NCBI RefSeq assembly: GCF_024979315.1 | Contig: NZ_JANLCK010000017.1 | Coordinates: 1-56,285, forward strand | Origin: Herbiconiux oxytropis | GTDB taxonomy: Bacteria; Actinomycetota; Actinomycetes; Actinomycetales; Microbacteriaceae | DNA: 56,285 bases | Direction of reading: 5' to 3' | In this document: piece after piece, positions 1 through 56,285 of the stretch | Numbering within the stretch: position 1 is the first letter of the stretch | How the letters are laid out: the number at the start of each line of letters is the position of its first letter | Position numbers and translations under genes: made by a program | The notes under the pieces: generated by a model | Databases searched by the model: none | Told to the model about the DNA's origin: nothing | Seen by the model: only the letters and a program-made list of their open reading frames with translations

Positions 1-100
1 TCTGGCGGCGAGTCAGGACGACCGCTGCGGGGGTGCCTCCCACCATCATCACTGTCTGGCGGGAGACCGCGAAGCGGGCGAGGGGACTATGACTCGAACG

Positions 101-132
101 GATCATGCACACCCCACGGCCACACGGGCAAC
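101..132 (+). repeat. Remnant matching the 3' end of the RelE-type toxin gene
   Basis: The 32 bases here match 23396-23427 at 31 positions, the first 26 being identical and in the same orientation. At 23396 the sequence lies inside the toxin gene and encodes its unusual C-terminal tail. Here the same frame is closed by a TGA about 15 bases upstream, and nothing else RelE-like precedes it. It is therefore a fragment or a recombination scar, not a gene. The rest of 1-266 holds no gene I can support apart from the start signals of the lipoprotein. Confidence 0.6.
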
Positions 133-266
133 ATCACCGCGGTGGCGGCTGCGGCGGGGTGTTCGGAGTTGTTCGGGAATCGGGGGCCGGCGCCGGAACG
201 GGGCGGGCGAGGGGCGCGAGGGTGAGAGCGTCGGGGGAACACGCGGGGGTATCAGAAGGATGCCGG

Positions 267-887
267 ATGCTCGCGTTCACTCGATGGGGGAGACCTTTGC
301 GCACAGTTCGTTTGTCAGCGGCACTTTCGATCGCAGTCGTTGCGGTGGCCGTTCTGGCTGGATGCGCGACGTCGGATGCGGATCCGGCGTCGAGTCAGCC
401 AGGTCCGTCGGCTTCGGCTCGGTCGAGCGTGGCCGCGGAGGCGGACCAGACGCCTTCGCCGTCGGCCACATCCTCGCCCTCGGCTGCGGCCGCGCCGACG
501 CCGGAGGAGATCGCTGCGGCGGCAGAGGCGATACCCGAGACCACGACCGAGGCCGTCGTGCCCGACGTGTTCTCCTGGAAGTCGATCAACGGCACGTGGT
601 GTCCGCCTGAGGGGGAGTGCATCACGATCTTCGACTACGGCACGGGAACGGGGAACAACCGCTTCGTGATGCAGATGACCGAGGCGCCGGACGGGTGCCT
701 GCTCGGTGCGGCGGAGAACCACAGCTACCCGGGTGCCAGTGTGATGATCTGCCCGGCCTTCACTCCCACGCCCGCCGCGGTCTTCGGCGTCACGACGAGC
801 TCCGAAGCGGTGACCGGCGATGACTACACCCGTGACCGCATGTGGTTCTTCCAGGGCCTCGGCTCTCCGACGTTCTACCGGCAGTGA
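267..887 (+). CDS. Secreted lipoprotein of unknown function
   Basis: A 206-residue protein with a basic N-terminus, a hydrophobic segment (residues 17-31) and a lipobox LAGC with the lipidated Cys at residue 33, so it should be anchored on the outer face of the membrane. A low-complexity Ser/Ala/Pro linker covers roughly residues 35-95. It is followed by a compact C-terminal domain with Cys residues that could form disulfides (WCPPEGEC, near DGC and MICPAF). I chose the ATG at 267 because AGAAGGA sits 6 bases upstream. The longer frame from 105 would begin with a Gly/Arg-rich stretch that does not look like protein and would bury the signal peptide. I recognise no family. It stands alone, with its own upstream region and 75 bases before the next gene. 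Confidence 0.85.
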   Translation: MLAFTRWGRPLRTVRLSAALSIAVVAVAVLAGCATSDADPASSQPGPSASARSSVAAEADQTPSPSATSSPSAAAAPTPEEIAAAAEAIPETTTEAVVPDVFSWKSINGTWCPPEGECITIFDYGTGTGNNRFVMQMTEAPDGCLLGAAENHSYPGASVMICPAFTPTPAAVFGVTTSSEAVTGDDYTRDRMWFFQGLGSPTFYRQ

Positions 888-962
888 GCTCGCGCACGGC
901 GAAACCGCGACGATAGTCTGGCGGGGGCCGCACCTGCCGAGCGGTTCGCGAGGGGGAGAGCG

Positions 963-1949
963 GTGACCGAGGCCGCCACAGCCGACAACGAGCCGGACTC
1001 GCTCGACCGGATCGCCGCGGAACTGCTCGTGCTCAAGGAAGGTCTGCCGATCTCCTACGCCGAGATCGTGCGGCGCGTCGGGCAGAATCGGATCGACCGT
1101 GGGGTGTCGCCGAGCGCAGCGTTCCCTCCTCGAAGCACCATCTATGACGCGTTCCGCTCAGGGCGAGCCCGGATGGATCCTGTTCTGCTGCGGGACATCG
1201 TGAGTGCTCTCGGGGTGAGCGCTGGTGAGGCGGATGGGTGGGTGGAGCGCTGTCTCCGGGTTCAGCGGACCAGACCCGTCGCCCGGCCTCTGTCCGTGAC
1301 TCGGCCGGCGGATCTGCGGGCCGGTTCGCTCGACGCATCCGTGGCTCGGCCGTGGTGGAGCACGCCGGCGTTGCTCGTGGGGTGCGTGCTGCTCAATCTG
1401 GTGGGGATCGTCGTCGTGCAGCAGCTCCATCTGCCGATCTACCTCGACATGGCAGGCACGGCTGCGGCCGCGATCATGCTCGGCCCGTGGCACGGTGCAG
1501 CGGTCGGCCTCGCCAGCAACCTGTTCGGGTTCGTGGTCGGGGCTCCGGGTGCAGCGCCGTTCGCGCTTGTGAACGTGGCGGGGGCGCTCGTGTGGGGCTA
1601 TGGCATCCGGCGCTTCAGGATGGGCGACGACATCGTGCGGTTCTTCAATCTGAACCTGCTCGTGGCGACCGCGTGCTCGCTCGTGGGTGCGCCTCTCGGC
1701 GTCATCCTGTTCGGCGGGTACTCGGGGCACGGGTCGGACACGGTGACCGCCTCGATCGAGACGATGGGGCTGCCTGTCGTCGCCGCTGCGTTCTCGTCGA
1801 ACATCCTCACCTCGGTGATCGACAAGCTGCTCACCGGTTTCGTCGCCCTCATGATCTTCGTCTGGCTCCACCGGGCGGCGGGGTTCTCGGCTGCGCGGAT
1901 GCCGCTCGTGGAGCAGCTGAGCGCGCCGGCGCGGAGGCGGCAGGGTTGA
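963..1949 (+). CDS. Helix-turn-helix domain fused to an ECF S-component-like membrane domain
   Basis: A 328-residue protein with a GTG start and a GGGGGAGAG ribosome site directly upstream. Residues 13-100 form an actinobacterial HTH of the type that reads 'ISYAEIVRRVG...RSTIYDAFRSGRARMD...VLLRDIVSALG', resembling XRE-like DNA-binding domains. After a Pro/Arg linker, residues 130-310 contain about six membrane helices. These include the YLDMAG...GPWHGAAVGL pattern typical of substrate-specific (S) components of energy-coupling-factor vitamin/metabolite transporters. No ECF ATPase or T component lies nearby. What is seen is the fusion. That it senses or imports a small molecule and regulates transcription from the membrane is inference. 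It could instead be an orphan S component whose HTH is vestigial. Confidence 0.7.
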   Translation: MTEAATADNEPDSLDRIAAELLVLKEGLPISYAEIVRRVGQNRIDRGVSPSAAFPPRSTIYDAFRSGRARMDPVLLRDIVSALGVSAGEADGWVERCLRVQRTRPVARPLSVTRPADLRAGSLDASVARPWWSTPALLVGCVLLNLVGIVVVQQLHLPIYLDMAGTAAAAIMLGPWHGAAVGLASNLFGFVVGAPGAAPFALVNVAGALVWGYGIRRFRMGDDIVRFFNLNLLVATACSLVGAPLGVILFGGYSGHGSDTVTASIETMGLPVVAAAFSSNILTSVIDKLLTGFVALMIFVWLHRAAGFSAARMPLVEQLSAPARRRQG

Positions 1950-2042
1950 CGGGCTGGTCCTGAGCGCCGCCGCTCGCCCTGGGGGTGATGGCCGGTTGCG
2001 CGCATCGGTCGTACGGTGAGGCGAATGAGGAGAGGGCGAGTG

Positions 2043-2969
2043 ATGAGCAGAACAGAGGATGTGGCCGACAAGACGATCGTGATCGCGGGCGCCTCGAGTG
2101 GCTTCGGGCGCGGTGCTGCGATCGAGCTCGCGCGTCGAGGCGCTCAGGTGGTCGTCGCGGCCCGCCGCGGGCTGGTCCTCGATGAGCTGGTCGCCGAGAT
2201 CGCTGCAGCCGGCGGGACGGTGCTTGCCGTGCCGACCGACGTCAGCGATCCGGATGCGGTCTCCGCGCTCGCCGAGAGCGCGCTCCAGCGCTTCGGGCGG
2301 ATCGACGTGTGGGTCAACAACGTCGGGATCGGCGCGATCGGTATGTTCTGGGACATCCCGATCGAGGCGCATGCCCGCGTCGTGGACGTCAACCTCAAGG
2401 GCCTGATCTATGGAGCCCATGTCGCCGTCAGGCACTTCCGCTCACAGGGCGCCGGGGTGCTCGTGAATGTGGGCTCGATCGACAGCGAAGTGCCGCTGGC
2501 CTATCAGGCCTCGTACGCGGCCACGAAAGCCGCTGTGCTCAGTCTCAGTCGCACCTTGAACGAGGAGCTTCGTCTCGTCGGCGACCATGACCGCATCAAG
2601 GTCGGGACGATCATGCCGTGGGCCGTCGACACGCCGTGGTGGACCCATGCTGCCAACTACAGCGGGCACACGGCCCGGATGGCTGTCATGGACGACCCCC
2701 AGATCGTCGTCGACGCGATCGTCGCCGCCTGCACCGACCCGAAGGAGGAGCAGCCCGTCGGCCCCAAGGCCCGAACGGCGAACCTGTCGCACCACCTCTT
2801 CCCGGGCCTCACCGAGCGGCTCTCGGCCAAGACCGCCGACGCCGAATCGAAGAAGGGTGATGAGCTCCCTCCCACCGCCGGCTCCATCTTCGAGCCCGTC
2901 GCGGCGGGGACCACCGTGGACGGCGGTATCCGTGCACGGATGAAGGAGGAGGACGACAGCGCCCGGTGA
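2043..2969 (+). CDS. Short-chain dehydrogenase/reductase (SDR)
   Basis: A 308-residue cytoplasmic NAD(P)-dependent oxidoreductase. The Rossmann motif GASSGFG is at residues 16-22, NNVG at 92-95, the catalytic Ser at 145 and the YAATK active-site motif at Tyr158/Lys162. It is longer than classical SDRs (about 250). The extra C-terminal 60 residues, rich in charged and Pro residues, match the long SDR subgroup often annotated only as 'SDR family oxidoreductase'. The ATG at 2043 follows GAGGAGAGG with 6 bases spacing and is preferred over an in-frame ATG at 2016. The substrate cannot be read from the sequence, and no neighbour suggests one. Confidence 0.88.
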   Translation: MSRTEDVADKTIVIAGASSGFGRGAAIELARRGAQVVVAARRGLVLDELVAEIAAAGGTVLAVPTDVSDPDAVSALAESALQRFGRIDVWVNNVGIGAIGMFWDIPIEAHARVVDVNLKGLIYGAHVAVRHFRSQGAGVLVNVGSIDSEVPLAYQASYAATKAAVLSLSRTLNEELRLVGDHDRIKVGTIMPWAVDTPWWTHAANYSGHTARMAVMDDPQIVVDAIVAACTDPKEEQPVGPKARTANLSHHLFPGLTERLSAKTADAESKKGDELPPTAGSIFEPVAAGTTVDGGIRARMKEEDDSAR

Positions 2970-3039
2970 TCGTCGAGACATCCGGGCGTAGGTTCATACG
3001 CAACCTGGCCGATTTCGTCGGCGGAGCGAGGAGGAGTGC

Positions 3040-3186
3040 GTGAAAGTGTGGGTGGTGCTCGACCTGACCGAGTGGACGAGAGACGTCATCGGCGTGTTCG
3101 CCACTCGCGACGCGGCCATCCGCGCGATCGAGCGCACGTCATCCTGGGAGTTCTCGATCGAGCAGTGGAACGTGGAGGCGGCCTAG
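3040..3186 (+). CDS. Small uncharacterised protein, 48 residues
   Basis: A GTG-started frame of 48 codons ending in TAG, with a strong AGGAGGAG ribosome site three bases upstream. The protein starts MKVWVVLDLTEW, continues VIGVFATRDAAIRAIE and ends FSIEQWNVEAA. This pattern (beta strand, 'GVF.t.daA...i', beta strand) resembles the small DUF7336-like proteins scattered in actinobacterial and phage genomes; that match is from memory and tentative. Codons are strongly G/C-ending and the frame is clean. It is convergent with the ATPase gene, whose stop is 23 bases away. Its function is unknown. Confidence 0.65.
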   Translation: MKVWVVLDLTEWTRDVIGVFATRDAAIRAIERTSSWEFSIEQWNVEAA

Positions 3187-3208
3187 CCTTGCCAGCGCGC
3201 CGACATCC

Positions 3209-4411
3209 TCACACGTCCGGGAATCCGGTGACCCGGTCGTACGCCGCACTGTTCTCCGCACCCTCGTTCTTCAGCCGGAGTGCATACTCCTTCATGTACG
3301 GGAAGGCGATGATGAAGCGACCGCGCACCTCGGGGTCGGCCACCAGGATGCCGGCATCCACGAGATCCTTTCGGTAGCCGGGAAGGCTCGTCTCGGCGGC
3401 ACCGAGCACGCGGGCCATCTCCTTCGGGGTGATCTCGGGCTGCTCCGCGATGGTCCGAATGATCAGCTTCTGTTTTGTCGAGAGTTCTTCGTAGGCGACC
3501 CCGGCGACAGATCCGATGACCTTCTCCAGGAAGGCGGTGCGGACAGCTGAGACGTGCTCGACGTCGATCAGCTCACCGCCCGACCGTTCATAGGCCAGGT
3601 ATCCGATCTCCTGGATCATGTAGGTGTTGCCTCGGCTGAGTGCTGCCATCGCCTCGACTGCGCTGTCGGTGATCAGCAGATCGGACGCCTGGGCGATGGT
3701 GCGGATGACTGCCTGGCTCTCTTGGTAGGTGAACTCATCGAGTCTGATCTCCTCGGCCCGGGTCAGGAACGAAATGTGCTGATTCCGACGGGCGCGCTCG
3801 ATGGGGATGGGTAACCCGGAGATGACCACGGCGACAGGCAGATCATCCTCGATCAGCGACTGGTAGGCGCTGGAGAACGAGACGATGTGTTCGAGCGTGG
3901 TGTCTCGGGCATGCTTGAAGTTCATCTCGTCGATGACAATGAGGAGACCGGACATCTTGCGCCTCACCAGGAGATCGATGAGCACTCTCATCGAGGCGCC
4001 GAACGGGCGCTTGTGAGCATCGGCGGCCCGCTTCTTCCGCGTGAGCTTCGCACCCGGGATACCTACACCGAACGCGGTGAGGCCGATGTTTATCTCCGCT
4101 AGGGAGAGATTGGGCTTGCGACCGAGCTCGTCGACGAGCCAGTCCACAGCGTAGTGAACGTCATCCAGGAACCCGCGCTTGGCGCCCACGCGCAGTACCG
4201 GGATGCCCATTCCCTGGGCGCGGCGCACCGTTGCAGTGAGAAGGGTCGTCTTGCCGATGCCTCGGTTTCCGGTGATGATTGTGGCGCGACTGTGCGCGGG
4301 GTGCTTGGCGCCGAGCGTGAAGGACGTGCGATCGATGAGACCCATCTCGGTCTCGCGCCCGTAGAGCACTGTCGGCGGGGTCCCGAATCCCGGTGTGAAC
4401 GGATTCGCCAT
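3209..4411 (-). CDS. STAND/ORC-like AAA ATPase with C-terminal winged helix
   Basis: A 400-residue protein. Near the N-terminus are GREtEM-like ORC-type residues, then Walker A GNRGIGKTT at about residues 48-56, Walker B LLIVIDEMN at about 160, and a sensor-like VVISGLP near 205. The last 110 residues look like a winged helix (KQKLIIRTIAEQ...ITPKEMARVLG). It is probably a DNA-linked or regulatory ATPase. Families with this architecture include transposition helpers and defence proteins, but none is proven here. The ATG at 4411 has AGGAG five bases upstream. About a quarter of the first 65 codons end in A or T, against a few per cent in neighbours, which suggests recent acquisition. The A/T-rich leader before it is equally atypical. 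Confidence 0.75.
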   Translation of the reverse strand: MANPFTPGFGTPPTVLYGRETEMGLIDRTSFTLGAKHPAHSRATIITGNRGIGKTTLLTATVRRAQGMGIPVLRVGAKRGFLDDVHYAVDWLVDELGRKPNLSLAEINIGLTAFGVGIPGAKLTRKKRAADAHKRPFGASMRVLIDLLVRRKMSGLLIVIDEMNFKHARDTTLEHIVSFSSAYQSLIEDDLPVAVVISGLPIPIERARRNQHISFLTRAEEIRLDEFTYQESQAVIRTIAQASDLLITDSAVEAMAALSRGNTYMIQEIGYLAYERSGGELIDVEHVSAVRTAFLEKVIGSVAGVAYEELSTKQKLIIRTIAEQPEITPKEMARVLGAAETSLPGYRKDLVDAGILVADPEVRGRFIIAFPYMKEYALRLKNEGAENSAAYDRVTGFPDV

Positions 4412-4575
4412 ACTGCTCCTAGCCTCAGCTTCTAAATTACGCTCTTTCGCATAAAATAATAATCCTCCTGCGGTCGAGACAAGCATCCACCCGCTCGTCT
4501 CGCTCAGCGTCGTCGAGCCACGAGTCCCGCCGCGAGAGCCGTGGCCGTCTCCTTCCAGCTCCTCGTGTCTGAGTC

Positions 4576-5187
4576 TCAGGCCCGTGCGGCGGAGAGGGCG
4601 TCGAGGTAGGCCGCCTGGAGGGTGTCGCTGATCTCGTCGGGTTCGCCGAGGTAGCCGCCCACCATGGCGCCGTCGCGCAGCATGAGCAGCTGGCGGGCGG
4701 TCTTGTCGGGATCGGGCACGTGCGCTTCGGCGGCGATGCCGGCGAACATGTCGCGCGTCCACGTCCGGTGCGAATCGACCACCACTCGCACGGGGTCGTC
4801 GGCGTCGGGTGTCTCGGCCGCGGCGTTGATGAAGGCGCAGCCACGGAAGCCGGGCATGCAGCTCATGGTGCCGATCAGGCGGGCGATGTTCTGCAGCGCG
4901 CCCGCGGGGTCGACGTCGGCGCGGGCGGCCTCGAAGGCGCCGCGCTCGCGCGCGGCCTGCTGCTCGAGGTAGGCCACCGCGAGGTCGGTCTTGGTGCGGA
5001 AGTGGCGGTAGAAGGTGACCTTCGTGATGCCGGCCGCCTCGATGATCCGGTCGGCGCTGGTGCCGCGGATGCCGTGGGAGTAGAACAGGTCGGCGGCGGC
5101 ATCGAGGATGCGCTTTCGGGCGGCGCCCTCGTGGCCCCGGCCCACGGGTGCGGCGCCGGCGGGTGCGGCGCTGGCGGTCTCAGTCAC
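4576..5187 (-). CDS. TetR-family transcriptional repressor
   Basis: A 203-residue regulator. Residues 20-70 form the TetR DNA-binding domain (RKRILDAAADLFYSHGIRGTSADRIIEAAGITKVTFYRHFRTKTDL). The rest is the ligand-binding helical domain with an ARQLLMLRDGAMVGGYL stretch seen in AcrR/TetR members. The GTG at 5187 is preferred because GAGAGAGG lies just upstream, whereas earlier starts add a Pro/Arg-rich stretch. It is the last gene in the same direction as the flavoprotein operon but is separated from it by a hairpin. The palindrome at 7658-7681 in front of that operon is its likely operator (inference). Confidence 0.88.
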   Translation of the reverse strand: MTETASAAPAGAAPVGRGHEGAARKRILDAAADLFYSHGIRGTSADRIIEAAGITKVTFYRHFRTKTDLAVAYLEQQAARERGAFEAARADVDPAGALQNIARLIGTMSCMPGFRGCAFINAAAETPDADDPVRVVVDSHRTWTRDMFAGIAAEAHVPDPDKTARQLLMLRDGAMVGGYLGEPDEISDTLQAAYLDALSAARA

Positions 5188-5250
5188 GTCCGGCCTCTCT
5201 CGCCGTTCGGGTGACGGCGTGCTCAGCATCAAGGCTATGCCCACGGGAAC

Positions 5251-5283
5251 GCCGTGCCCGAAATCGAGGATCCCGGGCACGGC
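5251..5283. terminator. Hairpin between EthD-like gene and tetR
   Basis: A perfect 10-bp stem (GCCGTGCCCG at 5251-5260 with CGGGCACGGC at 5274-5283) around a 13-base loop. There is no T tract. It sits just after the stop of the EthD-like gene on the minus strand, so it probably ends or attenuates transcription before tetR. Confidence 0.6.
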
Positions 5284-5305
5284 GCTGTCGGGCTCCGTCA
5301 GTCGC

Positions 5306-5614
5306 TCACGCAGGCTCGACGTCGAGGAAGAGCCCGGTGATCTTGCCGCCGGTGGCGCCGACGACCGCGCCGAAGAAGGCCTGTCCCTCGGGCGACGAGG
5401 TGGCGCCGGATGCTTCGTCGTAGCCGTCGAAGGCCAGCGAGAGGGTGCGGAAGGCGGGTGTGGGGGTGCCGTCGTCCTTGGGCCAGACGCGGCTGGACTC
5501 GAGGCTGCGGAGCCCGGGCAGGGCGCGCGCCTTCTCGAGCAGGTCGGGCAGAGCGCGCTCGAACGCCTGGGTGTCGTCGAGGTTGTCGATGATGATCTCG
5601 ATCTTGGTGGTCAT
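5306..5614 (-). CDS. EthD-like / dimeric alpha-beta barrel protein
   Basis: A 102-residue cytoplasmic protein starting at an ATG with AAGGAG five bases upstream. It has the size and pattern of ferredoxin-like dimeric alpha-beta barrels of the EthD type (beta strand, helix rich in Leu, GLRSLESSRVW strand, then YDEASGATSSPEGQAFFGAVV). Its role is unknown. EthD-like proteins commonly accompany redox or degradation enzymes. It is the third gene of a TetR-controlled operon behind the membrane protein and the flavoprotein, 52 bases after the latter. Confidence 0.65.
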   Translation of the reverse strand: MTTKIEIIIDNLDDTQAFERALPDLLEKARALPGLRSLESSRVWPKDDGTPTPAFRTLSLAFDGYDEASGATSSPEGQAFFGAVVGATGGKITGLFLDVEPA

Positions 5615-5666
5615 GGTGTCTCCTTGTTCGTGTTCTGCGGGTGGGGATGGGGGCGTGGTGCCGCGG

Positions 5667-7079
5667 TCAGGGCCTGCCGTATGTCTCGAGCAGTCGCAGC
5701 CAGATCTCACTGATGGTGGGGTAGGAGGGCACGGCGTGCCAGAGGCGCTCGAGGGGCACCTCGCCGACGATGGCGATCGTGGCCGAGTGGAGCAGTTCGG
5801 CGACGTCCTGGCCCACGAAGGTGGCGCCGACGATGACCTTGCGCTCCTCGTCGACGACGAGCTTGGCCCGGCCGCTGTAGCCATCGGCGTGGAGCTTGGC
5901 GCCGGCGACCCAGCCGATGTCGTATTCGACCGTGCGGATGTCGTGGCCGCGCTCGCGGGCCTGGGCCTCGGTGAGCCCGACGGCGGCGACCTCGGGGTCG
6001 GTGAACACGACGCGGGGGACCGCGACATGATCGGCGGTCGCCGCGTGCAGACCCCATGCTCCACCGTCGACGGGGGTGCCCGCGAGCCGGGCGGCGATGG
6101 CCTCGCCGGCGGCGCGTGCCTGGTATTTGCCCTGGTGGGTGAGCAGCGCCCGGCCGTTCACGTCGCCGACGCCGTAGAGCCAGTCGGTGCCGCGGACGAG
6201 CATGGTCTCGTCGACCTCGAGGGCGCGGCCGGCAGGGATGCCCACAGCCTCCAACCCCAGATCGTCGGTGCTCGGCCGGCGGCCGGTGGAGACGAGCACC
6301 TCGGCGGCGGTCACGGCGGTGCCGTCTGCGAGCAGGATGCGAACAGTGCCGTCGGCGTCGCGGTCGATCCGCTCGAAACCCACTCCGGTGCGCACGTCGA
6401 TGCCCTCCGCCGTGGCGGCCGCGGCGATCAGTTCGCCGACGAACGGCTCTTCGCGGGCGAGCAGCGTATCTCTCGACAGCAGGGTGACCCGCGAGCCGAG
6501 CGACGCGAATGCGAACGCCAGCTCGGTGCCGGCGACGCCGCCGCCGATGACGGCGAGGCTCGTCGGGACGTGATCGGCCGAGGTCGCCTCCCGGGTTCCC
6601 CACGCGCGAGCCTCGGCGAGCCCGGGGATCGGGGGGAGGACGGGCACGGAGCCGGTGGCGATGGCGACGGCCTTCGCGGTGTGGATGCGGTCGCCCACGG
6701 CCACCTGGCGAGGGCCGACCAGCCGGCCTCGGCCGCGGATCAGTGCGACGCCGACGGAGTCGAGCCACCCGACCTGGCCGTCGTCGTTCCAGTTGCTCGT
6801 GAACTCCGTGCGGCGGGCAAGGACGGCGGCCGGGTCGAGGGCGCCCGTGACGGCTTCGCGGGAGCCGGCGAGACGCTGGGCGGCGCGGAGGGCGTGTGCG
6901 CTCCGCAGCAGCGCCTTCGACGGCATGCACGCCCAGTAGGAGCATTCACCGCCCACCAGTTCCGCTTCCACGATCGCGACCCTGACTCCCTTGCGGGCGG
7001 CGTAGTCGGCGACGTTCTCGCCCACCGGGCCCGCACCGATCACGATCAGGTCGTAGTCGGGCTCCGGCGCGGCGTTCAC
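5667..7079 (-). CDS. Pyridine nucleotide-disulfide oxidoreductase (class I type)
   Basis: A 470-residue FAD enzyme of the lipoamide dehydrogenase/mercuric reductase family. The FAD motif GAGPVG is at residues 15-20 and the redox disulfide at Cys46/Cys51 in GGECSYWACMPSK. The NAD(P) motif GGGVAGTELA follows in the middle, and ATGS/STGR-type second FAD contacts are present. The C-terminal dimer motif reads HAVPSYPTISE. The usual active-site pair is HxHPTxxE, so the second His is replaced by Tyr, a variant seen in uncharacterised actinobacterial members. The start is GTG at 7079, overlapping the upstream stop as GTGA, so it is translationally coupled. Lipoamide, mycothione or an artificial quinone could be the substrate; none is proven. 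Confidence 0.88.
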   Translation of the reverse strand: MNAAPEPDYDLIVIGAGPVGENVADYAARKGVRVAIVEAELVGGECSYWACMPSKALLRSAHALRAAQRLAGSREAVTGALDPAAVLARRTEFTSNWNDDGQVGWLDSVGVALIRGRGRLVGPRQVAVGDRIHTAKAVAIATGSVPVLPPIPGLAEARAWGTREATSADHVPTSLAVIGGGVAGTELAFAFASLGSRVTLLSRDTLLAREEPFVGELIAAAATAEGIDVRTGVGFERIDRDADGTVRILLADGTAVTAAEVLVSTGRRPSTDDLGLEAVGIPAGRALEVDETMLVRGTDWLYGVGDVNGRALLTHQGKYQARAAGEAIAARLAGTPVDGGAWGLHAATADHVAVPRVVFTDPEVAAVGLTEAQARERGHDIRTVEYDIGWVAGAKLHADGYSGRAKLVVDEERKVIVGATFVGQDVAELLHSATIAIVGEVPLERLWHAVPSYPTISEIWLRLLETYGRP

Positions 7080-7636
7080 GCGTTCCTCCGCACGACCACG
7101 CTGAGCCGGATGGCGGCGATGAGGAAGAAGATGCCACCGAGCACGGCGTAGCCGCCGATCCCGATGGCGCCCGACCCGCCCTGCAGTCCCGAGGCCAGGA
7201 AGCCGCCTCCGGCGAGCACGGAGATGGCTCCGCTGATGACGAGCGGGATCTGCCCACCGGCGCTGCGGCGAAGGAGCGCCGTGACGAGCTGGGTGATGCC
7301 GGACAGGATCGCCCAGACACCCCAGCCGGCGAGGATCGCTCCGACGGAGATGGTCGAGAGGATGCCGAGCCCGATGGCCGCGGCGAGGCTCAGCACGATG
7401 TTGAGCATCTCGGCGATCCGGGGCGAGGCCCCCTTGCCTTCGGAGCGGAGCTGCCAGGCGACGGCCGCCGCATCGACGAGGGGATAGATCACGACGAGCA
7501 CGGTGAGCAGCGGGCCCTGGGCGGCGGCGGTCGCGATGAGCACGCCCGCCCAGACGAGGGCGAACGCGAAGCGGATGAAGTAGAGGCGGCGGAGCACGTA
7601 GCCCTGGGCGGGGGGAGCCGCGGTGAGATCGGTCAT
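7076..7636 (-). CDS. DUF308/HdeD-like integral membrane protein
   Basis: A 186-residue membrane protein with about six hydrophobic helices arranged as three pairs (FAFALVWAGVLIA, LLTVLVVIYPLVDAAAV, MLNIVLSLAAAIGLGI, ISVGAILAGWGVWAILSG, LVISGAISVLAGGGF, IGGYAVLGGIFFLIAAI). This is the HdeD/DUF308 layout. The ATG at 7636 follows GAGAAAG. It is the first gene of the operon that continues into the flavoprotein, and its promoter contains the palindromic operator at 7658-7681. DUF308 proteins are linked to stress in some bacteria; a stress-response role here is inference from that family and the TetR control. Confidence 0.78.
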   Translation of the reverse strand: MTDLTAAPPAQGYVLRRLYFIRFAFALVWAGVLIATAAAQGPLLTVLVVIYPLVDAAAVAWQLRSEGKGASPRIAEMLNIVLSLAAAIGLGILSTISVGAILAGWGVWAILSGITQLVTALLRRSAGGQIPLVISGAISVLAGGGFLASGLQGGSGAIGIGGYAVLGGIFFLIAAIRLSVVVRRNA

Positions 7637-7657
7637 GGCATCTTTCTCTTCGAGATC

Positions 7658-7681
7658 AGTAGACGAACTAGTACGTCTACT
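7658..7681. promoter_or_regulatory. Palindromic operator, probably for the TetR at 4576-5187
   Basis: A 24-bp near-perfect palindrome with half-sites AGTAGACG and CGTCTACT and one mismatched pair inside. It lies right at the predicted transcription start of the minus-strand operon, immediately downstream of its -10 box, where a bound repressor would block initiation. Confidence 0.72.
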
Positions 7682-7688
7682 AACGAGG

Positions 7689-7717
7689 ACATTACGACTT
7701 CTTCGAGCGCAACGCAA
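7689..7717 (-). promoter_or_regulatory. Sigma-70-type promoter of the DUF308/flavoprotein operon
   Basis: On the minus strand, TTGCGT (7717-7712) and TAATGT (7694-7689) are separated by exactly 17 bases. The predicted start falls at about 7683, at the edge of the palindrome 7658-7681. Confidence 0.6.
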
Positions 7718-7779
7718 GCGGCGCGCCCCTTTAGGCTGGTGCTGCCTTCCTACGAGGAGGGACGGCGAAAGGGGACGTC

Positions 7780-8652
7780 ATGGCGGAACGCGAGCTCTCT
7801 GTCGATCAGGGGCGCGAGCACCGATCCGCCTGGGCGCGGTTCTGGAACGCGGGCTCCTGGTGGAAGGCGCTGCTCTTCATTGCCGTCTACTGGGGCGTCT
7901 ACCAGCTCATCGGCCTCGGCGTCACCACCCTCGCCGCCGGCCTGGTCGTCCGCGACGACATCCTCTCCACGCCGCTCAGCGTGCTGTTCGGGGTGGCGGT
8001 GCCGATACTGCTCGCAGGGCTCCTCCTGCTGCTGTTCGCCCGGTCGCTCGGCTGGATCCGCCCGCTCTTCGCCCGGCAGCCGGTCGAGGGGCGGGCGTGG
8101 ATGTGGGTGGCCGTCGTGCTGGTGCTCATCCCCATCGTCGTACGACTCGTGGCCACCCAATGGTCGGCGTGGTCGGTCGCCCAGGTGCTGGCCATCCTCT
8201 TTCTCGGCCTCTGCATCGGACTCACCGAGGAACTCGCCACCCGTGGGATCATCGTCCGGATGCTCCGCAGCGGCGGCTACCACGAGCGGCTCGTCTTCGT
8301 GCTCTCGTCGCTCTACTTCGCGCTGCTGCACGCCGGCAACTTCGTGAGCGGGCAGGATGTCGCGACCGTCGCGATCACCGTCGTGTACGCCTTCGGCTTC
8401 GGCGCGATGATGTATCTCTCGCTGCGCGTCACGGGCCGCCTGATCTGGGTGATCCTGCTGCACGCCGCGACCGACCCGACGACAATCCTCGCCACCGGCG
8501 GCATCGACACCCACACGGCTGCCGGCGGCGCCTCGGGCCTGCTCAGCATCGCGGGCCTCTTCGGCATCGCCTACGTCGTGCTCGCCGTGCTGGCCGTCTT
8601 CCTCGTGAAGAACCGCTCGGACGCGGGGCGCTCGCGGGCTTCTACTGGTTGA
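7780..8652 (+). CDS. CPBP-family intramembrane metalloprotease (CAAX-like)
   Basis: A 290-residue membrane protein with about eight helices. It carries the ABI/CPBP signatures: Glu150-Glu151 and Arg155 in TEELATRG, FALLHAGN with His184, and a third motif HAATD near residue 230. These are the residues known to form the glutamyl/histidyl active site in this family of membrane-embedded endopeptidases. Substrates are unknown; in bacteria many serve bacteriocin immunity or protein processing. The ATG follows GAAAGGGG. Its last 11 bases overlap the convergent gene 8642-9049. A -10-like TAGGCT lies at 7732. Confidence 0.85.
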   Translation: MAERELSVDQGREHRSAWARFWNAGSWWKALLFIAVYWGVYQLIGLGVTTLAAGLVVRDDILSTPLSVLFGVAVPILLAGLLLLLFARSLGWIRPLFARQPVEGRAWMWVAVVLVLIPIVVRLVATQWSAWSVAQVLAILFLGLCIGLTEELATRGIIVRMLRSGGYHERLVFVLSSLYFALLHAGNFVSGQDVATVAITVVYAFGFGAMMYLSLRVTGRLIWVILLHAATDPTTILATGGIDTHTAAGGASGLLSIAGLFGIAYVVLAVLAVFLVKNRSDAGRSRASTG

Positions 8653-9049
8653 CGGCTCGGGCTATGAGGCCCCGGGCGTAATTGGCGCGGGTCTGGAGCT
8701 CGTAGAGCTGGGCCGCGGGGTTGTAGCCGGCGGGTTCGCCCGTCTGGTAGGTGAAGCTGCCGTTCGTGACGGTGATCTGCATGAAGCCGGTGACGCGAGT
8801 CTCCTTGACCAGGAGGAAGAGGAGCCCGAGGAGGAAGAAGAAGAAGCCGATGACGGCGAGCACGATGGCCCAGGTCGGTATGAAGCGCTCGGTGCGGGTC
8901 TGATCCGTGATGGAGATCTGGGTGTTCGCGAGGGGGACCGTGCCCTGCGGGGTGATGACCCACTGATCCGTGATCGAGATGTCGCCGAAGCGCACGAGAG
9001 GCTGCCCGCTCGGCGGCGGCGTGGCGGGCGTGTACGGATTGATGGTCAT
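8642..9049 (-). CDS. Uncharacterised single-pass membrane protein
   Basis: A 135-residue protein. It has a Pro-rich N-terminus, then a soluble beta-rich segment (VRFGDISITDQWVITPQGTVPL), one membrane helix (WAIVLAVIGFFFFLLGLLFLLV, about 69-90) and a C-terminal segment with more beta structure (MQITVTNGSFTYQT). The two soluble parts look like a split PH-like or DUF6232-like fold, which is a guess. It starts at ATG 9049 inside an ATGA overlap with the upstream gene, so the two are one operon. The 3' ends of this gene and the CPBP gene overlap by 11 bases. Confidence 0.75.
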   Translation of the reverse strand: MTINPYTPATPPPSGQPLVRFGDISITDQWVITPQGTVPLANTQISITDQTRTERFIPTWAIVLAVIGFFFFLLGLLFLLVKETRVTGFMQITVTNGSFTYQTGEPAGYNPAAQLYELQTRANYARGLIARAVNQ

Positions 9050-9402
9050 GTGGCTGATTCCCCCGGTCGTGGTTGACGGGTCGAGCCTAGTGGCGCGTGG
9101 TGACGAGACGACCGGAGCCAGAGCAGCAGGGCGGCCAGGGGGAGGCCGATGAGGCAGGCCCAGAACGACTCGATGCCCACCCACCACGCGATCGACGACG
9201 CGAAGAGGTTGAAGCGGGTGCCGGGGAGCACGTCCGGCTGCAGGCCCTGCGGGATGTTCCAGGCGACCTCGTGCTCGAACCCGCTCCGGGCGATGCTCTT
9301 CGCGATGCCGAGCACCCACAGGCCCACCACCGAGGGAAGGATGCCGAGCAGCCAGACGAGGGCGACCACGCCGGCCGACGTCGCGTACCTGCGGTCTCGC
9401 AT
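9046..9402 (-). CDS. Small membrane protein of unknown function
   Basis: A 118-residue protein with two strongly predicted membrane helices, residues 10-33 (VVALVWLLGILPSVVGLWVLG) and about 72-95 (IAWWVGIESFWACLIGLPLAALLLWL). Between them lies an extracellular loop of about 35 residues. The ATG at 9402 is preceded by a GAGGGGGG ribosome site. It is translationally coupled by ATGA to the next gene. No family is recognised. Confidence 0.72.
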   Translation of the reverse strand: MRDRRYATSAGVVALVWLLGILPSVVGLWVLGIAKSIARSGFEHEVAWNIPQGLQPDVLPGTRFNLFASSIAWWVGIESFWACLIGLPLAALLLWLRSSRHHAPLGSTRQPRPGESAT

Positions 9403-9492
9403 CCGCTCACCCCCCTCTCGCGACCTCGGTCGGCCCGGGCGGTCGATGCTCGTGCGCTGCCTCGAGACTAGGAGTGCTCGGTGCGCGGGTCG

Positions 9493-9510
9493 ATGGGGAG
9501 GCCTCCCCAT
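9493..9510. promoter_or_regulatory. Perfect 18-bp palindrome
   Basis: ATGGGGAGG is followed without spacer by its reverse complement. It lies upstream of the gene starting at 9402 and 28 bases downstream of the stop of the gene at 9538. It could be a regulator site for the former or a hairpin ending the latter; having no loop spacer favours a protein-binding site. Confidence 0.45.
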
Positions 9511-9537
9511 GCGGCTCGGGCGCGACAGGCCCCTCGA

Positions 9538-10077
9538 TCACCGCGACTCGGCGCAGGTGCCGGTGAAGCGGCCGGGGACCGAGCCGCTGGTCGTCCAGGT
9601 GAAGGTGGCCAGGGGGTCGGGGCCCTCCGTCACCGTCCAGGTCACGACGTCCACGGTGACCGTGGTGTCTTCGTTCGGGAGGTCGACGACGCTGTCGGAA
9701 CTCGTGTCCTCGCGTTCGACGGTGTATCCGGCGGCCCCTGCGGCCTCGGTCACCGCCTTATCCGCGGTGTCCGTCGTCGACGGCGATCCGACCTCGTCGA
9801 GCAAGGCGGCGCAGTTCTCGCGGGCCTCCGCCGACGGGGTCGGCTGCTTCGGCTGCGCCTGGCCGAGGAGGCTCGCGCTGCCGACGATCACCGCGGCACC
9901 GGCGAGGATCATCGCACCGGACCGCACCGCCCACCCGAGCCGAGACGGTTCCTGCGCATCCGGATGCCGGTAGAGGGGGCGCACCGCGACGCGCCAGATC
10001 GGCTTGAGCGCCAGCCCGCCGAGCACGAGGATCGCGCCGGCCACGATGAGGACGATCAGGAACGGGATCATCGGCAC
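9538..10077 (-). CDS. Membrane-anchored protein with extracellular domain
   Basis: A 179-residue protein with helices at about 4-24 and 53-73. The first faces a basic cytoplasmic loop (KPIWRVAVRPLYRHP) and the second is followed by a secreted domain of about 100 residues. That domain has two Cys (in ENCAAL and GTCAESR), which probably form a disulfide. It lacks a recognisable family. The ATG at 10077 is divergent from the gene starting at 10151, leaving 73 bases for both promoters. Confidence 0.75.
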   Translation of the reverse strand: MPMIPFLIVLIVAGAILVLGGLALKPIWRVAVRPLYRHPDAQEPSRLGWAVRSGAMILAGAAVIVGSASLLGQAQPKQPTPSAEARENCAALLDEVGSPSTTDTADKAVTEAAGAAGYTVEREDTSSDSVVDLPNEDTTVTVDVVTWTVTEGPDPLATFTWTTSGSVPGRFTGTCAESR

Positions 10078-10150
10078 ATGCTACCCAGGATGCCCCGAGC
10101 TCGTTCTATGCTGCGAGGGCACGGGAACGAGAACCGACGGGGGAGACATC

Positions 10151-10714
10151 GTGAACGACGTGACGCCCAGCAGCCACGATGACGCTCTGGGGGCGCGCCT
10201 CGAGCAACGGGTGGCGAACCTCGAGAAGATCGCCGTGAGCCTGCCGGTGGTCGCGGCGGAAGCGCTGCTGATGCTGTCGCTGTTCCTGCCCTTCGTCACC
10301 GTGACCTCGTACTCGCGCGACGACGAGGTCGTGAACCTGTGGCAGCTCGGTCTGGCCTTCTTCGGAGTGCTCCCCGCATCCTCCGCGGGGCTCAGCAGCG
10401 GAGACGTCGACGCGGTCGGAGTGCTCTTCGGAGTCGCCTTCCTCGGGCTCCTCGTGGTTCTGCTGTGCTCCATCGCGGGGCTCGTCGTCGTGGCCCGAGG
10501 CCACGTCTCCGCCCGGGCTGCCCGCGTGCTCACCGCGATCGGTGTCCTGCTCGTGGTCGGCGCGGCCGGCGCGTGGCTCGTCATCGGCCTCGGGTCCACC
10601 TCCGAGTCGCCGTGGCTGCCCGAGGCGGGATCCCTCACGGTGGTGGCCGGCGCCGTCCTCGCCGCGCTCGTGACCTTCCTGCCGGCCTTCCGGGGGATCT
10701 GGCTCCGGCACTGA
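10151..10714 (+). CDS. Four-helix membrane protein of unknown function
   Basis: A 187-residue protein starting at GTG 10151, with GGGGGAG nine bases upstream. It has a short acidic N-terminus and then about four membrane helices: VAAEALLMLSLFLPFVTV, VGVLFGVAFLGLLVVLLCSIAGLVVVA, VLTAIGVLLVVGAAGAWLVIGL and LTVVAGAVLAALVTFLPAF. The layout resembles small uncharacterised actinobacterial membrane proteins. A TATGCT -10-like box is at 10107. It is monocistronic and convergent with the lipoprotein gene that follows. Confidence 0.75.
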   Translation: MNDVTPSSHDDALGARLEQRVANLEKIAVSLPVVAAEALLMLSLFLPFVTVTSYSRDDEVVNLWQLGLAFFGVLPASSAGLSSGDVDAVGVLFGVAFLGLLVVLLCSIAGLVVVARGHVSARAARVLTAIGVLLVVGAAGAWLVIGLGSTSESPWLPEAGSLTVVAGAVLAALVTFLPAFRGIWLRH

Positions 10715-10735
10715 CCTCCGGGAGATCCGACCTCT

Positions 10736-10750
10736 GGAGGTCCGACCTCC
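10736..10750. terminator. Short hairpin between convergent genes
   Basis: GGAGGT and ACCTCC flank a three-base loop, giving a 6-bp GC stem. The motif TCCGACCTC occurs twice (from 10726 and 10741), with an inverted copy near 10784. This is likely bidirectional termination between the genes ending at 10714 and 10793. Confidence 0.4.
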
Positions 10751-10792
10751 GCCGACGTGGCCGAACGATCAGCGGATGCGAGGTCGGCGAAC

Positions 10793-11296
10793 TCACCGCA
10801 GCACGCCGCAGGGCGTGGTCACCCGGATCATGACCGTGCCCTCCGCGCCGGAGGGGTAGGTCAGCAGGTACGATCCCGCCTCGTCTTCGATCAGGGTGTG
10901 CGGACCGACGACCGGCCAGATCGTGCCGTCCGTGTATTCGACGTCCTGGGCGGCCGTGCCGGTGGAGGTCACCGCGTCACCGTACTCATCCTGCAACCGC
11001 GAGATGGCGCCGGCGATGTCGTCGCTGGTGAGGTAGCCGGCCCACAGCCACCGACCGATGTCGGCGTCCTCCCCCGCGCAGTCGTACACGTTCGCGTTGT
11101 CGCCGGTGACGAGCGAGGCTCCCGGGAACTCCCCCACGATCGTCTCCACGGCAGCCTCTGAGGCGTCCAGCACCTCGTTGAGCGATTGAGTGAACTTCGG
11201 TGGTTCGGGCTCGACGTAGGCCGTCGGCGAGCATCCGGCAAGAAGCGCGAGGGCGGCGGTTGCGACGAGGAGCGGGGCGAGTCGACGGGTTCTCAT
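10793..11296 (-). CDS. Lipoprotein of unknown function
   Basis: A 167-residue protein with a basic N-terminus (MRTRRLA), a hydrophobic stretch and lipobox LAGC with Cys22, so it is membrane-anchored and extracellular. The mature part has Cys residues in VYDCAGED and TTPCGVLR. A similar size and layout to other 'hypothetical lipoproteins' is all that can be said. The ATG at 11296 is used because it begins the signal peptide; longer frames add unstructured basic sequence. Confidence 0.78.
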   Translation of the reverse strand: MRTRRLAPLLVATAALALLAGCSPTAYVEPEPPKFTQSLNEVLDASEAAVETIVGEFPGASLVTGDNANVYDCAGEDADIGRWLWAGYLTSDDIAGAISRLQDEYGDAVTSTGTAAQDVEYTDGTIWPVVGPHTLIEDEAGSYLLTYPSGAEGTVMIRVTTPCGVLR

Positions 11297-11417
11297 ACGG
11301 ACATTCTCCCGTCTGCAGATCAGTAGCCGATGCCGGGAGCAGGCAGTTGCCCTTCGGCTGAGCTCAGCGGCGGATGGTGTGCGACGAGGCTCACCACGAC
11401 GCCCACTGAGCGTCAGG

Positions 11418-11594
11418 TCAGGCGGGTTTGGGGGGCTGCGAGGAGTCCGGCTCCGTGCCGAAGCGGCGGATGTAGACGTCGCGCAGCTCTTGGAGCTGAG
11501 CTCGTTCTCGATCACTGATCGGTTCGGCCTGGCCTGCGGCGATGCGGCGTTGCAGGCTGCTCACCTTGCTCCACCCTTCGCTGACTTCACCCAT
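11418..11594 (-). CDS. Small hydrophilic protein, 58 residues
   Basis: A 58-residue protein with helices (EGWSKVSSLQRRIAAGQAEPISDRERAQLQELRDVYIRRFG) and a Pro-rich end. It starts at ATG 11594, preceded by GGAGGAGG eight bases upstream; an earlier ATG at 11615 lies in front of that site. It overlaps the end of the upstream gene by 34 bases, so the two are an operon. Its function is unknown. Confidence 0.68.
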   Translation of the reverse strand: MGEVSEGWSKVSSLQRRIAAGQAEPISDRERAQLQELRDVYIRRFGTEPDSSQPPKPA

Positions 11595-12064
11595 GGCACA
11601 TACCTCCTCCACCATCCATTGTCCCTGGGCCCGGCGACGGCGTCCAGACCGGCACTGCTCTGCAGGTTCTCGATGGTGCGGAAGATCATCCTGAACTCCA
11701 TGCGAGTCGCTTCTTCAGACAGGGCGACAAGGGCATCGTTGGCGACCTCCCGCCCGGTGCGACTGTCAGAACCCGCCTGACCGAGTGCCCATTCCGCCCG
11801 CTTCCACCACTGTTCACGAGCCGCGTTCTCGCGCGTGATGCGAGTCGAACGGAACGCAGGGAAGAAGGCGATGGTTGCGGCCACCACCGCGAACACCCCG
11901 GCGAGCGGAGGGCCAACCAGCATCTCCCGCCACAACACGTCGTCGATGACGAACGGGGGAAGGAGGCTGCGCACGCCGAAGCCCAGGGAGATGCTCAGGA
12001 CGCTGATCGCTGTGTACCGCCACCCTGGCCTCGACCGCGCCCCGAGCTTCGTCGAACCAGTCAT
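11561..12064 (-). CDS. Small membrane protein of unknown function
   Basis: A 167-residue protein with two predicted helices (about 17-37, YTAISVLSISLGFGVRSLL; about 50-71, MLVGPPLAGVFAVVAATIAFF). A long soluble helical C-terminal domain follows (EQWWKRAEWALGQA...VANDALVALSEEATRMEFRMIFRTIENLQ), probably cytoplasmic. It overlaps the next small gene by 34 bases. No family is recognised. The codon pattern is a little less GC-biased than in the neighbours. Confidence 0.7.
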   Translation of the reverse strand: MTGSTKLGARSRPGWRYTAISVLSISLGFGVRSLLPPFVIDDVLWREMLVGPPLAGVFAVVAATIAFFPAFRSTRITRENAAREQWWKRAEWALGQAGSDSRTGREVANDALVALSEEATRMEFRMIFRTIENLQSSAGLDAVAGPRDNGWWRRYVPWVKSAKGGAR

Positions 12065-12167
12065 CCCGGCACCCTAGGGTGCAGCGGTCATCATGGTGGC
12101 CCTGCATCTCGAGGTTGTGGAGAACGCATGAACTCCACCGGTGGGGGCAGCTGAGACGGTCCAGCGT

Positions 12168-12196
12168 CCGCGGCCCTGCGTGGAGCAGGGCCGCGG
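12168..12196 (-). terminator. Strong hairpin after the alcohol dehydrogenase gene
   Basis: A perfect 12-bp stem, CCGCGGCCCTGC (12168-12179) with GCAGGGCCGCGG (12185-12196), closes a five-base loop. It begins 5 bases after the adh stop on the minus strand. There is no T tract, as is usual in GC-rich actinobacteria. Confidence 0.75.
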
Positions 12197-12201
12197 CGTC
12201 G

Positions 12202-13284
12202 TCAGAAGCTCGTGATCACCACGCGGTTGATCTTCGGGTCGTGGAGAGACGCGTAGCCCTCCTGGACCTCGTCGATCGAGATCTCCTTGGAGACCAGCTC
12301 GTCGAGCTTGTAGCGGCCCTGCAGGTAGAGTTCCGCGATCATCGGGATGTCGCGCTTCGGGTTGGTCGAGCCCATGTAGACCCCCTCGATGCGCTTGCGA
12401 CCGCCGAGGAGCTCGAACGAGGAGACCTCGATGCTGTTGGCGGGATCGAGCACTCCGATCAGGTAGAGGCCGCCGCCCTGGGCGAGCATGTCGAATCCGG
12501 AGCGCGTGACGCCCGGCGCTCCCACGAAATCGAAGACGAAGTCGGCGCCGAGACCGCCGGTGAGTTCTTTGACGGCTTGGACGGCGTCGACCTCGCGCGA
12601 ATTGACCGTGTCGGTCGCTCCGAAGTGGCGCGCGTTCGTGAGCTTGTCGTCGGCGACGTCGATCGCGATGATCCTGCTCGCCCCGGCGATGACGGCGCCG
12701 CTGATGGCGTTCGTTCCCACGCCGCCGGTGCCGATGATGGCCACGGTCTGGCCGGGCTGCACCTTGGCGGTGTTCATGACGGCGCCGGCGCCGGTGACGA
12801 CACCGCAACCGAGCAGGGCGGCCTGCGGGAACGGCATGGCATCCGGGACCTTGGCGAGCTGGTTCTCGTGGATCAGCGCGTACTCCGCGAAACCGCCGAG
12901 GCCCATGCCCTGGCTGAGCTCACGGCCTTCGGCGTCGGTGATCCGGTTGTCGCGGACCGTGGCCTCGGGGTGGAGGCAGAGATTGACGTTCCCGGTGAGG
13001 CACTGGATGCAGGCGCCGCAGTACTGGACGAGACAACCGACGACATGGTCACCGACAGCGACGTCGCGCACCTGATCGCCGATGGCCGTCACGATGCCGG
13101 CGACCTCGTGACCGAACACCACCGGCACGTCGAAGCCGAGATTGGTCGACTGGGCGAGCTCGTCGCTGTGGCAGAGCCCCGAAGCCTTCACCTCGACGAG
13201 GACCTCCCGACCGATCGGATCGGACAGGGTGACGTCTTCGGTGTGGAACCCTCCGCCGAATTCGCGGACGACTGATGCTTTCAT
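12202..13284 (-). CDS. Zinc-dependent alcohol dehydrogenase (MDR superfamily, class III-like)
   Basis: A 360-residue enzyme. The catalytic zinc ligand Cys38 is in GLCHSD and the GHE motif is at 58-60. The structural zinc site has all four cysteines (Cys89, Cys92, Cys95, Cys103). A Rossmann GTGGVG stretch is near residue 179, followed by an NAD-type acidic residue (IAIDVAD). The family oxidises alcohols or thiol adducts of aldehydes with NAD; the class III relatives in actinobacteria include mycothiol-dependent formaldehyde dehydrogenase, but that specific role is not shown. The ATG at 13284 has a GAAAGG ribosome site. It is divergent from a TetR gene, with a palindrome between them. Confidence 0.9.
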   Translation of the reverse strand: MKASVVREFGGGFHTEDVTLSDPIGREVLVEVKASGLCHSDELAQSTNLGFDVPVVFGHEVAGIVTAIGDQVRDVAVGDHVVGCLVQYCGACIQCLTGNVNLCLHPEATVRDNRITDAEGRELSQGMGLGGFAEYALIHENQLAKVPDAMPFPQAALLGCGVVTGAGAVMNTAKVQPGQTVAIIGTGGVGTNAISGAVIAGASRIIAIDVADDKLTNARHFGATDTVNSREVDAVQAVKELTGGLGADFVFDFVGAPGVTRSGFDMLAQGGGLYLIGVLDPANSIEVSSFELLGGRKRIEGVYMGSTNPKRDIPMIAELYLQGRYKLDELVSKEISIDEVQEGYASLHDPKINRVVITSF

Positions 13285-13365
13285 GGCTGACCGGCCTTTC
13301 TGTGAACGAGACACGGCGGACATCGGTGTCGGGCCGCGGGACTCCCTCACGTTACTCCCATTTGC

Positions 13366-13379
13366 TAGACACTCGTCTA
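13366..13379. promoter_or_regulatory. Palindromic site in the adh-tetR divergon
   Basis: TAGAC and GTCTA flank a four-base centre. The right arm runs into a TATAAA (13378-13383) that could be the -10 box of the tetR gene. It is likely the autoregulatory operator of the TetR protein at 13409. Confidence 0.5.
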
Positions 13380-13408
13380 TAAAGTGGCGCATACGCGAAG
13401 ATGGACGG

Positions 13409-14047
13409 ATGACGACTTCGGGGCAGGAGGGGCGCCGGCGACAGCTCGCCATGGCCTCCGACCCGCGGGTGGCGCGCACCCGCCGGGACATCGTGGCCGC
13501 CTGTCGCGATCTGCTCCGATCGGATCGACCGGTCTCGGTCGCCGCGATCTGCACCCGCGCCAACGTGGGGAGGAGCACGTTCTACACGCACTTCGCCACC
13601 GTGGGTGATGTCGCCGTGGCCGCTGTGGATCAGCTCTTCGATTCGCTGACGGCGAAGGACATCGAGAGGCGGGAGGAATCCTCGCTCAGCCGCTCCGAGA
13701 TCGTGCGGATCGGCCTCGCCGACCTGCTCCGGGGCGCCGTCGAAGAGCGGCCGTTCTTCCTCTACGCTCTCGCTGCTCCGGCGGCGGAGCGCGTGCGCGA
13801 GCGCTTCGCGAGCGATCTCGCCTCGAGCCTGCAGCACACGATCCGCGCGGAACGCCCGAGCGCCTCCGAAGCCTTCTACCGCACGGCAGCCGACTTCACC
13901 GCCCATGGCGCGGTCGGAGCGCTCCTGGACTGGGTCGCCGACCCCGCGGGCCGGACCGAGGCGCAGATGATCGACTTCCTCTCGGAGCTGCTTCCCCGGT
14001 GGCTGACCGACGAAACAGTGGTGGCGGTGGAGACCGACCACAGCTGA
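13409..14047 (+). CDS. TetR-family transcriptional regulator
   Basis: A 212-residue regulator. Residues 22-68 form the DNA-binding domain (RRDIVAACRDLLRSD...VSVAAICTRANVGRSTFYTHFATVGDVAVAAV). The C-terminal ligand domain is of the type seen in TetR_C_33-like members. It is divergent from the zinc alcohol dehydrogenase and probably controls it. I chose the ATG at 13409; an ATG at 13454 would also leave the HTH intact, and ribosome-site evidence is weak for both. Confidence 0.85.
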   Translation: MTTSGQEGRRRQLAMASDPRVARTRRDIVAACRDLLRSDRPVSVAAICTRANVGRSTFYTHFATVGDVAVAAVDQLFDSLTAKDIERREESSLSRSEIVRIGLADLLRGAVEERPFFLYALAAPAAERVRERFASDLASSLQHTIRAERPSASEAFYRTAADFTAHGAVGALLDWVADPAGRTEAQMIDFLSELLPRWLTDETVVAVETDHS

Positions 14048-14064
14048 CCTCATGCGTGACGGGG

Positions 14065-14679
14065 TCACTCGATGGCGTCAGTGGCGGTGACCTCCGGGTT
14101 CTCGACAGTGCCACTGATTGAACAGACCTTGAGTCCGTCCTGGGGGCCGTCGGCGTAGTCGCGGACGACGGGGATGAGGACCGTCCAGACCCCCTCGATG
14201 TACTCCTCGACGTCGCTCTCGTGGAACGCGGCCATGCTGAGCGTGGGTGCGGGAGGAAGTCGATCACCCTGGGTCGTGATGACCTCGGAGTCCCAGACAT
14301 CCGGCGCGGCGACACAGATGTCGTAGGCGGCCTGAGCGGTCAGCGCCGTGCCGCCCATCGGACCGACCGGGATGCTCGGACTCGGACTCGCGGTCGGCGG
14401 CGCGGTCGGTGTCGGGGCAGGGCTCGGCACGGGCGAAGCGGTCGAGGTCACGGGCACCGGTAGGGCCGGCGAAGGATCTGGGGCGACGCTCGCGAAGGCG
14501 ATGGTGAGGGCGCCGACTGAGACGGCAGTGAGGGCGCCGATCCCCGCAGCGACGCCGATCACCCGGTTCCGCGTAGCGCGGGCCGGAGCTCGTTGCGCGT
14601 CGAGACGCGCGTGGTCGACGAGGAGCGAGCGCATCGCGACCCTCCGTGCGGGTTCCAGTTCGTCGGGCTGAGGGTTCAT
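14065..14679 (-). CDS. Membrane protein, probable anti-sigma partner of the upstream ECF sigma factor
   Basis: A 204-residue protein. It has a cytoplasmic N-terminus of about 40 residues (PARRVAMRSLLVDHARLDAQRAP), one membrane helix (IGVAAGIGALTAVSVGALTIAF), a Pro/Ser/Thr-rich linker and an extracellular domain with two Cys. Its start overlaps the sigma gene stop by four bases (ATGA), which is how sigma/anti-sigma pairs are usually arranged. There is no zinc-binding HxxxCxxC motif, so it is not a canonical ZAS anti-sigma. The assignment rests on position and topology only. Confidence 0.6.
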   Translation of the reverse strand: MNPQPDELEPARRVAMRSLLVDHARLDAQRAPARATRNRVIGVAAGIGALTAVSVGALTIAFASVAPDPSPALPVPVTSTASPVPSPAPTPTAPPTASPSPSIPVGPMGGTALTAQAAYDICVAAPDVWDSEVITTQGDRLPPAPTLSMAAFHESDVEEYIEGVWTVLIPVVRDYADGPQDGLKVCSISGTVENPEVTATDAIE

Positions 14680-15284
14680 CGTGCAGTTCCCTTCGTGGTC
14701 GTGGGGGAGGTCTCGAGTGCGGCCACGACCTCGGCCGACAAGCGGTGGCGGGCTCGCGAGAGCCGTGACTTGACCGTGCCCGGTGCAACGCCGAGCGCGG
14801 CCGCCGCCTCGGCGGTGCTGAGCCCCTGGATGAGGCAGAGGGCGATGACGTCGCGGTCGCGGCTGGGCATCCGGGCCAGAGCGCGATGGGTGGTGCCGAG
14901 TGCGGCTTCGCGGTCGAGCCGCGCTCCGATCCGGTCCGAATGGTCCGGTGAGTGCAAACCCTCTCCCCGCGTCCCGTTGAGCTTGGCGAGGAGCGCGCGA
15001 CTCCGGTTTCGCGACCGCCGTGCATTGCGGGCGAGGTTGTTGGCGGTGACCGACAGCCACGCGATGACCGAGCCGTCCACCACCCTCACCGCATCCCGCC
15101 GTCGCCAGGCTTCGAGGAAGACCAGCGCCGTGACGTCCTCCGCATCCTCGGTCGTCTCCGTCAGGCGGCGGGCCTGGCGGAAGACGCGGGCGTGGTGGAG
15201 GTCGAAGATGGCTCCGAAGGCGTCGGCGTCGCCCCTTCTCACCCGCTCCCAGATGGAGTGCTCGTCTGATGTCTCGTTGGTCAC
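14676..15284 (-). CDS. RNA polymerase sigma factor, ECF subfamily
   Basis: A 202-residue sigma factor. Sigma-70 region 2 (VRRGDADAFGAIFDLHHARVFRQARRLTETTEDAEDVTALVFLEAWRR) and region 4 (ALARMPSRDRDVIALCLIQGLSTAEAAAALGVAPGTVKSRLSRARHRL) are both complete. The start is set at GTG 15284. A TTG twelve codons upstream keeps the frame open but adds sequence not typical of region 2. Neither candidate has a clear ribosome site, so a leaderless mRNA is possible. It is paired with the membrane protein at 14065 and divergent from a second ECF sigma factor. Confidence 0.88.
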   Translation of the reverse strand: MTNETSDEHSIWERVRRGDADAFGAIFDLHHARVFRQARRLTETTEDAEDVTALVFLEAWRRRDAVRVVDGSVIAWLSVTANNLARNARRSRNRSRALLAKLNGTRGEGLHSPDHSDRIGARLDREAALGTTHRALARMPSRDRDVIALCLIQGLSTAEAAAALGVAPGTVKSRLSRARHRLSAEVVAALETSPTTTKGTAR

Positions 15285-15356
15285 ACTGAATGATGTCCGG
15301 CATGGGGCGACGGGTTCCAAGAATGTTCGTGATCATTCGCCCAGGAGCGACATTCC

Positions 15357-15362
15357 TATAGT
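15357..15362 (+). promoter_or_regulatory. TATAGT -10 box, leaderless start of the second sigma gene
   Basis: TATAGT is followed after six bases by the GTG start codon at 15369, leaving no room for a ribosome site on the mRNA. No good -35 box is visible. Confidence 0.5.
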
Positions 15363-15368
15363 GAGGGG

Positions 15369-15914
15369 GTGCACGAGGACATCGATGATGGTTCGGACGT
15401 CGAGCTGCTGAGAGGCGCGGCGACGGGGGACAGAGGGGCGCTGGCCGGCCTGCTGCGGCGGCATTCACCCGCCGTGACCCGGTACGCGTGGGCGCTGGTG
15501 GCGAATCAGCAGAACGTCGAGGAGGTGGTGCAGGACACCTTCCTCACCTGCTGGCGGAAGTCGGTCAGCATCGAACTGCTCGACCGCTCCCTGCTCCCGT
15601 GGCTGCTGGTGACCTGCCGCAACAAGGCCCTCAACCTCAACCGGGCCCGCGCGAAGCATGCCGCCGACGAGCTTCCGGCCGATGTGCTCATGCTCGACGA
15701 CGACCACGAGGCCCGCGATCGTCTGCGCTGGGTCACCGGCGAGATCGAGCGGCTCTCTCCGCTCGACCGACGTGTGTGCGAACTCTGCCTCATCGAGGGA
15801 CGCAGCTATGCCGAGGCGGCAGAAGCAACCGGCATCAGCGTGGGCGCCGTGCGGCAACGGGTCTCCCGCAGCCGCGACAAGCTCCGAAAGGCGGGGATCG
15901 ACAATGAGAACTGA
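15369..15914 (+). CDS. RNA polymerase sigma factor, ECF subfamily
   Basis: A 181-residue sigma factor with region 2 (LLRRHSPAVTRYAWALVANQQNVEEVVQDTFLTCWRKS) and region 4 (IERLSPLDRRVCELCLIEGRSYAEAAEATGISVGAVRQRVSRSRDKL). The GTG at 15369 lies six bases after a TATAGT -10 box, suggesting a leaderless transcript. It overlaps the following membrane-protein gene by 11 bases, so that protein is its likely regulator. It faces the other ECF sigma gene across 84 bases. Confidence 0.9.
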   Translation: MHEDIDDGSDVELLRGAATGDRGALAGLLRRHSPAVTRYAWALVANQQNVEEVVQDTFLTCWRKSVSIELLDRSLLPWLLVTCRNKALNLNRARAKHAADELPADVLMLDDDHEARDRLRWVTGEIERLSPLDRRVCELCLIEGRSYAEAAEATGISVGAVRQRVSRSRDKLRKAGIDNEN

Positions 15915-16968
15915 GCCACCCACCGGCGACGAATTCGCGCGTCTTCTCGGCCGGATCAGCCAGAACGTCCTTCAGAACGCCGAGGACCCCGTGGTCTTAC
16001 CTCAGGCGGTGTCGGTGCCGAAGCGCCGGTTCCGATGGGGTGCGGTCGTGGTGGCGGTGCTCATCGTGCTCGGCTTGGGAACTGCGGGCGGCGCCGTGGC
16101 CCTGAGCCTCGGGTTCCTCGGCGCCGGGAGCGGCGAGAGGGCACCGATGGTGTCGGCGCCCCCGACCTCGTCGCCGACTCCGGAACCGACCGCCCCTGCC
16201 ACGACCGCGCCACCGACCCCCGAGACACCGACAGTGTCCGTCGGCGACGCTGTCTTCAGCCCGGGTGACTGGGGTGCGGGAGTCACGGCCGACCTCTCGG
16301 GGCTCACGCCGCACACGCAGTATGCGCTCTCGATCGACTCCCGCTACCGGGGCGAAGCGGGCGCAGATGCCCCGGACGCCTACTTCTCCGTTTTCAGCAG
16401 CCCTGCCTTCGTGACGACCGACCAGAACGGCGCAGCTTCCCTCACCTGGACGCCGGACGTCTTCCCGCAGAACTTCACCGAGAGCGGCGAGAGCGGCTAC
16501 CTCCTGGGGAGCTACGTGCGGGTGGATGCCGGAGACGGCCCGCTCTTCGATGACTCGATTGCGGGCTTCGCAGATCCGCTCGTCCTCAGCGAGCCGCTGC
16601 CGATCGAGTTCCTTTTCATCGCATCCGTGACCGTGACGGCTCCCGCCTGCGTCGACCCGGAGCAGCTCGTCAGCGGTCAGCCAGGTCTTCCGGTCACCTT
16701 CTCGGGACTCCAGCCCGGCGAGCTCGTTTTCGTGAGGGGCATCCAGTCCCCGGGGTCACCCGGCTTCACCTTCGGTGGCTTCGGCAGGGCGGATGGCGAG
16801 GGGACTGCGACAGTTGCCGTCAACGGCAACTCCGCGATGTACCCGGTGGCATCCTCTGCCGACATCGCGCCGGATGCCTGGCGTCTCGAATGGTCGGCGA
16901 GCTACCGGCAGACCCCCACCGAGGAGTCCCCGGTCGGCACCCTGCCGCTGACGGTCGGCGGATGCTGA
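15904..16968 (+). CDS. Membrane protein with large extracellular domain, probable anti-sigma partner
   Basis: A 354-residue protein. Residues 1-45 are cytoplasmic and could hold the sigma-binding helix (GDEFARLLGRISQNVLQN). A membrane helix follows (WGAVVVAVLIVLGLGTAGGAVALSLGFL, about 46-73), then a Pro/Thr-rich linker (80-115) and an outer part made of two Ig-like beta domains. The first is near VSVGDAVFSPGDWGAGVTADLSGLTP; the second, near LPVTFSGLQPGELVFVRG, has a Cys pair to the final GGC. The ATG at 15904 overlaps the sigma gene. The role is inferred from coupling and topology; no known anti-sigma domain is recognised. Confidence 0.65.
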   Translation: MRTEPPTGDEFARLLGRISQNVLQNAEDPVVLPQAVSVPKRRFRWGAVVVAVLIVLGLGTAGGAVALSLGFLGAGSGERAPMVSAPPTSSPTPEPTAPATTAPPTPETPTVSVGDAVFSPGDWGAGVTADLSGLTPHTQYALSIDSRYRGEAGADAPDAYFSVFSSPAFVTTDQNGAASLTWTPDVFPQNFTESGESGYLLGSYVRVDAGDGPLFDDSIAGFADPLVLSEPLPIEFLFIASVTVTAPACVDPEQLVSGQPGLPVTFSGLQPGELVFVRGIQSPGSPGFTFGGFGRADGEGTATVAVNGNSAMYPVASSADIAPDAWRLEWSASYRQTPTEESPVGTLPLTVGGC

Positions 16969-17042
16969 GCGGGGCAGGTGAATCCACGGACTCGCGACCT
17001 GCGGCTAGAGTCGCGGTGGGCGGGGCTGAGGGGGTACAAGGG

Positions 17043-18188
17043 ATGTCGTACGATCTGCGCGTTTTCGGAAGCGCAATAGACGTTGCGACCCTACGCGCTG
17101 CGATCGCGGTGTCGGGTCTCGAAGTCGAAAGCGACGGCAGTGAGGTGCTGATCGTTGTCCGAGGCGCACGTCGCCGGTATTCGTTCAGCGTGGGAGCTCC
17201 GGTACTCGTCGAGCCCGAGGACGTGCCCGCGGAGGTCGTCGCCGCCGTGCTCGGACCGACGCATCTCGTCGAGATCGGCGTGGAGGGGTCTGAGGAGTCC
17301 GAGATCCCGCATGCGGTCCGTGCAGCCCGTCGCGTGGCGGCAGCCATGGGTGGCGCCGTCCTCGACCCGCAGACCGATGAGGTGTTCCGACGCGGTCGGA
17401 CGCGCTCGAGCGAACGAGTCGAGCGCGGGCTCGTGTCGATCGTCGACGTCACGTGGTACGTGCGTTCTCAGGATGACGACCCGTCCCGAGCAGCGGCCGC
17501 CTTCGTCGACGCCGCAGAACGCCACTTGCCGGAGGCGCTACCGCGGCGGTACGGGTCGTACGAGCCGTTGCAGCAGCGGTGGGCCGACGGGGGAAAGGAT
17601 GCCTTCGTGTCTTTCGTCGGGGCGGAGACCACAGCCGTCTCAACGGGCGGCACAGGCCTCGTTCAATCGGGGACCATCGGGCGCGCGAGGAGCCGCGACC
17701 CGCACGTTCACTCGCACGGGCTGACGGTCCTGGCCGAACCGCTCGGAGACGAGCGATGGAGTCGCGCACTCGAAGCGATGTTCCTCGACTTCGCGCAGGC
17801 CGTCGAGGCGATCTACGCCACCGCCGAAGTGGAGCGCGGAGTCGAGTGGTCCGGTCGCGCTTTGTGGTTCGGGGCTGAAGCGGAACACTCCGTGTATCTG
17901 GCATACAAGGGGCGCTGGCATGGACTTACTCCCCACCCCGTGTGGCTGAGCTGGTTCGGGCGGGAGTACGCCCCGCTGGTTCGTGATCATCTCCCGGCGG
18001 ACACGACAGTGGAATGCGACGGAGGACTGCTGCACAAGCGGTCGGAGACTCCGAAGGATCGCGACGCCCTTGATCCGGCGTGGCTTCCGCCCGAGTACCT
18101 GGCCGTCCCGCCCGAGCCGGGGCGGTGGGCTCTGATGTCCACGATTCCGGCCGCTTACCTGCCTGCGACCCTCAGAGACGCGACGTAG
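17043..18188 (+). CDS. Uncharacterised cytoplasmic protein, 381 residues
   Basis: A soluble protein without signal peptide or membrane helix. An N-terminal half of about 130 residues (MSYDLRVFGSAID..., strands and 'VRAARRVAAAMGGAVLDPQTDEVF') resembles the start of several actinobacterial proteins of unknown function that begin with a 'SYDLRVFG' strand. The C-terminal half (from VDVTWYVRS) contains 'PRRYGSYEPLQQRW' and 'YLAYKGRWHGLTPHPVWLSWFGREY', a pattern I have met in large uncharacterised, possibly immunity-like proteins; no function follows. The ATG at 17043 is preceded by AAGGG. A TAGAGT box lies upstream near 17006. It is monocistronic. Confidence 0.7.
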   Translation: MSYDLRVFGSAIDVATLRAAIAVSGLEVESDGSEVLIVVRGARRRYSFSVGAPVLVEPEDVPAEVVAAVLGPTHLVEIGVEGSEESEIPHAVRAARRVAAAMGGAVLDPQTDEVFRRGRTRSSERVERGLVSIVDVTWYVRSQDDDPSRAAAAFVDAAERHLPEALPRRYGSYEPLQQRWADGGKDAFVSFVGAETTAVSTGGTGLVQSGTIGRARSRDPHVHSHGLTVLAEPLGDERWSRALEAMFLDFAQAVEAIYATAEVERGVEWSGRALWFGAEAEHSVYLAYKGRWHGLTPHPVWLSWFGREYAPLVRDHLPADTTVECDGGLLHKRSETPKDRDALDPAWLPPEYLAVPPEPGRWALMSTIPAAYLPATLRDAT

Positions 18189-18206
18189 GAGACTGCTGCG
18201 GGGTGG

Positions 18207-18539
18207 CTAGGCGCGGGCCTCCGCGGCGGGGCCGGTCGAGCGCTTGCGGACCTCGCGGAGGACGATCTGTTCGGGGCAGACCGTCGAGAGGAAGTCGCCG
18301 ACGGAGAGGGCCAGGCGCTCGCCGACGAGTGAGTAGAGGATGCGGTTCGCGTCGCGGCGTTCGCTCACGAGGCCGGCCTGCCGGAGCACGCCGAGGTGGC
18401 GGGAGATGGTGGGGCCCGTCGCGTTGAAGCGCGACGCGATCTCGCCGGCCGCCAGCTCGCCGTCCTTGAGGTCCTGAAGGATCTGCCGCCTCGTCGGGTG
18501 GGCGAGTGCGGCGAAGATGTCGGACGCCGAATCTGTCAT
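18207..18539 (-). CDS. ArsR-family winged-helix repressor
   Basis: A 110-residue regulator with the compact ArsR fold (IFAALAHPTRRQILQDLKDGELAAGEIASRFNATGPTISRHLGVLRQAGLVSERRDANRILYSL). The metal-binding ELCVCD motif of the metal-sensing branch is absent, so it probably senses something else or acts as a constitutive repressor. It is divergent from the epimerase-like gene at 18607. The 67-base gap holds two copies of an inverted repeat and the promoter. Confidence 0.9.
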   Translation of the reverse strand: MTDSASDIFAALAHPTRRQILQDLKDGELAAGEIASRFNATGPTISRHLGVLRQAGLVSERRDANRILYSLVGERLALSVGDFLSTVCPEQIVLREVRKRSTGPAAEARA

Positions 18540-18549
18540 GGTTGCAATC

Positions 18550-18586
18550 TAGCACATGAGCTATATACAGTGTAGCCACATAGCTA
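18550..18586. promoter_or_regulatory. Twin operator of the ArsR regulator around a TATATA box
   Basis: The inverted repeat TAGC-N6-GCTA occurs at 18550-18563 and again at 18573-18586. The copies start 23 bases apart, about two helix turns, so they face the same side. A TATATA box (18562-18567) lies between and partly under them. Both the ArsR gene and the epimerase gene start within 25 bases of the array. Confidence 0.7.
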
Positions 18587-18606
18587 ATGAGCAAAGGAGT
18601 GTTGCC

Positions 18607-19494
18607 ATGCGGGTAGCCATCACCGGAGGATCCGGATTCGTGGGTCGTCACCTCGCCGAGCGCCTCGACCCGGCCGAGACCGTCATCGTCTCGCGCCGCA
18701 CGGGTGTCGAGATCGACGACGTCGATGCTCTCGCCGCCGCGTTCGAGGGCTGCGACGCCGTGGCCCACTGCGCCGGCATCAACCGCGAGATCGGCGAGCA
18801 GACCTTCCAGCGGGTGCACGTGGAGGGAACGCGCGCCGTCGTGGAGGCCGCGCAACGGGCCGGCGTGAAGCGGATCGTGATGCTGAGCTTCCTGCGTGCT
18901 CGGCCGGGCACCGGCTCCGCCTACCACGAGACGAAATGGGCCGCGGAGGAGCTCATCCGGAGCTCGGGCCTCGACCACACGATCCTGAAGTCGGGGATGA
19001 TCTACGGCCCGGGCGACCACATGATCGACCACGTGACGAAGGCGGTGCGCACCTGGCCGGTGTTCGGCACCGTCGGCTACACCGAGAAGAAGGTCCGCCC
19101 GATCCCCGTGCACGACGCGGTGGGGGTGCTGCTCGCGGCCCTCGACGGCCGGATCCCCGATCCGACGGTCGCGGTGATGGGCGCGGAGGAGCTCGAGCTC
19201 GGCGCCGCGGTCAGGCGCATCGCCGGCGTGGCGGGTCGTCGTCCGCTGTATGTGCCTCTCCCGGTGTGGGCGATCAAGGCGCTCGCTCAGCTGACGGAGT
19301 GGGTGATGGTCACGCCTCTCGTAGCCAAAGCGCAGGCGCGCATGCTCGCCGAGGGCGTGAACGAGTCGGCCCCCTTCGCGCCGGAGCCGCCGGCCGGCAT
19401 CCGCCCGTCATCACTCTTCACCGAAGACCTCATCCGGGCCGCGCTCCCCGCCGGGCGCTTCGGCCTGCAGGACCTCCGCCTCGCGCGTCGCTGA
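18607..19494 (+). CDS. NAD-dependent epimerase/dehydratase-like (atypical SDR, NmrA/NDUFA9-like)
   Basis: A 295-residue Rossmann protein with GGSGFVG at residues 7-13 and an SRR stretch that would bind the second strand end. Further features are AHCAGIN, then 'GTRAVVEAAQRAGVKRIVMLSFLRA', and 'YHETKWAAEELIRSSGLDHTILKSGMIYGPGD'. This is the layout of complex-I NDUFA9-like/atypical SDRs, where Tyr of YxxxK is often kept (here YHETK). A C-terminal helix 'WAIKALAQLTEWVMVTPLVAKAQ' is typical of that group. The ATG at 18607 has AAAGGAG upstream. It is likely repressed by the divergent ArsR. The substrate is unknown. Confidence 0.85.
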   Translation: MRVAITGGSGFVGRHLAERLDPAETVIVSRRTGVEIDDVDALAAAFEGCDAVAHCAGINREIGEQTFQRVHVEGTRAVVEAAQRAGVKRIVMLSFLRARPGTGSAYHETKWAAEELIRSSGLDHTILKSGMIYGPGDHMIDHVTKAVRTWPVFGTVGYTEKKVRPIPVHDAVGVLLAALDGRIPDPTVAVMGAEELELGAAVRRIAGVAGRRPLYVPLPVWAIKALAQLTEWVMVTPLVAKAQARMLAEGVNESAPFAPEPPAGIRPSSLFTEDLIRAALPAGRFGLQDLRLARR

Positions 19495-19560
19495 CCGGCG
19501 CCGCCTGATCCGAGACGCTGCCGATGACGTCGTCGGCGCTCGAGGAGAAGTGCCGGTCGC

Positions 19561-20004
19561 TCAATCCTTGAGACTCTCGGCCAGCATCACGAGGATCCTG
19601 CTCGGGCCGCGGAGGTAGGTGAGCTTGTAGACGTCCCCGTACGTGGCCACACCGCGCAGAGGATGGCAGCCATGGCGCGCGGCCACGGCGAGTGCCACGT
19701 CGATGTCGTCGACCGAGAACGCGACGCGGTGCATGCCGATCTCGTGGGGAAGGGTCGGTTCGGTCTCGATGGCGTCAGGGTGGATGTACTCGAAGAGTTC
19801 CAGCTGCCCGTGACCGTCTGGAGTCCTGAGCACGGCGATCTTGGCGTGATTGCCGTCGAGGCCGACTGCCGTGTCGGCCCAGTCGCCGCTGATCGTGTCA
19901 CGGCCCACCATCTCCAGACCCAGATCCGTGAAGAAGGCGATCGCGGCATCGATGTCACGCACGGCGATCCCGACGTTCTCGAGCTTGATGGGCATGGTTC
20001 GCAT
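19561..20004 (-). CDS. VOC-family (glyoxalase/bleomycin-resistance fold) protein
   Basis: A 147-residue protein with two beta-alpha-beta-beta-beta modules: first KLENVGIAVRDIDAAIAFFTDLGLEMVGRD, second MHRVAFSVDDIDVALAVAARHGCHPLRG. The metal-ligand pattern of the vicinal-oxygen-chelate fold is plausible, with Glu in QLELFEY and His in MHRVAFS. The family includes glyoxalase I, dioxygenases and antibiotic-binding proteins; which one cannot be told. The ATG at 20004 lies two bases after the stop of the upstream gene, so it is probably translated by reinitiation. An ATG at 19995 is an alternative. Confidence 0.85.
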   Translation of the reverse strand: MRTMPIKLENVGIAVRDIDAAIAFFTDLGLEMVGRDTISGDWADTAVGLDGNHAKIAVLRTPDGHGQLELFEYIHPDAIETEPTLPHEIGMHRVAFSVDDIDVALAVAARHGCHPLRGVATYGDVYKLTYLRGPSRILVMLAESLKD

Positions 20005-20005
20005 G

Positions 20006-20590
20006 CTAGTGAGAGGGGCCGCGGCCGTACACCCCGGCCCGCTGCTCCTCGAGGAAATCGGCGACGGATCGCGCGACGTTCTGGGGGGAGCGGGAGGTGG
20101 TGTCGACCTCGAGGTCGTACGCGACCCCGAGATGAACGCGGGAGGCCTGCTGCCGGGCCATGCCCGGGATCCGGTCGCCGCGTGCGGCCTCGCGGGCGGC
20201 GGCCACCTCCGGATCGCAGTGCACCCCGACCCAGGTCAGCGCCTTCGCACCGAAAGCCGACCGCAGCCGCTGCTGGCCGGTGGCACCGGAGAGCAGCGCC
20301 TCGTCGAGGATGAGATCGGCCCCTGACCGGGCCATCGCGCTCAGTCCCGAGTACCAGGCGTCTTCGAGCCGGGTGAAACCATCGCTGAGGAGGACGGCTC
20401 CGCCCGCGTCGTAGCCGATGCCTGATCGCGGACTGTCGCCCCGCCCCGGGAGCGCGTCGATGAAGGTGTCCACGCCGAAGGTGAGCCAGATCCCGGGAAG
20501 GAGCTCCTGCAGGGCGCGCGCGAGCGTGGACGTGCCCGAGCTCGACCCGCCGTTCAGCACGACCACTCGGGAACTCACATGTGCCGGCAT
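20006..20590 (-). CDS. Chloramphenicol phosphotransferase-like P-loop kinase
   Basis: A 194-residue protein. The P-loop GGSSSGTST is about 14 residues from the start, followed by the pattern of the CPT family (LQELLPGIWLTFGVDTFIDALP...LILDEALLSGATGQQRL...WVGVHCDPEVAAAREAARGDRIPGMARQQASRVHLGVAYDLEVDTT). Members phosphorylate small hydroxylated compounds; in Streptomyces venezuelae the product gives chloramphenicol self-resistance, but most homologues have unknown substrates. The ATG at 20590 is used although the nearest ribosome-like AGGAGG is 19 bases away, so the start is uncertain. It is in an operon with the VOC protein. Confidence 0.82.
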   Translation of the reverse strand: MPAHVSSRVVVLNGGSSSGTSTLARALQELLPGIWLTFGVDTFIDALPGRGDSPRSGIGYDAGGAVLLSDGFTRLEDAWYSGLSAMARSGADLILDEALLSGATGQQRLRSAFGAKALTWVGVHCDPEVAAAREAARGDRIPGMARQQASRVHLGVAYDLEVDTTSRSPQNVARSVADFLEEQRAGVYGRGPSH

Positions 20591-20691
20591 GCTTCGATCG
20601 TAAGTCGTGCCCTCCTGGCGATCAGCGGAGTGGCGGTGCTGCTCCAGAGCGATGAGGCCGGTGGCATCCACCTGTTGCGACGTCGACTCCG

Positions 20692-21663
20692 TCAGGCGGG
20701 CACCCGCACGGTGAGTGCCCCGGGCTCGATCCAGGCGTTGAAGGCCGCGGCTTTGCCGAAACCGTCGCCGTCGAGTTCGATCTCCTCCGGGCGGGAGAGC
20801 CGGGCCACGAATCGCGTGCCGGTCTCGTAGTGCAGGTCGCCGTCGTTGCGGCGTTCGCCCGCGAGGGCTTTGCCGGCCTTGGTGCGGCGGACGACACCGT
20901 TGGTCCAGGCGACCTTCACCCAGAGACGGACCCAGCCGAGCGCGCTCCCCGGCCGCATCAGCATCAGGTCGAACAGGCCGTCGTCGACGACGGCGTCGGG
21001 CATGAGGAGGATGTTCGCCGGCAGGGAGCCGCAGTTGCCGAGGATGACGGTGTGCACGGTGGCGCGTTTGGGCTTGCCGCCGTCGAGCTGGAATCGCAGG
21101 TGCAGCTCGTCGGGGTCGCGGAGCGACTTCACGATCGCGTCGACGTAGGCAGCCCAGCCGGCCTTGGCCTTGAGGTCGTCGTCGGTGTTCTTGATCATCT
21201 TCGCGTCGATGCCCATGCCGGCCATCACGACGAACACGTGCCGGTCGCGGGAGCGGTCGTCGCGTTCGATGTCGATGACACCGAGGTCGATGCGGCGATC
21301 CGTGCCGGTGAACGCGGATGCGACCGAGTTCGGCATGTCGTCGAGGGTGAGCTTGAGATTGCGGGCGAGCAGATTGCCCGTGCCGGAGGGCAGGAGCGCG
21401 ACGGGGGTCGCGTGGCCCCGGACGGCCTCGGCGACGGCACGGACGGTGCCGTCACCGCCGGCGGCGATGATGAGGTCGACGTCCTGATCGAGCGCCTGCT
21501 TCGTCACCCCCTGCCCGACGTCGTCGACGGACGTCTCGAGCCAGAGCGTCTCGCCCCAGCCTGCGGCCGCCGCCTCTGCGGTGACGGCGTCGCGGAGGGC
21601 GTCGAGGTCGACCTTGATGGGGTTGTAGATCACGGCGGCGATCTTCGGGCGGGCGTCGGTCAT
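20692..21663 (-). CDS. Diacylglycerol/lipid kinase family protein (DagK-like)
   Basis: A 323-residue cytoplasmic kinase. The nucleotide motif GGDGT is at residues 69-73 with 'GTGNLLARNL' following, both diagnostic of the DAG/sphingosine/NAD kinase fold. The C-terminal beta-rich domain (NCGSLPANILLMPDAVVDDGLFDLMLMRP) is also typical. It would phosphorylate diacylglycerol or a related lipid to recycle it into phosphatidate. The ATG at 21663 follows a GGAGG motif. It is divergent from ppk2, with 211 bases between them. Confidence 0.92.
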   Translation of the reverse strand: MTDARPKIAAVIYNPIKVDLDALRDAVTAEAAAAGWGETLWLETSVDDVGQGVTKQALDQDVDLIIAAGGDGTVRAVAEAVRGHATPVALLPSGTGNLLARNLKLTLDDMPNSVASAFTGTDRRIDLGVIDIERDDRSRDRHVFVVMAGMGIDAKMIKNTDDDLKAKAGWAAYVDAIVKSLRDPDELHLRFQLDGGKPKRATVHTVILGNCGSLPANILLMPDAVVDDGLFDLMLMRPGSALGWVRLWVKVAWTNGVVRRTKAGKALAGERRNDGDLHYETGTRFVARLSRPEEIELDGDGFGKAAAFNAWIEPGALTVRVPA

Positions 21664-21807
21664 GGAACCTCCAGTGACGGTGAATGTGTGATGCCGGTGA
21701 GGCTGCGGTGGCCGGGCGGACGGATCCCGTGGGCCTCCTATTCTGCGGCACGAAGCGGTTTCGGGCGCATTCCGTCGGTACCCCTCGCGGGATCGGCCGG
21801 TCAGGCG

Positions 21808-21813
21808 TAGCGT
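21808..21813 (+). promoter_or_regulatory. TAGCGT -10 box upstream of ppk2
   Basis: TAGCGT fits the actinobacterial TANNNT -10 consensus. It predicts a start near 21820 and a 55-base leader before the ppk2 ATG. No convincing -35 box is visible. The rest of 21664-21874 shows no gene. Confidence 0.4.
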
Positions 21814-21874
21814 TCCGAGATGCGCCGCATCCGCCGGCCGTCGAGGTTCTTTCGGGGACAGCTGGGATCGGGCC

Positions 21875-22708
21875 ATGTCGAAGTCATCGCAGAGCACCAC
21901 ATCGGGCAAGCGGATCCGGAAGGATCTCTACGAGGCGGAGCTCGAACGGCTGCAGGTCGAGCTCGTCACCATGCAGCGGTGGGTGATCGAGACCGGCGCC
22001 CGGGTCGTCGTGATCTTCGAGGGCCGGGACGCCGCCGGCAAGGGCGGTGCGATCAAACGGATCGTGCAGTACCTCAACCCCCGCTCCGCCCGGGTGGTCG
22101 CTCTGCCGACTCCGAGCGAGCAGGAGAAGGGGCAGTGGTACTTCCAGCGCTACATCAAGCACCTCCCGACCACGGGGGAGATCGTGCTGATGGATCGCTC
22201 GTGGTACAACCGGGCCGGGGTCGAACGCGTCATGGGCTACTGCACCCCTGAACAGTACCGCCAGTTCCTGCGGCAGACGCCGGTCTTCGAGCGCATGCTC
22301 GTCGAAGACGGCATCATCCTCATCAAGTACTGGTTCTCCGTCTCCGATGACGTGCAGGAGGAGCGGTTCCGATCGCGTCTGGACGATCCGATGCGGCGGT
22401 GGAAGCTCTCCGACACCGATCTGCAGTCGATCACGCGGTGGGAGGACTACTCCCGCGCGAAGGACGAGATGTTCGAGGCCACCAATCACGCGGATGCGCC
22501 CTGGTGGACGATCGAGAGTGACGACAAGCGCGCGTCCCGTCTGAATACCATCAATCATCTGCTCTCGCAGATCCCCTACGAGCACCGCGATCCGGAGCCG
22601 ATCGAGATCCCGGGCCGCCCGGTGTCGGACTCCTACGAACGCCCCGCACGCGAGCGGCACCAGTACGTCCCCGACCACGCCCACACTCTCGGAAGCGGCA
22701 CGGAGTAG
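21875..22708 (+). CDS. ppk2: Polyphosphate kinase 2 (PPK2)
   Basis: A 277-residue PPK2 enzyme that uses polyphosphate to phosphorylate nucleotides (or the reverse). Walker A FEGRDAAGKGG is at about residues 48-58, the lid region follows with ARVVALPTPSEQEKGQWYFQRYI, and Walker B MDRSWYNRAG is at about 108. The conserved 'LIKYWFSVSDDVQEERFRSRLDDPMRRWKLSDTDLQSITRWEDYSRAKDEMF' block is present. Size and motifs fit class I PPK2. Start ATG at 21875 encodes the basic MSKSSQSTTSGKRIRKDLYEAEL. It stands alone. Confidence 0.95.
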   Translation: MSKSSQSTTSGKRIRKDLYEAELERLQVELVTMQRWVIETGARVVVIFEGRDAAGKGGAIKRIVQYLNPRSARVVALPTPSEQEKGQWYFQRYIKHLPTTGEIVLMDRSWYNRAGVERVMGYCTPEQYRQFLRQTPVFERMLVEDGIILIKYWFSVSDDVQEERFRSRLDDPMRRWKLSDTDLQSITRWEDYSRAKDEMFEATNHADAPWWTIESDDKRASRLNTINHLLSQIPYEHRDPEPIEIPGRPVSDSYERPARERHQYVPDHAHTLGSGTE

Positions 22709-22897
22709 ACCGTGCTCCTGCTCTTCGGCAATCGCGTCAGCGAATGTTCTCGTTCTCCACGAAGTACCTGAACGAGTGCACCCATTGTGGAGGGCAGACT
22801 CCTCTCACTCGCGAGCAGGCGAACCATTCACTGGCCTGGTCCGAGGCCCAGCCCTGACCCCTCGCGCGCGGTGTCCTCGTCGTCGAGCTCCCTTTTA

Positions 22898-22924
22898 TGT
22901 ACATCCAGAGATTCAGGATGTACA
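22898..22924. promoter_or_regulatory. Inverted repeat operator/promoter of the toxin-antitoxin operon
   Basis: TGTACATCC (22898-22906) and GGATGTACA (22916-22924) form a perfect 9-bp inverted repeat with a nine-base centre. TGTACA (22898) and TACAGT (22921) can act as -35 and -10 with 17 bases between them. The antitoxin ATG lies six bases after the -10, so a leaderless mRNA is likely. The site is ideally placed for autorepression by the antitoxin. The stretch 22709-22897 before it shows no gene. Confidence 0.65.
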
Positions 22925-22932
22925 GTTATGTC

Positions 22933-23181
22933 ATGTCCATCGTCAGCGTCGCAGACGCCCGCAACCACCTCTCGGACGTCATCGCCCGGTCCCAGAATGA
23001 AGCGGTTTTCATCGAGCGACGTGGCAGGCGTGCCGCCGTGGTGGTCAGCCCTGAGCAGTACGAGCGAATGCTGGAAGCGCTCGAAGATGCGGAAGACGTC
23101 GCGGCGTTCGACGAGGCGATGGCCGAGGAGGGCCCCAGCATTCCCTGGGCTCAGGTGAAGTCCGACCTGGGCTGGATGTGA
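22933..23181 (+). CDS. PHD/YefM-type antitoxin
   Basis: An 82-residue protein beginning MSIVSVADARNHLSDVIARSQ, the classic PHD/YefM N-terminal DNA-binding fold, followed by 'AVFIERRGRRAAVVVSPEQYERMLEALEDAED'. The acidic C-terminal tail should wrap the toxin and neutralise it. The start at 22933 is six bases from the -10 box; the ribosome site is absent, consistent with a leaderless start. It overlaps the toxin gene by four bases (GTGA). Confidence 0.9.
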   Translation: MSIVSVADARNHLSDVIARSQNEAVFIERRGRRAAVVVSPEQYERMLEALEDAEDVAAFDEAMAEEGPSIPWAQVKSDLGWM

Positions 23182-23456
23182 CCTACCGGATCGAGCTCCG
23201 TCCCGCCGCAGTCCGGGCACTCAAGAAGATCGACCACCAGGACCGAGACCGCATCCGGGGTGCGATCGCGCTCCTCGGCGAGAACCCCCGACCCCCAGGG
23301 GCCAAGGCGCTCCAAGGCCGCCCGGGTCTTCGAGTGCGGATCGGCGACTACCGCATCACCTACACCGTCGACGACGAGATCCTCGTCGTGGCCGTGATCA
23401 TGCACACCCCACGGCCACACGAGCAACCCGCCGGAAGGACGGAGCGACGAACCTAG
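23178..23456 (+). CDS. RelE/ParE-superfamily toxin with an atypical C-terminus
   Basis: A 92-residue toxin. The core matches type II RelE-like toxins (YRIELRPAAVRALKKIDHQDRDRIRGAIALLGENPRPPGAKALQGRPGLRVRIGDYRITYTVDDEILVVAV). In most relatives this is followed by a GHRREVY-like end carrying catalytic residues. Here the chain continues MHTPRPHEQPAGRTERRT instead. The DNA for that tail is found again at 101-132. The toxin may thus be impaired, or use other residues. GTG start at 23178 is coupled to the antitoxin; its stop overlaps the IclR stop (convergent) by four bases. Confidence 0.85.
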   Translation: MTYRIELRPAAVRALKKIDHQDRDRIRGAIALLGENPRPPGAKALQGRPGLRVRIGDYRITYTVDDEILVVAVIMHTPRPHEQPAGRTERRT

Positions 23457-24244
23457 CGGCGGATGTAGCCGAGGCGAGTGGAGATGTCTGCCGCCGCCGT
23501 GGTGACCGCCACGGCCAGCTCGTCCTGGCGGGGGAGCAGGGTGGTCAGCATCGCCCCCACGCTCACGGCCGCGACAGCCACGCCCCGCGCGTTCCGCACC
23601 ACGGCCCCGAGAGCCCCCACCCCGATCGTCACGTCCTCGAGGCTCACGGAGTAGCCCCGCTCGCGGGTCTGTGTCAGCCGACGCTTCAGCTCGTCGACCT
23701 CCAGGTGCTGCCCCGTCGGCGTGGTCATGTCGCCCTCGGCGAGCACGAGCGGCAGAAGTTCGGCTTCGCGCTCCGCGAGGAGCGCGCATCCGCCACCGCC
23801 GATGTAGAGCGGCAGCGACTTGCCCACATCCAGCGCCATCATGCGCACGTTCGAGCGCCCCTCGATCCGTTCCAGGCACACCGCGCGTGGCCCATCCGGA
23901 ACCACGAGGTAGACATCCTCCCCGTACTTGCCCGCCAGCTCGGTCATGACCGCCCGCGCCTCGTGCCGCAGCTCCACGCTGCCCACCGCGGTCGATCCGA
24001 GCCGGAACACCTGCAGCGAGAGACGGTAGTTGTCGCCGTTGCGCTCGACCCAGCCCACGAGCACGAGGGTGGCGAGGAGCCGGAAGGTCGTCGTGCGCGT
24101 CAGCTTGCTGCGCCGCACGATCGTCTCGAGGTTCAGCTCGGGCTGCTCGTGGGTGAACAGCTCCAGCAGCCTGATCGCCTTCGCGACCGACGCGACGTGG
24201 TTCTTGGGGTCCAGAACCGGCTCTCCGTCAGGTGCCATGTCCAT
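23453..24244 (-). CDS. IclR-family transcriptional regulator of the adjacent catabolic operon
   Basis: A 263-residue regulator. The N-terminal winged helix (ASVAKAIRLLELFTHEQPELNLETIVRRSKLTRTTTFRLLATLVLVGWVERNGDNYRLS, about 17-78) is followed by the IclR effector-binding domain (HEARAVMTELAGKYGEDVYLVV...GYSVSLEDVTIGVGALGAVVRNARGVAVAAVSVGA). It is divergent from the Liv-type transporter operon, with a 124-base gap carrying repeated TCCGGAA sites. It should sense an intermediate of the sugar or polyol handled by that operon. ATG at 24244 or 24238 is possible; GAGGGAAGAG precedes both. Confidence 0.9.
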   Translation of the reverse strand: MDMAPDGEPVLDPKNHVASVAKAIRLLELFTHEQPELNLETIVRRSKLTRTTTFRLLATLVLVGWVERNGDNYRLSLQVFRLGSTAVGSVELRHEARAVMTELAGKYGEDVYLVVPDGPRAVCLERIEGRSNVRMMALDVGKSLPLYIGGGGCALLAEREAELLPLVLAEGDMTTPTGQHLEVDELKRRLTQTRERGYSVSLEDVTIGVGALGAVVRNARGVAVAAVSVGAMLTTLLPRQDELAVAVTTAAADISTRLGYIRR

Positions 24245-24299
24245 CTCTCTTCCCTCGCGTGACTTGACATCGGAGGCCTCTCAGGAGAGGCTTCCCGTG

Positions 24300-24352
24300 T
24301 TCCGGAAACGCATTCCGCAATCCGGAAGACTCAGTGTCGAGTAAGAACTTAC
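24300..24352. promoter_or_regulatory. Candidate IclR operators upstream of the catabolic operon
   Basis: The palindrome TTCCGGAA (24300-24307) is repeated as ATCCGGAA exactly 20 bases later (24320-24327), with a partial ATTCCGCA between. A second palindrome, GTAAG-AA-CTTAC, is at 24341-24352, close to the gene start. Repeats at two-helix-turn spacing suit the dimer-of-dimers binding of IclR proteins. A TTGACA (24264-24269) lies upstream. Confidence 0.5.
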
Positions 24353-24368
24353 CAATAAGGGAAGCACT

Positions 24369-25679
24369 ATGACAGTCTCCACCTTTATTTCCCGGGCCCG
24401 CCGGCTCACGGCCGCTGCTGCGGTCGCCGCGCTGGCCGTCGGTCTCGCCTCCTGCGCCTCGAGCGATGCGGGCACCGCCGCCGCGTGCGACGGAGACACG
24501 GCCATCAACGGCATCTTCGGCGAGGGCGGCGAGGCCGGCGGCCAGGGCGTGACCGTCAAGGTCGGCATGCTGCTCGCGATGACCGGATCCGGATCGTCGT
24601 ACGGCGAGGTCATGAGCCACGGCGCGGAGCTCGCGGCGAAGCAGATCCTCGCGGCCTGCGGCCCCGACTTCGAGATCGCCATCGGCGACCACGAGAGCGG
24701 GAGCGTGCCGGCCGCGGTGGCGGCGGCGCGCAAGCTCATCAGCCAGGACGGCATCAACGTGCTGCAGACCTCGTTCGGCGGTGTCTCCGAGGCGATCATC
24801 CCGCTCGTGCAGCAGAACAAGATCCTGACCCTGCAGGGCGGTGGCACGAGCCCCGGCCAGATCGGCAAGGACTACCTCTGGAACACCCGCCAGCTGTTCG
24901 CCGACCCGAGCATCCCCGGCGGGCTCGCCTGGGTGGCGCAGACCTACCCGGAGGCCACGAAGATGGCCGTCGTGGGCACGCTCGAGAACGGCATCAACGC
25001 CCAGACCAAGCTCATCCCCGAGATCTGGCCCGAGGTGGCCCCCGGCGGCACCGTCGTGCTCAACGAGCAGCACGAGGTCGGCCTGACCGACTTCGGGCAG
25101 ATCATCGCGAAGATCCAGTCGGCCGAGCCCGACGTGATCTGGATCTTCGAGCAGGGCGGCGACAACGCCACCTTCATGAAGGCCCTCCGCCGGGCAGGCG
25201 TCACGGCTCCCGTCGTCTCGTCCGAGACCGGTGGTGAGGAGGTCTGCAAGCTCGCTCCGGAGGAGTTCGACACCGTCATCGCCCTCGGCGAGAACTACGA
25301 CGTGGCCAACCCCAACCCCTTCAACGAGCAGTTCGTGACCGAGTACAAGGATGCCTACGGCAAGAACCCGGACATCTTCGCGGCGAACTACTACGAGGAG
25401 ATGTTCGTGTTCTGGGAGCTCGTGAACCGCGTGATCGCCGACGGCGGCGACCCCACGAGCGGTGAGCAGCTGCAGGCCGCGCTCGCAGCGGATCCGACCT
25501 TCCAGTCGGTCTACGGCGGCAGCGCCGACGAGGTGGGGACCATGTCGATCGACGAGGAGACCCACCTGCCGGTGAAGCCGATGGGCGCCTACACGATCAA
25601 GGACTGCCAGCTCACCCAGGTGGCGACCATCACCGAGGTCGACGAGGGCGCCGACCCGTTCTCGGGCGTCTCGAAGTAA
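24369..25679 (+). CDS. ABC transporter substrate-binding lipoprotein (Liv/amide type)
   Basis: A 436-residue lipoprotein: signal peptide with lipobox LASC (Cys29), then a type I periplasmic-binding fold of the branched-chain-amino-acid/amide group (VKVGMLLAMTGSGSSYGEVMSHGAELAAKQI...ISQDGINVLQTSFGGVSEAIIPLVQQNKILTLQGGG). The downstream genes are carbohydrate enzymes, not amino-acid enzymes, so the ligand is probably a sugar, polyol or sugar acid (inference). ATG at 24369 has AAGGGAAG upstream. It is the first gene of the operon. Confidence 0.92.
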   Translation: MTVSTFISRARRLTAAAAVAALAVGLASCASSDAGTAAACDGDTAINGIFGEGGEAGGQGVTVKVGMLLAMTGSGSSYGEVMSHGAELAAKQILAACGPDFEIAIGDHESGSVPAAVAAARKLISQDGINVLQTSFGGVSEAIIPLVQQNKILTLQGGGTSPGQIGKDYLWNTRQLFADPSIPGGLAWVAQTYPEATKMAVVGTLENGINAQTKLIPEIWPEVAPGGTVVLNEQHEVGLTDFGQIIAKIQSAEPDVIWIFEQGGDNATFMKALRRAGVTAPVVSSETGGEEVCKLAPEEFDTVIALGENYDVANPNPFNEQFVTEYKDAYGKNPDIFAANYYEEMFVFWELVNRVIADGGDPTSGEQLQAALAADPTFQSVYGGSADEVGTMSIDEETHLPVKPMGAYTIKDCQLTQVATITEVDEGADPFSGVSK

Positions 25680-25710
25680 GCCGCCGCAAGCCACGACGTA
25701 AGAGCTGAAT

Positions 25711-26607
25711 GTGCATCTGATATCCGCCGCCGGCGCCTCCCCGTCGCTGGTCCTCCAACTCGTCGTCAGCGGCGTGGTCCTCGGATCGTTCTACGCCCTG
25801 CTGGGCATGAGCGTCAGCGTCATCTACTCGACCACGAAGGTGTTCCACTTCGCGCACGCGTTCGTCTACACGGCGGCCGCGTACGTGGCCCTCGGAACGG
25901 CGTCCGTGCTGGGGGTGCCGATCGTGCTCGCGATCGTCATCGGCCTCATCGCGGCCGTCGTGCTGGGAGTGACGATCGAGCTGGTGGTGTACCGCTCCAT
26001 GCGGAGATCGGGTGCCTCGTCGCTCGGCATCTTCCTGGCGTCGCTGGGTATCTCGATCGCGGGCCCGAACCTGATCCAGATCATCTTCGGGCCCGACGGT
26101 CGCAACCTCCCCGTCGGCAATCCGGCGCTCTACACCGTCGGCACCGTGACCTTCACCACCTGGGACATCGTGACCGTCGTGGTGAGCTGGGCGCTCATCG
26201 GCGGAGTGCTCGCGATGCGCCGGTCTCGCTGGGGGCTCGCATCCATCGCGGTGAGCGCCAACCGCGAGCTGTCGGCCGCGGTCGGCATCTCGCCGCAGAA
26301 GATCTACGTCTACGCCTTCGCCGTCGGCTCCCTGCTGATCGGCTCCGCCGCGATCCTGTTCACGCTGAACCAGGCGGCGACTCCCAACATGGGGCTGCAG
26401 CCGGTGCTGTTCGGGTTCATCGCGACCTTCCTGGCCGGCGTCGGCAACCAGAAGACGGCCCCGCTCGCCGGGTTCGTGCTCGGCATGGTCGTGAGTCTCA
26501 GCGGCATCTGGCTCTCGCAGACCTTCCAGACGGCCGTCATCTTCGGCCTGCTGTTCGTGGCCTTGATCGTGCGCCCTCAGGGCATCTTCCGGAAAGCGGC
26601 GGTGTAG
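25711..26607 (+). CDS. Liv-type ABC transporter permease (LivH-like)
   Basis: A 298-residue permease with about eight helices and the LivH signature (GVVLGSFYALLGMSVSVIYSTTKVFHFAHAFVYTAAAYVAL...LGIFLASLGISIAGPNLIQIIFG). It forms the membrane channel with the LivM-like half of the next protein. GTG start with AAGAGC upstream. It begins 31 bases after the binding-protein gene and is followed by the next gene after six bases. Confidence 0.93.
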   Translation: MHLISAAGASPSLVLQLVVSGVVLGSFYALLGMSVSVIYSTTKVFHFAHAFVYTAAAYVALGTASVLGVPIVLAIVIGLIAAVVLGVTIELVVYRSMRRSGASSLGIFLASLGISIAGPNLIQIIFGPDGRNLPVGNPALYTVGTVTFTTWDIVTVVVSWALIGGVLAMRRSRWGLASIAVSANRELSAAVGISPQKIYVYAFAVGSLLIGSAAILFTLNQAATPNMGLQPVLFGFIATFLAGVGNQKTAPLAGFVLGMVVSLSGIWLSQTFQTAVIFGLLFVALIVRPQGIFRKAAV

Positions 26608-26613
26608 AAGCTC

Positions 26614-28402
<1,789 letters not shown>

Positions 28403-28413
<11 letters not shown>

Positions 28414-29137
28414 CGAGAACGCTGCGGGGACGACCGATCGTCTGGTGGCGAACGGCCTGGTCTGCGGCTACGGCAAGCACAGCGTGCTCCACGACGTCTC
28501 GCTGACCGTCGGTGCGGGCGAGATCGTGACGATCCTCGGGCACAACGGGGCGGGCAAGACGACGGCCCTGAAGGCGCTCTTCGGCCTTCTGCCCGTGCAG
28601 TCCGGAGTCGTCATCCACGACGGCAAGGACATCACCAGGACGTCGACCGCATCGCGGGTGCGAGGCGGCATGTCGTACACCTCTGCCACGAGCGCCATCT
28701 TCCGCGACCTCACGGTGCGGCAGAACCTCGAGCTCGGGGCGTTCACCGTGCGCGACTCGAAGGTGCGCGCCGAGAGGCTCGCCCGCATCCACGACCTCTT
28801 CCCCGTCTTGAAGGACAGGGGGAGCGCCGTCGCCGGCCGGATGAGCGGTGGCCAGCAGCGCCTGCTCTCCATCGGGCTGGCCCTGATGAGCGGGGCCGAG
28901 CTGATGCTGCTCGACGAACCCTCCCTCGGCATCGCGCCGAGCCTCGTGACGGAGCTCTTCGAGTCGATCCGCGCGCTCTCCCGCGACGCCGGGCTGTCGG
29001 TGGTGCTCGTGGAGCAGAACGTGGGAGCGGCCCTGCCGATCTCCGACCGGGTCTACTACCTCCGGGCCGGCGAGATCCTCCTGTCGGAGAGCGCCGACGA
29101 GGCGCGCGCCCGAGACGATTGGTGGGAGCTGTTTTGA
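28403..29137 (+). CDS. Liv-type ABC transporter ATPase (LivF-like)
   Basis: A 244-residue ATPase with Walker A GHNGAGKTT, signature MSGGQQRLLSIGLALM, Walker B LMLLDEPSLGIAP and the switch His region (VVLVEQNVG). It pairs with the ATPase half of the fusion protein to drive import. TTG start at 28403 overlaps the upstream gene by 11 bases. Its stop overlaps the next gene as TTGA, so the whole set is translationally coupled. Confidence 0.93.
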
Positions 29138-29673
29138 GTGCGTCCGAATCCGTCATCGAGGTCGGCGACGTCGTCACGCTGCGGCGGGGCGCGGAGTGCA
29201 TTCTGCTCGGCCCGGGCCTGGCGACCCTGCGCTGGTACCAGCGCACCTTCTGCGCCACCGACGGCAGCGACGAGGACGCCCGCATCGAGGAGATCCTGCG
29301 GCCGGCCCTCGAGGTGCCGGACGGGTCGAACGGCGTGCTGTTCCTGCCGAGCGGCGACGGGGGGTCGTTCTTCGGGATGACCTACCAGACCACCTCGGCC
29401 GAGTGCACCCGCGCGGTGCACGAGGGTCTGGTGCACGCGGCGGTGACCGTGCTGCAGGAGCTCTCCGAGCGGCCCTCCGGGTTCACGCTCACCGGCCCTC
29501 GCGCCGGGAACGCCCTCTGGGGCGAGCTGTTCGCGCGTGCCACCGGCGTTCCGGTGACCGGCGACGGCGAGACCCACGTGCCTGACCCGGGATCGGTCGC
29601 GGTGCACACGGCGCTGCACGCCCTTCATCTGCAGTGCCTGGCCGCGATCCGGGAGCTCGAGGTGACGGCATGA
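29134..29673 (+). CDS. Stand-alone FGGY kinase C-terminal-domain-like protein
   Basis: A 179-residue protein, TTG start at 29134 (GGGAG upstream, TTGA overlap). Its chain aligns by eye with the second half of the FGGY kinase encoded next: ILLGPGLATLRWYQRTF with VLSNTGGGTLGIDWYLRSL, VLFLPSGDGGSFFGMTYQTTSAE with VTFLPYLG...SFTGMTEATTRHD, and TLTGPRAGNALWGELFARATGVPV with RMTGGGARSELWRQICADVMGQEL. The whole N-terminal domain is missing, including the GxDKGT phosphate loop, the WTD substrate motif and the catalytic Asp region. The GGGA adenosine loop is degraded to GPRA. It cannot be a kinase alone. A regulatory or chaperone subunit, or a sugar-binding protein, is inferred. Confidence 0.75.
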   Translation: MSASESVIEVGDVVTLRRGAECILLGPGLATLRWYQRTFCATDGSDEDARIEEILRPALEVPDGSNGVLFLPSGDGGSFFGMTYQTTSAECTRAVHEGLVHAAVTVLQELSERPSGFTLTGPRAGNALWGELFARATGVPVTGDGETHVPDPGSVAVHTALHALHLQCLAAIRELEVTA

Positions 29674-31226
29674 AGGTGCTGATCGGGGTCGACAAGGGGA
29701 CGTCGGCGACCAAGACGGTGGTGATCGACGCCGAGAACGGACGCGTCGTCGCCTCGGCGGCCAGGCGCACGCCGACGCTCGACACCGTGCAGGGCCGGCA
29801 CGAGGAGGACATGGACACGACCTGGTCGTGCGTGGCCGAGACCCTCAGGGAGTCGCTCGGGTCGCTCCGGGCGCTCGACGCCGACGCCGAGGTGCTGGCC
29901 GTCGGCGTCTGCGGGCACATGGGCGGACTCTGGTGTCTCGACGCCGACGGCCGTCCGGCGGGCCCTGCCATCGGGTGGACCGACAGCCGGGCCGTGGGGA
30001 TCCTCGAGGAATGGGAGAGTCAGGGCCTCGGCCCGAGGATCTTCGATCTGGGCGGCAACGCCATGATCGCGGGGATGCCCTCGGTGCTCTACGCCTGGAT
30101 GGCCCGCCACGAGCCGGAGTTCCTCGAGCGCGTGACCACCGTCTTCATGGCGAAGGACTTCGTGAACTTCCGGCTCACCGGGCAGATCGCGACCGACGAA
30201 TCCGATCTCTCGTTCGTGCCGTGCGACATCCGGCGCCGAGAGCCCTCGCCCGAGCTGTTCGAGCTCATGGGCATTCCCGGGCTGCTGCCGCTCCTGCCGC
30301 GAGCGGTGCGCAGCGAGACGATCATCGGGCATGTCACAGCCGCCGCCGCCGCCCAGACCGGGCTGCCCGAGGGGACCCCGGTGGTGGCCGGCCTCGGCGA
30401 TTCCGTGGCGAACGCCCTGGGTGCCGGAGCCTACGGCGCCGGCCAGGCCGTGACCGTCATCGGGACGAGCTTCATGAACGCGGTCTCGACGAGCGAACCG
30501 GTGCTCGAGCCCACGGGAGTCGGGTTCACCTACCTCATGCCCGAGAACCGCTGGCAGCGCGTGCTGTCGAACACGGGAGGCGGCACGCTCGGCATCGACT
30601 GGTACCTGCGCTCGCTCGGGTCGAGCGACGGCGACGCGATCCAAGCGGGGGAGACGACGCTGGCCGAGCTGCTGGAGGGCCCCGTCGGTGCCGTGCCACC
30701 GCTCGCGAACGGCGTGACGTTCCTCCCGTATCTCGGCACCGCCGGCGCCACCGCTCCATTCGTCGATCCGTTCGCCCGGGCGAGCTTCACGGGCATGACC
30801 GAGGCGACCACGCGTCACGACCTCCTGCGGGCCGTGCTCGAGGGAGTGGCCTACTCGATGCGCGAGTGCTATGCCGCCATGCCCGTCGACGTGCACGAGA
30901 TCCGGATGACCGGCGGCGGGGCCAGAAGCGAGCTCTGGCGGCAGATCTGCGCCGACGTCATGGGCCAGGAGCTCGCCGTGCCGCAGGTCGACGAATCGGG
31001 CGCCGTGGGCGTCGCGGTCGCGGCCGGTGTGGGGGTCGGCCACTTCCGCGACTACGCCGAGGGCGTGGCCCGACTCGTGGCCGACGGCACCGTGCAGACT
31101 CCCGAACCCTCGCGGGGGGCCGGCTACGACCGCGGCTACGCGGCCTACCGGCGACTCCGCTCCACCTTCTCCGAACTGTGGCGCGCCCGTGCCGCGTTCC
31201 TCGACTCCGAAAGGACGCCCGAGTGA
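29670..31226 (+). CDS. FGGY-family carbohydrate kinase
   Basis: A 518-residue sugar kinase. Phosphate loop GVDKGTSATK is at residues 6-15, the substrate motif GWTDSRA near 98, the catalytic-Asp motif GLGDSVANALGAG near 245, the GTSF phosphate-2 motif near 265, and the adenosine motif TGGGARSELW near 417. The FGGY signature region reads FTGMTEATTRHDLLRAVLEGVAYSMRE. It phosphorylates a ketose, pentulose or similar; the subfamily cannot be named. ATG at 29670 overlaps the previous stop (ATGA). Being between the importer and a transketolase, it likely makes the ketose phosphate that the transketolase cleaves. Confidence 0.93.
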   Translation: MKVLIGVDKGTSATKTVVIDAENGRVVASAARRTPTLDTVQGRHEEDMDTTWSCVAETLRESLGSLRALDADAEVLAVGVCGHMGGLWCLDADGRPAGPAIGWTDSRAVGILEEWESQGLGPRIFDLGGNAMIAGMPSVLYAWMARHEPEFLERVTTVFMAKDFVNFRLTGQIATDESDLSFVPCDIRRREPSPELFELMGIPGLLPLLPRAVRSETIIGHVTAAAAAQTGLPEGTPVVAGLGDSVANALGAGAYGAGQAVTVIGTSFMNAVSTSEPVLEPTGVGFTYLMPENRWQRVLSNTGGGTLGIDWYLRSLGSSDGDAIQAGETTLAELLEGPVGAVPPLANGVTFLPYLGTAGATAPFVDPFARASFTGMTEATTRHDLLRAVLEGVAYSMRECYAAMPVDVHEIRMTGGGARSELWRQICADVMGQELAVPQVDESGAVGVAVAAGVGVGHFRDYAEGVARLVADGTVQTPEPSRGAGYDRGYAAYRRLRSTFSELWRARAAFLDSERTPE

Positions 31227-32173
31227 CCATCATCCGAACCCTCACCGGTGACATCGACGCCTCCGAGCTGGGGGTCACCCTCTGCCACGAGCACCTGCTC
31301 ACGGGGCCCCCGTCGTGGGCCGTCGCCTCCGACCCCGACCTCCTTCTCGACGACCCCGAGCGCGCGGTCGAGGAGCTCGGGAGCTACGAGGCGGCGGGCG
31401 GCGGCGCCCTCGTCGAGATGACCACGATCGACTACGGGCGCGACGCCGCCGCGCTGCTGGCCGTGGCGAAGCGATCGCGCGTGCACGTGATCGCGGCGAC
31501 CGGATTCCAGAAGGGCACCTACTATCCGGAGGGGCTCGAGAAGACGCCCGTCGAGCAGCTCGCCGCGCGCATGATCGCCGACCTCACCGAGGGGATGGAC
31601 GACACCGGAGCTCGCGCGGGCGTGATCAAGTTCGGCACCTGCCGGACCGACCACCTCCAGGACGACGAGCGCCACGTGCTCGCGGCTGTCGCGGCGGCCC
31701 AGCTGCAGACGGACGCGCCGATCTCGACCCACACCCAGGCCGGCACCCTCGGCGACAAGCAGATCGAGCGCTTCGTCGATGCCGGCGTGGCCGCCGACTC
31801 GGTGCTGATCGGCCACGTCGACCGCAACCTCGACTTCGGCTACCTCCGGGCGATCGCCCAGACCGGCGCCTGGCTCGGCTTCGACCACTGGACGAAGTCG
31901 AAGTACGCCGAGGACGACGACCGGGTGGCGAACATCGAGCGACTGCTCGAGGAGGGCCACGACAGGATCCTCGTCTCCGGCGATCTCGGGCGACCCTCCT
32001 ACCAGCTCGCCTACGGGGGCACCCCTGGGTTCACGGGCATCGTGCAGACGGTCAGGGAGCGGCTCGGCGACGAGCTGGCCGATCTCTTCCTGATCGCCAA
32101 CCCGGCGCGATTCTTCGCCTTCGACCCCCTCGATCGCGTCGGTCCCACCGACTCCGAGGGGGCCGCCGCGTGA
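31223..32173 (+). CDS. Phosphotriesterase-family hydrolase, probable sugar lactonase
   Basis: A 316-residue amidohydrolase-fold enzyme. Metal ligands are visible: His22 and His24 (CHEHL), the Lys that is carboxylated in this family (VIKFGT, near 137), His in STHTQ, His in IGHVD and the Asp in SGDLGR. Characterised relatives include phosphotriesterases, N-acyl-homoserine lactonases and phospho-furanose lactonases. Given its neighbours a sugar or sugar-phosphate lactone is the most likely substrate (inference). GTG start at 31223 overlaps the kinase stop (GTGA). Confidence 0.9.
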   Translation: MTIIRTLTGDIDASELGVTLCHEHLLTGPPSWAVASDPDLLLDDPERAVEELGSYEAAGGGALVEMTTIDYGRDAAALLAVAKRSRVHVIAATGFQKGTYYPEGLEKTPVEQLAARMIADLTEGMDDTGARAGVIKFGTCRTDHLQDDERHVLAAVAAAQLQTDAPISTHTQAGTLGDKQIERFVDAGVAADSVLIGHVDRNLDFGYLRAIAQTGAWLGFDHWTKSKYAEDDDRVANIERLLEEGHDRILVSGDLGRPSYQLAYGGTPGFTGIVQTVRERLGDELADLFLIANPARFFAFDPLDRVGPTDSEGAAA

Positions 32174-32844
32174 ACGCCCTGACCGGAGACATCAAGTGCG
32201 TGCTGTTCGACTTCGACGGCACGCTCATCGACTCCCGTCCCGCCCTCGTCGGCGCCTACCGCGCCGCCTTCGAGGAGGTGCTCGGGCGGAGCTTCCCGGA
32301 GCTCGAGAACGACCCGCAGCGCCTGCTGACACCGCGCGTGGCCGAGGTGTGCCGCGACATCGCGGGCGACCGCGCCGACGAGTGCGTCGAGGCGTACGAC
32401 CGGCACTACCGCGCCGAGACCTACCGGCTCGCCACGCTCTACCCCGGGGTCGAGGAGATGCTCGCCGCCCTGCACGAGCTGGGCATCCGCACCGGCATCG
32501 TCACGAACAAGGGCAGGGCCCGCACCGAGAAGGACCTCGACTGGCTCGGCATCGCGCCGGACTCGATGGCCGCCATCATCTGCGCCGAGGACACGGTCGA
32601 GCGGAAGCCGCACCCCGCTCCGGTCGCCCTCGGCATCGAGACAGCCGGCTTCACGCCCGACCAGGTCGTGTACGTCGGCGACGGCCCCCAGGACGCGAGG
32701 TCCGGGCGAGCGAGCGGGGCCCGGACCGTCTCCGTGCTCTACGGCTACTACCCCGAAGACCTGCTCGCCGAGGCCGGGGCGGATGCCACCGCGTCGTCGC
32801 CGGCCGACCTGACCCGGATCCTCACCGGCACGCCGCCCGCGTGA
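32170..32844 (+). CDS. HAD-superfamily phosphatase (phosphoglycolate-phosphatase-like)
   Basis: A 224-residue hydrolase. Motif I FDFDGTL places the nucleophile Asp14 and acid Asp16; motif II is TNKGRA, motif III the Lys of ERKPHPAP, and motif IV GDGPQDARSG. The helical cap between residues 18-85 fits subclass I (PGP/Gph-like). It could remove phosphate from a pathway product such as phosphoglycolate or an overflow sugar phosphate. GTG start overlaps the upstream stop (GTGA). Confidence 0.92.
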   Translation: MNALTGDIKCVLFDFDGTLIDSRPALVGAYRAAFEEVLGRSFPELENDPQRLLTPRVAEVCRDIAGDRADECVEAYDRHYRAETYRLATLYPGVEEMLAALHELGIRTGIVTNKGRARTEKDLDWLGIAPDSMAAIICAEDTVERKPHPAPVALGIETAGFTPDQVVYVGDGPQDARSGRASGARTVSVLYGYYPEDLLAEAGADATASSPADLTRILTGTPPA

Positions 32845-32885
32845 GCATCCATCCGCGATCCACCGCCTGAAAGGGAAGCAGCCAG

Positions 32886-33716
32886 ATGACCGACACCACC
32901 ACACGACCCAGCGTCTCGGAGCTCACCGAGATCGCGCACCGGCTGCGACGCCGGATGATGCGCATGGCCGCCGACAAGGGCGAGGGCTACATCGCGCAGG
33001 GGCTCGGCATCGCCGACATGCTCGCCGCCGTCTACTGGTCCGAGCTGCAGTTCGACGCCGAACGGCTCGACGACCCCGATCGCGACCGGTTCCTGCTCTC
33101 GACCGGCCACTACTCGATCGCGCTCTACGCCGTGCTGGCCGAGCTCGGTGTGCTGACGGACGAGGAGACGGCGACCTACGCGCTCAACGGCAGCGACCTG
33201 CCCATGAGCGCCTTCGACGAGACCCCCGGTGTCGAGATCACGAGCGGCAGTCTGGGGCACGGCCTCGGCCAGGGCGTCGGCATGGCGCTCGGGCTGCGGC
33301 TGAAGGGCTCGCCGGCCACGGTCTACGTCGAGCTCTCGGACGGCGAGCTGCAGGAGGGCTCCACCTGGGAGTCGGCGATGGCCGCGAGCAGCTTCGCGCT
33401 CGACGGACTGTGGGCGCTCGTCGACTGCAACGGCATCCAGGCCGACGGGCCCATGGTGATGGACATCGAGTCGGTCGCCGTCAAGTGGAGCGCCTTCGGC
33501 TGGTCGGTCGAAGAGGTGAACGGCAACGACATGGCGGAGATCGTCGCCGCCTTCGCGGCCCTCCGCGACAAGCCGGGCCCCAAGGCGATCATCCTGCGCA
33601 CGACCCCCGGCTGGGGCGTGCCGACGATCGTGGCCCGCGACCGGGCGCACTTCGTGCGCGTGCACGAGGACGAATGGACGAAACTGCTGGCCGAACTGGA
33701 GGAGAACCATGGTTGA
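32886..33716 (+). CDS. Transketolase, N-terminal (thiamin diphosphate) subunit
   Basis: A 276-residue subunit. It contains the domain that binds thiamin diphosphate through Mg: the SDGELQEGSTWES...VDCNGIQADG stretch is the GDGx(25-30)N motif with Ser replacing the first Gly. Also visible are HYSIALYA and GSLGHGLGQGVGMALG. ATG at 32886 follows AAAGGGAAG. It works with the next gene product; two-gene transketolases are common in catabolic clusters. The gene overlaps its partner by eight bases. Confidence 0.95.
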   Translation: MTDTTTRPSVSELTEIAHRLRRRMMRMAADKGEGYIAQGLGIADMLAAVYWSELQFDAERLDDPDRDRFLLSTGHYSIALYAVLAELGVLTDEETATYALNGSDLPMSAFDETPGVEITSGSLGHGLGQGVGMALGLRLKGSPATVYVELSDGELQEGSTWESAMAASSFALDGLWALVDCNGIQADGPMVMDIESVAVKWSAFGWSVEEVNGNDMAEIVAAFAALRDKPGPKAIILRTTPGWGVPTIVARDRAHFVRVHEDEWTKLLAELEENHG

Positions 33717-34692
33717 GCTGAAGAATCGCGCGGGTGGCATGGGCGAGGTCGCCGAGGTGGCCGGCCCCTACGAGGTCGCACCGTTCGGCACGGCGCTCGC
33801 CGAGTTGGGGAAGACCATGCCCCACATCGTGGGCGTGACCGCCGACATGGGGCGCTACAGCGACATCCTGCCCTTCCGGGACGCCTTCCCTGACCGCTTC
33901 TTCAACGTGGGCATGGCCGAGCAGGACGCCATCATGGTGGCCGCCGGGCTCGCGAAGGTCGGGCACGTGGCGTTCGTGGCCACCTACTCCGTGTTCCTCA
34001 CCCGCCGCGCCCTCGACTTCATGGCCATCGCGTGCGCCCACAGCAAGGCCGACGTGAAGGTCATGGGCGGATCGCCCGGCCTCGTGAACCCCTACGGCGG
34101 CACGCACCAGGCACTCGAGGATCTCGCCGTGATGCGGATGATCCCCGACGTGACCGTCATCGATCCGTGCGACGCCACCGAGCTCAAGCAGGTGGTGAAG
34201 GCCGCTGCGGAGACCCCGGGCACCTTCTACATCCGCAACATCCGCGGCAAGGTGCCGGTCACGCTCGACGACTCCTACCGCTTCGAGATCGGGAAGTCAC
34301 GCGTGCTCCGTGAGGGCACCGACGTGGGCATCGTCAGCACGGGCTTCATGACGGCGCGGGCGCTCGAGGCCGCCGACCGGGCGGCGGAGGCGGGTGTCTC
34401 GGTGGGGGTGCTGCACGTGCCGACCATCAAGCCCTTCGACACCGAGGGCCTGCTCGAGTTCGCCTCGCGCTACCCCCGGCTCGTGACGGCCGAGAACCAC
34501 CTCCGCGCCGGCGGCCTCGGCACGCTCGTGGTGGAGACGCTGTTCGACGCGCAGGAAACCAGGCCGGTCATCCGGATCGGGTTGCGCGACCGGTTCCACC
34601 CGTGCGGTTCGCAGGACTACCTCGACCGGATGTTCGGCCTCGACACCGACTCGATCACCGAGGCGCTCGTCGCCGATCGATGGGACCACTAG
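33709..34692 (+). CDS. Transketolase, C-terminal (pyrimidine-binding) subunit
   Basis: A 327-residue subunit containing the pyrimidine-binding domain with the catalytic Glu in NVGMAEQDAIMVAAGLA. The rest of the domain follows, with 'GSPGLVNPYGGTHQALEDLAVMRMIPDVTVIDPCDATE', then the C-terminal domain (VGIVSTGFMTARALEAADRAAEAGVSVGVLHVPTIKPFD). It completes a two-subunit enzyme moving a two-carbon ketol unit, presumably from the FGGY kinase product to an aldose phosphate. Strong GGAGGAG ribosome site within the end of the preceding gene. Confidence 0.95.
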   Translation: MVELKNRAGGMGEVAEVAGPYEVAPFGTALAELGKTMPHIVGVTADMGRYSDILPFRDAFPDRFFNVGMAEQDAIMVAAGLAKVGHVAFVATYSVFLTRRALDFMAIACAHSKADVKVMGGSPGLVNPYGGTHQALEDLAVMRMIPDVTVIDPCDATELKQVVKAAAETPGTFYIRNIRGKVPVTLDDSYRFEIGKSRVLREGTDVGIVSTGFMTARALEAADRAAEAGVSVGVLHVPTIKPFDTEGLLEFASRYPRLVTAENHLRAGGLGTLVVETLFDAQETRPVIRIGLRDRFHPCGSQDYLDRMFGLDTDSITEALVADRWDH

Positions 34693-34698
34693 GCCCTC

Positions 34699-35808
34699 AT
34701 GGTTCCCACGACGGCGCCCCCCGGGGCGCGCATCTACAGTTCACCGCTCCGCTACGTGCAGGGGCCCGGTGCGCTGGACCAGGTCGGCCGGTTCGCCGCG
34801 CTGGGCCACTCCCGAGCGGCGCTGCTGCTGGACTCGTTCATCGCCGATGAGATCGAGCCCCGGCTCGTGCGCTCGCTCGAAGCGGGCGGTCTCGTGATCG
34901 ACTGCCGCCGGGTGAGCGACGAGGTCACAGCCGGCAACATCGCCGACCTCGCGGCGGAGTTCGCGGTCGGTCGTCCGGATCTGGTCGTGGCAGCGGGCGG
35001 AGGCAAGACCCTCGACCTCGGGAAGGGCGTCTCCGCCGCGCTGTCCATCCCCATCATCACCGTGCCGACGATCGCGTCGAACGACGGCCCGACGTCGCGG
35101 GTGATCGCGCAGTACGACGACGAGCACCGGCTCATCGCCACGCCCACGATGTCGTTCAACCCCGAGGCCGTCATCGTCGACACCGCCCTCATCAGCGGGG
35201 CCCCGCGCCGGTTCCTCCTCTCGGGCATCGGCGACGCGCTCGCCAAGACGTTCGAGGCCGGAGCCACCGCGCGTGCGGGCGGGCTGAACTCACACTCCAC
35301 CGCACCGCTCAGCCTGCCGCTGGCCATCGCGGCGCACTGCTACTCCGTCCTCCTCCGCGACAGCGCGAGCGCCCTCCGCGACCTCGGCGGGCCGACCGTC
35401 TCGGCCGAGCTCGAGAACGTCATCGAGGCTGTCGTGCTGATGTCCGGCCTGGCCTTCGAGAACGGCGGACTGTCCCTTGCCCACGCCATGACGCGGGGGC
35501 TCATGGCGGAGTCGGGGTCGTCGTCCCACCTGCACGGCTTCCAGGTGGCCTACGGTCTCCTCGTGCAGCTCACGCACGAGGGCGACGAGGCCGAGTTCGA
35601 GCGCGTGAGCCGCTTCTTCGACGCCGTGGAGCTTCCCCGCACACTGCACGACCTCGGAGCGGCGAGCGACGACGACACCCTCCGGCGGATGGCGACGGCC
35701 GCGATGTCGGCGCCGCACGCCCGCCATTCGACACCGACCGCATCCGTCGACTCGCTCATCGGGGCCATGGAATCGGTCGAGAGCACCCTCGAGGAGAGAC
35801 CGGCATGA
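34699..35808 (+). CDS. Glycerol-dehydrogenase-like (GldA family) metal-dependent dehydrogenase
   Basis: A 369-residue enzyme of the iron/zinc alcohol-dehydrogenase group. The NAD-binding GGGKTLDLGKGVSA and VPTIASNDGPTSR motifs match GldA. The three expected metal ligands are seen: Asp in GIGDALAKTFEA, His in LAHAMTRGL and His in SHLHGFQVAYG. GldA interconverts glycerol and dihydroxyacetone. Here the neighbours suggest another polyol or hydroxyketone. ATG at 34699 is six bases after the previous stop with only a weak ribosome site. It overlaps the next gene by ATGA. Confidence 0.92.
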   Translation: MVPTTAPPGARIYSSPLRYVQGPGALDQVGRFAALGHSRAALLLDSFIADEIEPRLVRSLEAGGLVIDCRRVSDEVTAGNIADLAAEFAVGRPDLVVAAGGGKTLDLGKGVSAALSIPIITVPTIASNDGPTSRVIAQYDDEHRLIATPTMSFNPEAVIVDTALISGAPRRFLLSGIGDALAKTFEAGATARAGGLNSHSTAPLSLPLAIAAHCYSVLLRDSASALRDLGGPTVSAELENVIEAVVLMSGLAFENGGLSLAHAMTRGLMAESGSSSHLHGFQVAYGLLVQLTHEGDEAEFERVSRFFDAVELPRTLHDLGAASDDDTLRRMATAAMSAPHARHSTPTASVDSLIGAMESVESTLEERPA

Positions 35809-36569
35809 CGACACGGACAGTACTCATCACGGGCGCCGCCCAGGGCCTCGGGGCCGAGACGGCGCGCCATCTCGCAGCTCGGCACTGGCGGGTGGTCGTC
35901 GCGGATCTCTCGGCCGAGGCCGCCCAGCGCGTCGTCGACGAACTCGACGACGCCTTCCCCGTGGAGGGCGGACACCTCGCCCTCGGGGTCGACGTGGCCG
36001 ACGAGCAGCGGGTCGAGGCGGCGTTCGCCGCGCTGAGCTCGCACATCGAATCGCTGAACGGCGTGGTGAACGGGGCCGGCGTGCTCTTCCGCATGCCGGC
36101 CGAGGAGTTCGACACCGCGTCGTGGCGGCTGCAGCTCGACGTGCACCTCACGGGCGCGATGCTCTGCAGCCGGTTCGCCTTCCCCCTGCTGAAGCGTGCG
36201 GGCTCGGCCTCGATCGTCAACGTGGGATCGGTGGGCTCGACCTTCGGACTGCCGGGGAGGTTGGCCTACTCCACGGCCAAGAGCGGCGTGCTGGGCCTCA
36301 CCCGCACCCTGGCTGTCGAGTGGGGGCCGCACAACATCCGCGTCAACGCGGTGGCACCGGGGTACATCGCCACCGAGATGGCGCTCAGCGGATTCCGTTC
36401 CGGCGCCCTCAACCGGGATCGCATCATCGATCGCACGCCGCTCGGCCGGCTGGGCGAGCCGTCGGAGATCGCCTCGGTCATCGCGTTCCTCCTCGGCGAC
36501 GAGTCCTCGTTCGTCACGGGCGCGGTGCTGAACACCGACGGAGGCGTCACGATCGACGGCACCTTCTAG
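35805..36569 (+). CDS. Short-chain dehydrogenase/reductase, last gene of the catabolic operon
   Basis: A 254-residue classical SDR: cofactor motif TGAAQGLGAE at residues 8-17, NGAG near 86, Ser in NVGSVGS, the YSTAK active site, and the FVTGAVLNTDGG C-terminal strand. The ADLS acidic residue after the second strand suggests NAD(H). It likely oxidises a polyol carbon to a ketone for the kinase, or reduces a product. ATGA overlap with the GldA-like gene. The operon ends here, where CTAG serves as stop for both this gene and the convergent SDR. Confidence 0.92.
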   Translation: MTTRTVLITGAAQGLGAETARHLAARHWRVVVADLSAEAAQRVVDELDDAFPVEGGHLALGVDVADEQRVEAAFAALSSHIESLNGVVNGAGVLFRMPAEEFDTASWRLQLDVHLTGAMLCSRFAFPLLKRAGSASIVNVGSVGSTFGLPGRLAYSTAKSGVLGLTRTLAVEWGPHNIRVNAVAPGYIATEMALSGFRSGALNRDRIIDRTPLGRLGEPSEIASVIAFLLGDESSFVTGAVLNTDGGVTIDGTF

Positions 36570-37312
36570 CGGCCGCTGCCCGGCAGGGTCGCGAGCGACC
36601 GGGATCGCGCCTCGAGAAGGCTCTCGTAGGTGCCGTCCCGTTCCGCCCAGCGGAGACGCTCGGCGGCCTTCACGATGATCTCCTTCGGCGTCGGGTTCCG
36701 GGTGAGCAGGTCGATGACCTCGTCGAGGTAGGAGTCGAGGGGCAGGGCGGCCGGATTCACCTTCTCCTGCCCGGCGGTCGCGACCGCCGGGGGGACGAGT
36801 TCGGTGACGGTCACGCCGGTGCCCGCGAGCTGCGGCCGGAGTGCCTCGGTGTAGGCGTGCACGCCGGCCTTCGACGCTCCGTAGGTCGGCATCAATGGGA
36901 AGGGGAGGAAGGCGATCCCCGACGAGACCGTGATGAGGTCGGCGCCACCCCGACCGATCAGGTGCGGGGTGAAGGCGTCGATGGCGCGGATCGTTCCGAG
37001 CAGGTTCACGGCGATCGTCGTCTCGGCGGTGGCGAAGTGATCGGGGTCGCGGAGGTCCTCCTGGAGCAGCACCCCCGCCATCGTGACCACCACATCGAGC
37101 TCGGGGTGCGCGCCCAGCACCTCATCTCGTGCTCGCGCGACGGAGCCGGGGTCTGTCACGTCGATCCGGACGGTCTCGAGGTCGTCGACCTTGCCGGTGT
37201 CACGGCCGGCGACGATGACGGTGCTGCCTGCGGCGGCGAAGCGGCGGGCGAGGCCGAGGCCGATGCCGGAGGTGCCGCCGATGATGAGAACGGTGCGGTT
37301 GCTGATGTCCAT
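36566..37312 (-). CDS. Short-chain dehydrogenase/reductase
   Basis: A 248-residue SDR with the motif GGTSGIG at about residues 12-18 and the second-strand end AGRDTGK suggesting NADP(H). The NAG element is altered to MAG (VTMAGVLL). The catalytic Ser (VSSGIAF) and YGASK are present. The C-terminal quarter, 'PTPKEIIVKAAERLRWAERDGTYESL', is characteristic of the DltE-like/uncharacterised oxidoreductase group. ATG at 37312 follows GAAGAAGA. It is divergent from an XRE-family regulator, a frequent pairing for this enzyme type, so it is probably controlled by it. Confidence 0.9.
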   Translation of the reverse strand: MDISNRTVLIIGGTSGIGLGLARRFAAAGSTVIVAGRDTGKVDDLETVRIDVTDPGSVARARDEVLGAHPELDVVVTMAGVLLQEDLRDPDHFATAETTIAVNLLGTIRAIDAFTPHLIGRGGADLITVSSGIAFLPFPLMPTYGASKAGVHAYTEALRPQLAGTGVTVTELVPPAVATAGQEKVNPAALPLDSYLDEVIDLLTRNPTPKEIIVKAAERLRWAERDGTYESLLEARSRSLATLPGSGR

Positions 37313-37431
37313 GATTCTTCTTCCGGGTTGCTGACGGGGTCAGGCCCATGCTCGCGCCGTGCGTGCGGTGGCGGAAGAGCCCCGCCCATCCGGGGAGTGG
37401 GAGGGCCCCCTCTCGTTCAGTGGATGCTCGC

Positions 37432-37437
37432 TATCGT
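37432..37437 (+). promoter_or_regulatory. TATCGT -10 box, leaderless start of the XRE regulator
   Basis: TATCGT is followed after six bases by the ATG at 37444. No ribosome site is present, and no clear -35 box. Confidence 0.45.
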
Positions 37438-37443
37438 CGGAAC

Positions 37444-38292
37444 ATGGATGATGTCGCCGCCGCCAACGCCCTCGGCGAGTACCTGCGCGCCCGGCGGGGG
37501 CTGGTCGCTCCCGAGCAGGTGGGTCTCCCCGGCGGACCGCACCGGCGCGTCGCGGGGCTCCGGCGCGAAGAGGTGGCCCTGCTCGCCGGGATCAGCGCCG
37601 ATTACTACCTCAGGCTGGAACGCGGCCGGGACAGCAACCCGTCGGTGCAGGTGCTGGAGTCCCTCGCGCGGGTCCTCCAGCTCGACGACGTCGAGACGGC
37701 CTACCTGATGGGCCTCACCGCCCCGCGTCCGCGAACGAGGCGCAGCCGCCATGCCGAGCGCGTGCCGCCTCGGCTGCTCCACCTGCTCGCCGCCCTCGAC
37801 GTGCCCGCGTTCGTCGAGGGCCGGTACTTCGATGTGCTGGCCTCGAACCCGGCCGCGGTCGCGCTCTCGCCTCGCCTCGTGCCCGGTCAGAACCGGCTGC
37901 GGTCCCTGCTCCTCGACCCCGAGGAGCGCCGGTTCCACACCGATTGGGAGGATGCGGTCGTGAGCTTCGTGGCCGCTGCACGCCGAGTCCTGAGCGAGGG
38001 CGCGGACGACCCCCGCGCGGCCGAGCTCGTCGGCGAGCTGTCGATCGCAAGCGTGCGCTTCCGCACGCTCTGGGCCCGGCACGACGTCCGTGCGCTGGAG
38101 GGAGGGACCGCCTCCGTCGACCACCCGGTCGTCGGGGCGCTGACACTCCACCGCGAGAAGCTGCCGGTCGAAGACGTGATCCTCGTCATCTACTATCCGG
38201 CCGAGCACAGTGCCGACGCCGAGAAGCTCCGGCTGCTCGGTGGCGCGGCGATTCCGACTCAGGGTAGTCCTCGTGGAGAATCCGCTCCGTGA
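37444..38292 (+). CDS. XRE-family regulator with MmyB-like ligand domain
   Basis: A 282-residue regulator. Residues 8-80 form the HTH (LGEYLRARRGLVAPEQVGLP...RRVAGLRREEVALLAGISADYYLRLERGRDSNPSVQVLESLARVLQL). Residues 105-265 form the MmyB-like domain that binds fatty-acid-like ligands in characterised members (LLAALDVPAFVEGRYFDVLASNPAAVALSP...RFHTDWEDAVVSFVAAAR...RFRTLWARHDVRALEGG...HPVVGALTLHREKL). In actinobacteria such regulators usually sit next to, and control, an SDR, exactly as here. The ATG at 37444 lies six bases after a TATCGT box, suggesting a leaderless transcript. Confidence 0.93.
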   Translation: MDDVAAANALGEYLRARRGLVAPEQVGLPGGPHRRVAGLRREEVALLAGISADYYLRLERGRDSNPSVQVLESLARVLQLDDVETAYLMGLTAPRPRTRRSRHAERVPPRLLHLLAALDVPAFVEGRYFDVLASNPAAVALSPRLVPGQNRLRSLLLDPEERRFHTDWEDAVVSFVAAARRVLSEGADDPRAAELVGELSIASVRFRTLWARHDVRALEGGTASVDHPVVGALTLHREKLPVEDVILVIYYPAEHSADAEKLRLLGGAAIPTQGSPRGESAP

Positions 38293-38337
38293 TCTCCTCG
38301 AGGGCCGGCCGTCGTCAGTGACCGTCGGAATCACGAT

Positions 38338-38361
38338 CGGCTGCGGCTGCGGCTGCGGCTG
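38338..38361. repeat. Four tandem copies of the hexamer CGGCTG
   Basis: The hexamer CGGCTG is repeated four times without a break in the gap between the XRE regulator and the wHTH gene. It would read as Gly-Cys or Ala-Ala-type dipeptides if translated, but no gene covers it. The rest of 38293-38421 shows nothing else. Confidence 0.85.
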
Positions 38362-38421
38362 CCCGGCATCGGCGATGACGATGCCGACCGGCAAGGGGCC
38401 ACCGTCGTCGCCTCGCTTCCG

Positions 38422-38727
38422 TCAGGCCTCGCCCGCGATGCGACGGAGGGCCGCCACGTGCCCGTCGAAGGCGCGCCGGCCCTCGGCCGTGAGCGCCACC
38501 GTGGTGGTGCGGCGCTGATCGCCGCGGCTCGTCGACGACGCCTTCGAGACCCGCACGTAGCCGATCTCGGTCAGGCTCCGCAGCGTCTTGGAGAGGTTCG
38601 CCTCCGACAGCCCCAGCGTCGAGCGAAGTGCCGAGAACTCGGCCCCGTCGACCGGCCGCAGCAATCCGCAGATGCGCAGGCGGGTCGGTGCATGGATCTG
38701 CTCGTCGAACCCGTCGTCAGCGACCAC
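38422..38727 (-). CDS. Winged-helix transcriptional regulator (MarR/PadR-like, single domain)
   Basis: A 101-residue regulator: FDEQIHAPTRLRICGLLRPVDGAEFSALRSTLGLSEANLSKTLRSLTEIGYVRVSK, then a wing (STSRGDQRRTTTVALTAEGRRAFDGHVAAL). This is the 'winged helix DNA-binding domain' group, which acts by blocking or opening its own operon. It overlaps the upstream membrane-protein gene by 11 bases, a standard arrangement where the regulator controls that operon. Confidence 0.88.
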   Translation of the reverse strand: MVADDGFDEQIHAPTRLRICGLLRPVDGAEFSALRSTLGLSEANLSKTLRSLTEIGYVRVSKASSTSRGDQRRTTTVALTAEGRRAFDGHVAALRRIAGEA

Positions 38728-39190
38728 GGCGCAGCTCGCGGTCGAAGAGGCGGTCGCACAAGCGGCCTCCGATCCACATCGCGGCGAACGCCCCAGCCGC
38801 TGTCAGCCATACCCAGGCGCGGTGCCCGGTGGCCGCCAGCGTGAACGAGACGCCGAGCAGCAGCACGACCGTGACGCAGAGCAACACGGCGGCGACCAGG
38901 GTCCTCGGTCCCGGCATCCGGGTCACGGTCAGCCCCGTGATGCGCTGATAGGCCAGCGAGAGGAAGACGATGCCGAGGCTGCCGAACACGACCAGCACCG
39001 ACTGCCCCGGCATCCCCGCCCCGGGCGATCCGATGAGGAGAGCCGTCAAGAGCGCCAGCAGCGGGTGGTACCAGGCGGGGGTGCGGATGCGGTCGGCCAG
39101 CACCTGCCGATCCGCGTCCAGCGCCGACAGGGCTTCGCGCGCGGCATGTCCGTCAGGACGGGGTTCCGGGGTGTCAGAATCACTTTCCAT
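38717..39190 (-). CDS. Membrane protein co-transcribed with the wHTH regulator
   Basis: A 157-residue protein with a soluble N-terminus (about 40 residues) and four membrane helices in two pairs (PLLALLTALLIG, SVLVVFGSLGIVFLSLAY, LVAAVLLCVTVVLLLGVSF, AWVWLTAAGAFAAMWIGG). The C-terminus is basic. Its partner is the wHTH regulator, with which it overlaps by 11 bases. This pair type is common in actinobacteria, but its task is unknown. Confidence 0.82.
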   Translation of the reverse strand: MESDSDTPEPRPDGHAAREALSALDADRQVLADRIRTPAWYHPLLALLTALLIGSPGAGMPGQSVLVVFGSLGIVFLSLAYQRITGLTVTRMPGPRTLVAAVLLCVTVVLLLGVSFTLAATGHRAWVWLTAAGAFAAMWIGGRLCDRLFDRELRRGR

Positions 39191-39242
39191 GCAGCCAAGT
39201 CTTTCACTTGAAGCCTGGTTAAGTAAACCCCGACCCGGCGGC

Positions 39243-40010
39243 TCAGGCCTTCGGGCGCATCATTCTTTCCGCCGTGCGGAGGCCGAACCGCCTGGGGAGG
39301 ACGCGTGTCGAGAGGAGGGCGAGGAGGCTGTTCGCGCGGCCGTCGACCACGGAAGGCGCCCCCGTGCCCATGGCCCTCCAGGCCGTGTCGACCACCTGGT
39401 GCGGCTGCCGCTTGTTCTTCGTCGGCCCCGGGTTCATGGGCGTCTCGGTGTCTCCCGGGGCGACGGAGAAGATCCGCAGGCCGTGCTCGCGATGCTCCTC
39501 GGAGAGCGCCTCGGTGAAGCGGATCACGTAGGACTTGGAGGCCGCGTAGGCGGCGTAGTGCGGCATCGGCTGGTAGCCGGCCGCGCTCGCGATGTTGATG
39601 ATCGTGCCGCTGTCGGCATCCCGCATCCGAATGACCGCAGCCCTCGTGAGCAGGGACAGTGCGGTGATGTTGATGTCGACCATCTGGCGCAGGACCTCGG
39701 GGTCCATCCGGTCGAGATCGCCCTCGGGGGCGGTTCCTGCGCTGTTGACGAGATGGTCGAGGCGAGGCAGCTGCCGGGTGATGACGTCGACGAGGCCCGC
39801 GACGTCCTCGATGTCTGCGAGGTCGGCTCGGTGCACGGAGGCGGTGATGTCGTGCTCTGCGGCCAGCTCGTCGGCCAGCGCCCGGAGCGCATTCTCCGAG
39901 CGCGCCACGAGCAGCAGGTCGAAGCCCTCGCGAGCGTAACGGCGAGCGAACTCGGCGCCGATGCCCGAGCTGGCTCCGGTGACGAGGGCGAGGGGGCGGG
40001 CTGTGTGCAT
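39243..40010 (-). CDS. Short-chain dehydrogenase/reductase
   Basis: A 255-residue SDR with TGASSGIGAEFARRYAREGFDLLLVARSE, the arrangement of the DltE/YqjQ-like group. NSAG, Ser in NIASAAGYQ and YAASK are present. NADP(H) is probable from the ARSE end of the second strand. Start ATG at 40010. It is divergent from a TetR regulator, with palindromes in the 94-base gap, so it is probably repressed by it. The substrate is unknown. Confidence 0.9.
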   Translation of the reverse strand: MHTARPLALVTGASSGIGAEFARRYAREGFDLLLVARSENALRALADELAAEHDITASVHRADLADIEDVAGLVDVITRQLPRLDHLVNSAGTAPEGDLDRMDPEVLRQMVDINITALSLLTRAAVIRMRDADSGTIINIASAAGYQPMPHYAAYAASKSYVIRFTEALSEEHREHGLRIFSVAPGDTETPMNPGPTKNKRQPHQVVDTAWRAMGTGAPSVVDGRANSLLALLSTRVLPRRFGLRTAERMMRPKA

Positions 40011-40030
40011 GGAAGCGTCCTTTCGTTGTT

Positions 40031-40059
40031 CTCATCCTAATCGGATGAGTCATCCGTTT
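40031..40059. promoter_or_regulatory. Palindromic operator between SDR and TetR
   Basis: CGGATGA (40042-40048) and TCATCCG (40050-40056) flank a single base, with matching AA/TT further out. CTCATCC (40031) also pairs with GGATGAG (40043), so two inverted repeats overlap. The most likely ligand is the TetR protein encoded at 40105. Confidence 0.6.
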
Positions 40060-40104
40060 GGATCACCTGTCCGTTTCAACGCACCTCGCCTAGGATGAGA
40101 CGCC

Positions 40105-40644
40105 ATGGACGGTCTTCGGCGCGACGCGGCTCGCAATCGCGCGCGCATCCTCTCGGCCGCCCAGGAGCTGATCGGGCGGGGAGAGGATCTGGGGCTGAAC
40201 GCGGTGGCGCGCGCCGCCGATGTCGGGGTGGGCACGGTGTATCGGCACTTCGCCACCGTCGAGGAGCTCGAAGAGGTCGTCGTGTGGGACCGGTTCGCCG
40301 AGCTCGACCGCATGCTGGACGAGGCGGGGCCGGATCGGTTCGACCGGATCCTCGCCCAGCACGTCGCGCTGCTGGTGGCGGATCCGCTGTTCGAGAAGGT
40401 CACCGCCCAACCGAACGCCGTCCTGCCGGAGACGACCTCCCGACGGACCGCGCTCATCGGGCGTCTCGCGGAGGTGCTCGCGGAGGCGCAGGCCGGCGGG
40501 AGGGTGCGCCGGGGTGTCGATGCCACTGCCGTGCTGCTCCTCGCGTGCGGAGTGGCGCACGCGATCCGCAGCGCGCAGCTCGCGCCGGACAGCGCGGCGG
40601 CGCGAGCGCTGCTCGAGGTCATCCTTCGCGGTCTGCGCCCATAG
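40105..40644 (+). CDS. TetR-family transcriptional regulator
   Basis: A 179-residue regulator. DNA-binding domain in residues 8-55 (RNRARILSAAQELIGRGEDLGLNAVARAADVGVGTVYRHFATVEELEEVV). The C-terminal domain has 'DRILAQHVALLVADPLFEKVTAQPNAVLPETTSRRTALIGRLAEVLAEAQAGGRVRRGVDA', the TetR_C pattern of actinobacterial SDR-linked regulators. A TAGGAT -10-like box lies eight bases before the ATG, so it may be leaderless. It is divergent from the SDR and separated from it by its probable operator. Confidence 0.9.
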   Translation: MDGLRRDAARNRARILSAAQELIGRGEDLGLNAVARAADVGVGTVYRHFATVEELEEVVVWDRFAELDRMLDEAGPDRFDRILAQHVALLVADPLFEKVTAQPNAVLPETTSRRTALIGRLAEVLAEAQAGGRVRRGVDATAVLLLACGVAHAIRSAQLAPDSAAARALLEVILRGLRP

Positions 40645-40740
40645 CGGGCGGGGCACTGCCCCTGTCGCGGGACCGGAGAGAATATGGTCGACAGCAGCGC
40701 GCTCAGCGAGAAGCGAGCACGGAACGAAGGTCGAGAACCC

Positions 40741-42123
40741 ATGCCCCAGGATCCCTCCGCCCGGATGCACAGCATCTCGGATGAGACCGAGCGCGTCGTC
40801 GATCGGGTGCTGGATGCATCCCGTCGGCGGATCCTGCTGAAGGACGTTCCGCTCGACAAGCCGATGACGCCCGCCGACCTGGCGAGGCTCGCCTCCGGGT
40901 CGATCTCTCCCGGAGGGCTCGGCGATGCCAGGGCGCTCGCGCTCTTCGAGCACGTGCTCGCGCCGGCCTGCATCTCGGTCGATCATCCCGAGTACCTCTC
41001 GTTCATCCCCTCCGCGCCGAGCAAGGCCGCTCTCGCCTTCGATCTCGTGGTGTCGGCGTCGGCCGTCTACGGCGGGTCGTGGCTCGAGGGTGCCGGCGCC
41101 GTGTTCGCCGAGAACGAGGTGCTGCACTGGCTCGCGGCCGAGTTCGGGCTGCCCGAGGGAGCGGGCGGCGTGTTCGTGCAGGGCGGCACCATCGGCAATC
41201 TGTCGGCGCTCGTGGCCGCCAGGGCGAGGGCCCGGCGGGTGCGGCGATCGGTGGGAGCGGCGATGCCGGAGTCGTGGGTGCTGGTGTGCAGCGACGAGGC
41301 GCACTCCTCCGTGGCGTCGGCCGCCGAGGTGATGGACGTCGAGCTCGTGCTCGCGCCGGCGGATGCCGACGGGCGGCTGCGCGGAGAGGCGGTGCGCGAG
41401 GCGCTGCTCGAGCACGGCGACTCGGTGTTCGCGGTGGTGGCGACGGCGGGCTCGACCAACTTCGGCACCGTCGATCACCTCGAGTCGATCGCGGCGCTGA
41501 AGGACGAGCACGATTTCTGGTTGCACGTCGATGGCGCCTACGGCCTCGCGGGCATCCTGACCGACCAGACGCGGGGGCTGTTCCGCGGGGTGGAGCGGGC
41601 CGACTCGGTGATCGTCGATCCGCACAAGTGGCTCTTCGCCCCGTTCGACGCGTGCGCCCTGATCTACCGCGATCCGCTTGACGGGCGCATCGCCCACACC
41701 CAGTCGGCCGGCTACCTCGACACCCTCAACCAGGCCGACGAGTGGAACCCGTCCGACTTCGCCATCCAGCTCACCCGCCGGCCGCGCGGTCTCCCGCTGT
41801 GGTTCTCCCTGGCCACGCACGGCACGGAGGCGTACCGCGAGGCGATCGGTGCGTGCGTGCGACTCGCGCGGGAGATCGCCGACGAGATCCGCACCCGGCC
41901 GGAGCTGCGGCTCGTGCGCGAGCCCGACCTGTCGGTCGTGGTGTTCGAGCGCGAGGGCTGGGCGATGGCCGACTACGAGCGGTGGTCGGCCGGCCTGCTC
42001 GAGCAGCAGCAGGCGTTCGTGACGCCGAGCTCGCACCACGGGCGCCCGGTCACCCGCTTCGCGATCGTGAACCCGCGGAGCTCGGTGGAGAAGATGACGG
42101 CGGTGCTCGACACGATGCGCTGA
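40741..42123 (+). CDS. PLP-dependent group II decarboxylase
   Basis: A 460-residue enzyme of the glutamate/aromatic-amino-acid decarboxylase family. The PLP lysine is Lys296 in VDPHKWLFAPFDAC; further features are FVQGGTIGNLSALVAARARA, the His in DEAHSSVASAA, and the Asp in HVDGAYG. The substrate is probably an aromatic or acidic L-amino acid; more cannot be told. The ATG at 40741 is preceded by GAAGGTCGAG. An in-frame ATG at 40684 would add 19 polar residues. No transporter is next to it, so an acid-resistance pair is not indicated. Confidence 0.9.
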   Translation: MPQDPSARMHSISDETERVVDRVLDASRRRILLKDVPLDKPMTPADLARLASGSISPGGLGDARALALFEHVLAPACISVDHPEYLSFIPSAPSKAALAFDLVVSASAVYGGSWLEGAGAVFAENEVLHWLAAEFGLPEGAGGVFVQGGTIGNLSALVAARARARRVRRSVGAAMPESWVLVCSDEAHSSVASAAEVMDVELVLAPADADGRLRGEAVREALLEHGDSVFAVVATAGSTNFGTVDHLESIAALKDEHDFWLHVDGAYGLAGILTDQTRGLFRGVERADSVIVDPHKWLFAPFDACALIYRDPLDGRIAHTQSAGYLDTLNQADEWNPSDFAIQLTRRPRGLPLWFSLATHGTEAYREAIGACVRLAREIADEIRTRPELRLVREPDLSVVVFEREGWAMADYERWSAGLLEQQQAFVTPSSHHGRPVTRFAIVNPRSSVEKMTAVLDTMR

Positions 42124-42175
42124 GCGGGGTCGAGCTCGTCCTTGCTGGGGTGACGGCGTTCATTGCCAGACTCGC

Positions 42176-42238
42176 GGATCGGTGCCGTACGTCAACTCCT
42201 GGTTGGGCCCGGTGGTCGACTGGTTCCAGAGCCGCTAG
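42176..42238 (+). pseudogene. Possible C-terminal gene remnant or very short ORF
   Basis: A frame ending in TAG at 42236-42238 reads RGSVPYVNSWLGPVVDWFQSR, with every codon of the last 18 ending in G or C. A GTG at 42182 could start an 18-codon peptide, but no ribosome site precedes it. It looks like the end of a lost secreted protein. I cannot name the source. It lies in the 142-base gap after the decarboxylase. Confidence 0.3.
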
Positions 42239-42265
42239 CCGTTCCCGAGTCGGTACGATCGCGGG

Positions 42266-42790
42266 ATGGCGACTCCCGACCCCACGGCTCGGCTCCGGTT
42301 CCGCGAGATGGACTCGGCGGATCTCGACGACCTGGCGGCGCTTCTCGGCGACGCCGGGGTGATGCGCTACTACCCCGCGACGAAGACACGCGAGGGGGCC
42401 GCGGCGTGGATCCGGTGGACTCAGGGGAACTACGCGCGCTACGGGCACGGGCTCTGGATCATCGAGACCCACGAGGGGGCGTTCGTCGGCGACTGCGGCC
42501 TCACCTGGCAGCAGGTCAACGGCGTGCCCGAGCTCGAGGTCGGGTACCACGTGCGGTCGGAGCTGCACGGCCAGGGGTATGCGACGGAGGCGGCGACCGC
42601 GTGCGTCGAATTCGCGCGGGGCCACTCGGAGGCGGAGGCTCTCGTGGCGATCATCCATCCCGACAACCGCGCCTCGGAACGCGTGGCTGAGAAGCTTGGC
42701 ATGGTGCGGGTGGCCGACGATCTCGGTGAGAGCTTCCCCCGCAGGGTGCTGAGAATGCCCCTTCGGCGTAGCCCTGCTGATGCGTCGTGA
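42266..42790 (+). CDS. GNAT-family N-acetyltransferase (RimJ/RimL type)
   Basis: A 174-residue acetyltransferase. It starts TARLRFREMDSADLDDLAALLGD, has the 'GLTWQQVNGVPELEVGYHVRSELHGQGYATEAATACVEFA' core with the acetyl-CoA-binding QGYAT motif, and ends with IIHPDNRASERVAEKLGM, all standard for RimJ/L-like acetyltransferases. The acceptor is unknown. A TACGAT box ends six bases before the ATG at 42266, so a leaderless transcript is possible. Confidence 0.92.
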   Translation: MATPDPTARLRFREMDSADLDDLAALLGDAGVMRYYPATKTREGAAAWIRWTQGNYARYGHGLWIIETHEGAFVGDCGLTWQQVNGVPELEVGYHVRSELHGQGYATEAATACVEFARGHSEAEALVAIIHPDNRASERVAEKLGMVRVADDLGESFPRRVLRMPLRRSPADAS

Positions 42791-42803
42791 CGTCATCTAG
42801 TGG

Positions 42804-42832
42804 TTGACGATTCACCGTCGTGCATCTAGCGT
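42804..42832 (+). promoter_or_regulatory. Leaderless promoter of the HTH-DUF3887-like gene
   Basis: TTGACG (42804-42809), a 17-base spacer and TAGCGT (42827-42832) are followed after seven bases by the ATG at 42840. It has good boxes and leaves no room for a ribosome site: the clearest leaderless promoter in the window. Confidence 0.75.
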
Positions 42833-42839
42833 CGAAGCC

Positions 42840-43490
42840 ATGGCACGTTCGGGACATCGGGCTGTCGATCTCGCCACACGGCTCGCAGAAGGGCGGAGCG
42901 CCGATCCCACGGCGGATGGGCTGCTGGAGGCCGTCTCGCTCGCCGAGGAGCTCGGGCGCGAGGCGCAGGTGCAGCTTCAGGATGCCGTGACCGCGGCGCG
43001 CGCCCACGGGGTCTCGTGGCAGAACATCGGCCGGACGCTGGGTGTCAGCAGGCAGGCCGCCTTCAAGAGGTTCAGTCTCGCCGCCGACAGCCACATCGGC
43101 GGTGACACGGATCCGGCCTCGGTCGACCTCTACGCGCGCACCGCGACCGTGTTCTCGAGCCTGGCCGCCGGCGACTTCGACGCGGTCAAGGCCCTCATGA
43201 CCTTCACCTGCTCCCGCCAGCTGACCAGGCGGAAGGTGATGGGCGTGTGGTCCGAGCTGGAGCAGAGTGCCGGGCCGTTCGAGCTGTGCACCGACCTCGT
43301 CGCCACGACCCTCGACGGCCGCACCATCGCCGAGAAGATCCTCAACCGTCACCTCGTGGGCGGCGTGGTGATCCAGACCCGGCTGGTGCACGAGAAGCAG
43401 GACTGGACGGGCCGCGTGGCCTACAACGGATCCGGCCGCATCACGGGCCTTCTCATCGCGCCGCTCGGGGCCACGGATCTCGCCTTCTGA
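42840..43490 (+). CDS. HTH protein with DUF3887-like C-terminal domain
   Basis: A 216-residue cytoplasmic protein. Residues 30-80 contain a helical HTH-like segment (SLAEELGREAQVQLQDAVTAARAHGVSWQNIGRTLGVSRQAAFKRF). The C-terminal part (ATVFSSLAAGDFDAVKALMTFTCSRQLTRRKVMGVWSELEQSAGPF...GVVIQTRLVHEKQDWTGRVAYNGSGRITGLLIAPL) resembles DUF3887, a fold often joined to hydrolases. It may bind DNA and a small ligand, but this is inference. ATG at 42840 is set by the promoter seven bases upstream; earlier TTG and GTG starts would lie inside that promoter. Confidence 0.82.
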   Translation: MARSGHRAVDLATRLAEGRSADPTADGLLEAVSLAEELGREAQVQLQDAVTAARAHGVSWQNIGRTLGVSRQAAFKRFSLAADSHIGGDTDPASVDLYARTATVFSSLAAGDFDAVKALMTFTCSRQLTRRKVMGVWSELEQSAGPFELCTDLVATTLDGRTIAEKILNRHLVGGVVIQTRLVHEKQDWTGRVAYNGSGRITGLLIAPLGATDLAF

Positions 43491-43587
43491 GGAGCTCCGG
43501 ATCCGACCGTCGCATCGTGAGCCGACATCGCTGGGACGGAACTCCGTGTCTCGCCGTTGGCCGTGATCTCCGGGTAGGTTCCTCACC

Positions 43588-43731
43588 GTGGAACCCATCA
43601 AGCTCAACTCCCGGTGCTCCAGCTGCCCCGACGGCGAGATGATGGTTCTCGGCCAGTACGTGTACTGCAGCTGCTGCGGCCCGCAACCCGCCTCGTCAGA
43701 CCCGTCGCGCCCCACGCCTGCACCCTGCTGA
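43588..43731 (+). CDS. Small Cys-rich (zinc-ribbon-like) protein, 47 residues
   Basis: A GTG-started frame of 47 codons with G/C-ending codons almost throughout. The protein has Cys10-x2-Cys13, then Cys27, Cys29 and Cys30 before a Pro/Ser tail ending in Cys: RCSSCPDGEMMVLGQYVYCSCC is a plausible zinc ribbon. A TAGGTT box (43575-43580) ends seven bases before the GTG, as in other leaderless genes here. It lies between the HTH-DUF3887 gene and the alpha/beta hydrolase, 28 bases before the stop of the latter. Its function is unknown. Confidence 0.65.
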   Translation: MEPIKLNSRCSSCPDGEMMVLGQYVYCSCCGPQPASSDPSRPTPAPC

Positions 43732-43759
43732 CCCCCGACAGCCCCAGGTGGTGGGAGCT

Positions 43760-44500
43760 CTAGTCGGAGTGGGGGAGTTCCGCGTCGTCGTCTGCTGCGT
43801 CAATACGGGCCTGCCAGCGGTCGAGCCAGGCGTGCACGTGGTCCCAGTGCGGCGCGTCCGGAGCGATGTCGGCCAGGTGCGAGAGCTCGGGGAGTTCGAG
43901 GAGCTCCGGGGCCGACCCTGCCGCTCGGGCGGCCTCGACGTAGTCGCGGGTGTGGGCGATGGGCACGCGCGCGTCGTCGGCCCCGTGCACCACGAGGACC
44001 TCGGCGGGGGAGGGCAGCTGGGCGAGGGGCGACGCCGCGGCGTAGGTCTCGGGGATCGCGTCGGGGGCGGCACGGAAGAACTCCGCGACCGCCCCGTCTC
44101 CGATGCCCTCGAGATACCCCCGCACGACGTCGGTCACCGGCGCCAGCGCCACGACAGCGTCGCCCGCCTCGCCGCCGAGCAGGGCGAGCTGCCCACCCAC
44201 CGAGTGCCCCACGATAGCCAGCCGCGATCCGCCGGTCGACGACCTCACGGCAGCGAGCGCCGCCGTGAGGTCGTCGCGGAGGGCGGCCCAGCCGGCCTCG
44301 CCCCGCCGGTACTCGAGATTCGCCACGGTCCATCCCCGAGCGGTGAACCCGGGCACGAGCGGATGCATGAGCGCAGCCGTGAAGGGTGCGCGCCAGTAGC
44401 CGCCATGGATGAGGACCACCGTGCCGCGCGTGGTCGCGCCCGGGTGCGAGAGCTCGATCCGCTGGTCGTCGTGCGGCCCGTAGCGGAGCGTCTCCGTCAT
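43760..44500 (-). CDS. Alpha/beta hydrolase (BD-FAE/kynurenine-formamidase-like)
   Basis: A 246-residue hydrolase with the oxyanion motif HGGYW (about 33-37), the nucleophile elbow GHSVGG (Ser about 101), Asp in HGADDARVP and the catalytic His in LSHLADI. This is the layout of the BD-FAE/hormone-sensitive-lipase group. A small ester or amide is the likely substrate. Its start overlaps the stop of the cupin gene by ATGA, so the two proteins probably act on the same compound. Confidence 0.92.
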   Translation of the reverse strand: MTETLRYGPHDDQRIELSHPGATTRGTVVLIHGGYWRAPFTAALMHPLVPGFTARGWTVANLEYRRGEAGWAALRDDLTAALAAVRSSTGGSRLAIVGHSVGGQLALLGGEAGDAVVALAPVTDVVRGYLEGIGDGAVAEFFRAAPDAIPETYAAASPLAQLPSPAEVLVVHGADDARVPIAHTRDYVEAARAAGSAPELLELPELSHLADIAPDAPHWDHVHAWLDRWQARIDAADDDAELPHSD

Positions 44501-44973
44501 GCCCCTTCGACGGTGCCGGGCGCCAGGAAGTCGACGCCGTTGGCGGCCGAGAGGCGCACGACCTCCTCGGGGTCTGTGACGTTGTGCAGGAGGCTGAAGA
44601 GGTTGGCCAGCTTGCCGCCCGGGCTCACCCAGAACAGCGACTTCGCGTCGGACTCCTGCTTGTTGTAGTAGGCGTGCGGCAGGTTGCGGGGCATCTGCAC
44701 CAGGTCACCCGGGCCGGCGGTGGTCCACTGGCCGTCGAGGTAGAGCGTGTAGACGCCCTCGAAGACGTAGATGAACTCGTCCTGCGTGGGGTGCACGTGC
44801 GGCGGGACACCGGTTCCGGCGGGGTCGAACGAGAGCCAGGAGTAGGTCGACGCGCTCTCAATCTTGGTGGTGTAGGTGTGGCCCAGGACGTTCCAGACGC
44901 GGTCGCCGTAGGCTTCGTCGGCTCTGACGATGCCCGCGGGCAGGTCGCCCAGAATGATTTCCTCGGTGCTCAT
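44497..44973 (-). CDS. Cupin-domain protein (quercetin-dioxygenase-like)
   Basis: A 158-residue single-cupin protein. Cupin motif 1 is HVHPTQDEFIYVFEG (His, His, Glu metal ligands) and motif 2 is GDLVQMPRNLPHAYYN with a third His, giving a usual His3-Glu metal site. It could be a dioxygenase, isomerase or metal-binding sensor. ATG at 44973 follows GAGGAGAA. It is the first gene of a two-gene operon with the hydrolase. No regulator is adjacent except the LacI gene on the same strand, 107 bases upstream. Confidence 0.9.
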   Translation of the reverse strand: MSTEEIILGDLPAGIVRADEAYGDRVWNVLGHTYTTKIESASTYSWLSFDPAGTGVPPHVHPTQDEFIYVFEGVYTLYLDGQWTTAGPGDLVQMPRNLPHAYYNKQESDAKSLFWVSPGGKLANLFSLLHNVTDPEEVVRLSAANGVDFLAPGTVEGA

Positions 44974-45080
44974 CGGCGTTCTCCTCGCTCGAAGGGATGT
45001 GGTCGCCCCAGTGTGGCCGAGCCGCCCGCCGAATGCACGCATTTCTTTCACTCGTCACGAATCGGTAACAGAGAGAGGCG

Positions 45081-46115
45081 TCAGCGTGAGGCGATCGTGC
45101 TGCCCCGGATGACGAGCTTCGGGAGGAACAGCTCGGTGCCGCCGGCGACGGGCGCGCCGTCGAGTGCCTCGAAGATGCGCTTCGCCGCCTGCCGGCCAAG
45201 GCCCTGCAGGGTGCAGTCGATGCTCGTGAGCTCGGGCCGGGAGTTGGTGGCGAGCACCTCCCAGTTGTCGTAGCCGATCACGGCCACGTCCTCCGGAACC
45301 GACCGGCCGAAGTCGCGGAGCGTCTCGAGGGCACCGCGCGCGATCTGGTCGGAGCCGCAGACGAAGCCGTCGATGTCCGGATGCCGCTGCAGGAGGACGG
45401 CGGTGGCATCGCGCCCCCAGCCCTCCGTCCAGCTGCCGAACATGACCTCGTCGACGGGGGTGAGGCCCGCTGCCGCCATGCCCTCCTTGAACCCCGCGGC
45501 TCGGTCCTGCGCCGCGGCGTAGCCGGGGTCGCCCGTGATGTGCACGATCCGGCGCCGACCGACCGAGATCAGGTGCTCGACGGCGAGCCTGCCACCCGCG
45601 TGGTTGTCGGGCGCGAGCGACTGGTCGCGGGGGTCGTCCGAGGGCGCGTAGGCGTAGACCACGGGCACCGGGAGCTGCTGGCCGAGCGAGTTGCGCGGGT
45701 CGGTGCTCCGGCCCACCACGATGATGCCGTCGACCCTGCGGTTCAGGAGCGCCTTGAGGTGGTAGTTCTCCCGGATCCGGTCGCCACGAGCGTCGCAGAG
45801 CAGCACGCTGATCTCACCCGAGCCGAAGGCGTCCTCCGCCCCCATCAGGATGGGGAGCACGAAGCGGCCCTCGAGGTCGCTCGTGAGCAGACCCACCGTC
45901 TTGGTGCGGCCCGTCACGAGGCTCTGGGCGAGTCCGTTCGGGGTGAAGCCGATCTCGGAGGCGGCGGCGAGCACGCGGCGTCTTGTCTTCTCGGCCACCT
46001 CGGCCCGGCCGTTGACGGCCTTCGAGGCGGTGGCCATCGACACGCCGGCGAGCTGCGCGACGTCGTTGAGGGTGGGCGCGCGGGTCGCATGGACGCGTGG
46101 TGACGTGTCGGCCAT
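45081..46115 (-). CDS. LacI-family repressor of the arabinofuranoside operon
   Basis: A 344-residue repressor. HTH PTLNDVAQLAGVSMATASKAVNGRAEVAEKTRRRVLAAASEIGFTPNGLAQSL (residues 14-66) with the hinge region, then the two-lobed sugar-binding domain (GLLTSDLEGRFVLPILMGAEDAF...DGIIVVGRSTDPRN...FVCGSDQIARGALETLRDFGRSVPEDVAVIGYDNWEVL). It is divergent from the transporter/GH127 operon. Two TTTCGAAA operators lie in the gap, one next to its own gene. The ligand is likely L-arabinose or an arabinofuranoside (inference). Confidence 0.93.
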   Translation of the reverse strand: MADTSPRVHATRAPTLNDVAQLAGVSMATASKAVNGRAEVAEKTRRRVLAAASEIGFTPNGLAQSLVTGRTKTVGLLTSDLEGRFVLPILMGAEDAFGSGEISVLLCDARGDRIRENYHLKALLNRRVDGIIVVGRSTDPRNSLGQQLPVPVVYAYAPSDDPRDQSLAPDNHAGGRLAVEHLISVGRRRIVHITGDPGYAAAQDRAAGFKEGMAAAGLTPVDEVMFGSWTEGWGRDATAVLLQRHPDIDGFVCGSDQIARGALETLRDFGRSVPEDVAVIGYDNWEVLATNSRPELTSIDCTLQGLGRQAAKRIFEALDGAPVAGGTELFLPKLVIRGSTIASR

Positions 46116-46128
46116 GATCCCCCAATCG

Positions 46129-46206
46129 GTTTCGAAACTGTTGTCACTCTAACGCTTGACATTGCACCTCGGTTGGCGATTAGCTGTCCGAAAGGCGTTT
46201 CGAAAG
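46129..46206. promoter_or_regulatory. LacI operators and promoter of the arabinofuranoside operon
   Basis: GTTTCGAAAC (perfect palindrome, 46129-46138) and the near copy GTTTCGAAAG (46197-46206) are the kind of site LacI proteins bind; they are 68 bases apart and could loop. Between them lies a plus-strand promoter: TTGACA (46156-46161) with a -10-like TTAGCT about 18 bases downstream. The second operator covers the expected start. Confidence 0.75.
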
Positions 46207-46279
46207 TTTTGACAGAAACGTCGACATGGCAGAGGCCGGGCTTCCCGGCTCAATGACGAGCCCCACGAGGAGAACTTAC

Positions 46280-47572
46280 ATGGCACGGATCAAGGGCCAC
46301 TTCGCCCGCTTCACGGCGACGGCGGTCGCTGGCGCTCTGGCGCTCACGCTCGCCGCGTGTGCTGGTGGCGGAGGCTCCACCACCACGAGCGCCGACATCC
46401 CCGCGGGGGGCACCGACGACGGCAGCACCCTCACCCTCTGGACCAGGGCGCCGCTGGAGAAGCAGGCGAAGCTGCTCGTGGAGGCCTACAACGCCTCGCA
46501 CGAGAACCAGGTCGACCTCACCGTCGTCCCCAACGACGACTACGTGGCCAAGGTGGGCGCCGCGGCCGGAGCGGGCGGGCTCCCCGACCTCTTCGCCGCC
46601 GACATCGTCTACGCCCCCAACTGGGCCTCGCAGGGCCTCTTCCAGGACATCACCGCGCAGATCGACGGCCTCGACTACAAGGACACCCTGAACGCGGGCC
46701 ACCTGGCTGCCGGCACCGTCGACGGCAAGGAGCACGTGCTGCCGTTCGTGCTCGACCTCTCGATGCTGTTCTGGAACAAGGAGCTGTTCGAGGAGGCCGG
46801 ACTCGACCCCGAGAAGGCCCCCGCGAACCTCCAGGAGTTCGCCGACGCGGCGAAGGCCATCCAGGCGCTGAACAAGCCCGACACCTACGGCACCGCGACA
46901 GGCCTCAACTGCGGCGGATGCCTCGTCTTCACCTGGTTCCCGAGCGTGTGGGCCGACGGCGAAGAGGTGCTGAGCGAGGACGGCGCCGAGTCGCTGCTCG
47001 CCAGCGACACCGCCAAGGAGGTCTACTCCACCTGGAAGGACCTCTACGACTCCGGGGCGGTGCTGCCCTCCTCGGTCGACGAGGCCGGCCCCACCTGGAC
47101 CGCCGGGTTCACCGAGGGCAAGGTGGGCCTGCAGTTCTACCCCGCCACCCTGCTGAGCTCCACGCCGTTCGAAGCCGGTGTCTCCGGCATCCCCGGCCCT
47201 GAGGGCGGACAGTCGACCTTCGTGGGCGGCGACGGCATCGGCATCTCGAAGGACTCCGAGAAGTCGGCACAGGCCTGGAACTTCCTCGAGTGGCTCACGA
47301 GCGAGGACGCCCAGGTGGAGGTGCTCGCCAAGAACGGCGACGCAGTCTCCCGCAGCGACCTCGCCTCCAACGAGTACTCGGATGCCGACCCGCGGCTGGT
47401 GACGATCAACGAGGTCGCCGCCGAGGGCAAGACCCCGCTGGCGCTCAACTTCCAGCAGGCCTTCAACGCCCCGTCCAGCCCCTGGCTCACGCTCGTGCGC
47501 GACGCGGTGCTGAACGACGGCGCGAAGATCGACGCCGACAACGACGAGATCACCTCAGTGCTCTCGCAGTAG
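46280..47572 (+). CDS. Carbohydrate ABC transporter binding lipoprotein
   Basis: A 430-residue extracellular solute-binding protein of family 1. Signal peptide with lipobox LAAC (Cys27), then 'LTLWTRAPLEKQAKLLVEAYNASHENQVDLTVVPNDDYVAKVGAAAGAGGLPDLFAADIVYAPNWASQG' and the 'QAWNFLEWLTSEDAQ' C-terminal pattern. It captures the sugar released outside and passes it to the two permeases that follow. ATG at 46280 has GAGGAGAA upstream. A stem-loop after the stop separates it from the permease genes, a typical device for making more binding protein than permease. Confidence 0.94.
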   Translation: MARIKGHFARFTATAVAGALALTLAACAGGGGSTTTSADIPAGGTDDGSTLTLWTRAPLEKQAKLLVEAYNASHENQVDLTVVPNDDYVAKVGAAAGAGGLPDLFAADIVYAPNWASQGLFQDITAQIDGLDYKDTLNAGHLAAGTVDGKEHVLPFVLDLSMLFWNKELFEEAGLDPEKAPANLQEFADAAKAIQALNKPDTYGTATGLNCGGCLVFTWFPSVWADGEEVLSEDGAESLLASDTAKEVYSTWKDLYDSGAVLPSSVDEAGPTWTAGFTEGKVGLQFYPATLLSSTPFEAGVSGIPGPEGGQSTFVGGDGIGISKDSEKSAQAWNFLEWLTSEDAQVEVLAKNGDAVSRSDLASNEYSDADPRLVTINEVAAEGKTPLALNFQQAFNAPSSPWLTLVRDAVLNDGAKIDADNDEITSVLSQ

Positions 47573-47584
47573 TCAGCCCAGACC

Positions 47585-47624
47585 GGGCGGCCCGCCGCAC
47601 CTCCTCTCCGCGGGCGGGCCGCCC
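47585..47624 (+). terminator. Stem-loop between binding-protein and permease genes
   Basis: GGGCGGCCCGCC (47585-47596) and GGCGGGCCGCCC (47613-47624) form a perfect 12-bp stem with a 16-base loop. There is no T tract. It probably ends part of the transcripts after the binding-protein gene or protects their 3' end. Confidence 0.7.
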
Positions 47625-47646
47625 TCCTTCGACCGAAAGGCGCTCC

Positions 47647-48564
47647 ATGTCGAGCAATGCCCTCAAGACCAGGACCTCACCGGTCCGCCGACGGATGACG
47701 CAGCAGCGTGCCGAAGGCTGGCGGGGCTGGCTGTTCGCCTCGCCCACCGCGCTCATCGTGGTCGTGCTGTTCATCGTGCCGCTCGTGCTCGTGTTCCAGA
47801 TGTCGGCCTCGGACTGGCCGCTGCTCGGCGGCAACCAGGGCGTCAACGTGCCCGAGAACTTCGTCGACGCGGTGAACAACCGCTTCTTCTGGAACGCCGT
47901 GGGGTTCACCCTGCTCTACACGGTCGTCACGACCGTCATCCTGCTCGTGCTGGCCCTCGGCCTCGCCCTGCTGGTGCAGGAGTCGACGAGGTGGAAGGGG
48001 TTCCTCCGCACGGCGATCCTCATCCCGAGCGCCCTCGGCCTCGCCTCGGCCTCGCTGCTGTTCTACGTGCTCTACTCGCCCATCGCGGGCCCTTTCTCCG
48101 ACCTCATGGCCGACTGGGGCTTCACCTTCCTCGGCACTCCCGAGGGTGCGCTCTGGTCGACGGTGTTCCTCATCGTCTGGCGCTACGCCGGCTTCTACAT
48201 GCTGCTGATGATGGTGGGGCTCCAGGCCATCCCCGAGGAGGTCTACGAGGCCGCCAGGATCGACGGCGCCAGCCGGTGGCAGACCTTCCGCTCGGTCACC
48301 ATCCCGCTGCTGAAGCCCACGCTCGCGATGACGATGGTGCTCTGCATCACGGGCTCGCTGCTCGCGTTCGAGCAGTTCTACATCCTCACCAAGGGCGGGC
48401 CGGACAACAGCACCATCACGGTCGTGCAGCTGATCTACAGCGTGGCCTTCCAGGGCCCGAACAACCTCGGCGTGGCCGCCGCCCTCTCGGTGATCGTGCT
48501 CGTCGCGCTCGTCGTGATCAACATCTTCCAGATCCGCGTGTTCAACGACAAGGAGCCGACATGA
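47647..48564 (+). CDS. Carbohydrate ABC transporter permease 1 (MalF type)
   Basis: A 305-residue inner-membrane permease with six helices. The EAA loop is at 'EEVYEAARIDGASRWQTFRSVTIPLLKPTL' (EAA-x(3)-G-x(9)-I-x-LP). The N-terminus (RAEGWRGWLFASPTALIVVVLFIVPL) is typical of MalF-like subunits. No ATPase is in the operon, so a shared MsiK-type ATPase elsewhere is probably used (inference from actinobacterial sugar transport). ATG at 47647 ends a run of GAAAGGCG. Confidence 0.94.
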   Translation: MSSNALKTRTSPVRRRMTQQRAEGWRGWLFASPTALIVVVLFIVPLVLVFQMSASDWPLLGGNQGVNVPENFVDAVNNRFFWNAVGFTLLYTVVTTVILLVLALGLALLVQESTRWKGFLRTAILIPSALGLASASLLFYVLYSPIAGPFSDLMADWGFTFLGTPEGALWSTVFLIVWRYAGFYMLLMMVGLQAIPEEVYEAARIDGASRWQTFRSVTIPLLKPTLAMTMVLCITGSLLAFEQFYILTKGGPDNSTITVVQLIYSVAFQGPNNLGVAAALSVIVLVALVVINIFQIRVFNDKEPT

Positions 48565-49484
48565 GCACGATCACCCGACCGGCCCCGGCGGAGCCCGCCT
48601 CGGAGCCCGCGGCCGAGACCGTCGCCCAGCGCCCGGCCCCGCCTCGACGGCGCCGTCGCAGCCGGCTCGGCGTCGCGGCCGCCCGCACCCCGTTCTGGGT
48701 GCTCACCGGCGGGCTCGCCATCGTCTTCCTCTACCCTCTGATCTGGGCCGGGGTCTCCTCGTTCGCCCCCCTCGCGGGAACCAACCAGACCGACGGCTGG
48801 GGCTTCGGCAACTACATCACCCTCGCCAACTACCAGGCCGGCATCTGGACCTACATCGGCAACTCGCTCTTCGTGTCGATCCTGACCGTGACGCTCACGC
48901 TCGTCACGAGTCTCCTCGGCGGCTACGCCTTCGCACGCTTCCGGTTCCCCGGCAAGAACATCCTGTTCCTGGCCACGCTGGCCATCCTGATGGTGCCCTA
49001 CGCATCGCTGCTCATCCCGATGTACGTGCTGCTGAACGTGGTGGGGCTCTCGAACTCCCTCGTGGGCGTGGCGCTCGTGCTCACGATGCTCCAGCTGCCG
49101 TTCTCGACCTTCCTCATGCGGGTCTCGTTCGAGGCCGTGCCCAAGGAGCTCGACGAGGCGGCGATGGTCGACGGCTGCTCGCGCTTCAGTGCGCTCTGGC
49201 GGGTGCTGATCCCGGCGGTCAAGCCCGGCCTCATCACCGTGGGGCTGTTCGCCTTCCTCGCCTCGTGGAACGACTTCCTCGCCCCCCTGATCCTCATCAA
49301 CGACTCCGACAAGATGACGCTCCCGCTCGCGATCTCGAACCTCCGCGGCCAGGTGCAGGGCGTCGTCGACTACGGGGCCACCGAAGCGGGAGTCGTGGTG
49401 CTGGCGCTGCCGTGCATCCTCCTGTTCCTCGTCCTCCAACGCCACTACGTGCGCGGATTCCTCTCCGGCGCCTTCAAAGGATGA
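48561..49484 (+). CDS. Carbohydrate ABC transporter permease 2 (MalG type)
   Basis: A 307-residue permease: a Pro/Arg-rich cytoplasmic N-terminus of about 45 residues, then six helices. The EAA loop is 'PKELDEAAMVDGCSRFSALWRVLIPAVKPGL'. Central region 'GGYAFARFRFPGKNILFLATLAILMVPYASLLIPMYVLLNVVGL' is typical of MalG-like subunits. It overlaps the upstream permease by ATGA and the GH127 gene likewise. Confidence 0.94.
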   Translation: MSTITRPAPAEPASEPAAETVAQRPAPPRRRRRSRLGVAAARTPFWVLTGGLAIVFLYPLIWAGVSSFAPLAGTNQTDGWGFGNYITLANYQAGIWTYIGNSLFVSILTVTLTLVTSLLGGYAFARFRFPGKNILFLATLAILMVPYASLLIPMYVLLNVVGLSNSLVGVALVLTMLQLPFSTFLMRVSFEAVPKELDEAAMVDGCSRFSALWRVLIPAVKPGLITVGLFAFLASWNDFLAPLILINDSDKMTLPLAISNLRGQVQGVVDYGATEAGVVVLALPCILLFLVLQRHYVRGFLSGAFKG

Positions 49485-51448
49485 TCATGACCCTCACCGA
49501 CCACTCGGGCCGCACGTCGGCCCCGCACGACCGACGCCTCATCGTGGCGCCCGTCGTGCCCACCGAATCGGCGCTCGTGCCCCTCGGCGTGGGAGAGCTC
49601 CGCCTGCAGGGCGGCTTCTGGGCCGACCTGCAGCGGGTCAACGCCGCCGGCACCATCCCGCACATCGAGCACTGGCTCGAGCGCGAGGGCTGGCTCGGCA
49701 ACTTCGACCGCGCCGCCGCAGGCACCCTGCCCGAAGGCCGCCGGGGGCGCGAGTTCAGCGACTCCGAGGTCTACAAATACCTCGAGGCGGTGGCCTGGGA
49801 GCTCGGCCGTCGCCCCGACGAGGCGCTCGAGGCCCGCTTCCGCGCCGTCGTCGACCGCATCGCCGCCGCCCAGGAACCCGACGGCTACCTCAACACCCGC
49901 TTCGGCCGCCCCGGCCAGGAGCCGCGCTGGTCGCAGCTCGAGTGGGGCCACGAGCTCTACTGCGCCGGGCACCTCTTCCAGGCCGCCGTGGCGCGCGAGC
50001 GCTCGCAGCCCGGTGCCGACGACGGGCTGCTGGAGATCGCGGTGCGGATGGCCGATCTCGTCTGCGACACCTTCGGAGACGACGGCATCCGCTCGGTCTG
50101 CGGCCACGCCGAGGTCGAGACGGCGCTCGTGGAGCTCGCCCGCGTCACGGGGGAGCACCGCTACCTCGAGCAGGCGCGCCTGTTCGTGGAGCGCCGCGGC
50201 CACGGTGTGCTCGAGGACATCGAGTGGGGCCGCTCCTACTTCCAGGACGACATCCCGATCCGTGAGGCCGAGGTGATGCGCGGGCACGCCGTGCGCGCCA
50301 ACTACCTCGCCAGCGGCGCCGCCGACGTGGCGAGCGAGCAGGGCGACGCCGAGCTGCAGTCGGTGCTGCGCCGGCAATGGCAGAACACGATCGCCCGCCG
50401 CACCTACGTGACAGGGGGCCAGGGCTCGCACCACCAGGACGAGGGCTTCGGAGAGGACTTCGAGCTGCCGTCGGACCGCGCCTACTCCGAGACCTGCGCG
50501 GGCATCGCGTCGATCCAGTTCTCCTGGCGTCTGCTCCTCGCGGAGCCGGATGCGGCGTACGCCGATCTGATCGAGCGCACCCTCTACAACGTGGTCGCGA
50601 CCTCGCCCTCACCCGACGGGCGCGCGTTCTACTACGCCAACACCCTGCACCAGCGGGTGCCGGGGGCCGCGGCCGATCCGGATGAGGCGTCGCCGCGCGC
50701 CTCCGCGTCGCTCCGGGCCCCCTGGTTCGACGTGTCGTGCTGCCCGCCCAACGTCGCCCGCACCCTCGCCAGCCTCGAGAGCTACTTCGCCACCCGGAGC
50801 GACAGCGGCGTGCAGTTGCACCAGTACGCCCCCGCCTCACTCCGCACTCGCCTGGCGAACGGCGAGGAGGTCGCGCTCTCGGTGCAGACCGCCTTCCCTG
50901 CGGAGGGCACGATCACCGTGGTGATCGACTCCGACGCCGAGAAGGAGTGGACCCTCGGGCTGCGGGTGCCCTCCTGGGCCGACGAGGCCCTGCTCACCGT
51001 CGTGCCGGCCGACGGCGGCGCCACCGAGGTGCGCACGGTGCGCCCCGGATCCACCGGGGTGACCCGGGCGTTCCGGCGCGGGGACACCGTCACGCTCGAG
51101 CTCCCGGTCGCGCCCCGGTTCCTGCACCCCGACCCCCGGATCGACGGCATCCGCGGCTCCCTCGCCGTGAGCCGCGGCGCCGAGGTGTTCGCGCTCGAGT
51201 CGGTCGACCTGCCCGAAGGGATCGCCGACGTCGCCGACGTCGTGCTCGATCCCAGCTCCTCGCCCTCCGAGGAGGGAGGCGAGGTGTTCGTGACGGTGCG
51301 CCGGCGCACCGTCGACGACGCGGCCTTCCCCTACACGACGGAGTCCGGTGCCCGCACCGATGAACCGTTCCGCGTGCGCCTCGTGCGCTACCACGACTGG
51401 GCCGAGCGCGGCCCGTCGACGATGCGGATCTGGCTCCCGACCCTCTGA
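49481..51448 (+). CDS. GH127 beta-L-arabinofuranosidase-like glycoside hydrolase
   Basis: A 655-residue enzyme without signal peptide, thus probably intracellular. It shows the GH127 (formerly DUF1680) pattern: 'GGFWADLQRVNAAGTIPHIEHWLEREG', 'SEVYKYLEAVAWELGRRPDEALEARFRAVVDRIAAAQEPDGYLNTRF', 'RRTYVTGGQGSHHQDEGFGEDFELPSDRAYSETCAGI'. The zinc/catalytic set known from Bifidobacterium HypBA1 (Glu338, Cys340, Cys417, Cys418) is matched by Glu337, Cys339, Cys420 and Cys421, the Cys pair in SCCPPN. It would cut terminal beta-L-arabinofuranosyl residues from imported oligosaccharides. It is directly coupled to the permease gene. Confidence 0.92.
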   Translation: MIMTLTDHSGRTSAPHDRRLIVAPVVPTESALVPLGVGELRLQGGFWADLQRVNAAGTIPHIEHWLEREGWLGNFDRAAAGTLPEGRRGREFSDSEVYKYLEAVAWELGRRPDEALEARFRAVVDRIAAAQEPDGYLNTRFGRPGQEPRWSQLEWGHELYCAGHLFQAAVARERSQPGADDGLLEIAVRMADLVCDTFGDDGIRSVCGHAEVETALVELARVTGEHRYLEQARLFVERRGHGVLEDIEWGRSYFQDDIPIREAEVMRGHAVRANYLASGAADVASEQGDAELQSVLRRQWQNTIARRTYVTGGQGSHHQDEGFGEDFELPSDRAYSETCAGIASIQFSWRLLLAEPDAAYADLIERTLYNVVATSPSPDGRAFYYANTLHQRVPGAAADPDEASPRASASLRAPWFDVSCCPPNVARTLASLESYFATRSDSGVQLHQYAPASLRTRLANGEEVALSVQTAFPAEGTITVVIDSDAEKEWTLGLRVPSWADEALLTVVPADGGATEVRTVRPGSTGVTRAFRRGDTVTLELPVAPRFLHPDPRIDGIRGSLAVSRGAEVFALESVDLPEGIADVADVVLDPSSSPSEEGGEVFVTVRRRTVDDAAFPYTTESGARTDEPFRVRLVRYHDWAERGPSTMRIWLPTL

Positions 51449-51506
51449 TCAGCCCTTTCCACTTTTCACGCACACACACCGGACACTCGACGAGGAGATC
51501 ATCCGC

Positions 51507-54500
51507 ATGACACCCCCACGCCATCGCCCGAAGGCGGTGCTCGGCAAGACGGCCGCCGGCATCGTCACGGCAGCACTGCTCACGGCAGGGCTCGCCTCCC
51601 CGGCGTTCGCCGCCCCGAACGCCGATCTCGGCTATCCCGTCTTCACCGGATCGGACACCCCGGTGCCCGCGACCGGTGTGGAGTACGACACCCGGAGCGA
51701 ACTCGGCGCGATCTTCGACGCCGACGTCGCCGCCGGGGCGGGTTCCTCGCCCGACAACGACTTCTGGTTCGACGAGATGCTCGCCCGCACCGGCACCGCC
51801 GGCAGCTTCGGCGACGACAACCAGTGGCTGTTCTCCCGCGGCAAAGCCGTCTTCATGAAGGCCCACGACCCGGCGGTGCTGGGCTTCGGCGGAGACGTGG
51901 CCTACTGGGAGTCGATCAGCGGCCGCGGCGCCTACGCCATCACACTCACCGTCGACGGTGCGCCCGTGACGCTCACGGAGGTGCAGGCGGAGCGCAAGCA
52001 GACCCCCAGCTACTGGCGCAGCACCTTCACGACCTCGGACGCCGAGCTCACTCTCGTGCAGACGAAGTACATCACCGACGGCAACGTGGCGGTCACGAAT
52101 GTCGAGCTGCGCTCGGCCGGAGGCGCGAAGAGCGTGGGCGTGAGCGCGAGCTCGCCCTACGCCACGACCGCGGAGGGCGACGAGCTCACCGGCGTCACGA
52201 AGGCGCTCAACAACGTCACCACCGTCTACCCGAGGTTCTCCGGCGACGGCATGACCCCGGCCGACGGCGCCCTCGCCGGCACGGTCGAGGTCCCCGCCGG
52301 TGGCAGTGCCACCACCAAGGTGCAGCTCGGTTTCGTCACGCCCGAGATCGCGAGCTCGCGCACCGAGTACGACGCCTACCGCGCCGCCGAGCCCGGTGCC
52401 GCCTACACGACCCACGTGACCGACTACAACCGGTGGTGGGCCGACAACGTGCCCTACCTCGACACCCCCGAGGACAACATCGACAAGTCGCTCTACTACC
52501 GCTGGTGGCTGATGCGCTTCAACTTCCTCGACGCCGACGCCCCCGGCAACACGTTCCAGTTCCCCACCGCGGTGGAGGGCGTGCTCGGCTACAACAACGC
52601 GATCGTGCTCACCTCGGGCATGTTCATCGACGACCTCAAGTACTTCCGCGACCCCGCCTACTCCTACGGCACCTGGGTGTCGGCGGGCGAGGCGGCCAAG
52701 AGCTACAAGTACGTCGACAACCCGGGCGACCCCGCCAACTGGAGCAACAGCTACACGCAGTACATCTCGGATGCGGCCTGGCGCTCCTACCAGCTGCACG
52801 GCGGGCCGACCCCCATCGCCGAGAGCCTCGGCACCTACGCCGCGAACGACGTCGAGGGTCTCATCGACGCCTACGACACCGACGACAGCGGCCTGATCGA
52901 CTACAACTGGGGCGCGATGACGGGCAACGACGCTGACGCCGTCTCGTTCGACGTGCGCCCGGGTGCCTCGATGGACCGCGCAGAGAACGCCTACCTCTAC
53001 GCCAACGCCCTCGCGGGCGCCTCGGCCTTCGACGCCGCGGGCGAGACCGCGAAGGCCGACGAGATGCGGGCCTTCGCGGCAGACATCAAGGCGAAGGTGC
53101 TCGATCTGCTCTGGGACGACGAGGACAACCTCTTCAAGCACCGCTTCACGAGCGACGGCGAGCTGGTGAAGTGGAAGGAGACCAACAACTACTACCCGTT
53201 CTCGGTCGGGCTCGTGCCGAAGCCGGGCGACGCCGACTACACCGACGACTACGTCGATGCGCTTCGACTGTTCGGCGACGACGACCAGTATCCGATCTTC
53301 CCGTTCTTCACGGCGAACCAGGCCGACAAGGCCGAGGCGGCGGCGGAGGGCTCACCGGGCAGCAACAACTTCTCGGTGATCAACTCGACCGTGCTGTTCC
53401 GCCTGTACTCCGCGGCGCTCCGCGAATACGACACGGATGCCATCACCGCCGAGTCCTACAAGAAGCTCCTCTACTGGAACGCGTGGGCGCACTACCAGAA
53501 CGGCGGCGACAACCGCCTGCCCGACCAGAACGAGTTCTGGGCCGACGGCTCGGCCGACCCCGCGAAGATCGGCTACCGGTCGTGGATCCACCACACCATC
53601 CTCGGAGCCACGAACTTCACGATGATCGAGGACACCATGGGCCTGAGGTCCAGGGACGACGCGATGATCGAGCTCGACCCGATCGACATCGGCTGGGATC
53701 ACTTCACGGCCAACAACATCCGGTTCCGCGACCACGACCTCACCATCACCTGGGACAAGCCGGGCGGTGAGCGCCACTACGGCGAATCGGTGCCCGAGGG
53801 CTACTCCGTCTTCCTCGACGGCACGCTCGCCTTCACCGTCGACTCGCTGGCCCACGTGGTCTACGACCCGGCCACCGGCACCGTGACCTCCGACGACGGC
53901 GCCGAGGTGCTGAGCTCCGCCGCCGCGACGGTCAAGCAGGCCAACGAGGTGCAGTTCGACTCGGCCGACCGCGTGACCGACGTCTTCGCGAAGGCCGGCC
54001 GCAACATCGATTCCGCGAGCGCGTCGTCGGCGAACATCGCCGAGGGCGCCACGGCGACCGCGACCTTCGAGGCCGACGGACGGCCGGCCTCGGCCGCCGT
54101 GAACGGCACCACCATCAACGAGCCCTTCTGGGGCACGGCGGGCTCACCGAACGCGAAGGACTCGCTCACGGTCGATCTCGGCTCGGCCCAGGCGATCGAC
54201 GACGTGCGGGTGTACTTCTACCAGAGCTCGAGCACGGCGACGGTCGCCGGCTACACCGAGCCGCAGGACTACCAGGTGGAGTACCTCGACGGCGACGAGT
54301 GGAAGCGCGTGCCCGACCAGGCGCGCAGCCCGCTCTACCCGCAGGCCAACTACAACCGCATCCAGTTCCCCGAGATCACGACCTCGCAGCTGCGCGTCAC
54401 GGTCTCGCACGCTCCCGGACTCAAGACGGGCATCAAGGAGGTCGAGGCCTTCGCCACCGGCATCGCCGCCCCGGCCGCCGGCAACAGCGCCCCCTTCGTC

Positions 54501-56285
54501 GACGCCTACGTCGATCAGACCGGTGCGGTGCCCGGCCAGGTGAATCTGGCCGGAGTGGTGAAGGACGACGGGCTGCCCGGCGACTCGCTCAGCTCCACCT
54601 GGAGCGTCGTGAGCGCCCCCGAGGGCGGCACCGCCGTGTTCGCCGACGCCTCGGCCGCGTCGACCACCGCGCAGTTCACGGTGGAGGGGGAGTACGTGCT
54701 GCGGCTCGCCGCCTCGGACGGCGAGCTCGACTCGTCGAAGGAACTGACCGTGCAGGGCGGGCTCCCGGAGGGCGGCGTGAACGTGGCCCCCGGTGCCACG
54801 CCCAGCGCCTCCTACACCGCCGGCTGGAACAGCATCGCCTCGGTCAACGACGGCGTCTCGGTGTTCTCCGGCGGCGCATCGAACACCACCTGGGCGACCT
54901 GGTCGGGCAATCGCCCTGCCCGTCAGTGGCTGCAGTACGACTGGGCGGAGCCCCAGCGCCTCGACAAGGTGGAGCTGTCGTTCTGGCGCGACCAGAACGG
55001 TGACGACATCGGCGACGGCGTGGCCATCCCGAAGAGCTGGAAGCTCGAGGCCTGGGACGGCTCGGCCTGGGTCGAGGTCGGCAACCCCTCCGGCTACGGC
55101 CGCGAGGGCGACTCGCCCAACGTCGTGACCTTCGACCAGGTCACCACCACGAAGCTCCGCGCCACGTTCGAGGCGTCGACCAACGGCAGCACGTTCGCCG
55201 CCGTGGGCGTGAGCGAGTTCGCCGCATTCGTCGAGGCCCCGGTCTCGGTCGATCCGGTGGCCGTGCGCACCGCCGTAGGAAGCGTGCCGACTCTGCCGGA
55301 GACCGTCACCGGCGTCTACGCCGACGGCTCCCGTGCCGAGCTCGCCGTGGCCTGGCCGGCCATCGACCCGGCCCAGGTGGCCGCCGAGGGCAGCTTCACC
55401 GTCACCGGTGTTGCCACCGGCGCCTCCCTCCCGGCGCTCGCCACCGTCTGGGTGCGGGCCACTCCTCCCGGTCAGATCAACACGGTCGACCCCGTGACCG
55501 TCTCCACCCCGGCCGGCCGCGCGCCGAGCCTTCCGGGCACGGTGACCGTGCAGTACAATGACGGATCGCGCCAGAGCGGCATCGCCGTCGAGTGGGCAGC
55601 CATCGACCCCGCCGCCTACGCCGCTCCCGGCACCTTCACGGTGCAGGGCACGGTCGCCGGCTCGCCGCAGCAGGCCGTCGCCACCGTCACGGTGACGGGC
55701 GGTGCAGAAGCCACGGCTCCGGCCGTTCCGGCTGCTCCGACGGCCACCGTCGACGGGCCGACGGCGACGGTGGCGTGGAGCGCTCCCGACGACGGCGGTT
55801 CGGCGATCACCTCCTACACGGTCACGATCCACGACGCCCTCGATGCCGCGGTGCGGACCATCGAGGTCACCGAGGGGCTCGGCGCGTCGATGAGCGCGGC
55901 CGTCGAGGGCCTGACTCCGGGCGAGTACACGGCGACGGTCACGGCGACCAACGCCGTGGGCACCTCGGCGGCCTCGCCGGCATCGGCACCGTTCACGATC
56001 GCCGGCACCGAGCCGGAGCCGACCGCGGTCGACCGGATCGCGGGTGCTGACCGGTACGAGGTCGCGGTCAACACCTCCAAGGCGGGCTTCCCTGACGGGT
56101 CGTCGACTGTGTATGTCGCGTCGGGTGCTGTGTTCCCGGATGCGCTGTCCGCGGCTCCTGCTGCGACGGTCGCGGGTGCACCGATCCTGCTGACCACGAC
56201 CGCCGACCTGCCTGCAGGGGTGGCGGCCGAGATCAAGCGGCTCGGTGCTTCGAAGATCGTGATCGTCGGTGGCACCGCCACCGTC
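51507..56285 (+). CDS. Large secreted multidomain glycosidase-like protein, 3' truncated by the window edge
   Basis: An open frame of 1593 codons with no stop before the edge. ATG at 51507 follows GAGGAGATC. Signal peptide to AFA (residue 35). Residues about 325-720 look like an (alpha/alpha)6 glycoside hydrolase (LYYRWWLMRFNFLDADAPGN, GVLGYNNAIVLTSGMFIDDLKYF, GLIDYNWGAMTGNDADAVSF). Then come an F5/8C-like domain (about 840-985), an Ig/PKD-like domain (990-1087), a second F5/8C-like domain (1091-1243), two Big_4-like Ig domains (1247-1398), an FN3 domain (1404-1501) and the start of a CWB2 cell-wall-binding repeat (VDRIAGADRYEVAV). It is probably attached to the cell wall. A GH121-like beta-L-arabinobiosidase role is suggested by the GH127 neighbour, not shown. 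Confidence 0.85.
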   Translation, partial: MTPPRHRPKAVLGKTAAGIVTAALLTAGLASPAFAAPNADLGYPVFTGSDTPVPATGVEYDTRSELGAIFDADVAAGAGSSPDNDFWFDEMLARTGTAGSFGDDNQWLFSRGKAVFMKAHDPAVLGFGGDVAYWESISGRGAYAITLTVDGAPVTLTEVQAERKQTPSYWRSTFTTSDAELTLVQTKYITDGNVAVTNVELRSAGGAKSVGVSASSPYATTAEGDELTGVTKALNNVTTVYPRFSGDGMTPADGALAGTVEVPAGGSATTKVQLGFVTPEIASSRTEYDAYRAAEPGAAYTTHVTDYNRWWADNVPYLDTPEDNIDKSLYYRWWLMRFNFLDADAPGNTFQFPTAVEGVLGYNNAIVLTSGMFIDDLKYFRDPAYSYGTWVSAGEAAKSYKYVDNPGDPANWSNSYTQYISDAAWRSYQLHGGPTPIAESLGTYAANDVEGLIDAYDTDDSGLIDYNWGAMTGNDADAVSFDVRPGASMDRAENAYLYANALAGASAFDAAGETAKADEMRAFAADIKAKVLDLLWDDEDNLFKHRFTSDGELVKWKETNNYYPFSVGLVPKPGDADYTDDYVDALRLFGDDDQYPIFPFFTANQADKAEAAAEGSPGSNNFSVINSTVLFRLYSAALREYDTDAITAESYKKLLYWNAWAHYQNGGDNRLPDQNEFWADGSADPAKIGYRSWIHHTILGATNFTMIEDTMGLRSRDDAMIELDPIDIGWDHFTANNIRFRDHDLTITWDKPGGERHYGESVPEGYSVFLDGTLAFTVDSLAHVVYDPATGTVTSDDGAEVLSSAAATVKQANEVQFDSADRVTDVFAKAGRNIDSASASSANIAEGATATATFEADGRPASAAVNGTTINEPFWGTAGSPNAKDSLTVDLGSAQAIDDVRVYFYQSSSTATVAGYTEPQDYQVEYLDGDEWKRVPDQARSPLYPQANYNRIQFPEITTSQLRVTVSHAPGLKTGIKEVEAFATGIAAPAAGNSAPFVDAYVDQTGAVPGQVNLAGVVKDDGLPGDSLSSTWSVVSAPEGGTAVFADASAASTTAQFTVEGEYVLRLAASDGELDSSKELTVQGGLPEGGVNVAPGATPSASYTAGWNSIASVNDGVSVFSGGASNTTWATWSGNRPARQWLQYDWAEPQRLDKVELSFWRDQNGDDIGDGVAIPKSWKLEAWDGSAWVEVGNPSGYGREGDSPNVVTFDQVTTTKLRATFEASTNGSTFAAVGVSEFAAFVEAPVSVDPVAVRTAVGSVPTLPETVTGVYADGSRAELAVAWPAIDPAQVAAEGSFTVTGVATGASLPALATVWVRATPPGQINTVDPVTVSTPAGRAPSLPGTVTVQYNDGSRQSGIAVEWAAIDPAAYAAPGTFTVQGTVAGSPQQAVATVTVTGGAEATAPAVPAAPTATVDGPTATVAWSAPDDGGSAITSYTVTIHDALDAAVRTIEVTEGLGASMSAAVEGLTPGEYTATVTATNAVGTSAASPASAPFTIAGTEPEPTAVDRIAGADRYEVAVNTSKAGFPDGSSTVYVASGAVFPDALSAAPAATVAGAPILLTTTADLPAGVAAEIKRLGASKIVIVGGTATV

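Follow-up and report, generated by a model that had tools for sequence, protein, structure and literature searches.

The DNA analysed here, called the window throughout, is a stretch of 56,285 nucleotides from Herbiconiux oxytropis (contig NZ_JANLCK010000017.1). It carries an operon-like row of genes in which LivK, LivH, LivM-LivG and LivF are followed by a small gene, a kinase of the FGGY family, phosphotriesterase and HAD genes, two transketolase genes, an iron-containing alcohol dehydrogenase and a short-chain dehydrogenase (Table 1). The small gene overlaps its neighbours by four bases at both ends, and the intact frame of 179 residues, the TTGA/ATGA coupling and the ribosome site described in an earlier, sequence-only reading of this DNA are all seen.

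Some of the surrounding genes have features of their own. The LivM permease and LivG ATPase form a single protein of 599 residues, and this fusion is retained in a related operon from a Nocardioidaceae MAG. The transketolase pair, with glycerol dehydrogenase and SDR genes, is also present on a Cnuibacter plasmid (L078, 11175-14894) and on a Variovorax plasmid (L080, 5094-8758), where acyl-CoA or acetate-CoA ligase genes lie nearby and the stretch shown holds no annotated FGGY kinase. Since this group of genes is seen on two plasmids without an annotated FGGY kinase, it may be a movable module.

Table 1. Genes and sequence features of the operon-like row, in window coordinates
Feature	Position	Strand	Remarks
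LivK-type binding protein	24369..25679	+	
LivH-type permease	25711..26607	+	
LivM-LivG permease-ATPase fusion	26614..28413	+	
LivF-type ATPase	28403..29137	+	
Ribosome-binding-site-like GGGAG	29124..29128	+	5 bases 5' of the TTG; by eye
FGGY_C-only small gene	29134..29673	+	179 aa, TTG start, TGA stop included; ORF, profile and fold evidence
TTGA overlap, LivF stop / small-gene start	29134..29137	+	
Counterpart of FGGY dimer-interface strand and following residues	29362..29406	+	codons 77-91 (GSFFGMTYQTTSAEC); mapped by motif spacing
GPRA replacing adenosine motif GGGA	29494..29505	+	alignment
ATGA overlap, small-gene stop / kinase ATG	29670..29673	+	GTGA at the equivalent place in the Nocardioidaceae MAG
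FGGY kinase, full-length	29670..31226	+	518 aa; FGGY_N + FGGY_C; retains WTD, GLGD, IGTS, GGGA
Phosphotriesterase-family hydrolase	31223..32173	+	
HAD-family hydrolase	32170..32844	+	
Transketolase N and C subunits	32886..34692	+	two ORFs, 32886-33716 and 33709-34692
Iron-containing alcohol dehydrogenase	34699-35808	+	
Short-chain dehydrogenase (SDR)	35805-36569	+	

Domain content, lost motifs and predicted fold

As the sequence-only reading had proposed, the small protein can be aligned to the C-terminal portion of the adjoining kinase (30% identity) and has nothing of its first domain; FGGY_C is the only domain found, in place of the FGGY_N plus FGGY_C pair by which FGGY kinases are recognised. 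The match to Pfam FGGY_C (E 2.5e-5, 24.6 bits) lies just under the cut-off of 27, with the second Herbiconiux protein at 26.6 bits and the Nocardioidaceae orthologue, at 27.6, just above it. The match to the NCBIfam XylB model (E 3.7e-6, 25.8 bits) is far under the equivalog cut-off of that model. When a profile was made from the three small proteins, it found the xylulose kinase of E. coli among solved structures (2itm, E 1.2e-6).

An alignment of the small proteins with four kinases, those of the window and of the Nocardioidaceae MAG and the two from a Paracoccaceae plasmid operon that is described below, shows what they lack. No part of FGGY_N is present, nor are GLGD (the catalytic stretch) and IGTS (the phosphate loop); about 13 residues are missing from the APFVDPFAR (DPxAR) loop, and the counterpart of the adenosine motif GGGA reads GPRA in the Herbiconiux proteins and TRDA in the Nocardioidaceae protein. 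The absence of the phosphate loop and catalytic Asp, and the change from GGGA to GPRA, had already been noticed from the window by itself; with the catalytic Asp and phosphate-loop regions gone, the alignment places the small proteins outside the FGGY kinases proper. Every motif missing from the small protein is retained by the adjoining kinase. The functions assigned here to GLGD, IGTS, the DPxAR loop and GGGA are those that we take from general knowledge of the FGGY family, and that the small protein is a catalytically dead FGGY C-domain follows, at the level of sequence, from the loss of these ATP and catalytic motifs. The small proteins also have conserved residues that are peculiar to them, such as TFCAT and ALHAL.

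Two models of the fold were made. The first, a modest one from an alignment of the three small proteins alone, has a mean pLDDT of 61 and a pTM of 0.63, with residues 47-86 below 50, and a Foldseek search with it is led by xylulose, gluconate and glycerol kinases (best E 4.3e-8, 2itm). Its TM-score against 2itm_B is 0.70 on the query, and its alignment to xylulose kinase extends over 237 columns including gaps. The second model, which is not independent of the kinases because C-domains of kinases were added to its alignment, has a mean pLDDT of 74, is again matched best by FGGY kinases and reaches a TM-score of 0.73 on the query against 3ifr_B. The FGGY/actin-like fold that the sequence-only reading expected is therefore the one predicted, FGGY kinases heading the Foldseek list, and by prediction the small protein has the actin-like fold of an FGGY C-domain. 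Both models show a single domain that opens with a meander of three strands and continues with the C-domain helices and strands, and for this reason the protein looks more like a trimmed, nearly complete C-domain than the half of one that had been suggested.

Set beside FGGY kinases of the XylB (xylulokinase) branch, the small protein is thus like them in its predicted C-terminal fold and its FGGY_C and XylB profile matches, and unlike them in having no FGGY_N, catalytic Asp, phosphate loop, DPxAR loop or GGGA.

Conservation, selection and rarity of the pair

The pairing of small gene and kinase extends beyond the window. A sister Herbiconiux MAG (NZ_JAHFUY010000021.1) has the small gene intact, at 91% identity and with no stops and no gaps, and a search of the genus located the orthologous kinase in two of 16 genomes, both of which also have the small gene. 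The Nocardioidaceae MAG, whose family and order differ from those of Herbiconiux, holds an intact small gene of 182 codons (48-50% identical) with a GTGA overlap into its partner kinase, which is 72% identical to the window kinase. In this Nocardioidaceae operon a dehydrogenase gene (L065, 7386-8459), of the zinc-type alcohol dehydrogenases by eye, stands between LivF and the small gene. Across the two families, then, the link of the small gene to the kinase is retained and its link to LivF lost, and in all three genomes carrying it the small gene lies directly 5' of the orthologous kinase. The sequence-only interpretation holds in so far as a dead C-domain gene is coupled to a kinase in two families; the conservation in several genera that it had hoped for amounts to two genera and three genomes, a thin spread. 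Both homologues found are intact genes and not the pseudogenes that it had allowed for.

Substitutions between the window and the sister genome point to constraint on the protein. Those in the small gene fall 9, 8 and 36 times at codon positions 1, 2 and 3, and its dN/dS is 0.174 (bootstrap 95% range 0.088-0.317, 500 resamples). Just one of the twelve other genes compared has a higher value; these twelve, a divergent IclR gene included, range from 0.032 to 0.187. Against the Nocardioidaceae operon (NG86) the small gene has a dN of 0.457 with a dS of 0.829 and the kinase a dN of 0.197 with a dS of 0.893, both dS values being high and rough, and the small-gene dN is the highest of six genes. The small gene diverges faster than the kinase (48% versus 72% identity). 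It is real, intact and under purifying selection.

It is also very rare. The two kinases served as queries for a pattern scan of genome_contigs, a collection described as covering 84,980 species. It returned 110 pattern matches and four confirmed loci, though a scan of this kind can miss diverged relatives; the four were those of the sister genome and of the Nocardioidaceae MAG (kinase 72% identical) and two remote kinases (27% and 22%). Five overlapping actinobacterial samples of 199-396 genomes were searched with the small protein or a small-protein profile; in all of them except that of the Herbiconiux family, scoring covered the best 8 or 10 candidates per genome. The small-gene type turned up in a single genome of the Herbiconiux family (199 genomes), of the order (396), of the class (394) and, among the matches listed, of the phylum (396), each time the window's own genome. 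In the family of the Nocardioidaceae MAG (324 genomes) it was likewise seen once, in the MAG itself. Among the matches listed from these five overlapping samples there was no small-gene case beyond the three genomes, and none of the remaining matches exceeded 46 bits, compared with 332-393.

Such matches are poorly judged by frame length alone, because the small gene itself sits in an open frame of 419 codons, and 54 loci were therefore checked for an N-domain. In 50 of the 54 an N-domain shares the frame (E < 1e-3); three of the others (L017, L028 and L038) gave a weak N-domain match (E 0.002-0.034) and one (L025) none. Small genes not counted, eight of the matches listed lay in frames of fewer than 400 codons. 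The six that were read included no small gene-kinase pair: in three the frame runs off the contig end (L082, L083, L086), one is a full kinase that is broken or gapped (L085), one gave no match on re-check (L084), and one (L081, genome G986) codes in 203 codons for the C-terminal part of a xylulokinase-like protein, GGGA intact. This last frame, on the reverse strand at about 3128-3739, is the sole FGGY match in the 7.5 kb read and is probably a gene remnant. The two further short-frame matches lie at a contig end (G1470:C97) or contain a stop (G1259:C70). The viral contigs searched held no relative of the small protein and none of the kinase, and among plasmids the small protein returned 24 records, none covering 80% of the query, at E 2e-5 or weaker.

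Tandem kinases and a possible origin of the small gene

Two full-length FGGY kinases, overlapping by four bases, are found in a related operon on pLA6_001, a plasmid of Paracoccaceae bacterium La 6 (CP031586.1). The row consists of an annotated sugar ABC transporter, the two kinases, a HAD gene (annotated PpaX), a lactonase, a transketolase pair, GldA and an SDR gene, of which the HAD, transketolase, GldA and SDR genes are common to the window; between the two operons the transketolase subunits share 59% and 62% identity. The second kinase is 47.5% and the first 43.3% identical to the window kinase. It is the first that occupies the place of the small gene, but unlike the small gene it is full length, with DKGT, GLGD and GGGA, and the annotated sugar transporter differs from the Liv type of the window. 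Since a full kinase occupies that place, the plasmid suggests that the small gene may be the reduced first kinase of a tandem pair such as this one, the more tentative part of our proposal.

Phylogeny is compatible with more than one origin. Before the AU test the alignment was trimmed by 20 of its 69 rows, chiefly long or distant branches, and from 177 columns to 141. Constraining the small proteins to join the first pLA6_001 kinase gave a p-AU of 0.376, the partner kinases 0.202, the second pLA6_001 kinase 0.195, the partner and both pLA6_001 kinases together 0.27, and a clade containing the upstream kinases of five tandem pairs from actinobacteria 0.409. The unconstrained tree puts the small proteins beside two other kinases (92/68 support) and is uninformative on origin; in short, the 141-column tree joins them neither to the partner kinase nor to a tandem kinase, and the AU test rejects neither. 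In the alignment used for the tree, the small proteins are 24-27% identical to the partner kinases. An origin by recent partial duplication of the partner kinase is not supported by these sequences, though its AU value (p 0.202) does not reject it.

The five actinobacterial loci just mentioned (L029, L030, L058, L032 and L019) each have two long FGGY kinase frames in tandem. Their downstream members group on a very long branch, and by eye both members have an Asp in the catalytic place; they are possible further candidates for kinase pairs that form complexes.

A putative partner of the kinase

Glycerol kinase, an FGGY kinase, is described as a dimer of like subunits, joined mostly through strands of the C-terminal domain (PMC7765489). 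The contacts listed in that account include Gly436, Thr437, Leu438, Phe439, Gly440, Ile441, Thr445 and Ile450, together with Phe389, Leu394, Phe422 and Trp580, which lie outside the mapping made here (PMC7765489). The spacing of the first eight agrees with the ARGAIFGLTRGVNANHI segment in E. coli GlpK, and their equivalents in the small protein, mapped by motif spacing and not by coordinates, are G77-S78-F79-F80-G81-M82, T86 and C91. Seven of these eight residues are identical between Herbiconiux and Nocardioidaceae. Identity over residues 76-91 is 13/16 against 73/163 elsewhere (Fisher p 0.007, uncorrected and for a stretch picked post hoc), and stretches beginning at residues 79, 80, 89, 90 and 91 are conserved as well as this one. 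The mapped interface stretch also belongs to the general FGGY core.

When a protein retains its dimer strand, no longer has an ATP site and is produced alongside a kinase, the simplest reading is that it partners that kinase, and since the small gene is intact beside the kinase in distantly related actinobacteria, it probably encodes a working partner and not debris. The small protein would be translated in step with the adjoining kinase and bind it, taking the position of the second subunit at the dimer face of the kinase C-domain. Docking through the dimer strand, like the function of the small protein as a partner, is what we infer from sequence. The resulting heteromer of kinase and pseudo-subunit would stabilise or tune the kinase; the small protein may stabilise, inhibit or activate it. 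That the protein is a dead, single-domain FGGY_C made in step with the adjoining kinase and binding it has, in our judgement, an even chance of being right. The fuller proposal, of a heteromeric FGGY sugar kinase in which an active two-domain subunit is controlled by a dead C-domain subunit that descends from a tandem pair and replaces the second kinase at the dimer face, is tentative, its chances falling somewhat short of even.

Other readings have to be weighed against this one. The small protein may work away from the kinase, binding a pathway metabolite or another protein of the operon, such as the transporter or transketolase, as a sensor or scaffold. Loss of the usual ATP motifs alongside conserved residues of its own (TFCAT, ALHAL) is consistent with such a role, and FGGY kinases do bind unrelated regulators, as in the solved complexes LsrK-HPr (5ya0) and GlpK-IIIGlc (1gla), both among the Foldseek matches. 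That said, the overlap with the kinase is retained while the 5' neighbour changes, and the predicted fold is that of the kinase's own C-domain, so that a function off the kinase seems unlikely, if still a serious contender. As for a decaying remnant of a second kinase, the N-terminal truncation, the relatively high dN/dS and dN values given above and the full-length kinase in the same place on pLA6_001 are what such a history might leave; yet dN/dS is 0.17 with an upper bound of 0.32, none of the three genomes has a stop or frameshift, and the same truncation and kinase overlap recur in two families. Decay is accordingly very improbable, and debris, which the sequence-only reading had also dismissed, is rejected on the dN/dS and the intact orthologues. 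Equally hard to credit is that the frame serves only to couple translation of the kinase, its protein being irrelevant: the four-base overlaps at both ends would suit this, but the codon-position pattern and conserved fold speak for constraint on the protein, and the tandem kinases of pLA6_001 overlap likewise without any such small gene.

For the preferred reading, that of a kinase partner, the TsaB/TsaD pair is to our knowledge the nearest analogy of working. TsaB is a paralogue of the enzyme TsaD, from the same actin-like superfamily, and forms a complex with it; it is two-lobed and different in sequence, whereas the small protein has one domain, making this an analogy of working and not of membership (PMC9654439). 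Zhang et al. (2011) briefly note single-domain FGGY_C proteins and exclude them from their study, the passage giving no gene, context or role for them (PMC3245297). A search of open-licence papers turned up no study recognised as dealing with such a small gene or with the gene-kinase pair. Genes of this type would probably be annotated as hypothetical because they lie at the Pfam cut-off. If the partner reading is true, a dead single-domain protein kept under selection beside a kinase would offer a natural means of exploring what a second subunit does, and an example of a duplicate enzyme reduced to its dimerisation domain.
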